Assembly (NCBI RefSeq): GCF_030296755.1
Contig: NZ_AP027741.1
Span: 186,001 to 250,000, forward strand
DNA from: Methylophaga marina
GTDB lineage: Bacteria > Pseudomonadota > Gammaproteobacteria > Nitrosococcales > Methylophagaceae
Direction: 5' to 3'
Length of the DNA: 64,000 nt
Within the stretch, counting starts at the first letter, position 1; each line of letters opens with the position of its first letter. Positions 1 to 64,000 of the stretch are shown in pieces. The translations under genes were made by a program, and so were the position numbers. Below the pieces are notes generated by a model. The model worked only from the letters and a program-made list of their open reading frames with translations. It had not been told where the DNA came from and did no database searches.

Positions 1-405
1 CAGCGTGACATCAGCACCATCAAACACAATATTTTCCTGGGGAAACCACTCGAGAAGACTGTCATCGTGCTGCTCAATAGTCACGGTTTGACTGGCTTGT
101 CGTCCAGCCGACTTATACCACTTGGTCGCACCAGGCGTCGTGATCAAACTCTTTGCAGAAGTTGCCAGCTCAAACAGAAGCTGCAGACGGTCGCCACCCG
201 CAACACCACCTGGAGGATGAATAACTAATGCATGTGCCGGATTAGGCCCTTCGGGATAGAGACATTTTTGAATAGTTAAAGGACCAGAGTGGGCCTTTTT
301 TGCCAGAATCGTCTTACCATTTCGTTCGATAAAACTTAATTGAAGACGAGCATCCCAGCCTGTCATTGCAGTATTTACTTGGGTTCTGTCTATCAATTGC
401 GTCAC
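1..405 (-). CDS. ureD: Urease accessory protein UreD (N-terminal part, runs off left edge)
   Basis: The reverse strand reads as the first 135 residues of UreD, the chaperone that with UreF and UreG loads nickel into urease. Recognisable stretches are GWDARLQLSF, LYPEGPN and HPPGGVAGGDRL, all typical of the UreD N-terminus. I chose the GTG at 405 because no in-frame ATG lies nearby and an AGGA motif sits 8 bases before it. The gene follows the urea/amide transporter genes in the same direction, so the urease structural genes probably continue to the left of the window. The C-terminus is missing because of the window edge, not because of a break. Confidence 0.88.
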   Translation of the reverse strand, partial: MTQLIDRTQVNTAMTGWDARLQLSFIERNGKTILAKKAHSGPLTIQKCLYPEGPNPAHALVIHPPGGVAGGDRLQLLFELATSAKSLITTPGATKWYKSAGRQASQTVTIEQHDDSLLEWFPQENIVFDGADVTL

Positions 406-492
406 GCATTCTGTCCTGGTTTCATGCGATAAAAGATAACATGACACCCCCACTCCCTATGCAAAAAAACATTTGGGAATGGGGGCTGCCGA

Positions 493-1182
493 TTACACTG
501 TCAGGTATTGTTTAATCTTAGCTGCATCCACATTTTCACGCAGATCTTCATGAATTAAATTACCTTTTTCGATCACCATGATGCGATCAGCGATATCCAT
601 AGTAAAGCTTAAAACCTGTTCTGATACGACAATGGTTATCTCACGCATTTGACGAATTTCATTTAAAACGCGGGCGATATCCTTAATGATAGACGGCTGA
701 ATACCTTCCGTCGGTTCATCCAATAACAATACTTTAGGATTAGTCACCAACGCACGTGCTATCGCTAATTGCTGCTGCTGACCACCCGATAGATTACCGC
801 CTTTACGATGACGCATTTCATGCAGCACAGGAAACAATGAAAAAATATCTTCCGGTATCGACTTCTGCTTTGATACCTGTAGACCTGTTTCAATATTTTC
901 CTGAACGGTCAGATTAGGGAAAATCATTCGACCTTGGGGCACATAGGCAAGACCATTCGCCACACGTTTGTAGCTTTCCATGCCACTGAGATCTTGCCCT
1001 TCCAAATTCACTTTTGTCGACTGACTAGGCAAAATCCCCATTAAAGATTTAAATAAGGTGGTTTTACCCATGCCATTTCGGCCCATAATCGCCAATGTTT
1101 CATTTTTTTCAGCTTTAAAACTGATTTCATGAATGACTTCACTCTGGCCATAACTGACTTGCAGGTTTTCAACTTCGAACAT
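493..1182 (-). CDS. urtE: Urea/short-chain amide ABC transporter ATP-binding protein UrtE
   Basis: A 229-residue cytoplasmic ATPase of the branched-chain amino acid/urea (HAAT) transporter class. Walker A is GRNGMGKTT near residue 35, the signature is LSGGQQQQ near residue 131, and Walker B is VLLLDEPTEG near residue 150. The length and the NGMGKTTL form of Walker A fit LivF/UrtE. It is the last transporter gene in the run, 23 bases after urtD, and pairs with UrtD as the ATPase dimer. The substrate may be urea or short-chain amides, because formamidase lies in the same cluster; sequence alone cannot decide. Confidence 0.9.
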   Translation of the reverse strand: MFEVENLQVSYGQSEVIHEISFKAEKNETLAIMGRNGMGKTTLFKSLMGILPSQSTKVNLEGQDLSGMESYKRVANGLAYVPQGRMIFPNLTVQENIETGLQVSKQKSIPEDIFSLFPVLHEMRHRKGGNLSGGQQQQLAIARALVTNPKVLLLDEPTEGIQPSIIKDIARVLNEIRQMREITIVVSEQVLSFTMDIADRIMVIEKGNLIHEDLRENVDAAKIKQYLTV

Positions 1183-1205
1183 GTTTTTATCTCCTCAATA
1201 CCTGA

Positions 1206-1952
1206 TTAATGGCCCAGATAGACTTCAATGACTTTTTCGTCATTTTGTACATTATCCATCGCACCTTCAGCCAGAATTTTCCCTTGATGTAATACCGTGA
1301 CCTTACGAGCAATTTTTTTCACAAATTCCATATCATGTTCAATCACAATCACTGAACGGTTTTGACAAATTCGGTTAAGTAACTCGGCTGTTTCGTCACG
1401 TTCCTTCGCACTCATGCCTGCCACTGGCTCATCCAGCATCAGTAGTTCAGGGTCCTGCATCAATAGCATGCCAATCTCTAACCATTGTTTTTGGCCGTGA
1501 CTGAGCACGGCCGCTTCTGTATCGAGCTCGTCCAGTAGTTGGATTTCTTCTGCTATTTGTAAAACAGTGTCACGAACTTTATCGGTCGATTTGAAAAATA
1601 AACTGCCAAATACGCCACGGCCTTCTGGATAAGAGACTTCCAGATTTTCATACACACTCAGGTTTTCGTAGATAGAGGGAGTTTGGAATTTTCGTCCGAC
1701 TCCTGTTCTGACGATTTCGTGTTCAGCTTGTTTAGTGAGTTCATGATTTTTGAATTTAATCGAGCCTGAACTCGCTTTTGTCTTGCCACAAATTAAGTCC
1801 AGCAAAGTGGTTTTACCGGCCCCATTAGGACCGATAATCACACGAAGTTCATTTTTGTCGATATACATATTCAATGTATCAACCGCTTTGAAGCCATCAA
1901 ATGAGACTGTCAGGTCTTCAATCGCTAACAGAAAATCAGTAGAGGTACTCAT
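1206..1952 (-). CDS. urtD: Urea/short-chain amide ABC transporter ATP-binding protein UrtD
   Basis: A 248-residue LivG/UrtD-type ATPase. Walker A GPNGAGKTT lies near residue 41, the signature is the atypical LSHGQKQW near residue 151, and Walker B LLMLDEPVAG follows near residue 170. The SHGQKQWLEIGM version of the signature is characteristic of UrtD rather than LivG. Its start codon touches the urtC stop by one base, so the two genes are translationally coupled. It energises uptake through the UrtB/UrtC channel together with UrtE. Confidence 0.9.
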   Translation of the reverse strand: MSTSTDFLLAIEDLTVSFDGFKAVDTLNMYIDKNELRVIIGPNGAGKTTLLDLICGKTKASSGSIKFKNHELTKQAEHEIVRTGVGRKFQTPSIYENLSVYENLEVSYPEGRGVFGSLFFKSTDKVRDTVLQIAEEIQLLDELDTEAAVLSHGQKQWLEIGMLLMQDPELLMLDEPVAGMSAKERDETAELLNRICQNRSVIVIEHDMEFVKKIARKVTVLHQGKILAEGAMDNVQNDEKVIEVYLGH

Positions 1953-3109
1953 TATTTAGCTCCTTCCAATTCAGCTTTTTGTTCAAGTGCATCTTTTCCT
2001 GCTGCTTTGTCACCATTGCTTTGCAGACGTTTAAGGAAACCAATTTTGCTGGCGTATTTTTCATAAATACCGGCCAGACCATTCGGGAAGAACATCACCA
2101 CAGCGATAAACAATCCGCCCATCAGGAATAACCAAAGCTCAGGGAAGGTTTCAGAAAATGTCGTTTTACCCACATTGACCAATAATGTCCCGTAAACCAC
2201 ACCAATCAATGACATACGTCCACCCACGGCAGCAAAGATCACCATTTCAATGGAAGGCACAATGCCGACAAACGAAGGTGACATAAAGCCAACTTGCAGG
2301 GTAAACATCGCACCACCGATGGCTGCAATCACTGCTGACACACAGAAAATAAAGATTTTGAAGTTAGACACGTCATAACCAGAGAAGCGAACGCGGTCTT
2401 CTTTATCTTTCATGGCTAATAACAGACGACCAAATTTACTGGTCAAAATAAAACGACTGATGCAAATGACCGCCAATAATAAAAAGGCATTAATAAAGTA
2501 GAGAATATATTTAGAGGAATCTAAACGGATATCCCAACCATTCAGTGTTTTCAAGTCAGTAATACCATTGATACCACCGGTATACCCCTGTTGACCGACG
2601 ATAAGCACTGTCAGGATAACCGCGATAACCTGAGTGATGATAGCGAAGTAAACCCCACCCACACGGCGTTTGAACATGGAGTAACCAATAATGAATGCAA
2701 ACACCGATGGCACAATCAAGATAGCCAGTAAGGCAACCCAGAAATGCTCAAATGGCACCCAGAACCAAGGCAGTTCCGTTAACTGGTTCCAGTCCATAAA
2801 ATCAGGAATACCCGGTGTAGACTGGATAGCTGTACTTTCAGGATCTGAAGCCTCAAGCTTCAGGAACATGGCCATGGCATAACCACCTAGTCCAAAAAAC
2901 ACGCCCTGGCCTAAACTCAAAATACCACCATAGCCCCAAAGTAATACCAGACTAACAGCAGCAAAAGCATACGTTAGATATTTGCCTACCAGATTAAGAC
3001 GGAATAAATCCAATGATAAAGGCAGGATAATCAAAATTAAGGCTGCGAGAATGGCTAAACCAATAGCGCCATTCTTACCACCCAGAAAACGTTCTACAAA
3101 GAAATTCAT
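1952..3109 (-). CDS. urtC: Urea/short-chain amide ABC transporter permease UrtC
   Basis: A 385-residue inner-membrane permease of the LivM/UrtC family. It has about ten hydrophobic segments, the central GYTGGINGITDL stretch near residue 175 and a charged cytoplasmic tail. The block LLLAMKDKEDRVRFSGYDV is the LivM/UrtC coupling region that docks on the ATPases. It lies 15 bases behind urtB and overlaps urtD by one base. The equivalent gene in Methylophilus methylotrophus is fmdF, which sits in the same position behind the formamidase genes; that comparison is from memory. Confidence 0.88.
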   Translation of the reverse strand: MNFFVERFLGGKNGAIGLAILAALILIILPLSLDLFRLNLVGKYLTYAFAAVSLVLLWGYGGILSLGQGVFFGLGGYAMAMFLKLEASDPESTAIQSTPGIPDFMDWNQLTELPWFWVPFEHFWVALLAILIVPSVFAFIIGYSMFKRRVGGVYFAIITQVIAVILTVLIVGQQGYTGGINGITDLKTLNGWDIRLDSSKYILYFINAFLLLAVICISRFILTSKFGRLLLAMKDKEDRVRFSGYDVSNFKIFIFCVSAVIAAIGGAMFTLQVGFMSPSFVGIVPSIEMVIFAAVGGRMSLIGVVYGTLLVNVGKTTFSETFPELWLFLMGGLFIAVVMFFPNGLAGIYEKYASKIGFLKRLQSNGDKAAGKDALEQKAELEGAK

Positions 3110-3124
3110 TATGACCCCCTCGCC

Positions 3125-4048
3125 TTATTTACGAACTTTACTAGAGAACAAACCTTCTGGACGCATCATCAGAATGATGACCAGTGTCAGCAAGGTCAGT
3201 ACTTTTGCCATGGAACCGCTGATAAAGAACTCAAGAATAGATTGAGCCTGAGCGATACTGAAGGCTGAAGCGATCGTGCCGAATAAGCTGGCAGCACCAC
3301 CAAAGACAACGACCATGAAGGTATCTACGATGTACAAAGAACCTGACGTTGGGCCTGTTGAGGCGATGGTTGTGAAAGCCGCGCCTGCCACACCGGCAAT
3401 GCCGCAACCTAAAGCAAAGGTCATGCGATCAACGCGTGTTGTATTAATACCGACGGCACCACTCATCACACGATTTTGTGTAGTGGCTCGTACATTTAAG
3501 CCCCAAGAAGAACGGTACATGAGGATAAAGACACCAATGGTGACCAGGGTGGTTAATCCCAAAACGAACATACCGTTGATGGGTATAAAAATCGTATCTG
3601 TTGGCATGTAAGAGCCCATTAACCAATCTGGTAATGTTGGGCTGACTTCACGTGCGCCAAACAGAGAACGGAAAATCTGTTGCATGATCAAACTCAATCC
3701 CCACGTCGCTAAAAGTGTATCCAGAGGACGTTTATAGAGATGCCTGATCAGCAGCCATTCGATGAAATAGCCCACTACACCGGCAACGATGAATGAGGCA
3801 ATGATGGCAAAGAAAAAGTAATAACTCAGAAACTCAGGAAAATAGGTTTCTGTCATGACTGACAACATATAGGTGGTATACGCACCAATTGCCATAAACT
3901 CGCCATGGGCCATGTTAATGACGCCCATCTGTCCGAAAATAATTGCAAGGCCCAGTGCCATTAACAGCAGCACACTGAATAAACTCAAACCTGCAAACCC
4001 TTGCATGGCCAGAATTGATGTCAATTCTTGTATTGAATAATCGCCCAT
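3125..4048 (-). CDS. urtB: Urea/short-chain amide ABC transporter permease UrtB
   Basis: A 307-residue LivH/UrtB-type permease with about eight membrane spans. The family features IIFGQMGVINMAHGEFMAIG near residues 37-56 and VFGGAASLFGTI near residue 248 are clear. Many proteobacterial UrtB proteins carry an extra N-terminal extracytoplasmic domain and are over 500 residues long. This one lacks it and is closer in size to FmdE/LivH, which fits an amide transporter. It partners UrtC, and the two genes are 15 bases apart. Confidence 0.88.
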   Translation of the reverse strand: MGDYSIQELTSILAMQGFAGLSLFSVLLLMALGLAIIFGQMGVINMAHGEFMAIGAYTTYMLSVMTETYFPEFLSYYFFFAIIASFIVAGVVGYFIEWLLIRHLYKRPLDTLLATWGLSLIMQQIFRSLFGAREVSPTLPDWLMGSYMPTDTIFIPINGMFVLGLTTLVTIGVFILMYRSSWGLNVRATTQNRVMSGAVGINTTRVDRMTFALGCGIAGVAGAAFTTIASTGPTSGSLYIVDTFMVVVFGGAASLFGTIASAFSIAQAQSILEFFISGSMAKVLTLLTLVIILMMRPEGLFSSKVRK

Positions 4049-4100
4049 AACGCTACTCCGAAGGTGATCTAAAAAGAGTGATTGAAACGTGGTTGAAAGA

Positions 4101-4126
4101 GGGCAAGCTGCTTATGCAGCCTGCCC
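4101..4126 (-). promoter_or_regulatory. Intercistronic hairpin between urtA and urtB
   Basis: Two 5-bp arms on each side (GGGCA-GCTGC and GCAGC-TGCCC) enclose a TTAT loop, with one A/C mismatch. No T-run follows, so it is unlikely to be a strong terminator. Hairpins between a binding-protein gene and its permease genes commonly protect the upstream message and lower downstream expression, which would give more UrtA than UrtBCDE. That role is inferred. Confidence 0.5.
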
Positions 4127-4142
4127 ATCTTGATACTGCGGT

Positions 4143-5396
4143 CTATTGATAACCTTCTGGGAATGGATTTGGTTCGATCAATTCAGGTGATTGATAAATC
4201 ACTTTCGCTTGACCGTCTTTTTGCCATTCAGCTACGCGAGTGTAGCTCCACAGATGGTGATTAGGATGAAGCTTTACATAACCTTCAGGTGCAGTTGTTA
4301 ACTCAATGTCACCTTCTTCTGAAGCGGCAACCACTTTATCAACATCAAAGCTGCCTGCTTTTTCGACGGCGGCTTTCCATAACCAAGGGCCAAGGTAAGC
4401 GGCTTGAGTTACGTCACCAATAACACTGTCATCACCATGCATTTCTTTAAATGCTTTGACGAATTCTTTGTTATTGTCGTTATCCAGACTTTGGAAATAC
4501 TTCATGACTGAATAGAAACCGACCAGGTTTTCACCACCGATACCTAAGACTTCGTCTTCAGTAACAGAGATAGTGACCAGTGTTTGTTTCGCACCATTAA
4601 TACCAGCCGCGTTTAACTGCTTGAACCATGCAACGTTAGAACCACCGACAACAGCGGCGAAAATAACGTCAGGTTTTTTCAGACGGATTTTATTGATAAC
4701 CGAACCGAACTGAGTGTCACCTAATGGTTTGTATTCTTCACCGACGACTTTGCCACCTAAAACATTTTCGATATGTTTACGGGCAATTTTCATTGATGTA
4801 CGTGGCCATATATAGTCAGAGCCAATCAAATAATACGTTTTTGCACCTTTTTCTTTAGCCACCCAATCCAAACCAGCCAGGATTTGTTGAGTCGCTTCTT
4901 GACCGGTGTAAATCACATTATGTGATTGTTCCAAACCTTCATAGAACGTTGGGTAGTAAAGCAAACCATTTTGCTGTTCGAATACAGGCAGTGCCGCTTT
5001 ACGTGATGCAGAAGTCCAGCAACCGAAAACAGCAGCTACATTATCGTTCACCAATAATTTACGTGACTTTTCAGCAAAGGTTGGCCAGTCACTCGCGCCA
5101 TCTTCCTGAATAATTTCGATTTGACGACCTAAGATACCGCCAGACTCATTGATTTGTTTGATAGCCAGTTTTTCTGCTTCCTGAGCACCGGTCTCACTGA
5201 TGGCCATGGTGCCAGTCAATGAATGCAGGATACCCACTTTAACGGTGTCATCCGTTACAGCCAAACCTGTGGTATTCACTTCAGCTGTTGGGTAGTCTTC
5301 CGCCATTGCTGATGTACTAATGAAGCCAGCGGCTATCATTGCGCCAAGCAAAGCGCCTGTTTTACCTAAGAATTTTCTTCGACTAAAATGTTTCAT
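4143..5396 (-). CDS. urtA: Urea/short-chain amide ABC transporter substrate-binding protein UrtA (Tat-exported)
   Basis: A 417-residue periplasmic binding protein of the urea/amide type. The N-terminus SRRKFLGK followed by a hydrophobic stretch and AMA is a twin-arginine signal, so it is exported folded. The mature part starts with the type I binding-protein pattern VKVGILHSLTGTMAISE and has the GCWTSASRKAALPVFE region seen in UrtA/FmdD. It delivers substrate to UrtBC. It lies directly after fmdB, an arrangement matching fmdD of the methylotroph formamide operon. Urea versus formamide or acetamide cannot be resolved from sequence. Confidence 0.9.
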   Translation of the reverse strand: MKHFSRRKFLGKTGALLGAMIAAGFISTSAMAEDYPTAEVNTTGLAVTDDTVKVGILHSLTGTMAISETGAQEAEKLAIKQINESGGILGRQIEIIQEDGASDWPTFAEKSRKLLVNDNVAAVFGCWTSASRKAALPVFEQQNGLLYYPTFYEGLEQSHNVIYTGQEATQQILAGLDWVAKEKGAKTYYLIGSDYIWPRTSMKIARKHIENVLGGKVVGEEYKPLGDTQFGSVINKIRLKKPDVIFAAVVGGSNVAWFKQLNAAGINGAKQTLVTISVTEDEVLGIGGENLVGFYSVMKYFQSLDNDNNKEFVKAFKEMHGDDSVIGDVTQAAYLGPWLWKAAVEKAGSFDVDKVVAASEEGDIELTTAPEGYVKLHPNHHLWSYTRVAEWQKDGQAKVIYQSPELIEPNPFPEGYQ

Positions 5397-5432
5397 TGAT
5401 TAATCTCCAGTTTTAAAACAATGTTTGGTTAC

Positions 5433-5783
5433 TCAGTGACCGAGCATCCAAGGTCTTGCAGTTTTCTTCGTTTGCATCAATAGGCCGTTTCCTTGTTTAT
5501 TTTCGTTAGAAGATGACGTGTCTTTGTTTGATGTCGAGCAAGTGTGCGTGCCTGAACAACCACAGCTGGAACGTCGAGCCTGTCTGGGGTCGTGTGCCGA
5601 TTTTTCGTTACGCTCAAACGCTTTCTTTCTGCCACCATCCATCAGGGCCAGATTTGGGGCCGTGATGATACGTGGCGCTAACTCACCACAGTTTTCACAA
5701 GTGCAGGGCAAGCTGGATTCGCTCATTTTGCGTAGTGCTGAAAATTCGCCACATTGCGCACATCGGTAGTCATAAACAGGCAT
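5433..5783 (-). CDS. fmdB: FmdB family zinc-ribbon regulatory protein
   Basis: A 116-residue protein. The first 40 residues form a zinc ribbon (YRCAQCGEF with a CENC pair near residue 30), the defining part of FmdB, proposed as a regulator of formamidase expression. A GG motif and a low-complexity Ser/Asn/Thr-rich tail with a CGC cluster follow. It lies between fmdA and urtA in the same direction. The biochemical role of the family is poorly established, so regulation is known only by association. Confidence 0.85.
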   Translation of the reverse strand: MPVYDYRCAQCGEFSALRKMSESSLPCTCENCGELAPRIITAPNLALMDGGRKKAFERNEKSAHDPRQARRSSCGCSGTHTCSTSNKDTSSSNENKQGNGLLMQTKKTARPWMLGH

Positions 5784-5803
5784 CGCACTCTTCCTCTAGT
5801 CAA

Positions 5804-7027
5804 TTAAGATGTTTTTGCAGTATCAATGCCTGGGGTCACCAGCTCTAACGGGCCGTCTGGATTAGGCATGATGTCGAAATCAAAGATCTCTGTTGGCAAC
5901 CACAAGGTCGCACAAGCATTTGGTACATCAACAATACCGCTGATATGACCTTCAACCGGTGCTGTACCAAGAATGGAGACGGCCTGCTGACCGCTGTAAC
6001 CAAACTTCTTCATGTACTCAATGGCGTTCAAACAAGCTTGTTTGTAGGCCACATTAACGTCCAGGTAATGTTGTTTACCTTGTTCATCAACTGAGATACC
6101 TTCGAAAATCAGGTAATCACGGTACTTAGGCTCAACCACACTTGGTTTGAACAGTGGGTTTTTGATGCCATATTTCTTAACGCCGCCTTTGATTAAGTTG
6201 ACACGGATATCTAAGTAACCCGCCATCTCAATCGCACCACAGAAAGTGATTTCACCATCACCTTGAGAGAAGTGAAGGTCACCCATTGAAAGGCCACCGT
6301 CTTTCACATACACAGGAAAATAAATACGTGAACCTTTAGTCAGGTTTTTGATATCACAGTTACCACCGTGCTCACGTGGTGGTACCGTACGTGCACCTGT
6401 TTTAGCCGCAGCAGCCGCTTCATCACCTTTTAATCGCCCCATTACCGCTGATTTTTCTTCAGGCGGACATGCAAGCATAGGTACACGGTCAGGATCAGTC
6501 GCAATTAAGTCAGCTTCACGCTGATTCCATTCTTCCAGCATTTCTTTTGATGGTAAGCAACCAATCAAACCAGGATGCATAATGCCGGCAAACTGCACGT
6601 TTGGAATGTGACGTGATGTCGTGTAAATACCGTGGAAGTCCCAGATAGACTTACTGGCATCAGGGAAGTGGTCAGTTAAAAAACCACCACCGTTTTCTTT
6701 AGCGAATAAACCATTAAAACCCCATTGCTGATCTTCAAAGGTGCCGACATCCAAAATGTCTACCACCATCAAATCGCCAGGTTCGGCACCTTCAACACCA
6801 ATCGGGCCACTTAAATAGTGAACCTGTGTTAAATCGACATCACGGATATCATCCGCACTGTCATTATTGCCAATCTGACCGCCAGTCCAATCCATACATT
6901 CAACACGGAATTCATCACCGGGCTTGACCATGGCGATCATGGGTATATCTGGATGCCAACGGTTATGGATTTGACCGTCCTGCTCCCATGGTTTTTTATC
7001 TAAATCGAGTTTTACTATCGTTTTCAT
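5804..7027 (-). CDS. fmdA: Formamidase (acetamidase/formamidase family)
   Basis: A 407-residue amidase that hydrolyses formamide to formate and ammonia in the cytoplasm. Family features include HNRWHPDIPMIAMVKPGDEF near residue 22, FAGIMHPGLIGCLPS near residue 146 and SMGDLHFSQGDGEITFCGA near residue 248. The length matches the family. It sits between the porin and fmdB genes, as in the formamide operon of Methylophilus methylotrophus. Formate can feed energy metabolism and ammonia feeds assimilation, so the enzyme is useful in an organism handling C1 nitrogen compounds. Confidence 0.93.
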   Translation of the reverse strand: MKTIVKLDLDKKPWEQDGQIHNRWHPDIPMIAMVKPGDEFRVECMDWTGGQIGNNDSADDIRDVDLTQVHYLSGPIGVEGAEPGDLMVVDILDVGTFEDQQWGFNGLFAKENGGGFLTDHFPDASKSIWDFHGIYTTSRHIPNVQFAGIMHPGLIGCLPSKEMLEEWNQREADLIATDPDRVPMLACPPEEKSAVMGRLKGDEAAAAAKTGARTVPPREHGGNCDIKNLTKGSRIYFPVYVKDGGLSMGDLHFSQGDGEITFCGAIEMAGYLDIRVNLIKGGVKKYGIKNPLFKPSVVEPKYRDYLIFEGISVDEQGKQHYLDVNVAYKQACLNAIEYMKKFGYSGQQAVSILGTAPVEGHISGIVDVPNACATLWLPTEIFDFDIMPNPDGPLELVTPGIDTAKTS

Positions 7028-7043
7028 TTAGTTCCTCCTTCTA

Positions 7044-8165
7044 CTAGAACTGAAGTTGGGTACTGATGACAAAAGCGTCATCATCAGATTGATTCGTGAC
7101 TTCAAGATTTCTGTAAATGGCTGTGATTTGAGCGTTGTAACCGTCTATGATGTAGTTCACGCCAAAATCTGTACGTTCTGTTTCAATGCCGTTGTCAGCA
7201 TCAAAATTTTGATAATGAACGATTGGCATAAATTGTCCCCAGCCCACTTTCTCACTGAAGATAAATCCAGCACCTAGCGCGTAGGCTTCACCCTGTTCAG
7301 ACTCAAACACATCATCAGTGTCGTAGTCGTAATAAGCGGCTTCGAATGAGATGGCACCTGCACCTAGTTTTTTCTCAATTAATAAGTCAGCACCATATTG
7401 GCTGTAATCACCGACATCAGTAGTTGACGCTGCGCCATCTTCTTTTGAACGACCAAACACACCAATCGTGAATATGTCTTTAGCCCCTAAATAGTTGCCT
7501 GTGCCGTAATAACCCGGCTCTTTATCCCAGAAGCTGTATTGCAAACGACCGGCATACATCAATTCATCGCTTTGATTAGGGTTTGAGGTAGATTCGTTAC
7601 CTAAGCCACTGTAGAAAAAGATTTTGTCTGCTTCGAAAGCACCGAATGAATAAGCTAGACGTTGGTCTAAGGTTGTACCCACTACTGCTACACCTTCATC
7701 ACGACCGATGGTGCCACCATTCCAGCCATAACGTGCTGCAATGTTTTGCCAATAACCATCACCTGATGTGTAGTAAGGACCAGCCATGTTGGCACGGCTA
7801 CTTGGAGATAAGAAACGACCTGTCCAGATCGCAAAATCAGGAGTCAATTGGAAAATACCGGCAGCATCAATGACTTTCATTGACTCATCGCTGTTCATTT
7901 CAGTGTTAAACATACCCTTGATGTATTTGTTTAACGCACCTGAGAAATAGAGTCTGGCACTATCTAAGTTGAAGTCATTTGAGCGACCACCGTCATTTGC
8001 ACCGTCTTCAGCATTGGTATAGCTACCACGCATACCAAAACCGACGCTGACATATTGATCTTCACCAAACGTGATGGTGCCAGCTGCCTGTGACACACTT
8101 GGTGCCATCAATGCAGAACTGGCAAGCGCCACTGCGTAGGTGAGAGAGTTGAGTTTCATTTTCAT
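7044..8165 (-). CDS. fmdC: Outer-membrane porin, FmdC-like short-chain amide/urea porin
   Basis: A 373-residue beta-barrel porin with a Sec signal peptide (MKMKLNSLTYAVALASSALM, cleaved after SQAA) and a C-terminal Phe (STQLQF) typical of outer-membrane barrels. An open frame extends further upstream, but the ATG at 8165 has an AGGGG motif 8 bases before it and puts the signal peptide at the N-terminus, so I chose it. As the first gene of the cluster, 16 bases before fmdA, it probably lets amides and urea cross the outer membrane. Substrate assignment rests on position. Confidence 0.82.
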   Translation of the reverse strand: MKMKLNSLTYAVALASSALMAPSVSQAAGTITFGEDQYVSVGFGMRGSYTNAEDGANDGGRSNDFNLDSARLYFSGALNKYIKGMFNTEMNSDESMKVIDAAGIFQLTPDFAIWTGRFLSPSSRANMAGPYYTSGDGYWQNIAARYGWNGGTIGRDEGVAVVGTTLDQRLAYSFGAFEADKIFFYSGLGNESTSNPNQSDELMYAGRLQYSFWDKEPGYYGTGNYLGAKDIFTIGVFGRSKEDGAASTTDVGDYSQYGADLLIEKKLGAGAISFEAAYYDYDTDDVFESEQGEAYALGAGFIFSEKVGWGQFMPIVHYQNFDADNGIETERTDFGVNYIIDGYNAQITAIYRNLEVTNQSDDDAFVISTQLQF

Positions 8166-8340
8166 TCTAATTGCCCCTGTTAGCCATCCGAGAAAAGAAA
8201 AAGTCGCAAACGTGATGTTCGCGTCAGGAGCAATACTAGTGAGCTGGGTCAGAAGCTTGAATACGTGAAATTGCGTAGAAACAGATCCCACTTGTTCAGG
8301 TAACCTGTAGCCATGTTAAAGAGTCATCAAGGAAAGACGG

Positions 8341-8892
8341 ATGTTTCAAAAACGAAAATTTAATAAGGCGCTAGCCGTCACATCACTCGGCATAATGAGT
8401 CTTACTCTCACTGCCTGTGGTGAATTCAGTTATAAACGCGGCGCATCCGCTCGTGATTTCCAACAGGAAAAAGATGTGTGTGCTGCCAGCACCAATACAG
8501 AGGCGCAGACTAAAAAGTGCTTAAAAGAACATGGCTGGATAGTGCTGGATCTCGACAACAAGGCCAATGAAGCAGCAGCCAAAACCGGCAGTCCCGCTAA
8601 TAAAGCGGTGATTCATGGAAGTTATACAAAGAGTTCGCCCGATCAATTTATCGCTGAGAAAACGACTGAAACTGACATTGAACCCGCACCACTTCCAGCC
8701 GATCCACTACAGCCTGTTGGTGTTAGCTCCTGGTGGAAAGCGGGTGCAGGCCCCGAGCAATTACTTAATGATGGTCAAGCCTGTCAAGATGGCTTGAGTA
8801 AAGAGCACCCAATCAACGGTAATTTTAGCCAAGTTACCGTTGGCTTTATTGAGTGTATGGCAGAGAAAGGCTGGAAAGTCTGGCTTAAATAA
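8341..8892 (+). CDS. Lipoprotein of unknown function with duplicated Cys-(x)n-Cys-GW motif
   Basis: A 183-residue predicted lipoprotein with lipobox LTAC near residue 26. I do not recognise the family. It contains two similar short units: VC...KKCLKEHGWIVLDL near residues 47-71 and AC...ECMAEKGWKVWLK at the C-terminus, each with a Cys pair followed by (E)(H/K)GW. A proline/threonine-rich linker separates them. The Cys pairs could form disulfides in the periplasm. It is transcribed divergently from the fmd cluster and ends at a strong terminator, so it is probably a single-gene unit. Confidence 0.75.
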   Translation: MFQKRKFNKALAVTSLGIMSLTLTACGEFSYKRGASARDFQQEKDVCAASTNTEAQTKKCLKEHGWIVLDLDNKANEAAAKTGSPANKAVIHGSYTKSSPDQFIAEKTTETDIEPAPLPADPLQPVGVSSWWKAGAGPEQLLNDGQACQDGLSKEHPINGNFSQVTVGFIECMAEKGWKVWLK

Positions 8893-8908
8893 CTCTCTCG
8901 TCCTCGGT

Positions 8909-8947
8909 ACCGCCAGTACCCCTTCTAGTACTGGCGGTTTTTTTTAT
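8909..8947 (+). terminator. Rho-independent terminator after the lipoprotein gene
   Basis: An 11-bp perfect stem (ACCGCCAGTAC / GTACTGGCGGT) with an 8-nt loop runs straight into a run of T. It ends the lipoprotein transcript and overlaps the 3' end of mtgA on the other strand. Confidence 0.9.
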
Positions 8948-9642
8948 TCTGATATCGTGGCTAACCAGTTTGTACCACCTAATTTACGTTGTTGGGCTAA
9001 GTTCCAACGGGCTCTATCAATGAGATGTTGTGCAGGTCTTGCCGGATCATATTTCAACGGACTTGGTAAGGTAGAGGCTAATAAAGCCGCCTGCATATCC
9101 GTCAGTTGCGAGGCGCGTTTGCCAAAGTGATACTGACTAGCGGCCTCAATACCAAAGACGCCGGGTCCCCACTCTGCAATATTCATATACACTTCAAGAA
9201 TGCGTTGTTTGCCCCAGGTTACTTCGATCAATGACGTAAACCAGACCTCAAGGCCTTTCCTCAGCCAACTTCTGCCCGTCCATAAGAACATATTTTTAGC
9301 GACTTGCTGGCTAATGGTACTGGCTCCACGTAAGCGGCCACCCTCTTCAGCTTCATTCAAAGCATTCATAATGGCATCGACGTCAAAGCCTTGATGTATC
9401 GGGAAACGCTGATCCTCAGAGGTAATGACCGCTAAAGCAGCTTTTTTGGGCATCTCATCCCAGCTTAACCAGGTTTGTTGAATACTGTAATCATCATGCG
9501 TCAGCCAACGTTCCAGCATCACCATACTGACGGGTGGGTTCAACCAGCGAAACGGCAGGACAATAAGCAGGCTCAACACTAACCATCCCAGCATGGCATA
9601 AAGAAGCCATTTGATAAAAATGCGTTTGATTTTATTCAGCAT
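8944..9642 (-). CDS. mtgA: Monofunctional biosynthetic peptidoglycan transglycosylase
   Basis: A 232-residue family GT51 glycosyltransferase that polymerises lipid II into glycan strands at the outer face of the inner membrane. One N-terminal membrane anchor (residues about 11-35) precedes the catalytic domain. The catalytic motif ITSEDQRFPIHQGFD near residue 73, the RGASTISQQVAKN motif near residue 104 and EVYMNIAEWG near residue 149 are all present. No transpeptidase domain follows, which defines MtgA. It stands alone between two convergent or divergent neighbours. Confidence 0.93.
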   Translation of the reverse strand: MLNKIKRIFIKWLLYAMLGWLVLSLLIVLPFRWLNPPVSMVMLERWLTHDDYSIQQTWLSWDEMPKKAALAVITSEDQRFPIHQGFDVDAIMNALNEAEEGGRLRGASTISQQVAKNMFLWTGRSWLRKGLEVWFTSLIEVTWGKQRILEVYMNIAEWGPGVFGIEAASQYHFGKRASQLTDMQAALLASTLPSPLKYDPARPAQHLIDRARWNLAQQRKLGGTNWLATISE

Positions 9643-9735
9643 ATCTGCCTTTTTATTGTTTCTGACCCATAGTGGTTAGGCACCTAACGATCATCCTGAT
9701 ATCATTTAATATTGCAACAAAAACTCATCTATCTG

Positions 9736-10679
9736 ATGCTTACTACTTTTTCAATTTTGTTACCGATTTTCGGGTTGATTGCGGCCGGTTTTATCGCTAG
9801 AAAAACCGGCGTGCTCGACCCACAGCGGCTAGCGAATTAAACCGTTACGTCGTCTGGCTAGCCCTGCCTGCCTTATTGTTCGACATTATGGCACATAGCC
9901 ATTGGCAAGCTTTATTTAAGCCTGCTTTTATTTATGTTTATCTGCTTGGTACTGGGGTTATTTTTGTTTTTATTCTGTTGTGGCGGTTAAATCAGGGTAG
10001 TCATTTAGCTGACGCCAGTGTTGATGGTGTGGCAGCGGCTTACTCCAATACGGGTTACGTCGGTTTTCCATTGTTATTTTTAGTATTTGGTTCATCCAGT
10101 CAAGTGCCCACGACTATCGCATCCATTATTGTGGTGTGTATCTTATTTTCTATTGCCATCATGTTAATAGAAACGGGGTTGCAAGCTGAAAAAGCGCTCC
10201 ACCATAGAATGAAACATGTTTTTTCTGCGGTCTTCCGTAATCCATTAGTTGTCTCTCCGATTGCCGGCGTGTTGGTCGCGGCTTCTGGGTTGACGCTGCC
10301 CAACAGCATTGAAACATTTCTTCATCTGCTCTCAGACTCCGCCAGCCCATGTGCATTAGTGAGTTTAGGGTTATTTTTAGCCAGTAATGTAAACCAAGCT
10401 GATAGTGTGGATATGCGAGCAAAACAGATTGCTTGGGTATTAACGTTTACCAAGCTTATCGCTCAACCACTGCTTGTCGCTGTGTTGGCTTTATGGGTGT
10501 TTGATATGAATAATACCTTAGCCATGATGGCAATATTATTGGCTGCGCTACCGACAGGTACTGGGCCTTTTATGCTGGCCGAATATTACCAGCGTGATGC
10601 ATTTATTACGGCTCAGACTATTATGCTCTCTACGCTTATTTCATTAGTCACATTGACGATCTTATTAAACTTGATGTGA
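9736..10679 (+). pseudogene. AEC (auxin efflux carrier) family permease, frameshifted near residue 30
   Basis: Reading from the ATG at 9736 gives LTTFSILLPIFGLIAAGFIARKTGVLDPQ and then stops at 9838. The next frame continues with SELNRYVVWLALPALLFDIM, the expected AEC sequence, to 10679. Inserting one base near 9825 (CAGCGG to CAGGCGG) restores a 314-residue protein with about ten membrane spans. The family transports small carboxylates or other anions; the substrate here is unknown. The intact 267-residue remainder starting at 9876 lacks the first helix. The break may be a sequencing error, as elsewhere in this window. Confidence 0.82.
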
Positions 10680-10746
10680 AAGGTAGGCGTTCAAACCGGT
10701 TTTTTGTACTATTAATGAGCTTATTCACTTTTTACTGGGACGACTT

Positions 10747-11070
10747 ATGAAAAAAATTATCATCGCTGCACTTGTTGCCACATTACTTGGCTGCACGTCC
10801 GCATCACCTAAACAATATTATCGTCCAGCTGGCGCAGAGCAACAAGTTGAGGTGTATGGTCGTTTTGATCAAATCAGCTTTGAACACCAAGTGTTAATTA
10901 ATAACAATGTCGTGATAAATGGTCAGTTATCATATAACTATGATGAAGGCCATTTCAGTGGTGAGTATGACGGTATGACCGTCACTTCAGACTGTAAATG
11001 GAAGATGAAAAAAGATTTAATTTGCCTGGTGAAAATTAATAACGAAATGGCTGCTACACTGACATTTTAA
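10747..11070 (+). CDS. Small lipoprotein of unknown function
   Basis: A 107-residue predicted lipoprotein with lipobox LLGC at residue 16. The mature part is beta-rich and repeats the idea of QLSYNYDEGHFSGEYDGMTVTSDCKW, reminiscent of small outer-membrane lipoproteins. I do not recognise a family. It lies 67 bases behind the AEC permease gene and ends at a terminator, so it could be expressed from its own promoter. Confidence 0.7.
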   Translation: MKKIIIAALVATLLGCTSASPKQYYRPAGAEQQVEVYGRFDQISFEHQVLINNNVVINGQLSYNYDEGHFSGEYDGMTVTSDCKWKMKKDLICLVKINNEMAATLTF

Positions 11071-11081
11071 ATCCAGTTAGT

Positions 11082-11124
11082 CGTTATAACCTGAGCGTGT
11101 TTGCTCAAGTTATAACGGCTTTTT
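11082..11124 (+). terminator. Bidirectional terminator between the small lipoprotein and HD-GYP genes
   Basis: Long inverted repeat: CGTTATAAC and TGAGC pair with GCTCA and GTTATAACG across a 6-nt loop, with one internal mismatch, followed by CTTTTT. It serves the plus-strand lipoprotein. The minus-strand HD-GYP gene ends inside it. Confidence 0.8.
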
Positions 11125-12231
11125 ATCATCAGATAGTGCTTTCATTACTTTTTCAAATTCTGCTTTGTTGCGCCTGACAGCAGCCACACACTCAGCATCC
11201 AGTTTATTCGCCTGTTGCATTTTTTCCAGTTCAGCAAGGGCATCATCTAAAGGCCACGGTTTTTTGTAGGGGCGTTGGCAGGTCAAAGCATCAAAGATGT
11301 CTGCTACCGTTGCAATTCTGGCCTCAAGTGGAATCTGCTTCCCTTTTAAACCTTTGGGGTAACCTGAGCCGTCAATGTATTCATGATGACAGGCTACGAT
11401 ATTTCGCATCATATCGGTATCACGCATATCTACCAGGTTATAGTCATTCAGCACTTGCTCGAGCATCACAATCCCCTTTTCCACATGGGTTTTCATAATG
11501 CTGCGCTCTGCATCATCCAATCGACCTGGTTTATTGAGTATGGTGTCAGAAATACCGATCTTGCCAATATCATGCAGTCGGGCAAATATGTGCACATGTT
11601 CTATAAACTCATCACTCAAGCGATGTTTTTTTGCCAAATCAGTAGCAATAATTCTGGCGTAACATGCCATACGATCAAGATGTAATCCGGTTTCAAAATC
11701 TCTGAAATCAGTGAAATCTCTAGCTGCTCTGACTGTCGCTAACAAGGTATTAACCAGTGATAATTCTTCATTAATCATCATGGATATGAATTGAGCATAC
11801 AAACTTAACGTAATTTTTTCTGCGTCGCTCAAATGTTGAGGTAGATGTTCAATCTCAAAGCAAACAAACCCAATAAAGCGTTGTGCTTGTTTAATGGGAA
11901 TAATAGACGCGGCTAAACTTTGTGGATCTTGTTGAAAATGTTGCCAGATGGGATCATCCGTGGCGAATGAGACAAGCTTACCTTCTTCTTGTTGGCATAA
12001 GGTAAACAAGGCTTGGTTAGATTTGAGGTAGAGACTTTCATCCATGCCGTGGCTAGCGAAATGATGACTACTCAGAAATTTTTTCAGTGAATCTGTTTTC
12101 TCATCATAAAGCAGACAGGATGACTGCGTTATCTGAGGCAAACTCTGTCGCAAACACTCATGCAACACTTCTAATCGCCCATTCAGCGTATCTGGCTTAT
12201 TCGCTAGTAGTGATATCACTTTTGCATCCAT
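11110..12231 (-). CDS. GAF-HD-GYP cyclic-di-GMP phosphodiesterase
   Basis: A 373-residue cytoplasmic protein. Residues about 1-165 form a GAF-like sensor. Residues about 185-365 are an HD-GYP domain with HDIGKIGISDTILNKPGRL and HHEYIDGSGYPKGLKG, the metal-binding and GYP signatures, so an active cyclic-di-GMP phosphodiesterase is likely. I chose the ATG at 12231 because an AGGAGG motif precedes it at good spacing; a longer reading to 12279 has no such site. The gene stands alone. The ligand of the GAF part is unknown. Confidence 0.88.
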   Translation of the reverse strand: MDAKVISLLANKPDTLNGRLEVLHECLRQSLPQITQSSCLLYDEKTDSLKKFLSSHHFASHGMDESLYLKSNQALFTLCQQEEGKLVSFATDDPIWQHFQQDPQSLAASIIPIKQAQRFIGFVCFEIEHLPQHLSDAEKITLSLYAQFISMMINEELSLVNTLLATVRAARDFTDFRDFETGLHLDRMACYARIIATDLAKKHRLSDEFIEHVHIFARLHDIGKIGISDTILNKPGRLDDAERSIMKTHVEKGIVMLEQVLNDYNLVDMRDTDMMRNIVACHHEYIDGSGYPKGLKGKQIPLEARIATVADIFDALTCQRPYKKPWPLDDALAELEKMQQANKLDAECVAAVRRNKAEFEKVMKALSDDKKPL

Positions 12232-12408
12232 TTCACGCCTCCTGAACACCGCTCTTTTCATTAAGAACAGTTGTATCAATCTATTAATGAGTGCGACAAG
12301 AATCCTTCTTGTTAGTTGCTTTCTGTTATTATTCGCCTGCCATCATGGCAATAACGGCTTACTCAATTGTGAGATTGAGCTATCTACATTGATATTTTAG
12401 AGATCACT

Positions 12409-12684
12409 ATGCCTGAAATTATAATTGAAAAAAACCCAAGTGAAGCACGTTTGCAAGAGTTAGGTGTTGCGGGTTGGGAAATCTGGGACTGTCCTGTGAC
12501 TGAATTCAGATTGGACTTCGACGAAACTGAAAAAGCCTATATCTTAGAAGGCGAAATCGTTGTAACACCAGATGGTGAAGCACCTGTTACCGTTGTTGCT
12601 GGTGATTATGTTGAATTTCCAGCGGGATTAAAAAGCTTCTGGAAAGTCACAAAAACATTGCGTAAGCATTATAGTTACGACTAG
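12409..12684 (+). CDS. Cupin domain protein (EutQ/DUF861-like)
   Basis: A 91-residue single-domain cupin. The sequence GWEIWDCPVTEFRLDFDETEKAYILEGEI holds the first cupin motif, and VVAGDYVEFPAGLKSFWKV the second, as in small (S)-ureidoglycine aminohydrolase/EutQ-like cupins. The usual metal-binding histidines of the first motif are replaced (ETEKAYIL), so catalytic activity is uncertain. It has its own upstream region and a terminator, indicating a single-gene unit. The role is unknown. Confidence 0.8.
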   Translation: MPEIIIEKNPSEARLQELGVAGWEIWDCPVTEFRLDFDETEKAYILEGEIVVTPDGEAPVTVVAGDYVEFPAGLKSFWKVTKTLRKHYSYD

Positions 12685-12692
12685 TTTTTCTG

Positions 12693-12720
12693 AAAAAGGC
12701 ATCCATCGGGTGCCTTTTTT
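12693..12720 (+). terminator. Bidirectional terminator between cupin and ackA
   Basis: Stem GGCATCC / GGGTGCC (one G-T pair) flanked by AAAAA on the left and TTTTTT on the right, so it can act on both strands for the two convergent genes. Confidence 0.85.
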
Positions 12721-13942
12721 ATTTGTTTAAGTTTAGCTGCATGGCAATATTCCGTGCGATTTGTTTTTCTTCATCCGTTTTTATCACCAAGACAGGTACA
12801 TCACTCCTCAGATGATGAACGGCTGAAACAGTCTCTTTTAACTTCTGATTGTTTTCAGCATTGATAACGACGCCATATCGGCCTAATTCATCACAGGCCA
12901 AAGCACGAATCATGGCTGCATTTTCACCAATGCCGCCAGTAAATATGATGGCATCGACTCGTCCCAGACTAATCATGTAGGCGCCAATATAACGTCGAAG
13001 CTGGTGCACATACATTTGAATCGCTAAGCTCGCTTCTTTATCACCCTGCTCAGCTCGATGCTGAATTTCAGCCATATTATGTGAGCCGGTAATCGCCACC
13101 AAACCGGATTCAAAATTAAGCTGATGCTCCAGCTGTTCTGCTGAGATACCTGTCTGCTCCTGAATGTATAGAGGTACAGCCGCATCCAAGTCGCCACTGC
13201 GATTTCCCATCATAAGGCCCTGTAATGGCGTAAAGCCCATCGAAGTATCAAAACTCTGGCCATTTTTAATTGCACAAGCACTTGCACCATTGCCCAGGTG
13301 CAAGGTAATTAAATTGAGTTCATTCAGAGGTTTGTCCAGATAAACAGCGGCCTGCTGAGCTACATATTGATGAGATAAGCCATGAAACCCATAGCGACGG
13401 ACATCATGATTTTTATACCAGTCATCAGGCACTGCATACCGATAGACATGCTCCGGAATGGTCTGGTGAAAATCGGTATCAAAAACGGCAAATTGTCTGA
13501 CCTGAGAAAATAATTCCTGGCAGGTTTTTATACCTGCAATATTACCTGGTAAATGCTGTGGTGCCAGATGTTGGTATGACTCAATAGTCGTGAGCACATC
13601 TTTGTTCAACTCAACAGGAGCAAAGAATTGAGCACCACCATGAACAACCCTATGGCCTATCACATATAACTGTATGCCCGATGCCCCGTTAAAGAAACAC
13701 TGCATATCATCTGCAATCACGTGAAAAGCTGCCTGATGATTATTTATTACAACACTAGACTCTGGCTGTTTGACGTTGTCTGAAAAACGTTTATCCACAC
13801 AAACATGATGTTTTGCGGATGACTCACCAATCCCTTGGATACTGCCTTCTAATAAAACAGCCTCATCCTTGAGCTGAAGTAATTTATATTTAACAGACGA
13901 ACTTCCACTATTAAGCACGAGAATGACAGATTGCGTTGTCAT
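12719..13942 (-). CDS. ackA: Acetate kinase
   Basis: A 407-residue cytoplasmic kinase interconverting acetyl phosphate + ADP and acetate + ATP. The N-terminal LVLNSGSSSVKYKLL phosphate-binding motif, the substrate loop HLGNGASACAI near residue 215 and the adenine-side FTGGIGENAAMIR near residue 335 are clear, and the length is normal. It lies 4 bases behind phosphoketolase in the same direction. It therefore converts phosphoketolase-made acetyl phosphate to ATP and acetate. No pta gene is adjacent. Confidence 0.95.
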   Translation of the reverse strand: MTTQSVILVLNSGSSSVKYKLLQLKDEAVLLEGSIQGIGESSAKHHVCVDKRFSDNVKQPESSVVINNHQAAFHVIADDMQCFFNGASGIQLYVIGHRVVHGGAQFFAPVELNKDVLTTIESYQHLAPQHLPGNIAGIKTCQELFSQVRQFAVFDTDFHQTIPEHVYRYAVPDDWYKNHDVRRYGFHGLSHQYVAQQAAVYLDKPLNELNLITLHLGNGASACAIKNGQSFDTSMGFTPLQGLMMGNRSGDLDAAVPLYIQEQTGISAEQLEHQLNFESGLVAITGSHNMAEIQHRAEQGDKEASLAIQMYVHQLRRYIGAYMISLGRVDAIIFTGGIGENAAMIRALACDELGRYGVVINAENNQKLKETVSAVHHLRSDVPVLVIKTDEEKQIARNIAMQLNLNK

Positions 13943-13946
13943 GGCC

Positions 13947-16343
13947 TTACTCTTTTATGGTTGAGATATTGCCCCATTTCCAATCACCAAACTCTGGCTT
14001 ATCGATACCGTATTCATAGGCATATAAGCTACAGCTTATTTGATGATCACGTAATTGTTGTTTTGCATGAGCACCAATACCTTGTAAACGATCTACGCGG
14101 TCAATGATGTCCATAGCGATAGTAAATCGATCAATCTGATTACGGATAGCTAACTCGAGTGGCGTATTGATATTGCCCTTTTCGTTATAACCATGAACAT
14201 GAAAATTGGTATGATTGGTCCGACGGTAAATCAAGCGATGAATTAACCATGGATAACCATGGAAATTAAAGATCACCGGTTTATCTTTTGTAAACAGGCT
14301 GTCAAAGTCTTTATCACTCAAACCATGAGGATGTTCACTGTCCGAGATGAGTTTGAATAAGTCGACAACATTAATAAAACGAATCTTCAAATCATCAAAA
14401 TACTGATGAATAAGATCGATGGCGGCCAGTGCTTCCTGGGTGGGAATATCACCACACCCCACCACCACAGCATCTGGTTCAACACCTTCATCTGAACTTG
14501 CCCACTCCCATATTCCCACGCCTTTTGTGCAATGTTTAACAGCTTCATCCGCATCAAGATATTGGAAATGTTTTTGTTTGTCGGCCACGATCACATTCAC
14601 ATAATTTTTGGCCTTCAAACAATGGTCGGCAACAGATAACAAAGTATTCACATCTGGTGGCAGGTAAATACGGCAGACTTTTGGACTCTTATTGAGGACT
14701 AAATCTAAAAAGCCCGGATCCTGGTGGGTAAAACCATTGTGATCTTGACGCCAGACTGTGGATGTAATCAGTAAGTTAAGCGAGGATATCGGTGCACGCC
14801 ATGCGATGTTATTACAGATATCCAACCATTTAGCATGTTGGTTAAACATGGAGTCAATCACATGAATAAACGCTTCATAACTGGCAAAAAAACCGTGTCT
14901 ACCCGTTAATAAATACCCTTCCAGCCAACCTTCCAGCGTGTGTTCGGATAACATTTCCATAACGCGACCATCTCGTGCCAGTTCGCCACCATCCTGATCT
15001 TCGCGTAATAACTCACCCATCCATGTTTTTTTACTCACTTCATAGATATTATCCAGCTTATTCGAGCTGTTCTCATCTGGACCGAAAACCCGAAAATTAG
15101 ACATATTTTTCTTCATGATATCGCGAAGAAACTGACCTAATGGTCGGGTATTTTCTACCAGACTCTGACCTGGCTTATCGATAGATACCGCATAATCACG
15201 AAAATCAGGCATTTTCAGTGATTTTCTAAGCAATCCACCATTGGCATGTAGGCTGGCACTCATTCTTTTGTTACCTTTTGGTGCCAGTGCTTTTAACTCT
15301 GGCAGAAGCTGACCATCTTCATTAAATAGTTGCTCTGGTCTGTAACTTTTGAGCCAGTTTTCTAATTGAGCAAGGTGTTCCGGATTGTCTTTAACCCCAC
15401 CTAATGGCACTTGATGCGCGCGCCAGAAACCTTCGACCTTATGACCATCCACTTCTTTTGGCCCTGTCCAGCCTTTGGGAGTGCGCAGAATGATCATCGG
15501 CCAACGCGGTCTTTCATCGCTGCCAGACTCTCTGATACGTTGCTGTGTTTCACGAATGTCCACAATGCACTCTTCCATCACTTTTGCCATGGTTTGATGC
15601 ATAAGCTCAGGATCATCACCTTCGACAAAATGTGGCGTCCAACCATAACCACGGAATAACTGCTCAATTTCCTCATGTGAAATACGAGACAAAATCGTGG
15701 GATTATTTATTTTGTATCCATTTAAATTCAGGATGGGTAAAACAGCGCCATCCGTTTTAGGATTAAGAAATTTATTTGAATGCCAAGAGGTTGCTAACGG
15801 GCCGGTTTCTGATTCGCCGTCACCGACCATAACGGCCACAACTAAATCAGGATTGTCATAAGCCGCACCAAAGGCATGTGAAACACTGTATCCCAGCTCT
15901 CCCCCTTCATGAATAGAGCCTGGCGTTTCAGGTGTGCAGTGACTTCCTATTCCACCCGGAAAAGAGAAGGATTTAAAAAAGTGTTTCAGACCGTCAATGT
16001 CTTCACTTTTATTCGGATAAATCTCTGAGTAAGTGCCTTCCAAATAAACGGGCGCTAATACACCAGGTGCCCCATGACCAGGGCCTGCTAGAAAAATCGC
16101 ATCCAGATCGTACTTATTAATCAATCTGTTCAAATGGATATAAGAAAAGCTCAAAGCCGGACTGGCACCCCAGTGTCCCAATAGCCGGTTTTTAATATGT
16201 TCCGCTTTAAGTGGTTCACGCAGTAAAGGATTGTCTTGCAGATAAATCATGCCTGCGGCAAGGTAGTTACAAGCTCGCCAGTAAGCATCAATGTTTGTCA
16301 GATCGTTGGCATCAAGAGGTGTAGCAGACAAAGTGCTGTTCAT
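13947..16343 (-). CDS. xfp: Xylulose-5-phosphate/fructose-6-phosphate phosphoketolase
   Basis: A 798-residue thiamine-diphosphate enzyme cleaving xylulose 5-phosphate or fructose 6-phosphate to acetyl phosphate and an aldose phosphate. The ThDP-binding stretch [20 protein letters not shown] near residue 170, the early [19 protein letters not shown] near residue 87 and [24 protein letters not shown] near residue 135 are diagnostic, and the length matches. It forms a two-gene operon with ackA. In a ribulose-monophosphate methylotroph this would be a shortcut from C5/C6 phosphates to C2 compounds. Confidence 0.95.
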
Positions 16344-16520
16344 AGAGTACTCCTTGCTTTATGTATCAGTGCAGACTAGCTAAGTAAGATGACAATGGTT
16401 TGACTTACTTAAGCTGACATTTGATAAAAATGATAGTTTCAATCAGCGTACTCTTATTGCTGACTACCATAAAGAGGAATAACGAATAAATTGATGAAGA
16501 TCAGGAAAGCGTGATTAAGA

Positions 16521-16548
16521 TGAGCGCCTGTTATTCTGCAGGCGCTCA
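16521..16548 (-). terminator. Terminator-like hairpin after the TonB receptor gene
   Basis: A 10-bp perfect stem (TGAGCGCCTG / CAGGCGCTCA) with an 8-nt loop lies 13 bases beyond the receptor stop codon. The following T-run is weak, so termination may be partial. Confidence 0.55.
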
Positions 16549-16560
16549 GGTTAGATTCAA

Positions 16561-18738
16561 TCAATAAAAATCAACTGTGGCACTGATTGAAACGGTTCTT
16601 GGTGCGCCGAGTGTTATCTGCCCACTGTCATTAGCTGAACTCCAGTAATCACGATCAAATAGATTATCAACACGCGCTCTCAGTGTCAGATCCTGATTAC
16701 CTATATTAACTAGGTAACGAGCGCCAAGTCCTACCGTGGTCCAATCATCTAGTTTTAGGGTGTTGGCTGCATTGGCATATCGTGAACTGACGTAATGGAC
16801 TTCACCATCCACTGCCAACCCCTCAATTTGAGGCACTTCCCATTCAGCTCCCATTACGGCCATCCACTCGGCTACACCGATGGCACGTTTTCCTTCAGTA
16901 GTGGCATCGCCCGTGCCTTTTTGCTTGGCATCCAGCCAAGTCACACCGCCAAGTAACTTCAAATTATCAGTGGCTTTACCATATAAGGTCAGTTCAATAC
17001 CTTGATGCTCATTTTCACCAGATTCACGGAAAATATTATCGTTACCAGTTAACGTTCTTGGTTCATCTGTGGTGAAATACGCCAGCCCAGTTCCAAATGT
17101 TTCAGTTTCATATTTCAAACCGACTTCTTTTTGCTCTGACACATAAGGAGATAATGCCTCGCCAACGTTGAGTGCTGTAGATGGCGCACTATCACCAGCT
17201 ACCAAACTCTCGATATAGTTTGCATAAACTGATACTTGCTCCGATAACTTGTATACGGAACCTATGGCTGGTGTTATTTCACTGTCTTCATATGACGTTC
17301 TAATACCTGTGTTATATGCATAGTTGTCCACTTTTATCGCTTGATGTCTTGCGCCTAATGTCAACTGCAGTCTTTCATCCATAAATGATAAAGTATCGCC
17401 AATGGCAAAGCTGTTGAACTTGGTACGTGTATTTAATGCTGGCGATGCTAAATTATTACCAATAAATGCTGAACCAGAAATTACTGGTTTGTTCATGTAT
17501 ACAGGTGCATAGAGATTAGTATTTGTAGTGTTAAAAAAGTCCATCGCATAGGCATTCTTCGTTTCTAACTGAAAATATGAATATGCTACGACCCAGTCAT
17601 GGCCAACAACACCTGTATCAAGATGGCCTCTCAAGCCCAGCTCACCGGTATCTACACGATCTTCACGAGTATTATCAAATCTGTAAAAAGTACCATCTCC
17701 TGATGCGGCATCTGTGACGGTAAGGTTTGCTAGTGTGTTTGCTTCATCAGAGCGACGCATACCATAGGCAGCCCATGCAGTCACATCATCAGTGAAATCA
17801 TACTCAGCTCTGAAGGTACCAAATTTATCTTCCTCATTAGAATAGGACCAAGGTTGAGCCCAGTTATCACTGGCATCAGGAGCAGAAGGCACTCTGGATA
17901 GCCCTGTAATAGACACATTGGTTCTAGTATGATCCAACTGATTATTTTGATACCCGATATCCGCAGAGAGTCTTAAACGCTCACCTTGGTAATCCAAACC
18001 GATATTGAATAAGTTCAGTTCGGCTTGCTCATCATCGATAGACGTTCCACCGTTATGATGTGCGGCATTGACCCTGACACCAAATTCATCATTTTCACCA
18101 AAACGTCGCGCGATATCCGCTGCGATATTGCGTTTATCATTCATAGACGCACCAAGCGTAACGCGGTTCAGATCATAGTTAGGTGCGCGTTTAGGTAAAA
18201 GGTTAATTGAACCACCTATAGCACCACCTAAAGGATTGGCACCAGTCAGAAATGCCGATGCGCCACGAAGGACTTCTACCCGCTCAAATAGCTCAGTGGC
18301 GATGTATTGTCTTGGTAATAAGTTATACAGTCCATTGTAGGCAACCGCATCAGATGACGTTGTAAAGCCACGTATCATGTAGGCTTCCTGAAAATTACCA
18401 AAACCACGAGTCACTTGCACAGTAGGATCGTAGCGTAAAACATCCCCAACACTCTGCGCTTGCCTGTCTTGTATAAACTCATTGGTGTAACTGGTAATAC
18501 TGAATGGGGTATCTAAGTTATCTTTTGTACCCAAAATGCCGGCTCGTCCTCCTTCAGCTACCTGGCCTCCAGCAAAAGCTGGTGCAAGCCCTTCGGCACT
18601 GGCATCTGCACTTGCTGTCACTGAGAGTGTATCAAGTTCAATCGGAATATCGGAATTTAGTGTTGAGTCTGCTGAATAAGCAGTATTCATAGTTCCGATC
18701 GCTATCAGCATTGATGTACAAATTAATTTACGTCTCAT
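16561..18738 (-). CDS. TonB-dependent siderophore receptor
   Basis: A 725-residue outer-membrane receptor with a signal peptide ending in AYSA. A plug domain (about residues 75-190) contains SVGDVLRYDPTVQV, YMIRGF and ERVEVLRGASAFLTG. A 22-strand barrel ends in VSISATVDFY, with the C-terminal aromatic residue expected for outer-membrane assembly. The TonB-box region is probably ELDTLSVTA near residue 34. It resembles ferric hydroxamate/catecholate receptors, but the ligand cannot be read from sequence. No siderophore biosynthesis gene adjoins it, so it may take up foreign siderophores. A weak Fur-like sequence lies upstream. Confidence 0.9.
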   Translation of the reverse strand: MRRKLICTSMLIAIGTMNTAYSADSTLNSDIPIELDTLSVTASADASAEGLAPAFAGGQVAEGGRAGILGTKDNLDTPFSITSYTNEFIQDRQAQSVGDVLRYDPTVQVTRGFGNFQEAYMIRGFTTSSDAVAYNGLYNLLPRQYIATELFERVEVLRGASAFLTGANPLGGAIGGSINLLPKRAPNYDLNRVTLGASMNDKRNIAADIARRFGENDEFGVRVNAAHHNGGTSIDDEQAELNLFNIGLDYQGERLRLSADIGYQNNQLDHTRTNVSITGLSRVPSAPDASDNWAQPWSYSNEEDKFGTFRAEYDFTDDVTAWAAYGMRRSDEANTLANLTVTDAASGDGTFYRFDNTREDRVDTGELGLRGHLDTGVVGHDWVVAYSYFQLETKNAYAMDFFNTTNTNLYAPVYMNKPVISGSAFIGNNLASPALNTRTKFNSFAIGDTLSFMDERLQLTLGARHQAIKVDNYAYNTGIRTSYEDSEITPAIGSVYKLSEQVSVYANYIESLVAGDSAPSTALNVGEALSPYVSEQKEVGLKYETETFGTGLAYFTTDEPRTLTGNDNIFRESGENEHQGIELTLYGKATDNLKLLGGVTWLDAKQKGTGDATTEGKRAIGVAEWMAVMGAEWEVPQIEGLAVDGEVHYVSSRYANAANTLKLDDWTTVGLGARYLVNIGNQDLTLRARVDNLFDRDYWSSANDSGQITLGAPRTVSISATVDFY

Positions 18739-18901
18739 ACCCCATCCTCATAAATAATGACGGCATATTACTCTTACGCAATCAAACTGTAAACGATATT
18801 GATTGTTATTTATATTTAAAAATATTCAAGATAAGTCATGATTTTATTTCCGAAAGGCTAAAGACTGTTGTAGTATTTATATATCAACTCAGGGACTTAC
18901 C

Positions 18902-19906
18902 GTGACAGATAAACTAGCGCTGCACACTAGGCTTGAAAAGGACTTAACAGAAGACTGGCAAGCCATTCTCGACATTCTTGCAGAATTTATGCAGGTGCCT
19001 GTTGCACTGATCCTCCAAGCTGATAACCAGCAAGTTAATGTCTATGCGAGAAATCAAAGTAAACGTAACCCATTCAGACTAAAGCAAAATCTACCTTCGG
19101 GCTCGAGTCTATTTCATAAAAAAGTCATTGAAACAAATCAGCAACTTAGCGTGCTGGATGCCAGCCAAAGTAAAGAATGGGCCAAATCTAAAGAACTTCA
19201 GTACGGTCTCATCAACTATCTGGGTTTCCCACTACACTGGCCTGATGGTGCCAAATTCGGAATCATCTGCGTAATGAAAACAGATGCTGAAGCCTATACA
19301 ACAAAGCAAAAGCAAGTCATATTACAAATCAAAAAAATTGTTGAGTCCCACCTTGAACTGGTTTGGCAAAATCAACAATTACAAGCCCAATCAAATAACC
19401 TTCAATATCTCGCCTATACTGACGATTTAACAGAGAGCTGGAATCGTCGCGCCTTCATCAATGAGAGTAATAAAGAACTGAAACGCAGTCACAGAAGCGG
19501 TCACATTGTTTGTCTGCTTATGATGGACATTGATGATTTTAAAGACATCAATGATGCTTTCGGTCATGAAGTGGGCGATGAGGTACTCAAACTATTCAGC
19601 CATTGCATTCAGGCAACGAAACGCCCCTATGACATTTTTGGTCGTATTGGTGGAGAAGAATTTGCCATATTGCTTCCTGAAACGGGCTTAAAACAGGCGA
19701 CTCATCTAGCAGAACGCATTCGCAAAAAAGTGTCAGAGATTTTTTATTTCACCCAAGGCCAGTCCATAAAGATCACTGTCAGTATTGGTGTTCATCAAGT
19801 TGATGATAAAGAAACAAATATTCTGGTGGCATTGAATCAAGCGGATAAACTACTCTACGCCGCTAAACATTCAGGAAAAAATACTGTGATAGCAACGTCA
19901 CTTTGA
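18902..19906 (+). CDS. GAF-GGDEF diguanylate cyclase
   Basis: A 334-residue cytoplasmic protein starting at GTG. Residues about 10-155 look like a GAF-type sensor domain without membrane spans. Residues about 170-330 are a GGDEF domain with an intact active site GGEEF and an inhibitory RPYD motif five residues before it, indicating a product-inhibited active cyclase. It is divergent from the siderophore receptor gene and its stop overlaps that of the convergent DUF3080 gene by 9 bases. The signal sensed is unknown. Confidence 0.88.
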   Translation: MTDKLALHTRLEKDLTEDWQAILDILAEFMQVPVALILQADNQQVNVYARNQSKRNPFRLKQNLPSGSSLFHKKVIETNQQLSVLDASQSKEWAKSKELQYGLINYLGFPLHWPDGAKFGIICVMKTDAEAYTTKQKQVILQIKKIVESHLELVWQNQQLQAQSNNLQYLAYTDDLTESWNRRAFINESNKELKRSHRSGHIVCLLMMDIDDFKDINDAFGHEVGDEVLKLFSHCIQATKRPYDIFGRIGGEEFAILLPETGLKQATHLAERIRKKVSEIFYFTQGQSIKITVSIGVHQVDDKETNILVALNQADKLLYAAKHSGKNTVIATSL

Positions 19907-20959
19907 CTCAACCCCAGGTCGCATTCCACATTGCTCTAACAAACGTTGCCAAGACTGAGTGTGACGCTCTACGGCTTGATGTAACTGCTGCCAGACACCG
20001 GTAGTTGTGTCAGGATCTAAATTTTCCTGCCGGTAGGCATTAAACTCATCCGATACTGTGTTGTGCCCTTTTACATGTGCAAGTCTGTTCAATAGCGGAA
20101 AAATCTCATCGCTCTGCTGAGTGACTGCCGCCAAATAAGGTTGCACTTTCCCAATATAAATATTGAAGAAAAAGTGACGCACGATTTCAGCTTGAGGTGT
20201 CACGCGCTGTTGATAGCACAGCGCTTTCCCGGCAAGTCTTGCTTCTATGATCTGAGTTGCATCATTTAATCTCGCTGTTAACAACTGAGCACTTTTTAAC
20301 AATTTGCCAGCATGATGGCTGTATAGCCATTGTTGCTGTATTTTGCCTAATTGTTGTAAATCTGTATCGAGATGCTGATTATCTATCTGTTGTTTTATCT
20401 TCAGAAGTTTTTGTAACCCTGTTGTCGTTGAGTGGTTTGAGCTAGTGTCAGTCGGTAAATATCCTTTTGAATATGTCATCAATTCCGTTATTTCTTCTGT
20501 CGACCAAACTGCGTTCCAAAAAACCAGAGGAAGCGTTACACTTTTCTGTGCTATGGCCTGTTTGAGAATATCTCGAGTTTGCTCATCATCAAGTGTATTT
20601 AAACAAAGCTTGGCCGAATGAATAAACTTCATTTCATAGCGAAGTCGATTTATGGGTAGCATGACACGCCCCAAAATAGAATTTCGCTCAGCAACCACAA
20701 CCTGTAATTCACAACCATATAAAGATAAAAACTCCAGCATATTCACGTCTATCTGGGGCACGTCGAGCATTCGTTGCTTTTTATCAGGCAGTTTTGTTAA
20801 GGCAGGTAACTTAGAAGTTGAGACAGGTTGATCTAACACTCTGGCCAGACGGACTAAGTATTCATCCATCATAGAATCTGGCTCGTTGAACTTATCACAT
20901 GCCGTCATCAACAAAACCAGACTAAGAAGAGAAATGACCTTTTTATTCAATAGGTTCAC
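19898..20959 (-). CDS. DUF3080 family lipoprotein
   Basis: A 353-residue predicted lipoprotein with lipobox LMTAC at residue 21. The remainder is mostly helical. The stretch DVNMLEFLSLYGCELQVVVAERNSILG near residues 72-98 is what I associate with the DUF3080 family of gammaproteobacteria. The function of the family is not known. The gene is separate from its upstream neighbour by only 69 bases and both run in the same direction, so co-transcription with the CHASE sensor is possible. Confidence 0.75.
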   Translation of the reverse strand: MNLLNKKVISLLSLVLLMTACDKFNEPDSMMDEYLVRLARVLDQPVSTSKLPALTKLPDKKQRMLDVPQIDVNMLEFLSLYGCELQVVVAERNSILGRVMLPINRLRYEMKFIHSAKLCLNTLDDEQTRDILKQAIAQKSVTLPLVFWNAVWSTEEITELMTYSKGYLPTDTSSNHSTTTGLQKLLKIKQQIDNQHLDTDLQQLGKIQQQWLYSHHAGKLLKSAQLLTARLNDATQIIEARLAGKALCYQQRVTPQAEIVRHFFFNIYIGKVQPYLAAVTQQSDEIFPLLNRLAHVKGHNTVSDEFNAYRQENLDPDTTTGVWQQLHQAVERHTQSWQRLLEQCGMRPGVESK

Positions 20960-21028
20960 TATGACAAAGTTGGGCTTAAGCAGGTTAGATATAGCTTGTA
21001 ATGAACTAAAATCATGTTATCGGACAGG

Positions 21029-22846
21029 TCAGGAAATTTGCTGATGTATGCCAAACATCAGCAATGGCTGCCCTGCTTGGGTGTGGGAGATGACCCGACC
21101 TTTAGTCAGCACATGTACTACTTTTCCGTTTCGATGCAACATCCTTATCGTACATTCAAAAAAGTCTGTCTCACCTTTCAAATGCCTTTCTAATTGCTTT
21201 CCGACGTTGAGTACATCATCAGGGTGACAATGCTCCTTCCAGGTGTCCATTGTCATCGGCAATAGCTCAGTTAAATCATAGCCTATCATTTCTGCCCAAT
21301 TCTGGTTATAGACAGCCTCTCCCGTTTCGATATTCCACTGCCAGCTCCCCAATTTCGCACTCGATAGCACTGTTTCCAATCGTTCGGCTTCTTGACGTAA
21401 CTGTGTATGTGCCTCTTGTCCAACGGTCTTATCGACTATAAAACCAATGATTTTTGATGGATTATCAATCGCGTCACGCTCCACATAAAAACTGCCGTGC
21501 AGATAACGTATGCCATGTTGAGTAAAAATGCGAAATGTCAGCTCAAAACGCTCCTCAAATTGGGATGCTTGTTCCAAGTCCATAGATATGCGGTCACGAT
21601 CCAATTCATGAACCATTAGCAACCATTGCTTGTATGAGCCATCAAATGTGTTGTTTTTGATTTCATAAATGGAGAGTAGCTGCTGATCCATATAAACTTT
21701 GTCTGAATAAAGGTCCCACTCCATGACGCCTATCTTGGCGATATGTGTGGCCATGAGTAGCCGCTGTTCTGATAGGTTACGGCTGGCATGAGCTTCTGAG
21801 GCTTGTTTTGTCGCCCCAGCCCCTTGCCTTGCCAAAAATGAAATGAAACTAAATATAGCTACACCAACAAGCGTACAGATGATGGCTATCAACACAGGTT
21901 GATAGCGTTCTGATAAGGTCGTGAAATCATCATGACTATAAACAAACAAGCGCCAGTTTCTCTCTCCAATATTCAGCTCAAACATGTGTGAGAACGCTTT
22001 TTCATTTTCTTTTTCATGATAAAAAGCGTGTTCAGTGTCAGCATTTTTGTATAACAACGTGTATGCGTCATCACTGAAATCATAAATCTCAAAATTTAAC
22101 GTTTGTTGTCCTCGGCCTAAAATACCCTGCATGAAATCCTTCATCCTGAACGCGGCATAAACAAAGCCCTGGATTGCATCTCTACGTTCAACAACAGAAC
22201 CGGTGGCCTTATTATGTTGATACACAGGCACATACATTAAGAACCCATGCTGCTTTTCTTCATTTGTCTCCTGTTCAAGGATAACCGGGCCAGTCGCTAC
22301 TGCTTGTTTAGTATCTCTGGCTAAAATCATCGCCTGCCTTCGAACAGGCTCTGAAAACATATCAAACCCAAAAGCACGTTGGTTACGCCAATCAAAAGGT
22401 TCTATGAACACAATCGAACTATACTGTTCGCGTTTACCTGTGGGCTCGAGAGTGTAATCAGGAAACCCTTCTTCCCGGATGGATTGGATATGTTTAGTAA
22501 GGGATTGAGAAGGAATCATCTCGGCGTAACCAATCGCCTGTATGCCAGGAAAGTCTCTCTGCAATTGAATCGTATCGACAAAATGACGCCAATCTGTGCG
22601 GGTCACTTGAGTACTGGCATCAAATAATCCTTTGCCACTACGAAGTGCCAACTCATAATCACGCATCCGTTCCGATATGGCCTGAGCAACGTAACTAGCT
22701 TCATAATTAAACCGCTGATTCACCTTGTTATGAACAGTAGTGAATAACAGATAACACAGCCATGTACTGATCAACAGCCATAGTGATAGTGCCAGCCATG
22801 CTGATGGTGGATGCTTTTTGATGTGCCTGGAAAAAAACGTTTCCAT
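21029..22846 (-). CDS. Membrane sensor with CHASE domain and two PAS/PAC domains, no output domain
   Basis: About 605 residues. A membrane helix (about residues 18-37), a periplasmic CHASE domain (about 70-290, with DFPGIQAIGYAEMIP and GPVILEQET), a second helix (about 318-338) and two PAS/PAC units follow. The protein ends with LLMFGIHQQIS, exactly where a PAC motif normally leads into a kinase or GGDEF domain. I find no clear continuation in another frame. It may signal through a partner, or its 3' part may have been lost. The start is uncertain: ATG at 22846, or TTG at 22867. Confidence 0.78.
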   Translation of the reverse strand: METFFSRHIKKHPPSAWLALSLWLLISTWLCYLLFTTVHNKVNQRFNYEASYVAQAISERMRDYELALRSGKGLFDASTQVTRTDWRHFVDTIQLQRDFPGIQAIGYAEMIPSQSLTKHIQSIREEGFPDYTLEPTGKREQYSSIVFIEPFDWRNQRAFGFDMFSEPVRRQAMILARDTKQAVATGPVILEQETNEEKQHGFLMYVPVYQHNKATGSVVERRDAIQGFVYAAFRMKDFMQGILGRGQQTLNFEIYDFSDDAYTLLYKNADTEHAFYHEKENEKAFSHMFELNIGERNWRLFVYSHDDFTTLSERYQPVLIAIICTLVGVAIFSFISFLARQGAGATKQASEAHASRNLSEQRLLMATHIAKIGVMEWDLYSDKVYMDQQLLSIYEIKNNTFDGSYKQWLLMVHELDRDRISMDLEQASQFEERFELTFRIFTQHGIRYLHGSFYVERDAIDNPSKIIGFIVDKTVGQEAHTQLRQEAERLETVLSSAKLGSWQWNIETGEAVYNQNWAEMIGYDLTELLPMTMDTWKEHCHPDDVLNVGKQLERHLKGETDFFECTIRMLHRNGKVVHVLTKGRVISHTQAGQPLLMFGIHQQIS

Positions 22847-23118
22847 TACTTTTAAGTTACCACCCAATAAAGAGATAAGTCATATCTACAAATAGCCGTT
22901 TTACTCAGTATGACGATGAGTTGATGATGAAGCTAGCTACCCAAACTAAGAGCACTTTTTTTTACAGAAAAATCCTTCTGCAAAAATGACATCGATCATT
23001 TCATCATTTTGTCACAATAAAACGGCATAAACTATCAGTGACCAGCAGGGATTCGTGTTTTCTGAGATAGGTCGAGATCAGTTGTTGAGGCTTCTTATCT
23101 TGACAGGCAAAAATATTT

Positions 23119-23147
23119 TTGACACGGCTCTGTATTGTCTATACATT
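23119..23147 (+). promoter_or_regulatory. Candidate promoter of the cold-shock gene, with long leader
   Basis: TTGACA at 23119-23124 is followed after 15 to 17 bases by TATACA or TACATT. A transcript starting about 23155 would have a leader of about 150 bases before the ATG at 23308, comparable to the long leaders of cold-shock mRNAs. The rest of 22847-23307 shows no gene. The exact -10 is uncertain. Confidence 0.45.
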
Positions 23148-23307
23148 GAACATAGCTTGAAAGTTGATCTGAATATTTATTTTTCATTTCGAAGCATTAC
23201 CATCAGTAGCTCGTCCTGTTTGTTAATAAGTACTCTGCACACTTCCAGCTATACCAAAAAGTCTCAATTTGGGACTTCAATTATTTATTAAGAAATTAGG
23301 ATTATTT

Positions 23308-23514
23308 ATGTCTACAACTACTGGTACTGTTAAATGGTTTAACGAAGCTAAAGGTTTTGGTTTTATTGAACAAGAGTCTGGCCCAGACGTTTTTGCTCAC
23401 TTCAGCCAAATCAAAGGTGACGGTTTCAGAACCCTGAATGAAGGTCAACGTGTTGAGTTCACAGTAACTCAAGGTGCTAAAGGCCCTCAAGCAGAAAACA
23501 TTACTGCTCTGTAA
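23308..23514 (+). CDS. Cold-shock protein (CspA family)
   Basis: A 68-residue single cold-shock domain. RNP1 is KGFGFIE near residue 15 and RNP2 is the slightly unusual VFAHFS near residue 27. The protein binds single-stranded RNA/DNA as an antiterminator or RNA chaperone. The ATG at 23308 is preceded by TTAGGA; the upstream in-frame TTG at 23269 would add an unrelated tail. It has its own promoter region, long leader and terminator, so it is monocistronic. Whether it is cold-induced cannot be told from sequence. Confidence 0.95.
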
Positions 23515-23534
23515 GACATTATTTTTACAGAAAA

Positions 23535-23568
23535 GAAAAAAAGCCCCGTTATTCGGGGCTTTTTTTTG
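23535..23568 (+). terminator. Rho-independent terminator after the cold-shock gene
   Basis: AGCCCCG / CGGGGCT stem with a 5-nt loop, preceded by a run of A and followed by eight T. It can work in both directions and so may also serve the convergent SDR gene. Confidence 0.93.
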
Positions 23569-23577
23569 CCTGCTGTT

Positions 23578-24305
23578 CTACTCCACAACCTGTTTGGCAA
23601 AATGTTTATATTCACGACCAATCTGTTGGGCTCGGCTATCAGGAAATACATGGGGCTCGCCCAGCTCTAACGCCTTAATAATGGCCTGTGCGACAACACT
23701 GGGGGTTCTGCGTCACTCACCCCTATCGATTTCGCCATATCCGTATCGACAGGTCCCGGATGAACACTCAAAACAACCGTTCCTTGCTGACCCAGCTCGT
23801 GCCTGATGGCTTGAGTTAGAGAGTATGCGGCGGCTTTAGATGCCGCGTATGTCGCAAAAGCTGGCACACATCTTAGTGATGCAATTGAGTTCAGTTGAAC
23901 AAATGCACCACCACCGTTGTTCTTTAATAACGGAGCAAATGCTTGTGCCATTCTCAACAAGCCAAATACATTGATATCAAATTCATTCTGTAAGGACTCA
24001 ATGGCGGCCGAGTCTAAAATAGCGGCTTTATTTAAAATACCTGCATTATTGATAACAACATCCACATCCTGTGCGTTTGCCGCTGCAGCATAAATGGAGT
24101 TAGGTTGATTAAGATCGAGAAATATAGGTGTGACGCGATCAGCATAACGCATTTCAAAATCATCTACCGAACTCAAATCTCTTACCGCAAGGTAGACTTT
24201 TTCAACACCATAATCGAGTAGTGTCTCTGCGATAACTCTACCTATCCCTCTATTAGCGCCAGTGATAAACACAACACGATGTTTTAAACCAAATCCTGCG
24301 TTCAT
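23578..24305 (-). pseudogene. Short-chain dehydrogenase/reductase, frameshifted near its C-terminus
   Basis: An NAD(P)-dependent SDR. The nucleotide-binding TGANRGIGRVIAE is near residue 15, NNAG near residue 86, and the catalytic Ser and YAASK lie near residues 137-155. The frame as given stops at 23667. In a run of five C (plus-strand G at 23701-23705), adding one base gives SVVAQAIIKALELGEPHVFPDS and a stop at 23578, a normal SDR end of 242 residues. The substrate is unknown. The break is probably a homopolymer error. Confidence 0.85.
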
Positions 24306-24430
24306 TTTTTATCCCTGTTAATGGTTTCCACTTGCTGACTGACGGAATCCAATAAAGTTCAGGGTTTAAATAGTTGCCATATGAAAATCAGTCAAATACA
24401 TTGTGTCCGAGATAAATAGAAAGGTACCCC

Positions 24431-25729
24431 ATGGATATCGAACACTACCAAAGTCTGATCGAACAATTTCTGAGTCAATTAATGCATTGGTTAAGTAGTC
24501 CAAAATTTTATTCACAAATTGGATTAATCATACTGGCTCTGCTCATTGGCTTGTCAGTGAATCGTTTCCTTCGCAATCTGTCCCCTCTTCTCAGAGAAAG
24601 ACCAACGGAAGGGCCTATTCTTCAAATTCGTCAAGGTATATTCAGACTGAGAGAACTTATTCTGCCACTTATGCTGGTGTTATCTATGTCTGTAGCCGCT
24701 GACATCAGCCAAGCTGTGATTGGTCAAGCCTGGCTGGTTAAACTCAGCTTAAGCCTTGCCGTCATTTTTATGCTTTACACCATTATCACCCGGTTCGTTG
24801 AGAAACAGCTTTTTAGAAAACTCGCTTTATGGTTCATTTTGCCTATTGCTGTTTTGCACGTATTTGGCTGGCTAGATGAAGTTGTCGCTTACCTTGAAAC
24901 AATCTCACTGCAGATCGGCAACTTTAAAATCTCTGCTTATGGAGTAGCCAGAGTTCTCATCTTTGGTTCGGTTTTATTTTGGTTAGGTCGACTTTCCAAC
25001 AGTGCCGGTCAGCAAATCATTCGGAATCAGCATGATCTGGATATTGGTACAAGGGAGGTGTTTGCGAAGTTATTTCAAGTAGGACTCTTCTTTGTCGTCT
25101 TTCTACTGTTACTTCAAATCATGGGCATTAATTTGACCGCATTGGCCGTGTTCGGCGGTGCGCTTGGTGTTGGTCTAGGGTTTGGACTTCAGGCCATCGC
25201 ATCCAATTTTATCTCCGGTATCATTCTTCTATTGGACCGCTCTCTGAGCGTGGGTGACTTTGTTGAGATGGAAGATGGTCGCTGTGGCACCATACGTGAA
25301 CTCAATATGCGTTCAACGACCTTAGAAACCTATGACGGCAAAGACATCATGGTGCCCAACGAACAATTTATTACGACCAGCTTCACCAATTGGACACACA
25401 AAAATACCAAACAACGCTACTCATTGGAGTTTCAGGTTGCCTATAAAACAGATTTACACCAGCTCTTTGAACTGGTTCGAGAAACAGTGGGAAGTCATCC
25501 ACAAGTGATGAGTGGTGAGGATATACCTATTGAAGAAAGACCAGATGCCGAAATAAAAGGCTTTGCTGACTCTGGCATAGATATTCTGGTCGAATTCTGG
25601 ATGCAAGGCATTGATGATGGTCCCAACAGGGTTGGTGCTGACCTACTGTTGATGATTTGGGATATTCTGAAACAAAACGATATCGAAATTCCCTTCCCAC
25701 AACGAGAAGTTAAAATTATTAATCAATAA
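24431..25729 (+). CDS. MscS family mechanosensitive ion channel
   Basis: A 432-residue inner-membrane protein with about six spans before the conserved MscS pore. The pore-lining helix FGGALGVGLGFGLQAIASNFISG near residues 236-258 and the beta-domain RSLSVGDFVEM and VPNEQFITTSFTNW follow. It is longer than E. coli MscS (286 residues), so it belongs to the medium-sized MscS relatives with extra N-terminal helices. It would open under membrane tension and release solutes on hypo-osmotic shock. It is divergent from the SDR gene. Confidence 0.92.
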   Translation: MDIEHYQSLIEQFLSQLMHWLSSPKFYSQIGLIILALLIGLSVNRFLRNLSPLLRERPTEGPILQIRQGIFRLRELILPLMLVLSMSVAADISQAVIGQAWLVKLSLSLAVIFMLYTIITRFVEKQLFRKLALWFILPIAVLHVFGWLDEVVAYLETISLQIGNFKISAYGVARVLIFGSVLFWLGRLSNSAGQQIIRNQHDLDIGTREVFAKLFQVGLFFVVFLLLLQIMGINLTALAVFGGALGVGLGFGLQAIASNFISGIILLLDRSLSVGDFVEMEDGRCGTIRELNMRSTTLETYDGKDIMVPNEQFITTSFTNWTHKNTKQRYSLEFQVAYKTDLHQLFELVRETVGSHPQVMSGEDIPIEERPDAEIKGFADSGIDILVEFWMQGIDDGPNRVGADLLLMIWDILKQNDIEIPFPQREVKIINQ

Positions 25730-25745
25730 TTGCCAGGATATCCTT

Positions 25746-25781
25746 AACATTAAAATGCTTGTGCGCAAGCATTTTAATGTT
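25746..25781. repeat. Perfect 16-bp inverted repeat with 4-nt loop
   Basis: AACATTAAAATGCTTG and its exact complement flank TGCG. It starts 17 bases after the MscS stop codon. No T-run follows on either strand, so it is not a standard terminator. It may block 3'-to-5' decay, terminate weakly, or bind a dimeric regulator. Confidence 0.8.
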
Positions 25782-25834
25782 ATTATTTAGTCACTTGGTC
25801 AATACCAGTCTCACTTTATTATTGGGAGTTTTTT

Positions 25835-26227
25835 ATGAAATATACACCGTTCATTGCTCCCATTCTTGTCACCGCCGTTATCGCTCTAAATCAGACTTTT
25901 GCTTGTGATAGCCAGTCATCCTGTAAAAGTAATGCAAAAACATCGTCCCCTGCTCAAAGACTGGCAGAAAGTTGCTATCGACAATGGTTAACTCTCGACT
26001 GGACACTGGCAAATGCAGAAATGCTAGCAAGGGACAATCTCGCTTTTAATGAGGGTGTGAGAAATATCTGTCAGGCTAGGGCTGAACTCTTCTTTGAAGG
26101 GTATGAAATAAAGCCCTTTATCGCAGATGATTCACAGCAAGAAGTCTTTCCACTGGTTTTTCGTCCAAATGTCGATACAATAAAATCACAAATTCGTCTC
26201 AATTTACCGAAACTCAGACTGATATAA
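25835..26227 (+). CDS. Secreted protein of unknown function
   Basis: A 130-residue protein with a signal peptide (MKYTPFIAPILVTAVIALNQ, cleaved after TFA). The mature part starts with a Cys-containing CDSQSSCKS stretch. ESCYRQWLTLDWTLANAEMLARDNLAFNEGVRNICQA then forms a helical, Cys-containing core. I recognise no family. A GGGAG motif 9 bases before the ATG supports this start. It stands alone between mscS and ohrR. Confidence 0.72.
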   Translation: MKYTPFIAPILVTAVIALNQTFACDSQSSCKSNAKTSSPAQRLAESCYRQWLTLDWTLANAEMLARDNLAFNEGVRNICQARAELFFEGYEIKPFIADDSQQEVFPLVFRPNVDTIKSQIRLNLPKLRLI

Positions 26228-26256
26228 TGAGTCTGAGATATGGTATATCTTTTTTT
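26213..26256 (+). terminator. Probable terminator after the secreted-protein gene
   Basis: Two inverted repeats follow each other: CTCAGACT / AGTCTGAG around the stop codon, then AGATAT / ATATCT leading directly into seven T. The second stem is AT-only and weak, so efficiency is uncertain. Confidence 0.45.
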
Positions 26257-26303
26257 ATCCAAAAAATTGTCATTTCATATAAACAACTGAGAATAAATCC
26301 GAT

Positions 26304-26331
26304 TTGCGTTGCTTTGATTACTCTCTATAAT
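26304..26331 (+). promoter_or_regulatory. Candidate sigma-70 promoter upstream of ohrR
   Basis: TTGCGT and a perfect TATAAT are separated by 16 bases, about 105 bases before the ohrR start. The best promoter-like match in the 208-base gap. Confidence 0.4.
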
Positions 26332-26435
26332 GAGCAATCTTGAGTTGTTATAGACTTAAGCGAATCAATCAACGGCTACTAAGCCTTATTGCATCGTGGC
26401 AATGTTAATAAGCAAATTTTTTAAGGAATCAACGC

Positions 26436-26897
26436 ATGTCAAACTTTGATAACTTGAGACTCGATAATCAACTGTGCTTTGCTTTATATAGTGCTACGAA
26501 CAGCATCACACGATTTTATCGCAGTCTGTTAAATGAATATGATCTCACCTACCCCCAATATCTGGTTTTAGTTGTTTTGTGGGAAAAAGATGGTGTCGCC
26601 ATTAAAGATGTGATGAAACAACTGAAGTTAGACTCAGGTACATTATCTCCCATCATTAAACGGCTTCAGGCTGCTGAGCTGGTTGAGAAAGTTCGCACAG
26701 ATGAAGATGAAAGGGTTGTTCGACTTTTCTTAACGAACAAAGCGAGACAATTGGAGCCCCATATCGCTGAAGTTCAAAATAAAGTGGCATGTAAAACTAA
26801 TTTGTCATCAACAGAGTTTTTTGACTTATTAAGCACCCTGAATCAACTCACCAATGATCTCAATCAACGTGAAGAAACTACTGAGAAAATGACCTAA
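26436..26897 (+). CDS. ohrR: MarR family regulator, OhrR type
   Basis: A 153-residue winged-helix repressor. The N-terminal LDNQLCFALYSATN with Cys near residue 15 is the redox-sensing cysteine region of OhrR, and the winged helix spans about residues 30-100 (LDSGTLSPIIKRL, DEDERVVRLFL). OhrR normally represses ohr, an organic-hydroperoxide reductase, until its Cys is oxidised. No ohr gene is adjacent here, so the target must lie elsewhere or be a neighbour such as the secreted protein. Its end overlaps the convergent membrane protein gene by 4 bases. Confidence 0.88.
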   Translation: MSNFDNLRLDNQLCFALYSATNSITRFYRSLLNEYDLTYPQYLVLVVLWEKDGVAIKDVMKQLKLDSGTLSPIIKRLQAAELVEKVRTDEDERVVRLFLTNKARQLEPHIAEVQNKVACKTNLSSTEFFDLLSTLNQLTNDLNQREETTEKMT

Positions 26898-27685
26898 AAC
26901 TTTATTTGATATACATGGACAGTGAATTTGAATAAAAGCCACAGCGTTAATAAAGGAATAAATAACATTAATAAAACAAACTCAGCAAGCAGATAGACAG
27001 CTGCTTTAACTGCACGATCTGCCTGCTCCCTGACTTGCTGAAGTTTTGCTTCTATATCTAACTGGCCTTTCAGACTGTTAAACCAGCCTTTTGATTTTTT
27101 CTGTTGTTGCTCACTCAATGTTTCCACTTCATTCTGGGTCTGTTCCAAGACAATAACAGCTTCTTCCCTCTGAGATGCCAATAACTCATGCACCGTTGCA
27201 CTAGCCATCACTGATACAGGTATCAATAACCTGAGAATAGATAAAAACAATACTGTTTTAAGAAAAACAGGTGTGTGTTGCTGTGATGTTTTAGCTAAAA
27301 AATAACTCGCCGCCGCTATCAGTGCTAATGTTGCAATCGCTATTCTCAAAAATGCTTGATCAGATAAAAATAAGATAATTTGCTGAATGCCGAGTGAAGC
27401 TGAGGCAGCTAATAACACACTTGAGAATTGTTCTATTAGGTCATTTAAAGGATCGAGTATTTGTCCCGGTGCTAATGTCAGCCCGACGCCCATGGGTTCT
27501 ATAGAAACTTCAGTTCCCTGAGCAACAGAGATGACACCATTTAAGCCTCTTGCCAAAGCATAGACTGACAAGGTGACCGTCATCATTTTTTTAAGCTGAT
27601 GATCAGTCGACGTTGCAACAGGAAAGCAAGCCAAAATTAAACAAACACAAAGCAGTGATAATGACAATCGATGTTTGTTTAACAT
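26894..27685 (-). CDS. Membrane protein of unknown function with coiled coil
   Basis: A 263-residue protein I cannot assign. It has an N-terminal signal-anchor, a conserved-looking block LARGLNGVISVAQGTEVSIE (about residues 46-65), LDPLNDLIEQFSSVLLAAS, two or three membrane helices, a Gln/Glu-rich coiled coil near residues 170-220, and a C-terminal membrane pair. I chose ATG 27685, since GAGATGAG precedes it. It starts 14 bases after the Cache-GGDEF stop and is in the same direction, so the two may form an operon. Confidence 0.7.
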   Translation of the reverse strand: MLNKHRLSLSLLCVCLILACFPVATSTDHQLKKMMTVTLSVYALARGLNGVISVAQGTEVSIEPMGVGLTLAPGQILDPLNDLIEQFSSVLLAASASLGIQQIILFLSDQAFLRIAIATLALIAAASYFLAKTSQQHTPVFLKTVLFLSILRLLIPVSVMASATVHELLASQREEAVIVLEQTQNEVETLSEQQQKKSKGWFNSLKGQLDIEAKLQQVREQADRAVKAAVYLLAEFVLLMLFIPLLTLWLLFKFTVHVYQIKF

Positions 27686-27699
27686 ATTCAACTCATCTC

Positions 27700-29133
27700 T
27701 CAGCGAACACAATTTCGACCATTATTTTTCGCTTGGTAAAGTGAAACATCTGCCCGGGCAATTAACTGACTCATTGTTTCCTGCTGTTGATACTCTGCTA
27801 CCCCAGCACTCACTGTAATTTGACGTTTTTTACCATTGTATTCAAATACATGCTGGGCAATCGCTTCGCGAATGTTGTTTGCGAGTTTAATGGCTTGATT
27901 TTGATTACAATCTTGCAACATTAAAACGAATTCTTCGCCACCCCAACGACATACCACATCTTCTTCACGAACCTGTTGGCGCATAATGCCAGCCACTGCG
28001 GTAAGTACATAGTCACCATACTGGTGACCATGATTGTCATTAACTTGTTTGAAGTGGTCAATGTCAATCAGTACGAGTGATAAAGCTTCCTGGTGTCTTT
28101 TACCCCTGGCAACAGCCTGTGTAAAGAATGAATCAAATACTTGCCTATTGATTGCACCTGTAAGCTTATCCTTGGTGGCCATGGTTTCAAGACGACCCTG
28201 ATATCCTCTTGACGCTAAATGCAAAATAAAAAGCACAATAAGACTTATGGCAAATGACACCATAAGGTTTAGAATCAACGCGTTTTCGACTTTTTCTGTA
28301 CTCGGGTCGTTAACCTGCTCGACAATCAGATACCAGTCAAATTCGGGCACTAAACGGCTATTGAGATAAATGGTACTGCCATTCACCGTGTTAAAAGAAA
28401 ATGATGAACTGGGCGTCGTGAGAATACGTGTAAATACCTTATCCAGACCTTCTTTATTCTGAATATGAAGTTCCTTACTGTACTTGCTGCTTTGCAGCAT
28501 AACTTGACCTTGTCGGTCTATAAAATAGATTTCTCGACCGTAGCGCTGTTGATAATTTTCAATAAGCTCTTCTACAACCAGTAGAGATAATCCAACACCT
28601 ATCACCCCAATAAACTCCCCCTTCTTATCGAGGACACGATAATTGACAAAGATACTCAGTCGGTTCGGTTCAGCTGTATCTCGATCAATATTGATGAGAT
28701 AAGGTTGATTGGCGTTTTTTGCTTTGTAATACCAGGCATCAGCCTCAACGTCTTCTGATACTTTCTTCAAGATGCCTGTTGGGTGGTAATAATTCTGCGT
28801 TTTACTAGACACAAAAAATGCCGTGATGGTGTTGTACTTCTCTTGAATCTGGCTAAGGTAACTTTGCATTTTTTCTGGTTCAAGCTCACCTTCATTGACC
28901 CAATCGAATACAAAAACATCATTGGCCATCAAAGAAGAAATCACCAGTGGATGGAGCAGGTCTCGCTGAATTTCTGAATAGATATTATCACTGGTCAGCG
29001 GAAGCATCTCTTGTTGCAGACGTTGTGAGATCGAACTTCTGGCAACAAAGTAACCAATTAAACTTGTTGCTAAAAAGCCCATTAAAACGATGATGCTAAT
29101 AATGAGTGTGTAAAGACGCTTACGATTTTTCAA
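27700..29133 (-). CDS. dCACHE-GGDEF membrane diguanylate cyclase
   Basis: A 477-residue protein. A membrane helix (about residues 10-30) is followed by a double-Cache periplasmic domain (about 35-285, with DAWYYKAKNANQPYLINIDRD and GEFIGVIGVGLSL), a second helix (about 290-310) and a GGDEF domain (about 318-477). The catalytic GGEEF is intact and REED lies five residues before it as an inhibitory site. It would make cyclic-di-GMP in response to a small ligand in the periplasm. The ligand is unknown. Confidence 0.9.
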   Translation of the reverse strand: MKNRKRLYTLIISIIVLMGFLATSLIGYFVARSSISQRLQQEMLPLTSDNIYSEIQRDLLHPLVISSLMANDVFVFDWVNEGELEPEKMQSYLSQIQEKYNTITAFFVSSKTQNYYHPTGILKKVSEDVEADAWYYKAKNANQPYLINIDRDTAEPNRLSIFVNYRVLDKKGEFIGVIGVGLSLLVVEELIENYQQRYGREIYFIDRQGQVMLQSSKYSKELHIQNKEGLDKVFTRILTTPSSSFSFNTVNGSTIYLNSRLVPEFDWYLIVEQVNDPSTEKVENALILNLMVSFAISLIVLFILHLASRGYQGRLETMATKDKLTGAINRQVFDSFFTQAVARGKRHQEALSLVLIDIDHFKQVNDNHGHQYGDYVLTAVAGIMRQQVREEDVVCRWGGEEFVLMLQDCNQNQAIKLANNIREAIAQHVFEYNGKKRQITVSAGVAEYQQQETMSQLIARADVSLYQAKNNGRNCVR

Positions 29134-29194
29134 AGAGAAGACACCAAAAATAAATGGTCAATAGTATTCAAGCTTTCACATTATTTCCAATTTT

Positions 29195-29509
29195 TTAGTC
29201 TAGGTCGAAAGGATAATCACGTTCATCCTTGTCATTCACAGTACTCATTTTTCTATGATGTCTGACACCCAGAGCAAAACTGATTAGCAAAAGAATATAA
29301 AAGACGTCTAGGTCATCTTGTTTGAATAAACTGATGATGGCCCAGAAAACAGGAATATAAAAAACAACGCTGGAGAGAACAGCAGTCCACATAGGTAAAT
29401 CCCTACGTGCAGCAAGGTATACATAACGGCTGAAAAGCCCGGATAAAAAACCGCCAAAAATTGCCAAGCAAAGATAAAGCACCATACCAATAGTATTCAC
29501 ATGGGACAT
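29195..29509 (-). CDS. Small membrane protein of unknown function
   Basis: A 104-residue protein with three hydrophobic segments and a charged C-terminal tail (HHRKMSTVNDKDERDYPFDLD). No family recognised. It lies 61 bases upstream of the Cache-GGDEF gene, in the same direction. Confidence 0.6.
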   Translation of the reverse strand: MSHVNTIGMVLYLCLAIFGGFLSGLFSRYVYLAARRDLPMWTAVLSSVVFYIPVFWAIISLFKQDDLDVFYILLLISFALGVRHHRKMSTVNDKDERDYPFDLD

Positions 29510-29596
29510 ACACTACCTGCTGACTATTGAAACGACAAAGGAACAGAGTACACCACTCCCTATGACTCTCTCACTATATATGCATTAGTGGTGCGT

Positions 29597-30037
29597 TTAC
29601 ACTGCCGTCGGCAATGATAGGCTTTGTTGGAGTTTATGTTTATTTTTTACGACATCGGCCAGTGTATACTCATCCAAGACTGCAAAAAATGCTTTTTGCG
29701 CTTTTCTTAGCGCACTAAAAAGTACACAAACCGGCTCAATTGGACACTGACAGTTGGTACCAAAGCATTCCAATAATTCCGGATTTTCAATCTTTCGCAG
29801 AAGCAATCCAATATTTATTTCTTCTGCTGGCAAAGCTAATTTCAGACCACCGCCCCTGCCACGCTGGCTGATAATAAGTTTTTCTTGCACCAATCGTTGC
29901 GCCACTTTTGCCAGATGATTTGTAGAAATACCATACCGTTCAGATGCATCTTTGACCGTAGCCGGTTTTTCCTGACTGTGAATCGCTAAATACATCAAAA
30001 GTCTCAGCGCATAATCTGAATGAGAAGTTAGCTGCAC
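29597..30037 (-). CDS. nsrR: Rrf2 family regulator, NsrR-like
   Basis: A 146-residue iron-sulfur transcription factor. The winged helix at residues 1-60 (MQLTSHSDYALRLLMYLA, SERYGISTNHLAKV) and the cluster-binding CFGTNCQCPIEPVC near residues 91-104, with three or four Cys, are typical of NsrR. NsrR loses DNA binding when nitric oxide attacks its cluster. No hmp or nor gene is adjacent, so its targets lie outside the window. IscR is excluded by length and Cys spacing. Confidence 0.85.
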   Translation of the reverse strand: MQLTSHSDYALRLLMYLAIHSQEKPATVKDASERYGISTNHLAKVAQRLVQEKLIISQRGRGGGLKLALPAEEINIGLLLRKIENPELLECFGTNCQCPIEPVCVLFSALRKAQKAFFAVLDEYTLADVVKNKHKLQQSLSLPTAV

Positions 30038-30351
30038 AGCACTGTACCTTGAGTTATTTTATGTGTCATTCCGTTCTTCCTTCTGTAGAAGTCATCAGTA
30101 AATCACAGACATAAGCAATTTTTCAGCCATCGGTGTGTTAATCATAAAACATTGCAAGTTATCTTCTCATGTTACTCCATTATACCGAGCTTAGCAGGCT
30201 AACTAGTCAGTGTTTGTGCCAGCATCTGTTTGCCATTCACCAAACTTTTGGTTCACAAATACGCACTTAAAAAGTGCATTTGAATCAAATACGTGCTTCA
30301 CGGCAAATTCACGATACACAATCAATGATGTTCGCTAAAAAAGGTGAAAAT
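30038..30351. other. Divergent intergenic region between nsrR and the lipocalin gene
   Basis: No gene seen. It holds the promoters of two divergent genes. A short inverted repeat GCACTT-AAA-AAGTGC at 30263-30277 lies about 75 bases before the lipocalin start, with CAAATACG occurring on both sides (30256 and 30287). It could be an operator; no known box is matched. Confidence 0.5.
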
Positions 30352-30897
30352 ATGCGTCTAAGTATTACAGGAATTATTGTCATGATGATGTTATTGAGCG
30401 GTTGCCAAAAAAGTCATCCACCTATCGAACCCGTCTCTTATGTCGACATAGACCGGTTTATGGGTGATTGGTACGTAATCGCCAATATCCCCACCTTTAT
30501 TGAAAAAGGGGCACATAATGCCATCGAATCTTATGAGTTGAATGATGACGGCACAATTCAGACCACATTCACGTTTCACGAAGGCAGTTTTGACGGTGAA
30601 TTAAAAACCTATCACCCCAAAGGATTCATCACGGATGAACAAACTAACGCTATCTGGGGAATGCAGTTTATCTGGCCTATAAAAGCAGATTACCGAATCA
30701 TGTACCTGACAGAGGATTACTCTCAGACTATCGTCGCACGTAATAAGCGGGATTATGTCTGGATTATGGCCAGAACGCCGACCATTCCAGAAGCGGATTA
30801 TCAGCACATGCTAAAACTGATCGAGAACGTCGGTTACGATATTAGTCAAATCCAACGCGTTCCACAGCAGTGGCCAGAGAAACAGGCTGACAAGTAA
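30352..30897 (+). CDS. blc: Bacterial lipocalin (Blc-like outer-membrane lipoprotein)
   Basis: A 181-residue lipoprotein with lipobox LLSGC near residue 18. The lipocalin signature FMGDWYVIANIPTFIEKGA near residues 37-55, then YSQTIVARNKRDYVWIMARTP near residue 120, fit Blc. Such proteins bind lysophospholipids at the outer membrane and are often stress-induced. I chose ATG 30352 because AAAGGTG precedes it and the lipobox is then correctly placed. An upstream frame to 30274 would move the signal inside. The gene ends 3 bases from the convergent isochorismatase gene. Confidence 0.9.
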   Translation: MRLSITGIIVMMMLLSGCQKSHPPIEPVSYVDIDRFMGDWYVIANIPTFIEKGAHNAIESYELNDDGTIQTTFTFHEGSFDGELKTYHPKGFITDEQTNAIWGMQFIWPIKADYRIMYLTEDYSQTIVARNKRDYVWIMARTPTIPEADYQHMLKLIENVGYDISQIQRVPQQWPEKQADK

Positions 30898-30900
30898 ACC

Positions 30901-31506
30901 CTAGTCGGGCCGAGCTTCAATGGCCAAATCGTCAACCGTATCGACAATTGCTGCATATAAGTCACGAGTAGCTGCAATGGTGACTTCTTGGACCTGCTCA
31001 GCAGAAAGCTGCTTTCCATTGTTCAAACATAGAGGACGCGTGGCTGTGGCATCTGCCACAATGGTCACATTGTAACCACGATTAAAACCGCCATGAGCAG
31101 TCGAGTTCACACACATATGTGTCATGAAGCCAGCTAGGATAATATTTTCTATGCTTCGTTTTCTGAGTGCTTCATCCAATGATGTCTGAATAAATGCATT
31201 GGGAAAACTTTTTTCAATGACATATTCACCATCAATCGGCGCCACCTCATCGGCAATAGCACCCAAGCGGCTATTCAGATCATACGGTGAACCTTTTCCA
31301 CCATCATGCTGGATATGAAAAACAGGAACGCCATGTTCACGTGCAAGCTCGAGTAATTTTTTTACTTGCTGAAGCGCTGGTTCAACATTATCCAACTTCA
31401 ATACCCCTTCCCTGTAGGTATTCTGACAATCAATCAGTATGAGCGCAGACTCACTTAATGCTGAAGGTTCATGGCTTATCCCAATGATATCTCGTAAAGT
31501 CTTCAT
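30901..31506 (-). CDS. Isochorismatase family cysteine hydrolase
   Basis: A 201-residue cytoplasmic hydrolase. The catalytic triad is visible: Asp in LILIDCQNTY near residue 25, Lys in VIEKSFPNAF near residue 100 and Cys in GFMTHMCVNST near residue 133. Members hydrolyse amides or isochorismate-like substrates, and this one resembles nicotinamidase-like stand-alone hydrolases with unknown substrate. I chose ATG 31506, which has GGAG 7 bases before it, rather than the one at 31512. Confidence 0.85.
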   Translation of the reverse strand: MKTLRDIIGISHEPSALSESALILIDCQNTYREGVLKLDNVEPALQQVKKLLELAREHGVPVFHIQHDGGKGSPYDLNSRLGAIADEVAPIDGEYVIEKSFPNAFIQTSLDEALRKRSIENIILAGFMTHMCVNSTAHGGFNRGYNVTIVADATATRPLCLNNGKQLSAEQVQEVTIAATRDLYAAIVDTVDDLAIEARPD

Positions 31507-31638
31507 ATGCATTCTCCATGGATAGCGTCAACTGAACATAGCATATCTACCGCACACATAACATGCTAACTTGCATAAATTTTTCCAATCGCTATTATTC
31601 CGCAGCTAGCCAAGATTTATATTTAAACAGGAGTAAAA

Positions 31639-32451
31639 ATGGCCTCAGCCCTTACCCAAAGAACCCATCGTTTTGCGGCTATTTTTCTTAACATTAAACA
31701 GAACAAGATCTTTGAAACGATTGTTGTTGCTGTCATTCTTTTTTCAGCATTAATGATAGGGGCAAAAACTTACAATATCCCCAGTCAACTGCTCACCGTC
31801 ATTGTCTGGCTGGATTATGGCATTACCATCTTCTTTCTTATCGAAATCAGCATTCGCTTTTTTGCTGAAACCAACAAGCTGAATTTTTTCAAAAGTGGTT
31901 GGAATATATTCGACACCATTATTGTTGTGATCAGCTTGATTCCCATAGAGGATAGTGAACTGGCTCTGGTAGGCCGTTTGGTAAGGATCTTTCGTGTTTT
32001 GAGGATGGTATCGGTCATTCCAGAGTTGCGAACACTCTTAAACTCATTGCTAAGGGCCTTGCCACAACTTGGTTATGTGGCGCTGCTGATGTTTATTATC
32101 GTATATATCTACGCTGCAGTTGGCACTACTTTCTTTGCCAGTGTGAATGAAACTTTATGGGGTGATATCGCAGTTTCGATGCTGACATTATTTCGAGTGA
32201 TGACCTTTGAAGACTGGACAGATGTCATGTATGAAACAATGGAGTTCTATCCATTTAGCTGGGCCTTCTACATCAGCTTTATCTTTTTAAATGCTTTTGC
32301 TTTTTTGAATATGTTGATTGGTATTGTTGTGAATGTGATGGAGAAAGAAAATGCTGAACAATGGCAACAAGAGCATGCTGGTGAACCCACTATTCAGGAT
32401 TTATCTAGACAGTTAGATGAGTTGAAACAACTTATCGAAAGTAAACGATGA
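31639..32451 (+). CDS. Single-domain voltage-gated cation channel (BacNav/Cav type)
   Basis: A 270-residue six-helix channel subunit that would assemble as a tetramer. S1-S4 occupy residues about 25-130. S4 carries R113, R116, R119 and R122 at three-residue spacing. S5-pore-S6 follow to about residue 238, and a C-terminal coiled coil (LSRQLDELKQLIESKR) ends the protein. The pore filter is T189-F-E-D-W-T-D195. The common bacterial sodium filter is TLESW; acidic residues at positions 192 and 195 resemble engineered calcium-selective variants. Ion preference must be tested. Confidence 0.9.
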   Translation: MASALTQRTHRFAAIFLNIKQNKIFETIVVAVILFSALMIGAKTYNIPSQLLTVIVWLDYGITIFFLIEISIRFFAETNKLNFFKSGWNIFDTIIVVISLIPIEDSELALVGRLVRIFRVLRMVSVIPELRTLLNSLLRALPQLGYVALLMFIIVYIYAAVGTTFFASVNETLWGDIAVSMLTLFRVMTFEDWTDVMYETMEFYPFSWAFYISFIFLNAFAFLNMLIGIVVNVMEKENAEQWQQEHAGEPTIQDLSRQLDELKQLIESKR

Positions 32452-32454
32452 AAA

Positions 32455-32476
32455 AAGGGAGCCTAGGCTCCCTTTT
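32455..32476. terminator. Bidirectional terminator between channel gene and dps
   Basis: Stem AAAAGGGAGC / GCTCCCTTTT with a CTAG loop. A-run and T-run on the two sides allow action on both convergent genes. Confidence 0.88.
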
Positions 32477-32493
32477 CTTCATCTTGAGGCTAT

Positions 32494-32964
32494 TTATTGA
32501 CCTAACGCACGTAACATCCAAGCCGTTTTTTCATGGACTCGCATACGATCAGAGACTAATGCTGCAGAGGACTCGTCATCCGCTTCTTGCGCAAGTTTAA
32601 GTGCTTTACGACAAGTTTTAACCACTTGTTCATGACCATGGGTCAGTATATTAACCATTTCTTTTGCTTCTGGTACACCTTCAACTTCTTTGATCGAGCT
32701 TAGTTCAGCAAATGATTTGTATGTACCAGGCGCTGCCACATCTAATGTACGAATGCGTTCAGCAATGTCATCCACCGCGGCCGCCAGTTCGATGTAGTGT
32801 TCTTCAAACATCAAATGTAATTCCCGGAATTGAGGACCGGTGACATTCCAATGAAAGTTGTGGGTTTGTAAATAAAGAGTGTAAGAGTCTGCCAGTAAGC
32901 TTTTTAAGCCATCCGCAATATCTTGTCTATCCTGCTTATTGATACCGATATCAATTTTACTCAT
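32494..32964 (-). CDS. dps: Dps/ferritin-like DNA protection protein
   Basis: A 156-residue member of the Dps family. The ferroxidase site appears as [38 protein letters not shown] near residues 36-73, with the conserved His, Asp and Glu. Dps dodecamers store iron and protect DNA from peroxide. The N-terminal tail is short and has few Lys, so DNA binding may be weak. Single gene, convergent with the channel gene. Confidence 0.93.
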
Positions 32965-33141
32965 TAATGAGCCTCCTTATTATTAAATGGACATATATAG
33001 TCACTACGAACGCTGATTCGTTCATATGAATTACATATAACTACATCATAATGACTGTACAGGAAATGTGAAACAGTTTATTTCCATATACATAATCGGA
33101 AATACCGATGAGTTAATCATCGATTTTATCTATTCACTTGA

Positions 33142-33155
33142 TTGATTTAAATCAT
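33142..33155 (+). promoter_or_regulatory. FNR/ANR-like box upstream of DUF2061-chrA
   Basis: TTGATTTAAATCAT matches the FNR consensus TTGATNNNNATCAA at 9 of 10 fixed positions. It lies 54 bases before the DUF2061 start codon, consistent with activation. It suggests low-oxygen control; no other evidence is available. Confidence 0.45.
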
Positions 33156-33208
33156 TGTACATTCGTCAAAACGTAAATAATAATTATTCTCAACAAAGGA
33201 GAGTAGTG

Positions 33209-33451
33209 ATGAAAAAAACAATGAGTTTTGCTGTTGTACATTTCACTGTGGCATTTACTGTTGGTTACGTGATGACAGGTAGTGTCTTGGTCGGAGGCAC
33301 GATGGCCTTAATTGAACCGGCTATCAATACGTTTGCCTTCTACGCCCATGAGAAAGTATGGACTAAAATGACACACTCACACTCTGATAACAAATCATCA
33401 GCGGATTTTAGTACAAAAAATTTGGTAAAGTCTGGCCCAATGGAAGTATGA
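33209..33451 (+). CDS. DUF2061 family small membrane protein
   Basis: An 80-residue protein. Its core KTMSFAVVHFTVAFTVGYVMTGSVLVGGTMALIEPAINTFAFYAHEKVW is the whole DUF2061 domain: two membrane helices with the conserved EP..N....Y..HE.(V/I)W pattern. The function is unknown. I chose ATG 33209, which has AAGGAGAG at good spacing. It is followed after 10 bases by chrA and is probably co-transcribed. Confidence 0.82.
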   Translation: MKKTMSFAVVHFTVAFTVGYVMTGSVLVGGTMALIEPAINTFAFYAHEKVWTKMTHSHSDNKSSADFSTKNLVKSGPMEV

Positions 33452-33461
33452 GATAACAGTA

Positions 33462-34640
33462 GTGCAGCTAGCCAACCAGTTAACTATTTTTAAGGCTTTT
33501 TTTATATTGGGTTTGACTGCATTTGGCGGTCCTGTTGCTCATATTGCCTATTTCAGAACACAGTTTGTCGAGAAAAGACAGTGGTTATCTGACCCAGAGT
33601 TCTCACAGTTGCTCGCCATAAGCCAGGCTTTGCCTGGCCCGGCAAGTAGCCAGCTGGGATTTGCTATTGGTTTATATCGTGGTGGTATGTTGGGCGCGGT
33701 GATTGCATTTATTGCTTTCACTTTGCCATCAGCCCTGCTTCTTGTGCTGTTTGCTTTGTCGATATCATCAGCATCATTTCCGTATAGAGAAGCGGCACTA
33801 CATGGCTTGCAGCTCGTTGCATTGCCGGTTGTGGCTGATGCGGTATGGAAAATGACTCGCCAGCTCTGCCCTGACCTTAACACCAAACTCATCGCCCTAC
33901 TCAGTCTGATCTTTTTATTGACCCTACCCTCTAGCTACAGTCAGTTTTTTGTGATGCTAATTGGTGGCATAGCTGGTATTTTTCTCCTTTCTTCGACTGA
34001 ACATAAGCAGACATTTTCATTCAATTTGTCTTATGGCAAAACAACGTCTGTCGTAATGTTAGTCGTTTTTGCTCTACTCTTTTTAGCGCCCGTTCTTGCT
34101 ATCGATAATCCCTTGTTTCACGTCATGACGATTTTTTACCAGACGGGTGCCACTGTTTTTGGTGGAGGACATGTTGTGCTTCCGCTACTGGAAAACAGAA
34201 TTGTAGATACAAACTTAATAACTTCTGAACAATTTTTATCTGGATACGGTGCTGCTCAGGCTATACCGGGCCCATTATTCACACTTTCCGCTTACTTAGG
34301 GGCGTTATTACCAGGTGAGAATGGTGGTGTACTTGGCGCGCTACTCTCCTTATGCGCCTTATTTCTGCCAGGCTTTTTATTGCTGTTAGCACTTCTACCC
34401 TTATGGCAGTCATTGCAAAATAATAGCGTGATACAAAAAGCACTGGCCGGGATAAACGCGGCGATGGTCGGGTTATTAGCGGCGGCGCTCTACCAGCCAA
34501 TCTGGCAACATGTTGTTCTGTCTTTTGCAGACATCATGATTGCGACAACTGGCTTTATCTTGTTACATATTTATCGTTTATCGCCTGTTGTTATTGTTGT
34601 ATGGTGTCTCGCTGGCAGCATTCTCAAGAGTTTTTTATGA
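33462..34640 (+). CDS. chrA: Chromate transporter ChrA
   Basis: A 392-residue long-chain CHR protein, the fusion of two homologous CHR halves. The first half has LTAFGGPVAHIAYFRTQFVE near residue 18, and the second half TGATVFGGGHVVLPLLE near residue 228. Each has five or six membrane spans. ChrA exports chromate by proton-driven antiport. It starts at GTG and overlaps the following acetyltransferase gene by 4 bases. Related proteins of unknown anion specificity exist, so chromate is the family default. Confidence 0.9.
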   Translation: MQLANQLTIFKAFFILGLTAFGGPVAHIAYFRTQFVEKRQWLSDPEFSQLLAISQALPGPASSQLGFAIGLYRGGMLGAVIAFIAFTLPSALLLVLFALSISSASFPYREAALHGLQLVALPVVADAVWKMTRQLCPDLNTKLIALLSLIFLLTLPSSYSQFFVMLIGGIAGIFLLSSTEHKQTFSFNLSYGKTTSVVMLVVFALLFLAPVLAIDNPLFHVMTIFYQTGATVFGGGHVVLPLLENRIVDTNLITSEQFLSGYGAAQAIPGPLFTLSAYLGALLPGENGGVLGALLSLCALFLPGFLLLLALLPLWQSLQNNSVIQKALAGINAAMVGLLAAALYQPIWQHVVLSFADIMIATTGFILLHIYRLSPVVIVVWCLAGSILKSFL

Positions 34641-35125
34641 ATTCCACGCGTATCAGGCAAGCACAACAAGCGGACATCATTAGCATCACCGATTTATTAA
34701 ATCGCTGTGCTGAACATATGCATCAACAAGGTATGGCACACTGGCTTGGTGTCTACGATGCAGATTCAGTCAAAGAGAATATGATGACCAAGCAGGTCTA
34801 TGTATTGGAAAAAGATGAACAGATTCTTGGTTGTATCGCGATGGGCACAGAAAAAGCCAGTTACTATCATGAGTGTTGGCCTGAAGCGCCTTTGGCAGAT
34901 ATTTATATCACACAATTAGCTGTTTCTCCTTTGGTTCAAGGCTCTGGATATGGCAAACAACTCATGCAATTTTGTCTCGATAAAGCCGGTGATACATCGG
35001 TGCAATTAGATGCCGTCGATCATTACCCAGCTTTACTTAAGTTTTATAAGGATCTGGGGTTTCGTATTATCGCAACAGGAATAGGTTTAGGTGATAAACG
35101 TCACTTGTTTGCCTACCCCAATTAA
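34637..35125 (+). CDS. GNAT family N-acetyltransferase
   Basis: A 162-residue acetyl-CoA-dependent transferase. The acetyl-CoA loop is QLAVSPLVQGSGYGKQLMQF near residues 93-112, and the C-terminal ALLKFYKDLGFRI is the usual last motif. The acceptor is unknown. It starts within the chrA stop (ATGA overlap), so it is translationally coupled to chrA. A link to chromate resistance is not evident. Confidence 0.85.
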   Translation: MNSTRIRQAQQADIISITDLLNRCAEHMHQQGMAHWLGVYDADSVKENMMTKQVYVLEKDEQILGCIAMGTEKASYYHECWPEAPLADIYITQLAVSPLVQGSGYGKQLMQFCLDKAGDTSVQLDAVDHYPALLKFYKDLGFRIIATGIGLGDKRHLFAYPN

Positions 35126-35193
35126 CGCATTTCCTGATTAGGAACTCCCAGTCGAAATCTCAGTCATTCATTTAAATGATGATGGAGATAAAT

Positions 35194-35385
35194 ATGGTTT
35201 ACGCGTTACAAGAACACACTGTGTCATGCCCTTACTGTGGTGAAATGATTTCAGTCATCATCGATGGCTCTGTCGACTCACAGGAATATATCGAAGACTG
35301 TGAGGTATGTTGTCGCCCTATCACTTTTAGCGTGGAAGTTGATCATGAAGGCATTCATGTCCAGACATCACATGAAAATGACTAA
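35194..35385 (+). CDS. CPXCG motif-containing Cys-rich protein
   Basis: A 63-residue protein with two Cys pairs, SCPYCGE near residue 10 and CEVCCRP near residue 34, fitting the small CPXCG family expected to bind zinc. The function is unknown. I chose ATG 35194 because GGAG lies 6 bases before it. Confidence 0.82.
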   Translation: MVYALQEHTVSCPYCGEMISVIIDGSVDSQEYIEDCEVCCRPITFSVEVDHEGIHVQTSHEND

Positions 35386-35425
35386 GAAGTGACTTTAGTC
35401 CACAATAGACAATAATAAATCCTAT

Positions 35426-35442
35426 TTGATATTCAATATCAA
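35426..35442 (+). promoter_or_regulatory. Fur-like box upstream of the PepSY membrane protein
   Basis: TTGATATTCAATATCAA is a perfect 8-1-8 inverted repeat. Its core TGATATTCAATATCA matches the 7-1-7 Fur consensus (TGATAATNATTATCA) at 12 of 14 positions. It lies 92 bases upstream of the start, consistent with repression by iron. Confidence 0.6.
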
Positions 35443-35534
35443 TTACACTAACATGCTGATTCGCTCTTGATGGCAATCACGCATCCATTCTTTTTATACC
35501 TAGCCGATAACAAACCAAAGACCTCAACCTCTCC

Positions 35535-36644
35535 ATGCGAAAATTCTGGATCGAGTTTCACCGAATCAGTGGTTTAATTCTTATTATTCCACTTTTACTA
35601 CAGAGTATTAGTGGGTCTATCATTGTTTTCGATCATGCTATTGATGAATGGTTAAATCCGCAACTCGTCCTTTCCGGCCAGCTCAATGCTCCTCCTGCAC
35701 CACTCTCAGACATTTTGTATGCAGCCCTCCATGCCGTGCCCGATATCGCGCATATCAACTCACTGCGAGCACCACGTAACGATAAGGCCATGTATACCGC
35801 CTTTGTGGAAATGAAATCGCAGTCACCACTGCATGGCAAAACTATCGAAGTGATGATTCATCCCTACACAGCAGATGTGGTATCAGTGCGTGAATGGGGC
35901 AGTTATTTCACATCAATGATTTACCTTTTCCACTTCACCTTTTTATTGGGTGAATCGATGGAGCTGGTGCTGGGCTTTTTAGCCATATTGATGTTAATCA
36001 ACGTCATTGTTGGTGTTTATTATGGCTGGCCTCGTAGTAAAAAAGCCTGGAACTGGTTGCTGGCACGCACCCAAAAGGCCACCTCAACTGTTGGGCGCTT
36101 TCGACGAACTCATATTGCGCTAGGGCTAATGTCTCTACCGATTTTTATTACCCTCATCGTGAGCGGTATCAGCCTGATATTTCCTGATCAAACAAAGTGG
36201 CTTTTAAACCGTCCTGACAAAGCATCGCCAAATGTTAAGTGGCTCGCAGATGAACCTGTCCAAGCTGACAAGTGGCTGGTCAGTGCAAAACAGCACTGGC
36301 CTGATAAACAATGGCAACGGATTATTCCGCCAACGGAGCAGAATCCAAGCGTTGAAATCCGCTTAAACGCAGAGAATGACCCTCGCCAAACATCTGGTAG
36401 TTTTGTGTTATGGCTGAATCCACAAACCAATGAGGTGTTAGCAGAACAAAACTATAATGACATGACGGTCAGACAGAAAAGCGCTTTTTGGTTATTCCCT
36501 TTACATAGTGGTGAGGCCTTCGGGCTCACTGGACGAATTTTAGTGTTTGCTAGTGGCTTATTTACGGCTATTTTGAGTATTGCAGGAGGGTGGTTATGGT
36601 ACCGACGCAAATTCAAGCGTCAGCACCAAAAACGAACTACTTAA
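35535..36644 (+). CDS. PepSY-associated transmembrane protein (iron-regulated reductase type)
   Basis: A 369-residue inner-membrane protein with four spans. The N-terminal MRKFWIEFHRISGLILIIPLLLQ, the HFTFLLGESMELVLGF helix near residue 135, and FPLHSGEAFGLTGRILVF near residue 317 with conserved His residues fit the PepSY-TM/PiuB family. These are thought to reduce or release iron from siderophores in the periplasm. A Fur-like box lies upstream, consistent with iron control. The stop overlaps the doeC gene end on the opposite strand by 8 bases. Confidence 0.85.
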   Translation: MRKFWIEFHRISGLILIIPLLLQSISGSIIVFDHAIDEWLNPQLVLSGQLNAPPAPLSDILYAALHAVPDIAHINSLRAPRNDKAMYTAFVEMKSQSPLHGKTIEVMIHPYTADVVSVREWGSYFTSMIYLFHFTFLLGESMELVLGFLAILMLINVIVGVYYGWPRSKKAWNWLLARTQKATSTVGRFRRTHIALGLMSLPIFITLIVSGISLIFPDQTKWLLNRPDKASPNVKWLADEPVQADKWLVSAKQHWPDKQWQRIIPPTEQNPSVEIRLNAENDPRQTSGSFVLWLNPQTNEVLAEQNYNDMTVRQKSAFWLFPLHSGEAFGLTGRILVFASGLFTAILSIAGGWLWYRRKFKRQHQKRTT

Positions 36645-37997
36645 TCCACACTTGTTTGGCATTCACAAACTCTTTTATGCCATGCGGTCCTAACTCGCGG
36701 CCATAACCTGACTTTTTAATACCACCACTAGGTAAGCGAGGATCTGTCTTCACAATCCCATTGATAGCCACTTGACCGGCATTAATTTTCATCGCAAAGT
36801 CTTTCGCCATTTCAGCATTATTGGTCCAGACACCCGCCCCCAGTCCAAACTCAGTATCATTTGCTAAGACAAGCGCTTGTTCAGCTGATTCAGCCTTAAT
36901 GGCACACATCACGGGGCCAAATGTCTCCTCCTTAAATGCGGTCATATCTGCCGTGACATCAGCTAAAAAAGTCACCGGATATGCGAAACCTTTGCCTTCG
37001 GGCAGCTCACCTCCTAATAGACAACGCGCCCCCGCCTGAATAGTCTCAGTGACCTGGCGATGCAGGTTATCCCTTAAATCAGCACGTGCTATCGGCCCAA
37101 TATCGGTAGTTTCTTCCAATGGGTCGCCCATACTTAATTTTTCCAGACGTGTTTTTAATTTATCAATAAAGTCGTCGTAAACAGGGGCTTCAATAATAAT
37201 GCGCTTTGCTGCAATACATGACTGCCCAGCGTTAATAATACGAGAAAGCGTTGCCACGTCGGCAGCCTCATCCAGGTTCGCATCCGCCAGCACGATCAGC
37301 GGATCGCTCCCCCCAACTCGAGCACTGAAGGTTTGATTTCTGATGCTGCCATGGAGGCGACCTTGGCACCAGCTCCAGCTGATCCGGTAAACGAAACCGC
37401 CGCAATATCTGGGTGACGAATCGCTTTTTCGACCAATGCTGTCTCCACCGGTAAGTTGACCATAATCCCTACAGGCGCACCGGCTTCTTTAAATACCTGC
37501 TCGATCGCCTGAGCACAGCCAGGTACATTCGGGTCATGTTTCATGACACAGGTATTACCCGCCATTAAAGCCGGGGCGAGATAACGAAAGGCCAACCAAA
37601 GTGGTGCGTTCCACGGCAGGATACCCAGCAAGGTACCTAGCGGCTGGTAACAGACATAACTCTCAGTCGCATCAGAGGGTAACACTTCATCACTCAGGTA
37701 GGCTTCTGCATGCTCTGCATAAAATTCTGCACACCATGCGGCTTTTTCTACTTCAGGCCCACCTTCTTTGACAGGCTTACCCATTTCTTCCGCCATGAGT
37801 TTACTGAGTAACGGCTTATTTTGTCTCAGTGATGCGGCGACCGATCTCAATACTTCTGCTCGTTGTTTGATAGGCATGGTTCGCCACGAATCAAATGCAT
37901 TGACGGCTTTAGCAATGGTGATATTGACGCCTTCTTCATTCAGCGAATCGTAGTTATGAATGTCTTGTCCAGTGTATGGATTCGTTGCAGTTAACAT
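36637..37997 (-). pseudogene. doeC: Aldehyde dehydrogenase, aspartate-semialdehyde dehydrogenase DoeC type, frameshifted
   Basis: An NAD(P)-dependent aldehyde dehydrogenase of the succinate-semialdehyde type, proposed to oxidise aspartate semialdehyde to aspartate at the end of ectoine breakdown. The first frame runs from ATG 37997 to LELGGAIR and stops near 37296. The rest continues in the next frame as SDPLIVLADANLDEAADVATL to 36637. The general-base Glu (LELGG) and catalytic Cys (NAGQSCIAAKR) lie on opposite sides. One extra base in the six-C run at 37309-37314 restores 453 residues. It follows doeA by 7 bases. Confidence 0.85.
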
Positions 37998-38004
37998 CTC
38001 CACC

Positions 38005-39258
38005 TCATTTCGATTGTTTAGCTTTCGGTTTTGACTTGTCATCAGACTCAGTCTGACGGGCCTCATTGATATCCACTAACTTTTTATCTGCTTGATCAGG
38101 CTTTACCGTGAAATCACGATCCATGGTAAAAAAGGATTTACAGCCATCTTCAGTCACATAAATGGTGTCTGAAATACCGCAGGTTTTATCGCCATCCACA
38201 CCCCACATCCAGGGGATGATGTGGAAAGTCATTCCTTCTTCCAAAATTGCTGACTCACCTTGTTTCAGACTACAGATATAGCCTTCATCCCAGCTAGGAG
38301 GAAAAGCAATACCAATCGAATAACCTGAACGTGTCACCAGACGAGCACCAATATCATTATCAGAAATAATATTACGGACCATATTGTCGACATCTGACAC
38401 GGTCATACCCGGCTGAACCGTTTCATGTACTGCACTCAAGGCTTTTTTCATGGTTTCCTGAGCTTTGTACATTGAGTCAGATAACTCGCCCAATACCGCG
38501 GTGCGCATCATGGCCGTATGATAACGACGGTAACAGCCACCGACTTCCAGAAACACATGCTCTCCAGGTTTGACCGTTCTCCCCTCCCAGGTGGCATGTC
38601 CGATCATGGTCCGAGGCCCTGATGTGACATAGGGCATGACTGCCGGTGGTTCCCCACCTGCTTTGAACATGGCAGAACTAATGGCAGCGCCAATGTCATT
38701 TTCAGTGACACCAGCCCGGGCAGCTTCAAGACCGGCCTTCATACCTGCTTCTGTCGCTTTGGCGGCACGATGCATTAATTCAATTTCAGCGGCTGATTTT
38801 CGAATGCGACCTTGCTCGACAATGCCAAAACAATCCAGTAGTTTGCCTTCGGTCAGCGTGGTGTGAATAAAGTCTTGTTGATAAGCGGGGAAAAAGTAAC
38901 TATTCCGCTCATATCCAATGCGTTTATCTGATAGCCCAAATTCGCGTAAGGCATCCACCAGCATTTGAATAGCATCACCTGTATCAGGGTAAGGCCGAGT
39001 TCGCTCTACCCAAGTTCTGGCAATAATATTGGACTCCTCCATCGCCCGGGTGATCATGAAGGGCTCCTGCTCTAGCGGCACGACCAGAGCTTGAAAGAAA
39101 GAGTACCCAGTAGTCTGATAATCCGTCATATACATAATATTTTCCGGATCGGTAATCACCACAGCATCTAAATGACGTTGAGCAATTCTGACCCGTAACT
39201 CACTCAGACGGCGTTCATATTCCTCGAAGGGAAAGGTCATATCATCGCGTTGTCTCAT
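38005..39258 (-). CDS. doeA: Ectoine hydrolase DoeA (M24 peptidase-like)
   Basis: A 417-residue cytoplasmic hydrolase that opens the ectoine ring to N-acetyl-2,4-diaminobutyrate. It has the creatinase/prolidase fold: an N-terminal domain (residues about 1-150, DAVVITDPENIMYMTDY) and a C-terminal pita-bread domain. DoeA/EutD-like stretches are VFLEVGGCYRRYHTAMMRTA near residue 235, YSIGIAFPPSWDEGYI near residue 312 and MTFHIIPWMW near residue 345. It overlaps doeD by 4 bases. The assignment is strengthened by the doeBDAC order. Generic Xaa-Pro peptidase is the alternative. Confidence 0.87.
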   Translation of the reverse strand: MRQRDDMTFPFEEYERRLSELRVRIAQRHLDAVVITDPENIMYMTDYQTTGYSFFQALVVPLEQEPFMITRAMEESNIIARTWVERTRPYPDTGDAIQMLVDALREFGLSDKRIGYERNSYFFPAYQQDFIHTTLTEGKLLDCFGIVEQGRIRKSAAEIELMHRAAKATEAGMKAGLEAARAGVTENDIGAAISSAMFKAGGEPPAVMPYVTSGPRTMIGHATWEGRTVKPGEHVFLEVGGCYRRYHTAMMRTAVLGELSDSMYKAQETMKKALSAVHETVQPGMTVSDVDNMVRNIISDNDIGARLVTRSGYSIGIAFPPSWDEGYICSLKQGESAILEEGMTFHIIPWMWGVDGDKTCGISDTIYVTEDGCKSFFTMDRDFTVKPDQADKKLVDINEARQTESDDKSKPKAKQSK

Positions 39259-40514
39259 GCTGCCTCCTCCATGACTTTTTGTGTCGTATTCACCAGCACT
39301 TCTAATCCAGCTTGAAGATCATCTTCTGGAATCGTCAAAGGTGGAATCAGCTTGACCACACGTCCACCTGTACCACAACTGGCAATCAGCAAACCAGCTT
39401 TAAAGCATTCATCTACAATCGCTTTTGCACGCTCACCAGTTGTCACATCCAAACCTATAATCATGCCCTTACCGCGAACCTGTATTTGCTGAAACTGTTC
39501 TTCTAAGGGTGCCAGTGCCTGATACATTATTTCGGCTTTTTGCCTGACTTCCTGCATCAGATCATCATTGTCAAAATAGGTCAGGGCTTCTTTACCAGCT
39601 ACAAATGACAAGCTCTGTCCACGGAATGTCCCAGTATGCTCACCCGGCGCCCAGTACTCATCGACTTCTGGTTTAATCAGGTTCATCGCCATCGGTGTTC
39701 CCATTCCGCCAATACCTTTGGCAAGACATATAATGTCAGGATCAATCTCGATATCATCAAAGCTGAAGAATGAACCTGTTCTTCCCATGCCGACCTGAAT
39801 ATCGTCAACTATTAATAAAGCACCAACATCTCTTGCTAGCTTGGCAAGCACTTGCAACCATTCCTTTGTGGCGACGTTAACGCCACCCTCAGCTTGAACT
39901 GTTTCTAAGAGAAAAGCTGCGGGTGGCGTAATGCCGCTGGAGGTATCAAGGTATAGATTACGCATTCGATCCAATTCAGCCAAGCCGCCACCCGACTCTT
40001 CATCTTTATCAAAGGGATAGTGCGTAACATGATTAAGAGGCACGCCAGCGGCTCCTCTAAAATATCTGTTAGCTGTAGCTGCAAGTGACCCAAGAGTCAT
40101 ACCATGGAAACCGTGAGTAAACGCGACGATTTCCTGTCGTGAAGTCACGCGTCTTGCCAGCTTCATCGCAGCTTCAACTGCATTTGTTCCCGTGGGACCG
40201 ACAAACTGCATCTTATGGGTCATACCTCTCGGTTTCAGAATGGTATCTTCAAATTTTTCCATAAATTCACGTTTGGCTGTCGTTTGCATATCTAAAGCGT
40301 GAGTCACACCACCGGACTGAATATAGTCCACCACGGCCGAAGTCATACGCTCATTGTTATGGCCAAAATTCAGTACACCGGCACCAGCAAAAAAATCAAT
40401 GTATTCCTTACCCTCTTCATCGGTTTGCCTTGCATTACTGGCTTTATCAAAAACAACAGGATAGACACGACAATATGCACGGATATTGGACTCACGTTGT
40501 TCAAATATACTCAT
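39255..40514 (-). CDS. doeD: Diaminobutyrate-2-oxoglutarate aminotransferase DoeD
   Basis: A 419-residue class III PLP-dependent aminotransferase. The pattern DDIQVGMGRTGSFFSFDDIEIDPDIICLAKGIGG near residues 235-268 gives the PLP aspartate and the Schiff-base lysine (LAKGIGG), and FRGQSLSFVAG follows. It removes the 4-amino group of 2,4-diaminobutyrate to give aspartate semialdehyde. The similar biosynthetic EctB works in the reverse direction. I prefer DoeD because doeA and doeC lie alongside and no ectA or ectC is present. Confidence 0.87.
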   Translation of the reverse strand: MSIFEQRESNIRAYCRVYPVVFDKASNARQTDEEGKEYIDFFAGAGVLNFGHNNERMTSAVVDYIQSGGVTHALDMQTTAKREFMEKFEDTILKPRGMTHKMQFVGPTGTNAVEAAMKLARRVTSRQEIVAFTHGFHGMTLGSLAATANRYFRGAAGVPLNHVTHYPFDKDEESGGGLAELDRMRNLYLDTSSGITPPAAFLLETVQAEGGVNVATKEWLQVLAKLARDVGALLIVDDIQVGMGRTGSFFSFDDIEIDPDIICLAKGIGGMGTPMAMNLIKPEVDEYWAPGEHTGTFRGQSLSFVAGKEALTYFDNDDLMQEVRQKAEIMYQALAPLEEQFQQIQVRGKGMIIGLDVTTGERAKAIVDECFKAGLLIASCGTGGRVVKLIPPLTIPEDDLQAGLEVLVNTTQKVMEEAA

Positions 40515-40568
40515 TTACTACCTCCTGGTTTGTGATATCCACTGATAATCAGCGAACGATGTAGTCAG

Positions 40569-41732
40569 TTATTCTGGCAAGGGCGCACCGACCAAACGCG
40601 CATAGAGACGAGTGACCAAAGGAATGAGCTGGTCATTGAAATCATAAAAAGGGCTATGACAGACTGATTGATGTGCTGGACCATCATCCGCCCCCACCAG
40701 AGCAAAGGCACCGGGGATTTCGTTTAAATAATAACTGAAGTCTTCAGACGCCATGATGGGCACAAGTGTCTCCGTTTCCATTCCGGCCTGGCCGTATTCA
40801 GCCAACCAGTGCTCTCGCACATTCTGAGCTTGCAAGCCATGATTGATAGTCGCTTCATAACGGGGATAAATATTCACCTCACAACACACACCATAACTGG
40901 CAGCAGTTTGTTGACTTATCTCGACAATTAAACGATTTATTACATCGCGAGTTTTTTGATCAGGTACACGGATACTTCCACCTAACACAGCTTTATCGGG
41001 TATCACCGTCGCTGCACTGGGTGCTTCTATAGATGAAACGTTCACCACAGCAGCTTGTTGTGGAGATAAATGACGGCTAACAATTTGTTGTAACGCCATG
41101 GTAACGGCACTGGCGGCCAGCACCGGATCACGACATAATTCTGGCTGACTCGCATGTCCTCCCTGACCAGTCAGAGTAATATCAAACGTGCCATTACCAC
41201 ACATCACGATACCGTCTGGACAAATGAGCTTACCAAAAGGCATTGCTGGCCAATTATGCCAGCCATATATTTCATCTATGCCATTCAAGGCGCCATCTTC
41301 AATCATCTTCTTGGCACCATGCCCACCCTCTTCCGCAGGTTGAAACAAAAGGGTGACTGGAGCTGGAAGTTGATCTTCAACCGACTTTAACCAGGCCGCA
41401 CTCGCTAATAACGTTGCGGTATGACCATCATGCCCACATGCATGCATACAACCTTCATGTTGGGAAACCCAGTCATGTTGCGTTCTCTCAACAATGGGAA
41501 GTGCATCCATGTCCGCGCGAAGAACGATATGTGGTTTATTTTTGCTATGCGGGTTCAGTCTGGCCAAGGTGCCAAATTCTGCACAAGGTTCCCAGGGTAT
41601 ACGAAGCAAATCCAGCTGCTCCCTAATTAAGCGTGCTGTTTCTACTTCATGCCAACCTAGCTCAGGTTGGCTGTGTATTTGTCGGCGCAATTGCTGCGCA
41701 TGATTGATCGCTTGTTGCCAGATGGACACCAT
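40569..41732 (-). CDS. doeB: M20 family amidohydrolase, probable N-acetyl-diaminobutyrate deacetylase
   Basis: A 387-residue zinc amidohydrolase of the M20 carboxypeptidase family. The zinc site motif HACGHDGHTATLLASAAW lies near residues 93-110, the catalytic EEGGHGAKKM near residue 134, and the dimerisation GGHASQPELCRDP near residue 190. Its place at the head of the doe operon suggests it removes the acetyl group from N-acetyl-2,4-diaminobutyrate. Classical DoeB is a different (AstE-like) family. An M20 protein in this role is reported as a DoeB2-type variant; that memory needs checking. Confidence 0.78.
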   Translation of the reverse strand: MVSIWQQAINHAQQLRRQIHSQPELGWHEVETARLIREQLDLLRIPWEPCAEFGTLARLNPHSKNKPHIVLRADMDALPIVERTQHDWVSQHEGCMHACGHDGHTATLLASAAWLKSVEDQLPAPVTLLFQPAEEGGHGAKKMIEDGALNGIDEIYGWHNWPAMPFGKLICPDGIVMCGNGTFDITLTGQGGHASQPELCRDPVLAASAVTMALQQIVSRHLSPQQAAVVNVSSIEAPSAATVIPDKAVLGGSIRVPDQKTRDVINRLIVEISQQTAASYGVCCEVNIYPRYEATINHGLQAQNVREHWLAEYGQAGMETETLVPIMASEDFSYYLNEIPGAFALVGADDGPAHQSVCHSPFYDFNDQLIPLVTRLYARLVGAPLPE

Positions 41733-41910
41733 CTTGCTCCTTTGCGTTTTGTTGACTCAAAACAGTGCATGTTTTGATGAAACGAGAGTGGTTAAGCACC
41801 TGATTAGGTAATTTACGTGTTAAACATGACCACTTTCAACTCTGACAAAGCTAAAGCAAGGCTTGTTCCATTATTTATTTTCCAGTCCATGTAGCAGACA
41901 AAACAAAAAC

Positions 41911-41925
41911 TAGACGACTGGTCTA
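41911..41925. promoter_or_regulatory. NemR-type operator, copy 1
   Basis: TAGACGACTGGTCTA, with 5-bp arms TAGAC and GTCTA. It sits 20 bases before the TetR-family gene start, so the repressor probably controls itself. The identical 15-mer recurs before the iron alcohol dehydrogenase gene. Confidence 0.75.
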
Positions 41926-41945
41926 ATATATGAAATGATAACAAC

Positions 41946-42557
41946 ATGACACAAACAAACAAACCACGCTCAACGGATACCAGACATCAGATCCTCAGTA
42001 CTGCTCAGCAAATCATTCTTGGTAAAGGGTTCGCTGCTGTAGGCTTGAATGAAATATTAAAAGCAGCCAATGTGCCCAAGGGGTCTTTTTATCACTACTT
42101 TGAGTCAAAGGAACACTTTGGAACGGCCTTACTTGAGCATTATTTTGAACAATACATCGCTGGACTGGATACCCAATTAAAGGCTGATAAACGCCCTGCT
42201 GTTGAACGTCTCATTGCCTACTTCGAGCAGTGGAAATCCAATCAATGTAATGACACCAGCATGGACAGATGTCTGGTAGTGAAATTAAGTGGAGAGGTAA
42301 CTGACTTATCTGAGAGTATGCGACTCACATTAAAAAAAGGTACTCAACAAGTCATTGAGCACCTTGCCATGTGTGTACAAGCAGCCAAAGATAATGATGA
42401 AATTAAATTAACTGCAGATGCTCAAACAGTCACAGAAGAACTCTATTATTTATGGATAGGTGCCACCCTGATGACAAAAGTTAATCACACCCCGGCTGCG
42501 CTTGAGTTAGCAATGAGTGCCACGCTGAGTAAGCTCGGACTCCCAAATCACAACTGA
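41946..42557 (+). CDS. nemR: TetR/AcrR family repressor, NemR/AcuR-like
   Basis: A 203-residue repressor. The helix-turn-helix VGLNEILKAANVPKGSFYHYFESKEHFG at residues about 33-60 recognises DNA. The block DRCLVVKLSGEVTDLSESMR near residues 101-120 is characteristic of NemR/AcuR, and its Cys may be the electrophile sensor (C106 in E. coli NemR). It is followed by the iron alcohol dehydrogenase, quinone-oxidoreductase and nemA genes, all likely targets. Two identical operators flank the gene. Confidence 0.85.
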   Translation: MTQTNKPRSTDTRHQILSTAQQIILGKGFAAVGLNEILKAANVPKGSFYHYFESKEHFGTALLEHYFEQYIAGLDTQLKADKRPAVERLIAYFEQWKSNQCNDTSMDRCLVVKLSGEVTDLSESMRLTLKKGTQQVIEHLAMCVQAAKDNDEIKLTADAQTVTEELYYLWIGATLMTKVNHTPAALELAMSATLSKLGLPNHN

Positions 42558-42584
42558 TCATCATAATTATATTTATCCAATTCA

Positions 42585-42599
42585 TAGACGACTGGTCTA
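42585..42599. promoter_or_regulatory. NemR-type operator, copy 2
   Basis: The same TAGACGACTGGTCTA as at 41911, here 25 bases before the start of the dehydrogenase gene. It probably represses the three-gene run down to nemA. Confidence 0.78.
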
Positions 42600-42624
42600 T
42601 TAAAGATACTCAGAGGTATGACAG

Positions 42625-43784
42625 ATGAATAATTTCAACTTTTATAATCCAACACGCATTGTTTTCGGACAGGGCCAGATCGCTGAACTGACCAATCTAG
42701 TTCCCGAAGATGCAAGAGTTTTAGTTTTATTTGGCGGGCAAAGTGCACGTAAAAATGGCACATTAGATGAGGTTCTAATGGCACTGAATGGACGCCATGT
42801 GGAGGAGTTTGGCGGCATTGAAGCCAATCCCAGTTACAGCACGCTAATGCGTGCAGTTGAGCAAATTCGTCAGCATGAATTGAACTATTTATTAGCTGTG
42901 GGTGGTGGCTCAGTCATAGATGGAACCAAGTTTGTCGCTGCTGCGGTTCAGTGCGAAGGCGATGCATGGCAGGAAATACTAGTGAATCATGCCACAAATA
43001 TTGATAAAGCCTTACCATTTGGCTCCGTACTGACCTTACCTGCTACGGGTTCAGAAATGAATGCCAACTCTGTGATTACACGTTATGAAACTCACGAGAA
43101 ACTGGCCTTTAGCAGCCCGCTGGTGTATCCGACATTTTCAATACTGGATCCTACTAAGGCCTATACCCTCCCCCCAGACAACTCGCCAATGGTGTAGTGG
43201 ATGCCTTTACGCACATTATGGAGCAATATCTGACGTATCCAGTAAATGCGGCGGTACAGGATCGTTTCGCTGAAGGTTTATTGCAAACACTGATTGAGAT
43301 TGGACCTAGTTTGCTTGAAACACCCGATGACTATGACCTTCAAGCTAATTTTATGTGGACTGCTACCTTAGCTTTAAACGGCTTGATTGGAGCTGGTGTG
43401 CCGCAGGATTGGGCAACGCATATGATCGGTCATGAAATTACCGCTCTGCATGGCTTGGACCATGCTCAGACATTGGCGATTTTATTACCTAGTGTGCTTC
43501 ACGAACAGCGTACAAAAAAATCCGACAAATTACTGCAATATGCACAGCGGGTATGGGGCTTGGAAGATGGTAGCGATGATGACCGAATTAACCTTGCCAT
43601 CACAAAAACCCGCGATTTTTTTGAACGAATGGGGGTAAAAACGCATCTGACTGATTATCAGATCAGTGCCGATGCGATTCCAGCGATGGTCCAACAGCTT
43701 GAGCAGCATGGTCTTACACAGCTTGGTGAACACAACGATATCGATCTGGAAAAAAGCCAACACATTATACAAGCAAGCCTATAA
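42625..43784 (+). pseudogene. yqhD: Iron-containing alcohol dehydrogenase (YqhD-like aldehyde reductase), frameshifted
   Basis: The two frames 42625-43197 and 43197-43784 make one 386-residue type III alcohol dehydrogenase. The first frame ends in LPPDNSPMV. With one extra C in the six-C run at 43170-43175 the sequence becomes LPPRQLANGVVDAFTHIMEQY, as in YqhD. Cofactor motif GGGSVIDGTKF, LPATGSEMN, and metal-binding His in WATHMIGHEITALHGLDHAQ are present. YqhD reduces reactive aldehydes such as acrolein with NADPH. It is the first gene behind NemR-type operator 2. Confidence 0.87.
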
Positions 43785-43800
43785 ATACAAGGAGCGCTTT

Positions 43801-44790
43801 ATGACAAAGACTATTCAATTTTCTGAGGCCGGTGAGCCATCTGTTTTATCTATTATTGATGAATCTGTGCCTGCTCCCGCGGCAGACGAAGTGCAGATTA
43901 AAGTCCATGCTATTGGTCTTAACCGTGCTGAAGCTATGTTCCGCCGTGGCCAATATCTCGAAGCACCGACATTCCCTGCACGCATAGGCTATGAATGTGC
44001 TGGCACAGTCAAAGCGGTTGGCGAAAATATTAAACACATCAAAGTGGGCGATGCGGTCAGTACTATTCCCAATTTCTCTATGAATCAATATGGAAGCTAT
44101 GCAGAGCTGACAAATATGCCGATCACGGCTGTCACCCCACATCCTGAAAATTTAAGTTGGGAACAAGCGACATCAGTATGGATGCAGTATCTAACAGCAT
44201 ATGGTGCCCTGATTGATATTGCCAAAATGAAAGCCGATGATTTTGTCTTAATCCCTGCTGCATCCAGCAGTGTCGGACTCGCAGCGATACAGTTATGTAA
44301 CTTGATGGGTGCCACGCCAATCGCCATGACTCGAACGGCTGATAAAGTCGAACAACTTCACCAGCTTGGTGCCGAGCACGTGATTATCAGTGAACAGGAT
44401 GATGTGGTTGATGCCGTCATGGCCATCACTGAAGGTCGTGGTGTGAATATCGTATTCGATCCGGTAGCTGGCCCTATGCTAAGTACGTTAGCTGAAGCTT
44501 GCGCCCCACTAGCCATGATTTTTCAATATGGTGCACTGAGCGCAGACCCCACGCCTTATCCATTATTCACTGCATTACAGAAAGGCCTCACGATTCGTGG
44601 CTACACCTTATTTGAGTTTACCAGTGCACCAGAGCGTTTAGCTAAAGCCAAAGAAAAAATCTTTGACTGGTTAAAACATTCCCAGCTGAGCCCAGTCATA
44701 GCAAAGACATTTGATTTTGACGATATCGTGGCAGCACACAGCTATCTGGAAGCCAATAATCAATTAGGCAAAATTGTTATTACACTCTAA
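43801..44790 (+). CDS. Zinc-type alcohol dehydrogenase/quinone oxidoreductase (MDR family)
   Basis: A 329-residue MDR protein. GYECAGTVKAVGENIKHIKVGDAV near residues 63-86 is the substrate domain, and the nucleotide-binding pattern AASSSVGLAAIQLCNLMG lies near residues 151-168. The usual catalytic zinc ligands are absent, which points to the quinone/enone reductase branch. I chose ATG 43801, preceded by AAGGAG; the frame is open upstream to 43666 but overlaps the dehydrogenase gene. It follows that gene by 16 bases and belongs to the NemR-type unit. Confidence 0.85.
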   Translation: MTKTIQFSEAGEPSVLSIIDESVPAPAADEVQIKVHAIGLNRAEAMFRRGQYLEAPTFPARIGYECAGTVKAVGENIKHIKVGDAVSTIPNFSMNQYGSYAELTNMPITAVTPHPENLSWEQATSVWMQYLTAYGALIDIAKMKADDFVLIPAASSSVGLAAIQLCNLMGATPIAMTRTADKVEQLHQLGAEHVIISEQDDVVDAVMAITEGRGVNIVFDPVAGPMLSTLAEACAPLAMIFQYGALSADPTPYPLFTALQKGLTIRGYTLFEFTSAPERLAKAKEKIFDWLKHSQLSPVIAKTFDFDDIVAAHSYLEANNQLGKIVITL

Positions 44791-44805
44791 CTCTAAGGAT
44801 TCACT

Positions 44806-45909
44806 ATGACATCAATGAATCAGCAAACAGAATCACTTTTATCGCCTATCGAACTGGGTTCTATCAGCTTGAAAAATCGCGTCATCATGGCGCCTTTAAC
44901 TCGTAATCGGGCTGGTGAAGGCTTGGCTCCGACGGAAATGAATGTGGAGTATTACCGTCAACGTGCATCAGCCGGCCTCATTATTAGCGAAGCAACATTG
45001 ATTTCAGCAAAAGGGATTGGCTATCCGAACACGCCCGGAATCTACAGCGATGCTCAGATAGAAGGCTGGAAAAAAGTGACTGAAGCTGTCCACGCTGAAG
45101 GTGGCAAAATTGTATTGCAAATATGGCACTGTGGCCGGGTCTCACACTCTTCCATGTTACCCGACGGTATGAAGCCACTCGCCCCTTCAGCCATCAAACC
45201 TGCCGGTGAGGTATATACCTATGAGGGAATGAAGCCCTATGAAACACCCGAGGCAATGACTGCAGATGATATCAAACAGACAATTGATGACTTCCGAACT
45301 GCCGCTTACAACGCGCTCACAGCAGGTTTTGATGGTGTAGAAGTACATTCTGCCAATGGTTATCTGCTTGACCAATTTTTGCGTGATGGCAGCAATCAGC
45401 GTACAGATGGCTATGGCGGCAGCATTGAGAACCGTGCCAGACTGACATTGGAAGTCGTTGATGAAGTTTGCAAAATCTGGGGTTCGGACCGAGTTGGGGT
45501 TCGTCTGTCACCTCTTCAACCCTTCAATGATATGAAAGATAGTCAGCCTCAGCAGACTTTTGAGTACGTTATTAAAGCGTTAAATGCTTTCAATTTAGCG
45601 TATTTACATATCACAGAAATGGGATCAGAAAATCCGGGCATGGCAGGTCCGGCATTTGATCTGAGTTTATGTCGTGAATGGTACCAAGGTCATTACATGA
45701 CCAACAGTGAATATACGTTTGATACCGCCAATGTTGCTATCAAGAGTGGTGACGCTGACTGTATTTCATTTGGCAAACTATTTATAGCGAACCCGGATTT
45801 AGTGGAAAGATTTGCCACGCAATCGCCGCTCAATACTCCGGACAGTGACTCATTCTATGGTGGTGATGCCCATGGTTACATCGACTACCCTTTTCTTACT
45901 GAACAATAA
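44806..45909 (+). CDS. nemA: Old yellow enzyme, N-ethylmaleimide reductase type
   Basis: A 367-residue FMN-dependent ene-reductase. LKNRVIMAPLTRNRA near residue 23, LQIWHCGRVSH near residue 105, and GVEVHSANGYLLDQFLRDGSNQRTDGYGGSIENR near residues 177-210 identify the NemA group. It reduces activated double bonds of electrophiles using NADPH. It comes 15 bases after the MDR gene and closes the operon. In E. coli nemRA is likewise electrophile-induced. Confidence 0.92.
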   Translation: MTSMNQQTESLLSPIELGSISLKNRVIMAPLTRNRAGEGLAPTEMNVEYYRQRASAGLIISEATLISAKGIGYPNTPGIYSDAQIEGWKKVTEAVHAEGGKIVLQIWHCGRVSHSSMLPDGMKPLAPSAIKPAGEVYTYEGMKPYETPEAMTADDIKQTIDDFRTAAYNALTAGFDGVEVHSANGYLLDQFLRDGSNQRTDGYGGSIENRARLTLEVVDEVCKIWGSDRVGVRLSPLQPFNDMKDSQPQQTFEYVIKALNAFNLAYLHITEMGSENPGMAGPAFDLSLCREWYQGHYMTNSEYTFDTANVAIKSGDADCISFGKLFIANPDLVERFATQSPLNTPDSDSFYGGDAHGYIDYPFLTEQ

Positions 45910-45952
45910 CTGTCGGTAAAAAGTAATCCATTTTTAGACAATAAGTACTCCA

Positions 45953-45979
45953 GGTATCAGAAAAAAGCACCCTGATACC
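45953..45979 (+). terminator. Inverted repeat after nemA, possible terminator
   Basis: GGTATCAG and CTGATACC flank an 11-nt loop. It lies 43 bases behind the nemA stop. There is no following T-run, so termination is uncertain. Confidence 0.35.
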
Positions 45980-46060
45980 CGCATAAAAACAGTGCAGTGA
46001 TGATAACAATACAGGTGTCGCTGTTCTGATCATTAAGAAATACAGACTAAAGGAGGATGT

Positions 46061-47995
46061 ATGACATTAAAGACTATCTCTAAGCTAGTATTAGCCAGCA
46101 CAGTAGGACTAATGAGTCAGGCTGTATTGGCAGATCGGGCAGATGCAGAAGCAAATCTGCACAAACTCAACTTGCCAGAAGGATTCCATATTGATGTATA
46201 TGCTGAAGTCGAGGGTGCTCGTCAAATGGCATTGGGTCAATCAACAGGAACAGTCTTTGTCGGCACACGCGGTAATAATGTTTTTGCTGTTGTTGATAAA
46301 AACAAAGATCGCAAAGCGGAAAAAGTCGTCAATATTCTTGATGATTTAAAAGTAGGTAATGGCGTCGCCATGCACCAGGGTAATCTCTACGTCGCTGAGC
46401 AAAACCGTATTGCACGCTACGCTGCACCAGGTTTTGACCTGACGCTCCCATTCAAACAAATGCGTGAAGTCATTTACGACAAACTCCCGGATAAAGCCCA
46501 TCATGGCTGGCGTTATATTGCTTTTGGCCCCGATAACAAACTGTATGTGACGGTCGGCGCCCCTTGTAATATCTGTAACCCTGAAGGTATCGAGGCCAGC
46601 ATTATTCGTATGAATGCTGATGGCAGTGAGGCTGAGATTTATGCCAAAGGGATCAGGAATTCAGTCGGTATGGATTTCCAGCCCGACACTGGTGACTTGT
46701 ATTTCACTGATAATAATGTCGATATGATGGGTGATGACACCCCACCAGGTGAGCTCAATGCGGCTCCTGAAGCGGGTATGCATTTCGGTTTCCCATTTTA
46801 TGCTGGTGGCAAGGCACAACATCCAGATTGGAAAGACAAAAAAGTCCCACAAAAAGTCACCTTCCCAGTGCAAGAGTTTCAGGCACATACAGCGAGTCTG
46901 GGCCTTAAATTCTATACAGGAGACATGTTTCCAGCCGATTATAAAGGCGATGCTATTATTGCTCAGCATGGTTCCTGGAATAGAACCAGCCCTGTTGGTT
47001 ACCAGTTAATGCGCGTCACTTTTGATGATAATCATCAGGTAACGGGTCAAGAAGTCTTTATTGATGGTTGGTTACAAAATGGAGAAGCCTGGGGACGACC
47101 AACCGATGTATTACAACTTTCTGATGGTTCATTGTTGATTTCAGATGACTACAATGATGTGATTTATCGTGTCAGCTATGGCGATGACAAAGCAGCAAAA
47201 GTCGCTACGTCTCGCTCAAATAGTCAAACGATCAGCGGCTTGGTGATGCCTGAATCAGCAATTGCTGCACCAGATGGACGTGTGTTTATTACTGAAATTG
47301 GTGAGTTTGGCAAAGCGGGTGATGGTAAGGTTACCGTTATTGATAAAGACGGTCAAAAGTCAACTTTAGCCACAGGCTTAAATGATCCAAAAGGCATCGA
47401 TTTATGGAATAACGAACTGTATATTGCTGACGTCGATCATGTCGTGAAAGTCGACATGGATGGCAAGGTCAACGTTATCGCTGATAAGAAAGCACTTCCA
47501 GGAAAACCCGTATTCCTGAATGATGTGGAAATTGATGGTAATGGCACCATTTATGTTTCAGACAGTGGCACGGATGAAGGTGAAAACGCTGGTATCTATC
47601 AAATCACACAAGCAGGAAAAATAAGTGAAATTTTAAATACCAACTCGGCGATTAAACGCCCAAATGGCCTATTGATGGATGGTAATGACACACTATTAGT
47701 CGCCGACTTTGGTACTGGGGATCTGTACCGCACATCTATCAGTTCAGGCAAAACCGAGGCCTTAAACAAGGGCTTTGGTGGCGCAGATGGTCTGGTCAGA
47801 GACAGCAAAGGTTATCTTTACGTGAGTGATTGGCAGAATGGTAAAGTCTGGCAATTAGTTGAGCCTAAAGCGACACCTCAGCTCATCAGTGAAGACTTTG
47901 TCTCTGCAGCTGACATTGCACTATCTGCAGATGGTCAGTCAATACTGGTACCTGACATGAAAGCCGGCAAATTAATCTCTTTGCCAATTCAGTAA
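46061..47995 (+). CDS. Secreted double beta-propeller protein: sorbosone/PQQ-glucose dehydrogenase-like plus SMP-30/NHL-like
   Basis: A 644-residue exported protein with signal peptide ending AVLA near residue 24. Residues about 30-375 resemble the L-sorbosone/soluble glucose dehydrogenase propeller (LNLPEGFHIDVYAEVEGARQM, HHGWRYIAFGPDNKLYVTVGAPCNIC, GIRNSVGMDFQP, GDAIIAQHGSWNRTSP). Residues about 390-640 carry NHL/SMP-30-type repeats (GLNDPKGIDLWNNELYIADVDHVVKVD, RPNGLLMDGNDTLLVADFGTGDLYR, GADGLVRDSKGYLYVSDWQNGKVW). An AGGAGG motif precedes the ATG. The N-terminal half may bind PQQ and oxidise a sugar or alcohol. The partner electron acceptor and substrate are unknown. Confidence 0.82.
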   Translation: MTLKTISKLVLASTVGLMSQAVLADRADAEANLHKLNLPEGFHIDVYAEVEGARQMALGQSTGTVFVGTRGNNVFAVVDKNKDRKAEKVVNILDDLKVGNGVAMHQGNLYVAEQNRIARYAAPGFDLTLPFKQMREVIYDKLPDKAHHGWRYIAFGPDNKLYVTVGAPCNICNPEGIEASIIRMNADGSEAEIYAKGIRNSVGMDFQPDTGDLYFTDNNVDMMGDDTPPGELNAAPEAGMHFGFPFYAGGKAQHPDWKDKKVPQKVTFPVQEFQAHTASLGLKFYTGDMFPADYKGDAIIAQHGSWNRTSPVGYQLMRVTFDDNHQVTGQEVFIDGWLQNGEAWGRPTDVLQLSDGSLLISDDYNDVIYRVSYGDDKAAKVATSRSNSQTISGLVMPESAIAAPDGRVFITEIGEFGKAGDGKVTVIDKDGQKSTLATGLNDPKGIDLWNNELYIADVDHVVKVDMDGKVNVIADKKALPGKPVFLNDVEIDGNGTIYVSDSGTDEGENAGIYQITQAGKISEILNTNSAIKRPNGLLMDGNDTLLVADFGTGDLYRTSISSGKTEALNKGFGGADGLVRDSKGYLYVSDWQNGKVWQLVEPKATPQLISEDFVSAADIALSADGQSILVPDMKAGKLISLPIQ

Positions 47996-48007
47996 ATCAT
48001 TCTATCT

Positions 48008-48034
48008 ATGCCCGGTGTTCACACCGGGCATTTT
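48008..48034 (+). terminator. Terminator after the double-propeller gene
   Basis: A 10-bp perfect stem ATGCCCGGTG / CACCGGGCAT with loop TTCA and then TTT. It is convergent with the cyclase gene, which ends inside it. Confidence 0.88.
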
Positions 48035-49657
48035 AAAATCCAGTGATCACATTATCAGTATCAGCGGTCTTCAAACTGGGTTGTTTAAAATAGTTATAAC
48101 CATTTTTGTGCTGTGACTTCACTTCATACATAGCCAGGTCAGCATATTTAAGCAGTGATTCCAAGTTGTCGGCATTGAATGGATAAAGCGCGATACCGAT
48201 ACTCGCACTAATATTGACCGTGTTATAGAGCTCACATTCAATTGGTTCACGTAAAATACTCAGCAGTTTTTCTGCGATACGACTCGCTTCCAATAGGTCT
48301 GTGGTTAATCTGGCAAAAATAACAAATTCATCGCCCCCCAACGTATCGCCACATCGTCAGCACGCACAGAACTCAATAATCGATTTGCGACTTCAATCAA
48401 CACTTTGTCACCTGCTTCATGGCCAAACTGGTCATTAACGGGTTTAAAGCCATCCAAATCGATCATAAACAGGCCATAAGCAAAACGCTTAGTCTCAGCT
48501 AATGTAATGAGCTGTTCTATCTTATTTTCTCCAGCACCACGATTATAAAGATTGGTTAAAGCATCAACTTCAGCCTGCCCTTTGAGTTTTTCTTCACGAT
48601 TCCGACGTTCAGAGATATCTTGTAAAACAATCTCAAATGACGACGCTTTATCATCATCAGTCATAAGTGAAATAAGACAATATAGCCATCGAGTCTCACC
48701 ACTGTCCTCAATTTTTATATCAACGGCACGTGACTCACCTGTTAATAAAACCTCAGCAGCAGCCGACTCTAAACGACTTTTTTCCTCGTCAAAGACGGTG
48801 AAGAATGAAACGGGGTCTTGCTGAGAAATTTTTTCAAAACTTGGCTTACCAATAATATTTCTGAATGATGGGTTATGCAGTTTCATTTTGCCATCAATAT
48901 CCACAATTGCGATGCCATGACTGGATTGCTCAAAGATATCTCTGAAACGGTTTTCGAGCTCTTCTACTTCCTGTCGTAGCGCTCTTTCAAGGTTGATATT
49001 ATCTTCAACCGAGCTCAATAAGTGGTTGATATCATGAGTTAATAAACCAATTTCATCATATTTGTGTGATGGCGTAGGAACCAGGCGTTGGTCACTACCA
49101 ATACGAATACTATGCAAACGCTTGGCTAGGCGTTTAATTTCTGTAATGAGCTGTCTGTTAAGTAAAAAAATGATTAAGGTAATTAAAATAAATGTCTGCA
49201 CAGCGATGAGAGTCACATGATTCATAGCCGTTTTTTTAGCATCGAATTGAATTAAGTCAATATTTGGGGCAACCAATAACTTTCCGACCATTTCACCCGT
49301 AACAAAGGGTGAATCTAAATTAAACCGCAGAGTCTCAACGGACTCATCAGGCATAATGCCACGCGTTGATAATGTTTCCTGGGTGGATTTTAGTACCACG
49401 GCTTTCACTAAATCACTGGCAGCAATGCCGTCAACTACTTCTTTAGCCAATGTCAGATCATCCAGATAGGCAGCAATGGCAGCAGTTTGGGACACGGCAT
49501 GAACCAGTTGCCTCAGTTGTTTTTGACTCTGGGCAAACTCTTTTGAATAGGTATAACTATAAAATACATAGCCAGTACATAAGGCCGACACCAGGCCAGC
49601 AAGCAACAGTATTAGGGCTAAACGTGTTGCGATACTGGTACGAAGCTTAGTCAACAT
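48033..49657 (-). pseudogene. HAMP-PAS-GGDEF membrane diguanylate cyclase, frameshifted inside the GGDEF motif
   Basis: Fragments 48305-49657 and 48033-48341 join to a 541-residue protein. It has helix 1 (about residues 10-33), a periplasmic domain, helix 2, HAMP, PAS (about 240-355, ending in VLQDISERRNREEK), and GGDEF. The first frame ends in RWGAMNLLFLPD, but one extra base in the six-C run at 48334-48339 gives RWGGDEFVIF, an intact active site with inhibitory RADD before it. It overlaps the binding-protein gene by 11 bases. Start at ATG 49657. Confidence 0.87.
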
Positions 49658-50069
49658 AACCAAGAATTTTTAATTTATCGTTCACTTTATCTGCTTCAAC
49701 ATAGCCAATAGCATCCGTATCTGTCTCTAAGTAGTTAATCAACTCTTTATCACTGACTTCTCTGGGCAAGGTCGCTCGTCCAGAAAAAAGTAATCGGGCT
49801 CGGTATGAATTGATTTCGTTAAGTGTTTTATTAACAAGATTGAGATAAAACTGTTTTCTCGTAGACGAGTTAAGTTTCTGGTCAAGTAAAATAATGCGCT
49901 GTCCCGATGCATAGAATGTGGTTCTTCCCATGAAAATATCAATGATTTGTTGTTTTGATAATTCATTTAAAGGATTATTTTTATTGGCCACAACAACAAG
50001 ATCATCGGCAGAAACCATGCTAGGCATCAATGATAAAAGCAGTATGAATGATACGAATAACGTCTTCAT
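49647..50069 (-). CDS. Small periplasmic binding protein (PstS-like fold)
   Basis: A 140-residue exported protein with a signal peptide ending VSA near residue 21. NPLNELSKQQIIDIFMGRTTFYASGQRI near residues 32-59 and INYLETDTDAIGYVE near residue 110 are typical of the compact phosphate-binding-like domain. It is much shorter than PstS, so it may be a half-sized ligand binder. It overlaps the porin gene by 1 base and the cyclase gene by 11 bases. It therefore probably acts as the sensor partner of the cyclase, which is inferred. Confidence 0.8.
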   Translation of the reverse strand: MKTLFVSFILLLSLMPSMVSADDLVVVANKNNPLNELSKQQIIDIFMGRTTFYASGQRIILLDQKLNSSTRKQFYLNLVNKTLNEINSYRARLLFSGRATLPREVSDKELINYLETDTDAIGYVEADKVNDKLKILGYVD

Positions 50070-51312
50070 CAGAATATAAAATCCATGGTCAGACTAAACG
50101 TATTAAAACTGTGTTGCTTATCTATAGGGTTTTTCTGCTCGAAAATAAAATCGCCATATTTTTCAATCCAGGTTCTATCCCACTGCGCTTTTAATGACAC
50201 TCTCTGTGACACATCCCAACGCGCACCAATACCAATACTTCCCTGATCGGTATACATAGCATTGCTCGCAGCCTGCGTAATAGCTTGTAGTTGCTGATAA
50301 GCGGGAATAAAGGCCGGCGCTGATGTTATCTTCTCTCTACTGCCAAGCGTTTTAAATTTACTGACGATAATATACGGTGTGATTGAACCGAAACGATGAC
50401 CCACGCTGAGGTATCCGGAAGCATATTTATCTTGAACGCTGGTTTCCGCTTTCACTAAGCTGAGTTCACTTTGAATCAACCAGTTATCTTTGTCATAGCT
50501 AACGCCAGCGGCTAAATATTTAAGCCAGGTATCATTGATAGAAAATCCAGCCAGTGAAGCCGCTTCAGGCCAGCCAAATTCTGATGCTTGTATTAAAGCC
50601 TCATCAAGTGCCGCTACAGGATCTGCCTTATCATTAATCTTCGCTTGAGAATACAAAACACGAAATTGCCATGTCTGATTTTCCCAACCCAGGCTTACAC
50701 CATAATTGGGCTCAAAGATAACCTCTTCTGAACCATCGCTAATGGCATAAGGGAAATGACTACGTCCTCCCCAGATAGAGGTGGTCAGCATTCCATCTGC
50801 TAGCCTTGAGTTATGTTTTAACTCAACACCATCATATTTATCACTGGCGATCTGGCCATAGAATTCAACTGGATGATGAGCCCATAAATTAGCAAACCCC
50901 ACGTTCTTATATTCAGATGACATAAAAACGCCATTCGGCATGCGGCCAATATTCAGCTCAAAAGCATCATTGATATGGTAGGAAAAAAAGCTGACTCAAT
51001 ACTTCGGTTCAGGGAGTTTTCTGGTCGTTTTTCTAATAAGAACTGCGTCGTGAATGTCAGTTTATGGTTAAACGCATAGTCCAGCTGCATTCCCAAATTA
51101 GAAGCAGTCGTCCAATCAAACCCTTTATCGAAGCCTTCTTGTTCAATCGAATGTCGATAATAAATATCATCACTATCGTTATAGACAAGACCAAGTGAAC
51201 CATAGCCGTTGATGTGAAAATTATCGATACCGGTATCAAATGCTGCTGCTTGAAATGGATATGTGATTATCCACAACAACAATAGATGTAAACGGTATCT
51301 GAGCTTGAACAA
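50069..51312 (-). pseudogene. Outer-membrane porin-like protein, frameshifted
   Basis: Fragments 50953-51312 and 50069-50941 join to a 414-residue barrel with a signal peptide ending in QAAA near residue 24. The upstream frame ends IESAFFPTISMMLLS. Adding one base to the seven-A run at 50983-50989 gives IESAFFSYHINDAFELNIGRMP and continues to the C-terminal FSLTMDFIF, with the final Phe of an outer-membrane barrel. It is the first gene of the porin/binding-protein/cyclase unit. The permeating solute is unknown. Confidence 0.83.
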
Positions 51313-51429
51313 CTTAATACTCTCACTTTCACGACTTAATTAACGAATTCCCATAAGAATTATATAGATATTTTCCTCAAATTTGTTATGCAAAACTCAA
51401 TTTCAAGGTATAGCTGGTCATTACGCTAG

Positions 51430-51530
51430 TTACTCACAATTTCTGTGGAAAATAATGTGGATAACTTTCTAGTAAATCTGTAAGTGTTTCTTTTATGGCA
51501 ACCTTTATGATGTGGTTAAATTTTAACCAA
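51430..51530 (+). repeat. 101-bp intergenic repeat with DnaA boxes, copy 1
   Basis: One of three ungapped copies. It carries TGTGGATAA at 51456-51464, the reverse complement of the DnaA box TTATCCACA, and a weaker TGTGGAAAA at 51444-51452. A palindrome TGGTTAAATTTTAACCA occupies 51513-51529. Copy 1 is the most diverged in its first third. Confidence 0.92.
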
Positions 51531-51613
51531 CGAGAAAATCAGCCGAAAAATGTTGATATATCTAGGTTTATGAAACAGACATGATCAGTATTCCAGAAAT
51601 AATCGTATTCTTT

Positions 51614-51714
51614 TTACTAACAATTTCAGTGGATAAGCATGTGCATAACTTTCTGGTAAATCTGTAAGTGACTCTTTTATGACAAGCTTTATGACTTGGT
51701 TATTTTTTAACCAA
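51614..51714 (+). repeat. 101-bp intergenic repeat with DnaA boxes, copy 2
   Basis: It starts 184 bp after copy 1. TGTGCATAA at 51640-51648 (TTATGCACA on the other strand, fits TTATNCACA) and AGTGGATAA at 51628-51636 lie at the same offsets as in copy 1. The end palindrome at 51697-51713 keeps its arms TGGTTA / TAACCA while its centre has changed. Confidence 0.92.
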
Positions 51715-51796
51715 TCCCATTTTCGCATAGCAAAGTCATCGTTGAAGATGGAAGATCAAAAAGAAGTAAACTCGATAAAAGAATCACTTATTCACC

Positions 51797-51897
51797 TTAC
51801 TCACAATTCCAGTGGATAAGCATGTGGATAACTTTCTGGTAAATCTGTAAGTGTTTCTTTTATGACAAGCTTTAAGGAATGGTTAAAATTTAACCAG
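51797..51897 (+). repeat. 101-bp intergenic repeat with DnaA boxes, copy 3
   Basis: It starts 183 bp after copy 2. A perfect TGTGGATAA is at 51823-51831 and AGTGGATAA at 51811-51819. The palindrome TGGTTAAAATTTAACCA at 51880-51896 is the exact reverse complement of the copy-1 version. The unrepeated spacers are about 82-83 bp and show no likeness to each other by eye. Confidence 0.92.
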
Positions 51898-51941
51898 CAC
51901 CTATTAAAAAGCTATCCTAAGAAACGCATTATTGAAGATGT

Positions 51942-52445
51942 TCAAACACTTAATAATGCTCTCTCACGCCCTAATAAAATCTGTTTACGTTCAATGCCCC
52001 AGCGATAGCCTGAAAGGTTTCCGTTTTTATTCACAATACGATGACAAGGAACCAGTAATGCCAGTGAATTCGCGGCACAAGCATTGGCAACGGCTCGCAC
52101 TGACGAAGGCCGACCAAGCATCATTGCGAGCTCAGTATACGTTCTGGTTTGTCCAGCAGGTATTTGCAATAAGGTATTCCATACTGACTTTTGAAACGAT
52201 GTACCTTCCATCTGAATGGGCAAATCTAGCTCGCCTGTTGGCGCTTCAATATAGTTTAAAATCTGGATTAAATAATCCGTTAATAAGGTATCGTTTTCCT
52301 GCTGTTTTGCATGTGGATATTTTTCCAGCAGGTGCTCAACTAACCTGTCTGGATCGTCAGCCAGTGCCACAAAACAGATACCATTGTCATTGCCAGCCAC
52401 CAGAAGACAGCCGAGGCTGGAAATACCTAACTCATAAAACACCAT
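51942..52445 (-). CDS. ogt: Methylated-DNA-protein-cysteine methyltransferase
   Basis: A 167-residue suicide repair enzyme that takes a methyl group from O6-methylguanine onto its own cysteine. The active-site LLVPCHRIVNKNGNLSGYRWG near residues 131-151, and the FQKSVWNTLLQIPAGQTRTYTE region near residue 86, are typical. I chose ATG 52445 because AGGGAGG precedes it with 8 bases spacing; the frame is open further up to 52553. It lies beside the DnaA-box repeats, and is divergent from the 52553 gene. Confidence 0.93.
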   Translation of the reverse strand: MVFYELGISSLGCLLVAGNDNGICFVALADDPDRLVEHLLEKYPHAKQQENDTLLTDYLIQILNYIEAPTGELDLPIQMEGTSFQKSVWNTLLQIPAGQTRTYTELAMMLGRPSSVRAVANACAANSLALLVPCHRIVNKNGNLSGYRWGIERKQILLGRERALLSV

Positions 52446-52552
52446 GAACTTGTCCTCCCTATTGAATGTATTTTTCATATAACATATGAAGCTCTGAACT
52501 AAATCGTATTCATCATTGCCAGAGACATGATTGAATACTGAGGAGTGAACCA

Positions 52553-52957
52553 TTGAAAATTTCTAGCTTATTGCTTTTTTTATGCATGTGCCCTGCTGTA
52601 TTCGCTGGTAATTTGAACTATCAGTTTAGCGGAGATAGTTTACAAAAATTATATGCTGAGCTTCATTATTTACGTGAAGTAGGTATCGAAATTCATCAAA
52701 AATACGATGTGAAAAAAAACCCAGATCAGCTTCGCTTTTGTAAGGGTGAGTACGGATTTATTTCTACACGTGCAAAATCCACCATTGGTATTGCAAACCG
52801 TTTGACCAGTCCACACAAAGATGAATATATCGCCGCTGGCTGGAAAGCCTATGAATGCAGTCAGTGTAGTGGTAGTATCGAAGCATGTGATGCAGTGCCT
52901 CCAGTACTTGAAACCATAAAAGCAGAATTCAAAGAAAAACAAAACGCGACTGAATAA
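52553..52957 (+). CDS. Secreted Cys-containing protein of unknown function
   Basis: A 134-residue protein with a signal peptide ending VFAG near residue 19. The mature part has Cys in RFCKGEYGF and a YECSQCSGSIEACDAV cluster near residues 103-118, spacing that could hold a metal or disulfides. I recognise no family. TTG 52553 is the likely start, with GAGGAG before it. It lies 4 bases before the His/Cys-rich gene and heads the copper-efflux region. Confidence 0.65.
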   Translation: MKISSLLLFLCMCPAVFAGNLNYQFSGDSLQKLYAELHYLREVGIEIHQKYDVKKNPDQLRFCKGEYGFISTRAKSTIGIANRLTSPHKDEYIAAGWKAYECSQCSGSIEACDAVPPVLETIKAEFKEKQNATE

Positions 52958-52961
52958 ACTA

Positions 52962-53327
52962 GTGAAAACATTAACGACACATTTGCTACTGCTGTGCATG
53001 ACACTGATGATGACTTTGTCATCATGGTCAGCGCACGCAGAAAAAGCAGAAATGCGTTCAGCTATGGCTCACTCTTCATCGCACTCTATTCAATCTTCTG
53101 ATTCTGACCAACACTGCGCAGAAACGATATCCAAAGATTGCAAGCACTGTATGGATATGGATCACTGCCAATCCAATCATCATAGCTGTTTCAACACGGT
53201 AACTCTGCCATCAAAGAGCACTTTCTCCACTAATCAGCCTCTGTTAACTCTACTCACCTTGAGTCAGATTGAAGCGAAGCCGACAGATCAACACAACTCC
53301 CTGTTCAGGCCCCCTATAAGTTCATAA
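52962..53327 (+). CDS. Secreted His/Cys/Met-rich protein, probable periplasmic metal binder
   Basis: A 121-residue protein starting at GTG, with a signal peptide ending AHA near residue 26. The mature part is packed with metal-type residues: DQHCAETISKDCKHCMDMDHCQSNHHSCF near residues 49-77, giving five Cys and five His in under thirty residues. Such small proteins precede copper-resistance operons (CopL-like regulators or metallochaperones); assignment to a named family is not secure. It sits 72 bases before the efflux genes. Confidence 0.65.
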   Translation: MKTLTTHLLLLCMTLMMTLSSWSAHAEKAEMRSAMAHSSSHSIQSSDSDQHCAETISKDCKHCMDMDHCQSNHHSCFNTVTLPSKSTFSTNQPLLTLLTLSQIEAKPTDQHNSLFRPPISS

Positions 53328-53399
53328 CTCCCATCCCCTCATTTCCATGAGGCCTTAGCACATCTGTGCTTATATCATTATTAATGATTGGTGAAGCTT

Positions 53400-54728
53400 A
53401 TGAACCGATGGAATAGTTCCATTACTGCGTGGCTGATTTTACTGCCACTGATTTCCCTTATACCAGCGGCTTATGCGGCTGAAGATACTTCATATAGTAT
53501 CGAACAGACACAGGCTGTTTTGCCCTTAGATATCGCCATCACTGTGGCAGAGCAGTCCAACCCGGGGCTTGCCCAGCGTCAGGCCCGAGCTGAGGCGATG
53601 TCTGCTCTCCCCTCACAACTTGGCAGCCTGCCAGACCCAATGATCAGCATGGGCCTGGTTAACTTACCAACCGATAGCCTCAGTACCTCACAAGAAGCTA
53701 TGACTCAGTGGCAATTAGGCATTAGTCAGGAGATTCCATTTCCCGGCAAGTTAGCACTGAAACAACAAGCGGCCACTGAACGAGCCAGTGCCAGCGCGTT
53801 TATGACGACAGAGTATAAACAGCAGCTAATTAAATCTATAACGAGCTACTGGTGGCAACTGTTTTATCTGGAAAAGACGTTGACGGTAATTTCCAGCAAT
53901 AAAACGTTGCTTAAACAATTTATCGATATTGCTGAAACAAAATATCGTGTCGGACATGGTCTGCAGCAGGATGTGCTGCTGGCTCAACTGGAATTATCCA
54001 AACTCCTAAACCGTGAGATTGAGTTAAACAGTCAACGTGAACAGTTGGTTATCACACTCAATACCTTACTTAGCCGACCTACGCATACGCCCATTCAGCT
54101 TCCGGACTTTCAAGATATTGATACCACTCTCCCTGATATTAAATCTGCTGCAGAAATTCTCCATCTCGCGAAACAAAATAGGCCGTTTCTACAACAGCAA
54201 AAACACCTGATTGCTGCAGCAGCAGAAGATAAAGCCTTAGCTGAAAAAAACGTGCTACCTGATTTTAAAGTTTCGGCAGCTTATGGTCTCAGACAAGGCA
54301 ATAATCTGGATGGCTCTGATCGTAGTGACATGCTGTCATTGCAAGTCGGAATTAACGTGCCGTTATTTGCCTACAAAAAACAAAAAATGGCCATTTCACA
54401 AAAAAACAGTGAATTAAAACAACAACAGTTCGCCTATCAGGATAGCTGGAATCAGGTTCAAGCAGAGATTGCTAATTACATGACGCAATATGAGCAGGCA
54501 CGTCAGCAATATAGTTTATTAAATACAGGCATCTTGCCTCAGGCCCGACAAACTATAGCGTCAATGCTATCGGGTTATCAGGTGAATAAAGTCGACTTTC
54601 TTAACCTGGTAAGAGCACAAATCACACTTTATGACTATGAAACCCAGTTATGGCTTAGCGTAAAAACAGCAAAAACGGCATTAGCAAATCTGAAGGCCAG
54701 TGTAGGTAAGGACACTTTTTATGAATAA
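53400..54728 (+). CDS. cusC: TolC-family outer-membrane factor of a copper/silver efflux system (CusC-like)
   Basis: A 442-residue outer-membrane channel of the TolC/CusC/CzcC family. A signal peptide ends in AYA near residue 26. Two repeats of coiled-coil helices follow, with LPDPMISMGLVNLPTDSLS near residue 75 and QEIPFPGKLALKQQAATERA near residue 110, both typical of metal-efflux outer components. It overlaps the adaptor gene by 8 bases. The start is uncertain: ATG 53400, or GTG or TTG a few codons upstream. Confidence 0.9.
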   Translation: MNRWNSSITAWLILLPLISLIPAAYAAEDTSYSIEQTQAVLPLDIAITVAEQSNPGLAQRQARAEAMSALPSQLGSLPDPMISMGLVNLPTDSLSTSQEAMTQWQLGISQEIPFPGKLALKQQAATERASASAFMTTEYKQQLIKSITSYWWQLFYLEKTLTVISSNKTLLKQFIDIAETKYRVGHGLQQDVLLAQLELSKLLNREIELNSQREQLVITLNTLLSRPTHTPIQLPDFQDIDTTLPDIKSAAEILHLAKQNRPFLQQQKHLIAAAAEDKALAEKNVLPDFKVSAAYGLRQGNNLDGSDRSDMLSLQVGINVPLFAYKKQKMAISQKNSELKQQQFAYQDSWNQVQAEIANYMTQYEQARQQYSLLNTGILPQARQTIASMLSGYQVNKVDFLNLVRAQITLYDYETQLWLSVKTAKTALANLKASVGKDTFYE

Positions 54729-56103
54729 AACAACGTATATTTTTATCAGTTTAATCAGCGGCTTATTGATTGGTACTGGCGGTTTAATGACATATCAGCA
54801 CTTGACCAGCCCACCAGCAGTGACAGCAGAAACCACGCAGAAACCGGCCAAACCGTTGTATTACCGTAATCCAATGAATCCGGAAGTCACGTCGCCAGTT
54901 CCTGCTAAAGACCATATGGGCATGGACTATATACCGGTTTACGAAGACGAGGCCTCTACACCAGAAAAAGCTGGTACGGTTAAAATTGATCCGGTCACCG
55001 AACAGAATATCGGTGTTCGTACCGCAACTGCCAAACTTTCCAGCTTATCGCACCTTATTCGTACAGTCGGTAAGGTGACCTATGATGAAGAGCGCATATC
55101 TAAACTTCACCCCAAAACAGAAGGCTGGGTTGAAAAGCTTTTTGTCGATAAAACAGGTACCAAGGTTGATAAAAACACGATGTTATTAAGTGTGTATTCG
55201 CCACAACTGGTCACCAGTTCACAGGAATACTTATTAGCGATTAGCAGTGCAAAAACCCTGGAAAACAGCCCCTTTGACGATATTCGCCACAGTGCAGAAC
55301 AAATGGTTGTTTCAGCGCGGCAACGTCTGGCATTACTTGATGTGCCTGAGCATCAAATTCACGATATGGTGAAAACAGGCAATATCCCTAAAGCGCTGCA
55401 TATCCATTCTCCGTTTAATGGCACAGTGATTAATATCGGCGCCCGTGAAGGCCAGTATGTCACACCCCAAACGGAGTTATATATGCTGGCCGATCTCAAT
55501 AAAGTCTGGGTGATCGCACAGGTCTATGAGTCGGATCTGCCTTGGGTCAGTGAGAACGATACGGTTGACATGCAATTAACTGCCATTCCAGGAAAAACCT
55601 TTAAAGGCACGCTTTCTTATATCTACCCCTATGCTGAAGCTGCAACCAGAACCATTAAAGTGCGTATGGCATTTGATAATCCGGATTTGCTATTAAAACC
55701 GGACATGTTTGCAAATGTCACCATTCATACCAAAAATCAGCCTGAAGCCATTACGGTGCCGACTGAGGCCATAATTCGTTCAGGTGATAAAGAGCAGGTG
55801 TTTATTATGAGAGCAGCGGGTCAGTTTGAGCCGCGTAAGGTCACTACCGGATTAAGTGCCGATGGCAGGACGCAAATCCTAAACGGCGTGAATGTGGGTG
55901 ATGAAGTGGTAACGTCTAGTCAGTTCTTGATTGATTCTGAGTCTAAACTTAATGAAACGACTGAGAAAATGCGTGCAATTGGCGCCCCTGCTTCTGAAGA
56001 AATGCACGATCATCAACAGAACATGATCGAACAGGAAATGTCAGCACCCGTGTCGTCTTCGTCAATGAACATGCCAGAGATGGAGCATCATCACCATGAT
56101 TAA
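54721..56103 (+). CDS. cusB: Periplasmic adaptor of a copper/silver RND efflux system (CusB-like)
   Basis: A 460-residue membrane-fusion protein. An N-terminal anchor is followed by a heavy-metal-binding motif (YYRNPMNPEVTSPVPAKDHMGMDYIPVYED near residues 47-76) with Met and His ligands. Then come the lipoyl/hairpin and beta-barrel domains (HSPFNGTVINIGAREGQYV, TVPTEAIIRSGDKEQVFI). A Met/His-rich tail (SSSMNMPEMEHHHHD) closes it. It links the pump to the TolC protein and may pass Cu(I) to it. It overlaps both neighbours by 8 bases. Confidence 0.93.
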   Translation: MNKTTYIFISLISGLLIGTGGLMTYQHLTSPPAVTAETTQKPAKPLYYRNPMNPEVTSPVPAKDHMGMDYIPVYEDEASTPEKAGTVKIDPVTEQNIGVRTATAKLSSLSHLIRTVGKVTYDEERISKLHPKTEGWVEKLFVDKTGTKVDKNTMLLSVYSPQLVTSSQEYLLAISSAKTLENSPFDDIRHSAEQMVVSARQRLALLDVPEHQIHDMVKTGNIPKALHIHSPFNGTVINIGAREGQYVTPQTELYMLADLNKVWVIAQVYESDLPWVSENDTVDMQLTAIPGKTFKGTLSYIYPYAEAATRTIKVRMAFDNPDLLLKPDMFANVTIHTKNQPEAITVPTEAIIRSGDKEQVFIMRAAGQFEPRKVTTGLSADGRTQILNGVNVGDEVVTSSQFLIDSESKLNETTEKMRAIGAPASEEMHDHQQNMIEQEMSAPVSSSSMNMPEMEHHHHD

Positions 56104-59100
56104 GTCCATTATTGATCTGGCATTACGTGAAAAGCTACTGGTTTTACTGGCAGCAAGTTTTCTAATCGTCGCCGGTGTCTGGAGTCTGAAAAATGTATCA
56201 CTGGATGCCATTCCGGACCTATCTGATGTTCAGGTGATTGTATTCACACAGTATCCGGGCCAAGCACCACAAGTGGTTGAAGATCAAGTGACCTATCCCT
56301 TAACGACAGCTATGTTAGCTGTACCAAAAGCCAAGTCTGTACGGGGCTATTCCTTTTTTGGCCTATCGTTCGTTTACATTATTTTTGAAGACAATACCGA
56401 TATGTATTGGGCACGGTCACGTGTGCTGGAATACCTGAATTATGTCAGTAACCGTCTCCCAGAAAATGTATCTCCAAGTCTCGGACCTGACGCTACCGGT
56501 GTTGGCTGGGTGTATGAATATGCCTTAGTTGATAAAAGCGGTCGTCATGATTTAGCACAATTGCGTTCCATACAAGACTGGTATTTACGTTATCCGCTGC
56601 AAACCGTGGATGGCGTGGCAGAAGTGGCTTCGATTGGCGGTTATGTCAAACAATATCAAATCGAAGTCGATCCCAATGCCCTGCTGAATTACCACATTCC
56701 ATTATCCAAAGTGAAAACAGCCATTCAGCGTTCGAATAGTGATGTTGGCGGTAAATTAATTGAAATGGCAGAAACCGAATACATGGTGCGTGGATTGGGT
56801 TATATCCAATCACTTGATGATATTCGCTCAATTTCCGTCAGTGTGACTGAAGATGGCACGCCAATTCGTCTGGCAGATATCGCTAATATTCACTACGGCC
56901 CTGATTTACGCCGGGGACTCGCTGAGCTGAATGGCGAAGGTGAAGTCGCAGGCGGTATCGTCGTTATGCGTTATGGTGAAAATGCACTGAGTACCATTAA
57001 TAACGTAAAAGAAAAACTTAAAGAACTGGAAAAAAGCCTGCCAGCAGGTGTGGAAATACTGCCCGTCTATGATCGCAGTGATCTGATTCATCGTGGTGTG
57101 AATAATCTTAAACACAAGCTGCTGGAAGAGTCGCTTATTGTCAGCTTGATTTGTATTATTTTCTTATTTCATGCACGTTCTGCACTGGTAGCAATTGCTA
57201 CTTTACCCATTGGTATATTGATGGCATTTATCGTAATGCACTGGCAAGGGATTAATGCCAATATTATGTCGCTTGGCGGCATAGCTATTGCGATAGGTGC
57301 GATGATTGATGGTGCCATTGTGATGATTGAAAATGCACATAAACACCTGGAAAAAGCCGCAACTGAATTAGGCAGAAAGCTCTCTTCATCTGAACGCTGG
57401 CAAGCGATAGCGACTGCCTCTAAAGAAGTGGGACCGGCATTATTTTTCTCGCTTATGATTATCACCGTGTCCTTTCTGCCGGTGTTCACGCTGCAGGCGC
57501 AGGAAGGCCGTTTATTCAGTCCCTTAGCATTCACCAAAACGTATGCCATGGCAGCGGCAGCTATTCTGGCAATAAGTTTAGTACCTGTTTTAATGGGATT
57601 ACTGATTCGCGGCAATATTCTTGCTGAAGCCAAAAACCCGTTGAATCGTTTATTACACGGTATTCATCGGCCTATTCTAAAATTTTGTATTCATTATCGT
57701 TTTCCCGTATTGCTTATCACCGTATTGCTGTTAGCTGTTAGTATCATTCCCATACAACGAACAGGTAGCGAGTTTATGCCACCACTCGATGAGGGTGACA
57801 TTTTGTATATGCCAACCACCTATCCCGGACTCTCTATCTCTAAAGCACGGGAGTTAGTGCAGCAAACAGATAAGATTCTCCATACCTTTCCCGAAGTGGC
57901 TTCGGTGTTTGGTAAAGCTGGTCGCGCTGAAACAGCCACAGATCCGGCTCCGTTATCCATGTTCGAAACAACTATTCGTTTAAAACCGCGAGAGCAATGG
58001 CCAGACCCTAGTAAAACCACACGGCAACTGATGAATGAAATGGATGAAGCCATTCAGTTTCCAGGTCTGACCAATAGCTGGACAATGCCCATTAAAACAA
58101 GGCTGGATATGTTATCGACAGGCATCAAAACACCGGTCGGTGTAAAAATCAGTGGTCCCAGCTTAACCGAACTCAATACGTTAACGGCGCAAGTTGAACA
58201 ACTGCTCAACACACTCCCTGAAACCTTGTCTGCATTTGGTGACAAAGCGACAGGTGGGTATTTTGTTGATATCAATATCAACAGAGATGAAATTGCGCGT
58301 TATGGCTTACATATTGGCGATGTACAAGATGTCATTCAGACAGCCATTGGTGGTATGAATGTCACCTATACGGTTGAAGGCCTGGAGCGATATCCCGTCA
58401 ATTTGCGTTATCCACGGGATATGCGTGATAACTTAAATGAGCTTAAACGCACCCTGATATCCGCGCCAACGGGGGCTCAGATACCCTTATCGCAGCTGGC
58501 AGATTTGAGTCTCAAACGCGGTGCCCCAGTCATCAAGACAGAAAACTCACGGCCCAATGCCTGGGTCTATATTGATATAAAATCCGATGATATCGGCGGC
58601 TATGTAGAGAAAGCACGTCAATTGATTGATGAAAAGGTATCGCTGCCACCGGGTTATACCCTCAGTTGGTCAGGGCAGTTTGAGTATATGCAACGGGCAG
58701 CAGAGCGACTTAAATTAGTGATTCCTCTGACACTGTTACTTATCTTTTTATTGTTATACCTCAACTTCCGTAATATTCGGTCACCGCTTATCGTGATGCT
58801 GTCGATTCCGTTTGCCAGCATTGGCGGTTTATGGTTGCTCTATTGGCTTGGATTTAACTTCTCTGTTGCCGTTGCTGTCGGTTTTATTGCACTAGCTGGC
58901 GTTGCTGCTGAGATTGGTGTGTTAGTTCTAACCTTTATCGATCAGAAGATAGATGAAGTCAGGAAACAGAACCCACAACAACAACTCACCAAAGAGGCTA
59001 TCTGGCAAGCTGTGTTTTCAGGCAGTGCAGAAAGAGTCCGTCCAGTTGCCATGACCGCTATCGCCATTACCGCTGGCCTGCTACCAATTTTGTGGAGTCA

Positions 59101-59236
59101 TGGTACCGGCAGTGATGTGATGCAGCGCATTGCTGCGCCTATGGTAGGCGGGATGATTTCCGTTACCGTATTAGCCTTGTTTGTTTTACCGTTAATTTAT
59201 GGTTTGGTTTTACAGTTTATTGAGCGTCGAAAATAG
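56096..59236 (+). CDS. cusA: Copper/silver RND efflux pump (CusA-like)
   Basis: A 1046-residue inner-membrane pump of the heavy-metal (HME-RND) family, with twelve predicted spans. The three methionines known as Cu/Ag ligands in E. coli CusA appear in equivalent contexts: DILYMPTTYPGLS, PLSMFETTIRLKP and RLDMLSTGIKTPVG. This makes Cu(I)/Ag(I) more likely than zinc or cobalt. GGIAIAIGAMIDGAIVMIENAHK near residue 400 gives the acidic proton-relay helix. It is the last gene of the coupled three-gene pump unit. Confidence 0.95.
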   Translation: MIKSIIDLALREKLLVLLAASFLIVAGVWSLKNVSLDAIPDLSDVQVIVFTQYPGQAPQVVEDQVTYPLTTAMLAVPKAKSVRGYSFFGLSFVYIIFEDNTDMYWARSRVLEYLNYVSNRLPENVSPSLGPDATGVGWVYEYALVDKSGRHDLAQLRSIQDWYLRYPLQTVDGVAEVASIGGYVKQYQIEVDPNALLNYHIPLSKVKTAIQRSNSDVGGKLIEMAETEYMVRGLGYIQSLDDIRSISVSVTEDGTPIRLADIANIHYGPDLRRGLAELNGEGEVAGGIVVMRYGENALSTINNVKEKLKELEKSLPAGVEILPVYDRSDLIHRGVNNLKHKLLEESLIVSLICIIFLFHARSALVAIATLPIGILMAFIVMHWQGINANIMSLGGIAIAIGAMIDGAIVMIENAHKHLEKAATELGRKLSSSERWQAIATASKEVGPALFFSLMIITVSFLPVFTLQAQEGRLFSPLAFTKTYAMAAAAILAISLVPVLMGLLIRGNILAEAKNPLNRLLHGIHRPILKFCIHYRFPVLLITVLLLAVSIIPIQRTGSEFMPPLDEGDILYMPTTYPGLSISKARELVQQTDKILHTFPEVASVFGKAGRAETATDPAPLSMFETTIRLKPREQWPDPSKTTRQLMNEMDEAIQFPGLTNSWTMPIKTRLDMLSTGIKTPVGVKISGPSLTELNTLTAQVEQLLNTLPETLSAFGDKATGGYFVDININRDEIARYGLHIGDVQDVIQTAIGGMNVTYTVEGLERYPVNLRYPRDMRDNLNELKRTLISAPTGAQIPLSQLADLSLKRGAPVIKTENSRPNAWVYIDIKSDDIGGYVEKARQLIDEKVSLPPGYTLSWSGQFEYMQRAAERLKLVIPLTLLLIFLLLYLNFRNIRSPLIVMLSIPFASIGGLWLLYWLGFNFSVAVAVGFIALAGVAAEIGVLVLTFIDQKIDEVRKQNPQQQLTKEAIWQAVFSGSAERVRPVAMTAIAITAGLLPILWSHGTGSDVMQRIAAPMVGGMISVTVLALFVLPLIYGLVLQFIERRK

Positions 59237-59256
59237 ATGTGTAATGCAAATTTAAA

Positions 59257-59652
59257 TCAGACATTAAATGCCGCCAGTATTGCACAGGGTTTGCTTTCCC
59301 CGCCTGCAGCGCAGTTACCCGCCAAGCGTTTTAAACTGTCACGTGCTTGCTGCATTTCAGCTATTTTGGCGTCCAGCTCTTGTAAACGTCGCATGGCTAG
59401 TTGATATGCGCGGTGATGATCTTGTGTCGAATCAAGCCCTATGAGCTCTTTAATCTCACGTAAAGTAAAGCCTGCTTCCTGTGCTTTACGTATAAATTTG
59501 AGACGACGCAAATCATGCTGCCCATATCGACGAATACCGCCAGTGCTATCAGGCGTATCAAGTAAGCCTTTGCGTTGATAATAACGGACGGTTTCCACCG
59601 TCACATCGACTTGTTTAGCGAACTGCCCGATGGTCCAACTGTCTTTTTTCAT
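59257..59652 (-). CDS. MerR family heavy-metal regulator
   Basis: A 131-residue regulator. The winged-helix WTIGQFAKQVDVTVETVRYYQRKGLL at residues about 6-31 and dimerisation helix (RRLQELDAKIAEMQQARDSLKRLA) precede GNCAAGGESKPCAIL near the C-terminus. This Cys-x8-Cys spacing resembles MerR, but the third mercury cysteine (C82 in MerR) is replaced, here falling in STQDHHRAY. It is therefore not a canonical mercury sensor; a Cu, Pb, Cd or Zn response is possible. It is divergent from copA and convergent with cusA. Confidence 0.87.
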   Translation of the reverse strand: MKKDSWTIGQFAKQVDVTVETVRYYQRKGLLDTPDSTGGIRRYGQHDLRRLKFIRKAQEAGFTLREIKELIGLDSTQDHHRAYQLAMRRLQELDAKIAEMQQARDSLKRLAGNCAAGGESKPCAILAAFNV

Positions 59653-59659
59653 AAGGATA

Positions 59660-59691
59660 TTGACTCTGTACTATGGTACGTACTCTATAGT
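59660..59691 (+). promoter_or_regulatory. MerR-type promoter/operator of copA
   Basis: TTGACT and TATAGT are separated by 20 bases, the overlong spacing used by MerR-family activators. The spacer contains the dyad GTAC-TATG-GTAC. The start of the regulator lies 8 bases to the left, so the divergent MerR-type protein very likely controls copA from here. Confidence 0.8.
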
Positions 59692-59787
59692 CTAACCAAG
59701 CTCATAAGTTTAATCATCACCATTACTGTCAATTGGGTAGAAAACAGCAATACCCTATTGATAAAACAATTATTTCAGGAGAAGACA

Positions 59788-62241
59788 ATGGCGACTGATC
59801 CCGTATGTGGTATGCAGGTTGATGAAACCTCTGCAAAATACCAAACCAGCTATAAGCATAAAAATTATGCGTTTTGCTCTCAACACTGCTTAAATAATTT
59901 TAAGGCGGATCCCGAGTTTTATCTTAATAAGCCTGAAACAGAGTCGGCGAAAAGTTGTTGCAGCGGCAAACATGATCATCAGCCTAGTTCAGATAAACAC
60001 CAGCATACTCATGCCGATGCCAAAGGCGACTATATTTGCCCCATGTGTGAGGGTGTTCGAAACGATGGGCCTGGCAGTTGCCCGAAATGTGGTATGGCAT
60101 TAGAACCTGAAACCCCCGTTTCAACTAACCAGAAAACCGAGTACACCTGCCCAATGCACCCGGAAGTCATACAGGATGAACCTGGTGACTGTCCGATTTG
60201 CGGTATGGCCTTGGAAGCTACCACCGTTGAAGTCGAGCCGGATAACAGCGAATACAAAGACATGTTAAAACGCTTCATTATTGGGGGTATTAACATTACC
60301 TGTGTTTTTAATTGCCATGTTACTGGAAATGGCCCCATCACTGTTTCCAGCAGAGAGCAGTATCCAACAATGGTATTGGGCTGAGTTTTTACTCGCCACA
60401 CCTGTTGTATTCTGGGCTGGCTGGCCATTTCTGGTGCGTGCTGTGCAATCAGTGAAAACTGGCCACTTAAATATGTTCACCCTGATCGGACTTGGCGTGA
60501 GTGTCGCCTGGACATACAGCATCATTGCATTGCTCTTTCCTGGCGTATTTCCAGTCAGCATGCAACACGACGGTGTGGTAGCCGTTTACTTTGAAGCTGC
60601 CGCCGTCATTACGGTGTTAGTACTGTTGGGTCAAGTATTAGAATTGAGGGCTCGCAGCCAAACCAATACTGCCATCAAACTATTAATGGATTTGGCGCCA
60701 AAAACAGCACGAAAAGTCACCGACTGTGGCCATGAAAAAGATATCCCACTGGATCAAGTCAAAGTGGGTGACAAATTACGGATTCGTCCTGGTGAGAAAA
60801 TTCCTGTTGATGGCTTGGTCATCGAAGGCGAAAGTCACATTGATGAATCCATGGTCACAGGCGAAGCCATGCCGGTGAATAAAAAAGTCGATGACAAACT
60901 GGTCGGTGGCACAGTCAACGGCACTGGTAGTTTGTTAATGCAGGCTGAAAAAGTGGGTAGTGACACCCTGCTCTCACAAATCGTGAAAATGGTCGCTGAA
61001 GCACAGCGTTCCCGGGCACCAATACAAAAACTGGTAGATAAAGTCGCAGGCTATTTTGTACCGACTGTGATTGCAGTGGCCATTATTACCTTTATTGTCT
61101 GGTTTGTAGTTGGGCCTGACCCAAAACTGGCACATGCTTTAATCAATGCTGTGGCAGTATTAATCATTGCCTGCCCTTGTGCTCTGGGTTTGGCGACGCC
61201 GATGTCAATTATGGTGGGCACCGGCCGTGGTGCAGCTCATGGTGTGTTGATTAAAAATGCAGAAGCCTTAGAGAGTATGGAAAAAATCGACACGCTGGTT
61301 GTCGATAAAACCGGCACCTTAACTCAAGGTAAACCTGAGCTTTCTGTTATCGAAGCCGTTGTTGGCTTTGAAAAAAATGCTTTATTGCAGTGGGCTGCCA
61401 GCCTGGAGCAACATAGCGAACATCCGCTGGCAACCGCATTAATTGCGGCAGCAAAAAACAAAATCTATCACTTGCTGAAGCCAAACAGTTTCAGTCACAT
61501 ACCGGTCAGGGAATCAGCGGCAGCGTTGATGGTAAATCTATTTTGTTTGGCAATAAAGCCTTGATGCAAGCCAATAAGGTTGATGTCAGTGGGCTTGAAT
61601 CACGAGCAGAAGCATTACGTCAGCAAGGTGACAGCGTGATGTTACTGGCTGTAGACGGTCAAGCAGCTGGACTAGTTGCCGTCGCAGATCCGATTAAAGA
61701 CACCACCAAAGCCGCTATTGATGCCTTGCATAAAGAAGGTATCCGTATTGTGATGCTGACCGGTGACAATCATGTCACAGCCAATGCTGTGGCAAAACAG
61801 CTGAACATTGATGAAGTGCATGCTGATGTGCAACCGGAACAGAAAAATCAGCATATTAAAGATTTGCAAAGTCAGGGACGTATTGTCGCAATGGCTGGTG
61901 ATGGTATCAACGATGCGCCAGCACTGGCTCAGGCAAACATTGGTATAGCGATGGGCACAGGCACCGATGTCGCTGTTGAAAGTGCTGGTATGACCTTAGT
62001 AAAAGGTGATTTAACCGGTATTCATCAAGCGCTAAAACTCAGTCGGGCCACCATGAAAAATATCCGACAAAACCTATTCTTTGCTTTTGTCTATAACTCG
62101 CTGGGTGTGCCTGTGGCCGCCGGGATTTTATATCCATTTTTTGGATTATTGCTTTCGCCTATGGTGGCAGCCGCCGCGATGAGTCTCAGCTCAGTATCCG
62201 TTATTGGCAATGCTTTACGGTTACGCCGGTTAAAGTTATAA
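59788..62241 (+). pseudogene. copA: Copper-translocating P1B-type ATPase with YHS and two heavy-metal-binding domains, two frameshifts
   Basis: Three consecutive frames form one Cu(I) pump of about 817 residues. An N-terminal YHS domain (TDPVCGMQVDE) and two Cys/Met metal motifs (YICPMCEGVRNDGPGSCPKCGM, YTCPMHPEVIQDEPGDCPICGM) precede the ATPase core with [26 protein letters not shown] and [10 protein letters not shown]. Frame 1 breaks at the five-G run (60283-60287). Frame 2 breaks in A-runs (61453-61463), where one extra A gives [14 protein letters not shown]. The gene is 62 bases behind the divergent MerR gene's promoter. It would export Cu(I) to the periplasm. Confidence 0.88.
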
Positions 62242-62272
62242 GCTTTTCAGAAGCTTAAACTTGTTCTTCTCT

Positions 62273-62306
62273 AAAGCAGAGTCATGGTCTTGTGGCTCTG
62301 CTTTTT
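62273..62306 (+). terminator. Rho-independent terminator after copA
   Basis: A 12-bp stem with one G-T pair (AAAGCAGAGTCA / TGGCTCTGCTTT), an 8-nt loop, then TT. It separates copA from metY. Confidence 0.85.
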
Positions 62307-62418
62307 ATATCTCATGTGACCAATTACCCTCTCATCATGCGTACTCATGTTAATCTCTGCCATGTAGACAAGCTTAACCACAATAAAATGATATAACTCA
62401 GCGCTTATGGAGAGAATT

Positions 62419-63690
62419 ATGCGATTAGAATCACTCGCCTTACATCACGGTTATGAATCTGAACCGACGACTAAATCAGCTGCCGTTCCTATCTACCAAA
62501 CGACCTCATATACGTTTGACGATACTCAGCACGGCGCTGATTTATTTGACCTGAAAGTTCCGGGCAATATTTACACACGAATTATGAACCCAACCAATGA
62601 CGTGCTGGAAAAACGTCTTGCCGAGATGGAAGGCGGTATTGCTGGTCTGGCCGTGGCATCCGGCATGTCAGCGATTACCTATGCTATCCAGGCGATTGCT
62701 GAAGCAGGTGACAATATTGTCAGTAGTACCCAGCTTTACGGTGGCAGCTACAATCTGTTTGCCCATACCTTCCCGCGACAAGGGATTACGGTGCGTATGG
62801 CCTCTTTTGACGATTACGACAAAATCGAAAGCCTGATTGACGAGAAAACCAAAGCCTTATTCTGTGAATCAATTGGTAACCCTGCCGGTAATATCGTTGA
62901 TATACAGCGTTGGGCTGAGATTGCTCATCGTCATGGTGTACCGTTAATTGTCGATAATACAGTAGCCACACCTTATCTTTGCCGTGTTTTTGATCATGGT
63001 GCAGATATCGTCGTGCATTCATTAACGAAATACATCGGCGGTCATGGCACAACAGTTGGCGGCATGATTGTCGACTCAGGTCGTTTTGACTGGGTGGCGA
63101 ATAAAGATCGTTTCCCGATGCTTAACGAACCTGATCCTTCTTACCATGGCGTGGTCTATACAGAAGCATTAGGGCCTGCCGCCTATATTGGTCGTTGTCG
63201 TGTCATTCCGCTGCGTAATACGGGTTCAGCCTTGTCTCCTCACAGTGCCTTTTTATTAATGCAGGGTCTTGAAACCTTGGGTTTAAGAATGGAACGTCAC
63301 TGTGAGAATGCACTGAAAGTCGCTAATTATTTGCAACAACACCCTAAAGTGGAATGGGTCAATTACGCGGCTTTAGAAAACAGCCCCTATCATGCGGTCT
63401 GCCAGAAAATTACCAAAGGTCAGGCTTCCGGTATTCTCAGCTTTGGCATCACCGGAGGCAAAGAAGCAGGTGCCCGCTTTATTGATGCTTTGCAGATGAT
63501 TTTACGTCTGGTCAATATTGGTGATGCAAAATCACTGGCCTGCCACCCTGCTACCACCACTCATCGTCAGTTAAACCCGGAAGAGCTGGCCACCGCAGGC
63601 GTATCAGAAGATTTAGTGCGGATTTCGGTCGGGATTGAACATATTGACGACATTATTGCTGATATCGCTCAGGCACTGGAAAAAGCATAA
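62419..63690 (+). CDS. metY: O-acetylhomoserine sulfhydrylase (MetY type)
   Basis: A 423-residue PLP enzyme that makes homocysteine from O-acetylhomoserine and sulfide. The N-terminal LESLALHHGYESEPTTKSAAVPIYQTTSY, the AVASGMSAITYAIQAIAEAGDNIV region, and the PLP lysine in HSLTKYIGGHGTTVGG near residue 205 are clear, and the length fits MetY rather than MetB. I chose ATG 62419 with GGAGAG before it, instead of ATG 62407. It lies apart from the copper genes, after their terminator. Confidence 0.93.
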   Translation: MRLESLALHHGYESEPTTKSAAVPIYQTTSYTFDDTQHGADLFDLKVPGNIYTRIMNPTNDVLEKRLAEMEGGIAGLAVASGMSAITYAIQAIAEAGDNIVSSTQLYGGSYNLFAHTFPRQGITVRMASFDDYDKIESLIDEKTKALFCESIGNPAGNIVDIQRWAEIAHRHGVPLIVDNTVATPYLCRVFDHGADIVVHSLTKYIGGHGTTVGGMIVDSGRFDWVANKDRFPMLNEPDPSYHGVVYTEALGPAAYIGRCRVIPLRNTGSALSPHSAFLLMQGLETLGLRMERHCENALKVANYLQQHPKVEWVNYAALENSPYHAVCQKITKGQASGILSFGITGGKEAGARFIDALQMILRLVNIGDAKSLACHPATTTHRQLNPEELATAGVSEDLVRISVGIEHIDDIIADIAQALEKA

Positions 63691-63706
63691 AAACAGCTTT
63701 ATTTAT

Positions 63707-63748
63707 CTCAACCTGATCTCACGGTCAGGTTGAGCATATTATTTTTTT
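63707..63748 (+). terminator. Rho-independent terminator after metY
   Basis: A 10-bp perfect stem CTCAACCTGA / TCAGGTTGAG with an 8-nt loop, and a T-run a few bases further. Confidence 0.85.
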
Positions 63749-63828
63749 ATTGCCACTCGCCACACTTATAATGGCATCTCATTAAGTTGAGAGCGCTCTT
63801 CGTGCCATAACCAACGCCCATCAAAAAA

Positions 63829-64000
63829 ATGACTAAACGCTCACCTAACAAAGGTTTACATCCTAGAAACCTTCATAATCACGGTTATGACTTTCTTGAA
63901 TTGATAGCCAGCCATCCCCCTTAGACGCTTTTGTATTCACCAATGATTTTGATCATTTATCTATCGACTACAGTGATGCTGAGGCCGTCAAACAACTAAA
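63829..64000 (+). pseudogene. rlmF: 23S rRNA (adenine1618-N6)-methyltransferase RlmF, start of gene, frameshifted and cut by right edge
   Basis: From ATG 63829 the frame reads TKRSPNKGLHPRNLHNHGYDFLELIASHPP and stops at 63921. The next frame continues LDAFVFTNDFDHLSIDYSDAEAVKQL to the window edge, which is the normal RlmF sequence. One extra C in the five-C run (63916-63920) rejoins them. RlmF methylates A1618 of 23S rRNA. The rest lies outside the window. The break is probably a homopolymer error. Confidence 0.88.

Follow-up and report, generated by a model that had tools for sequence, protein, structure and literature searches.

In E. coli, copying of the chromosome is started by the protein DnaA, and ADP-DnaA is recharged at sites called DnaA-reactivating sequences (DARS). 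The published statements used here come from excerpts of the papers cited. According to these, DARS1 and DARS2 of E. coli share common DnaA boxes I-III at equal spacing with box I reversed, and this head-to-head arrangement is essential to DARS (PMC5742627, PMC10380432). DARS1 has a total size of 101 bp (PMC5742627), Fis is required for DARS2 activity (PMC4245941), and both loci are listed as DnaA-bound by ChIP-seq (PMC11317965). The datA site promotes ATP hydrolysis together with IHF (PMC10380432). As to their distribution, PMC10380432 states, citing another paper, that many proteobacteria have conserved DARS-like sequences; PMC4245941 describes the conservation of Fis, and likewise of the DARS2 core, as specific to gamma-proteobacteria related to E. 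coli; the excerpt of PMC8682772 treats DARS in species related to E. coli, and that of PMC13220808 gives them as present in E. coli and absent from B. subtilis.

In E. coli MG1655 the gap between bioD and uvrB holds the boxes TTATCCACT (+), TTATCCACA (-) and TAATACACA (-) at offsets 0/14/26, and TTATTCACC (+), CTATCCACA (-) and TTCTTCACA (-) are located at the same offsets upstream of mutH. Based on the gene context these two box sets were taken as DARS1 and DARS2, respectively. A box geometry identical to both, 0(+)/14(-)/26(-), was detected three times in the window, i.e. the whole analysed stretch of 64,000 nucleotides of Methylophaga marina, which covers positions 186,001-250,000 of the single 3,106,976-base contig of the host genome (G000; genomes and loci are given by our own numbers, G and L). 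Judged from its sequence, this feature is very probably a tandem array of three DARS-type sites.

The three ungapped direct copies starting at 51430, 51614 and 51797 with a period of 184 and then 183 bp, which had been described in a sequence-only reading, were recovered by a repeat search of the 64-kb window, and the outer two copies are 82% and 86% identical to the middle one over 108 nt. Each unit spans 100 bp. Box I lies at +0 on the plus strand and boxes II and III at +14 and +26 on the minus strand; a middle part of 48 bp follows, and the palindrome is located at +83. Nine DnaA boxes, some of them degenerate, lie within the 467 bp of the array. The earlier reading had correctly placed the exact minus-strand box, the weaker box and the palindrome in all three copies, and the spacers, 84 and 83 bp long, are indeed unrelated to each other; its description of a box pair per unit overlooked the third box on the plus strand at +0. 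Box III exactly matches TTATNCACA in all three copies, while box II shows one mismatch in each of them. In copies 1 and 3 box I is TTACTCACA, with one mismatch; copy 2 has TTACTAACA instead, whose two mismatches to TTATNCACA count against an array of DARS. Among 37 aligned copies seven of the nine columns are invariant in each of the boxes I, II and III. Box I is thus as constant as the other two and decides what the element is.

With up to three mismatches the core pattern matches only the three places of the array in the 64-kb window, and a further 580 kb sampled from the host genome gave no match, which argues that the array is more than a chance occurrence. An extra near-consensus DnaA box, TTATTCACC, is located at 51788-51796 immediately 5' of box I of unit 3, and a box at -9 (at most one mismatch) was observed in 10 of 45 units. 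A GGDEF gene and a porin-like gene on the minus strand (48033-49663 and 50069-51312; porin-like by look, no Pfam hit) each consist of two ORFs in different frames and look frameshifted, either in reality or due to sequencing error. A reading of the region as RNA was rejected, the Rfam search of 51000-52600 having yielded two hits, both far below the gathering scores; a tRNA or tmRNA gene was not found in the 64-kb window.

Table. Features of the array and its ogt flank (positions in the window)
Feature	Position	Strand	Basis or remark
DARS-type unit 1	51430..51529	+	repeat search, unit model
unit 1 DnaA box I (TTACTCACA)	51430..51438	+	geometry as E. coli DARS1/2
unit 1 DnaA box II (TTTTCCACA)	51444..51452	-	box scan
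unit 1 DnaA box III (TTATCCACA)	51456..51464	-	box scan
unit 1 Fis consensus site	51514..51528	.	within palindrome 51513-51529
spacer 1, 84 bp	51530..51613	.	sequence poorly conserved
DARS-type unit 2	51614..51713	+	repeat search, unit model
unit 2 DnaA box I (TTACTAACA, two mismatches)	51614..51622	+	box scan
unit 2 DnaA box II (TTATCCACT)	51628..51636	-	box scan
unit 2 DnaA box III (TTATGCACA)	51640..51648	-	box scan
unit 2 Fis consensus site	51698..51712	.	consensus scan
spacer 2, 83 bp	51714..51796	.	sequence poorly conserved
DARS-type unit 3	51797..51896	+	repeat search, unit model
unit 3 DnaA box I (TTACTCACA)	51797..51805	+	box scan
unit 3 DnaA box II (TTATCCACT)	51811..51819	-	box scan
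unit 3 DnaA box III (TTATCCACA)	51823..51831	-	box scan
unit 3 Fis consensus site	51881..51895	.	consensus scan
ogt (O6-methylguanine-DNA methyltransferase)	51942..52553	-	3' end towards array; marks locus A

The three units carry the features by which DARS are recognised: boxes I-III with box I opposite to boxes II and III (3/3 units, box I of unit 2 being degenerate), the box spacing of E. coli DARS1 and DARS2, and an intergenic position between oriC and terminus which is common to relatives. Of the 35 bp of the core, 26, 26 and 28 bases in units 1-3 are identical to DARS1. One difference that counts against an array of DARS concerns the consensus box, which is box II in DARS1 and box III in the window, where box II is imperfect. 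The likeness to datA, whose arrangement of boxes is accompanied by one IHF site, consists in a cluster of DnaA boxes away from oriC; datA gave only a 3-mismatch match to the core pattern, without a head-to-head box I at the required position, and by this pattern and box scan of datA the window units do not belong to its type. The earlier suggestion of a datA- or DARS-like locus therefore holds for DARS, by box number, order, orientation and spacing and by the conservation of units over spacers, and fails for datA, which lacks a box at the box-I position.

A unit model built from sequence only was used to search the genomes of the genus and family. Matches were obtained in all 24 genomes of the genus and in 55 of 57 genomes of the family (absent in G023 and G329), and a pattern derived from the array also matches M. 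sulfidovorans DSM 11578 and one Methylophaga metagenome-assembled genome. The host genome contains five units at three loci, namely the array (locus A) and loci at 782,988 (B) and 2,639,391 (C). By synteny, locus A beside ogt harbours three units in G000, G012, G014 and G022 and a single unit in G003, G004, G005, G006, G013 and G015; ogt adjoins the units in 10 of the 11 loci listed, the exception being L062, which was assigned to none of the three loci, and L066 belongs to locus A. Locus B lies between a PP-loop gene, which we take to be ttcA, and a glyoxalase gene, and locus C is flanked by cobO on one side and a clpA-like gene, presumably clpA, on the other; both comprise one or two units. 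Copy number thus differs between species at all three loci (1, 2 or 3 units). The clpA-like gene beside locus C (L048:2906-5180, about 2,636,905-2,639,179 in G000) appears as two overlapping ORFs. According to the unit-model search, G058 has three units at the spacing of the array. The single locus-A unit of G004 (L078) has a degenerate box I, TTGTTAACA, which counts against the assignment to DARS.

In the sampled stretches of the host chromosome the GC skew changes sharply near 1.44 Mb, where three TTATCCACA boxes lie close by (L125:18734-18776, 1,438,734-1,438,776 in G000), and switches back near 3.0 Mb, and the origin is therefore presumed at about 1,438,750, between genes which we take to be folA-like and priA-like and about 216 kb from dnaA. 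An origin at dnaA itself (1,655 kb) was dropped on account of this skew switch and the adjacent boxes. The presumed oriC is likewise a DnaA box cluster, but has no match to the DARS core with up to four mismatches. Relative to it the array is located at a distance of about 1.20 Mb, corresponding to about 77% of the replichore, locus B at 0.66 Mb (42%) and locus C at 1.20 Mb on the other arm (77%). For comparison, the coordinates in the excerpt of PMC11317965 place DARS2 of E. coli at about 41% and DARS1 at about 66%. A symmetry of the array and locus C is not claimed, since the distances, both about 1.20 Mb from the presumed oriC in G000, are unequal relative to the oriC-like match in G007 (about 0.87 and 1.13 Mb) and G009 (about 1.25 and 0.47 Mb).

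The units of the fetched loci and of L105, all found by similarity to the window array, were scanned for the Fis consensus GnnYAnnnnnTRnnC (excerpt of PMC4245941) and for the IHF pattern WATCAANNNNTTR with at most one mismatch. In all 18 locus-A units scanned (10 loci) the palindrome constitutes a Fis consensus site at +84, although these are not 18 independent cases since the arrays of G014 and G022 are nearly identical. For locus B, 16 of 20 units also have the consensus at +84/85, a contig end cutting off one of the four others; for locus C the figure is 5 of 8. IHF sites at +119/120 and/or +148/149 were detected in 18 of 20 units of locus B and in all eight units of locus C (26/28 together), the former having a further site at -18 in 19 of 20 units, whereas none of the 18 locus-A units has an IHF site in the register of B and C. 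In L062 (G029) neither a Fis nor an IHF consensus was found.

Locus A is not free of IHF sites throughout, as a forward site at +153/154 is present in four of its six single-copy loci (L055, L066, L068 and L070, not L057 and L078) and in the third unit of G012 (L053). The window array lacks this forward site and shows one-mismatch reverse hits only, at +116 in unit 1 and +146 in unit 3, a finding that counts against an array of DARS. These scans suggest a Fis-only window array in a chromosome whose two other loci have putative Fis and IHF sites in fixed register. Among the genes of the host genome are one for Hda, which scores above the curated cut-off, and a 107-aa frame for a Fis homologue with 49% identity to that of E. 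coli.

With nine DnaA boxes in so short a stretch, the array might instead soak up DnaA by titration without reactivating it. The two activities are compatible, and DARS1, DARS2 and datA are credited with a large fraction of the titration power of the chromosome (PMC12371093, section title). However, titration alone leaves unexplained why the boxes keep the fixed head-to-head geometry of DARS1 and DARS2, which was not found at datA, and why the Fis site keeps its register, and as the sole function it seems unlikely.

The assignment to DARS is further supported by the conservation of units over spacers. Between G000 and G012 or G014 the units are 87-91% identical without any gap column, compared with 52-58% for the spacers (spacer 2 gapped) and 64-70% for the flanks; the boxes reach 94-95% and the palindrome 90%. 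The 48-bp middle part is conserved as well (85-89% in these comparisons, 85-93% over all pairs), without likeness to any recognised site, which counts against an array of DARS. In the closer pair, G012 and G014, the units are 93-96% identical and the spacers 79% and 56%. Eighteen of 45 units have the 9-mer TCGCTAAGT as an exact match at +47; there are 30 exact hits in the 565 kb of fetched loci, and inverted copies lie near -10 (one mismatch) and at +156 to +162, for example in L058:6600-7700 and other locus-B loci.

In a tree of the units, from which the rows L054, L075 and L078 were omitted, the units cluster by locus, and copies 1 and 2 of the array cluster by position across G000, G012 and G014. 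Strict positional orthology of all copies was rejected, as the third copy of G000 is placed next to the copy-2 group, apart from copies 3 of G012 and G014. By this tree, at least one duplication is older than the split of the three species, and most simply the triplication itself would be older as well.

The gene neighbourhood bears on a further explanation, namely that the array is a DnaA- and Fis-dependent regulatory region of the leftward operon or of ogt. The array does lie upstream of the leftward genes, which begin near 51312, and these left-hand genes are also present beside the single unit of G004 (L078). The other five single-copy A loci (L055, L057, L066, L068 and L070), however, have none of the four left-hand genes in the 5.8-13 kb examined, and ogt still adjoins the unit there with its 3' end towards it. 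Taking into account that the units of loci B and C are situated in other gene contexts, such a regulatory role as the explanation of the array is highly improbable.

A core pattern based on the units of Methylophaga together with DARS1 of E. coli was searched with at most one mismatch in the genomes of the class, where it was found in 218 of 281 genomes as opposed to none for the reversed control. The flanks of five other families, picked for high counts or clusters, were viewed first: Fis sites at +86 were observed in four families and IHF sites at +120/121 in three of those four, while the fifth family (G075, G189, G272) has neither. The held-out set consisted of the first-listed match per family among the matches listed, with flanks unviewed, for 52 families (in G115 the second-listed match was taken because the first touched a contig end). 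An exact Fis consensus at +84 to +87 is present in 14 of the 52, compared with a mean of 0.17 and a maximum of 2 in 93 other windows of four offsets, and in 37 of 52 if one mismatch is allowed (mean of the other windows 2.25, maximum 11). IHF sites at +119 to +122 were found in 31 of 52 with at most one mismatch (mean 0.32 and maximum 3 in 92 windows) and in 11 of 52 as exact matches (mean of the other windows 0.01, maximum 1).

This common layout of the class differs from both E. coli sites. In the same scans two IHF sites of DARS2, each with one mismatch, lie at +93 and +109, and its sole exact Fis match is at +145. In DARS1 the stretch between -60 and +200 is free of both consensus sequences, one Fis match being located farther out at +263. 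Tandem cores on the same strand were looked for in 16 genomes, which were mostly picked for high counts or clusters and give no estimate of frequency: three cores occur in G168 (334 and 355 bp apart) and G255 (357 and 367 bp), and two in G189 (401 bp), G272 (594 bp) and G063 (353 bp).

In the family, G026 contains six units on one strand within 17 kb (contig C16, L214), with ordinary genes between them (a symporter, histidine kinases and others; 10 of the 18 listed ORFs scanned), and may be a site of gene accumulation between the repeats. Such a cluster and the variable copy number at all three loci would suit a selfish or recombinogenic dispersed repeat with incidental DnaA boxes, but this reading is hardly tenable given the syntenic positions of the units across species, the boxes kept while spacers decay and the core geometry common to most genomes of the class. 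The earlier reading had itself named a generic repeat without conserved boxes as the finding that would speak against it; the copies examined keep their boxes, with few degenerate, and occupy three syntenic loci.

The assignment of the array to DARS draws on the sequence and geometry of the units, on their conservation and synteny and on the registers of the sites; it would predict that proteins bind, that ADP is released and that the three copies raise or tune the output. In each unit ADP-DnaA would occupy box I in head-to-head orientation to boxes II and III, and the contact of the AAA+ domains would loosen ADP. The apo-DnaA released could then take up ATP, so that more ATP-DnaA competent for initiation would become available. 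At +84 of each unit, bound Fis may shape or activate the complex, and IHF probably acts at loci B and C with their fixed register, less likely at the window array. The three units would add dose.

A broader proposal, to which we give as a whole clearly less than even chances, would be that outside the enterics the usual DARS is a compact module of fixed layout, with Fis near +85 and IHF near +120 beside the core, to which DARS1 and DARS2 of E. coli are rearranged exceptions, and that lineages have repeatedly formed tandem arrays by multiplying such modules, which would serve to adjust dosage. In the Methylophaga array the module would then have become Fis-only and be replicated late, at about 77% of the replichore, so that DnaA recharging might follow the growth phase through Fis and the near-completion of the previous round more than the IHF cycle.

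The literature found, as far as its excerpts go, treats DARS almost wholly via two sites in E. coli and close relatives. The present scans add a core geometry found across the class with a Fis and IHF register unlike that of E. coli DARS2, which provides a rule, based on sequence, by which DARS can be looked for in non-model bacteria. The genus furthermore offers a natural series of one, two or three units at orthologous loci, and a single chromosome offers DARS-type loci with and without in-register IHF sites, so that the effect of DARS dose, Fis and IHF on initiation timing becomes testable.

The unit length of the window array fits the 101 bp of DARS1, a type of site that requires neither Fis nor IHF, yet every unit carries a Fis consensus, and DARS1 is a single copy with other neighbours as opposed to three tandem units. 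DARS2 is a single 455-bp site in contrast to three units of about 100 bp, and its layout does not recur in the window units, which have Fis at +84 instead of +145 and no IHF site at +93 or +109; the difference in the Fis register counts against an array of DARS. Of the earlier statement that no element of this shape had been described, the part on the single unit does not stand, as the unit corresponds to the core of DARS1 and DARS2; for tandem DARS and the +85/+120 layout a search of full-text literature, whose coverage leaves out most subscription papers, returned no description. DARS as a kind are known, and it is the array form and the class-wide layout that look new.
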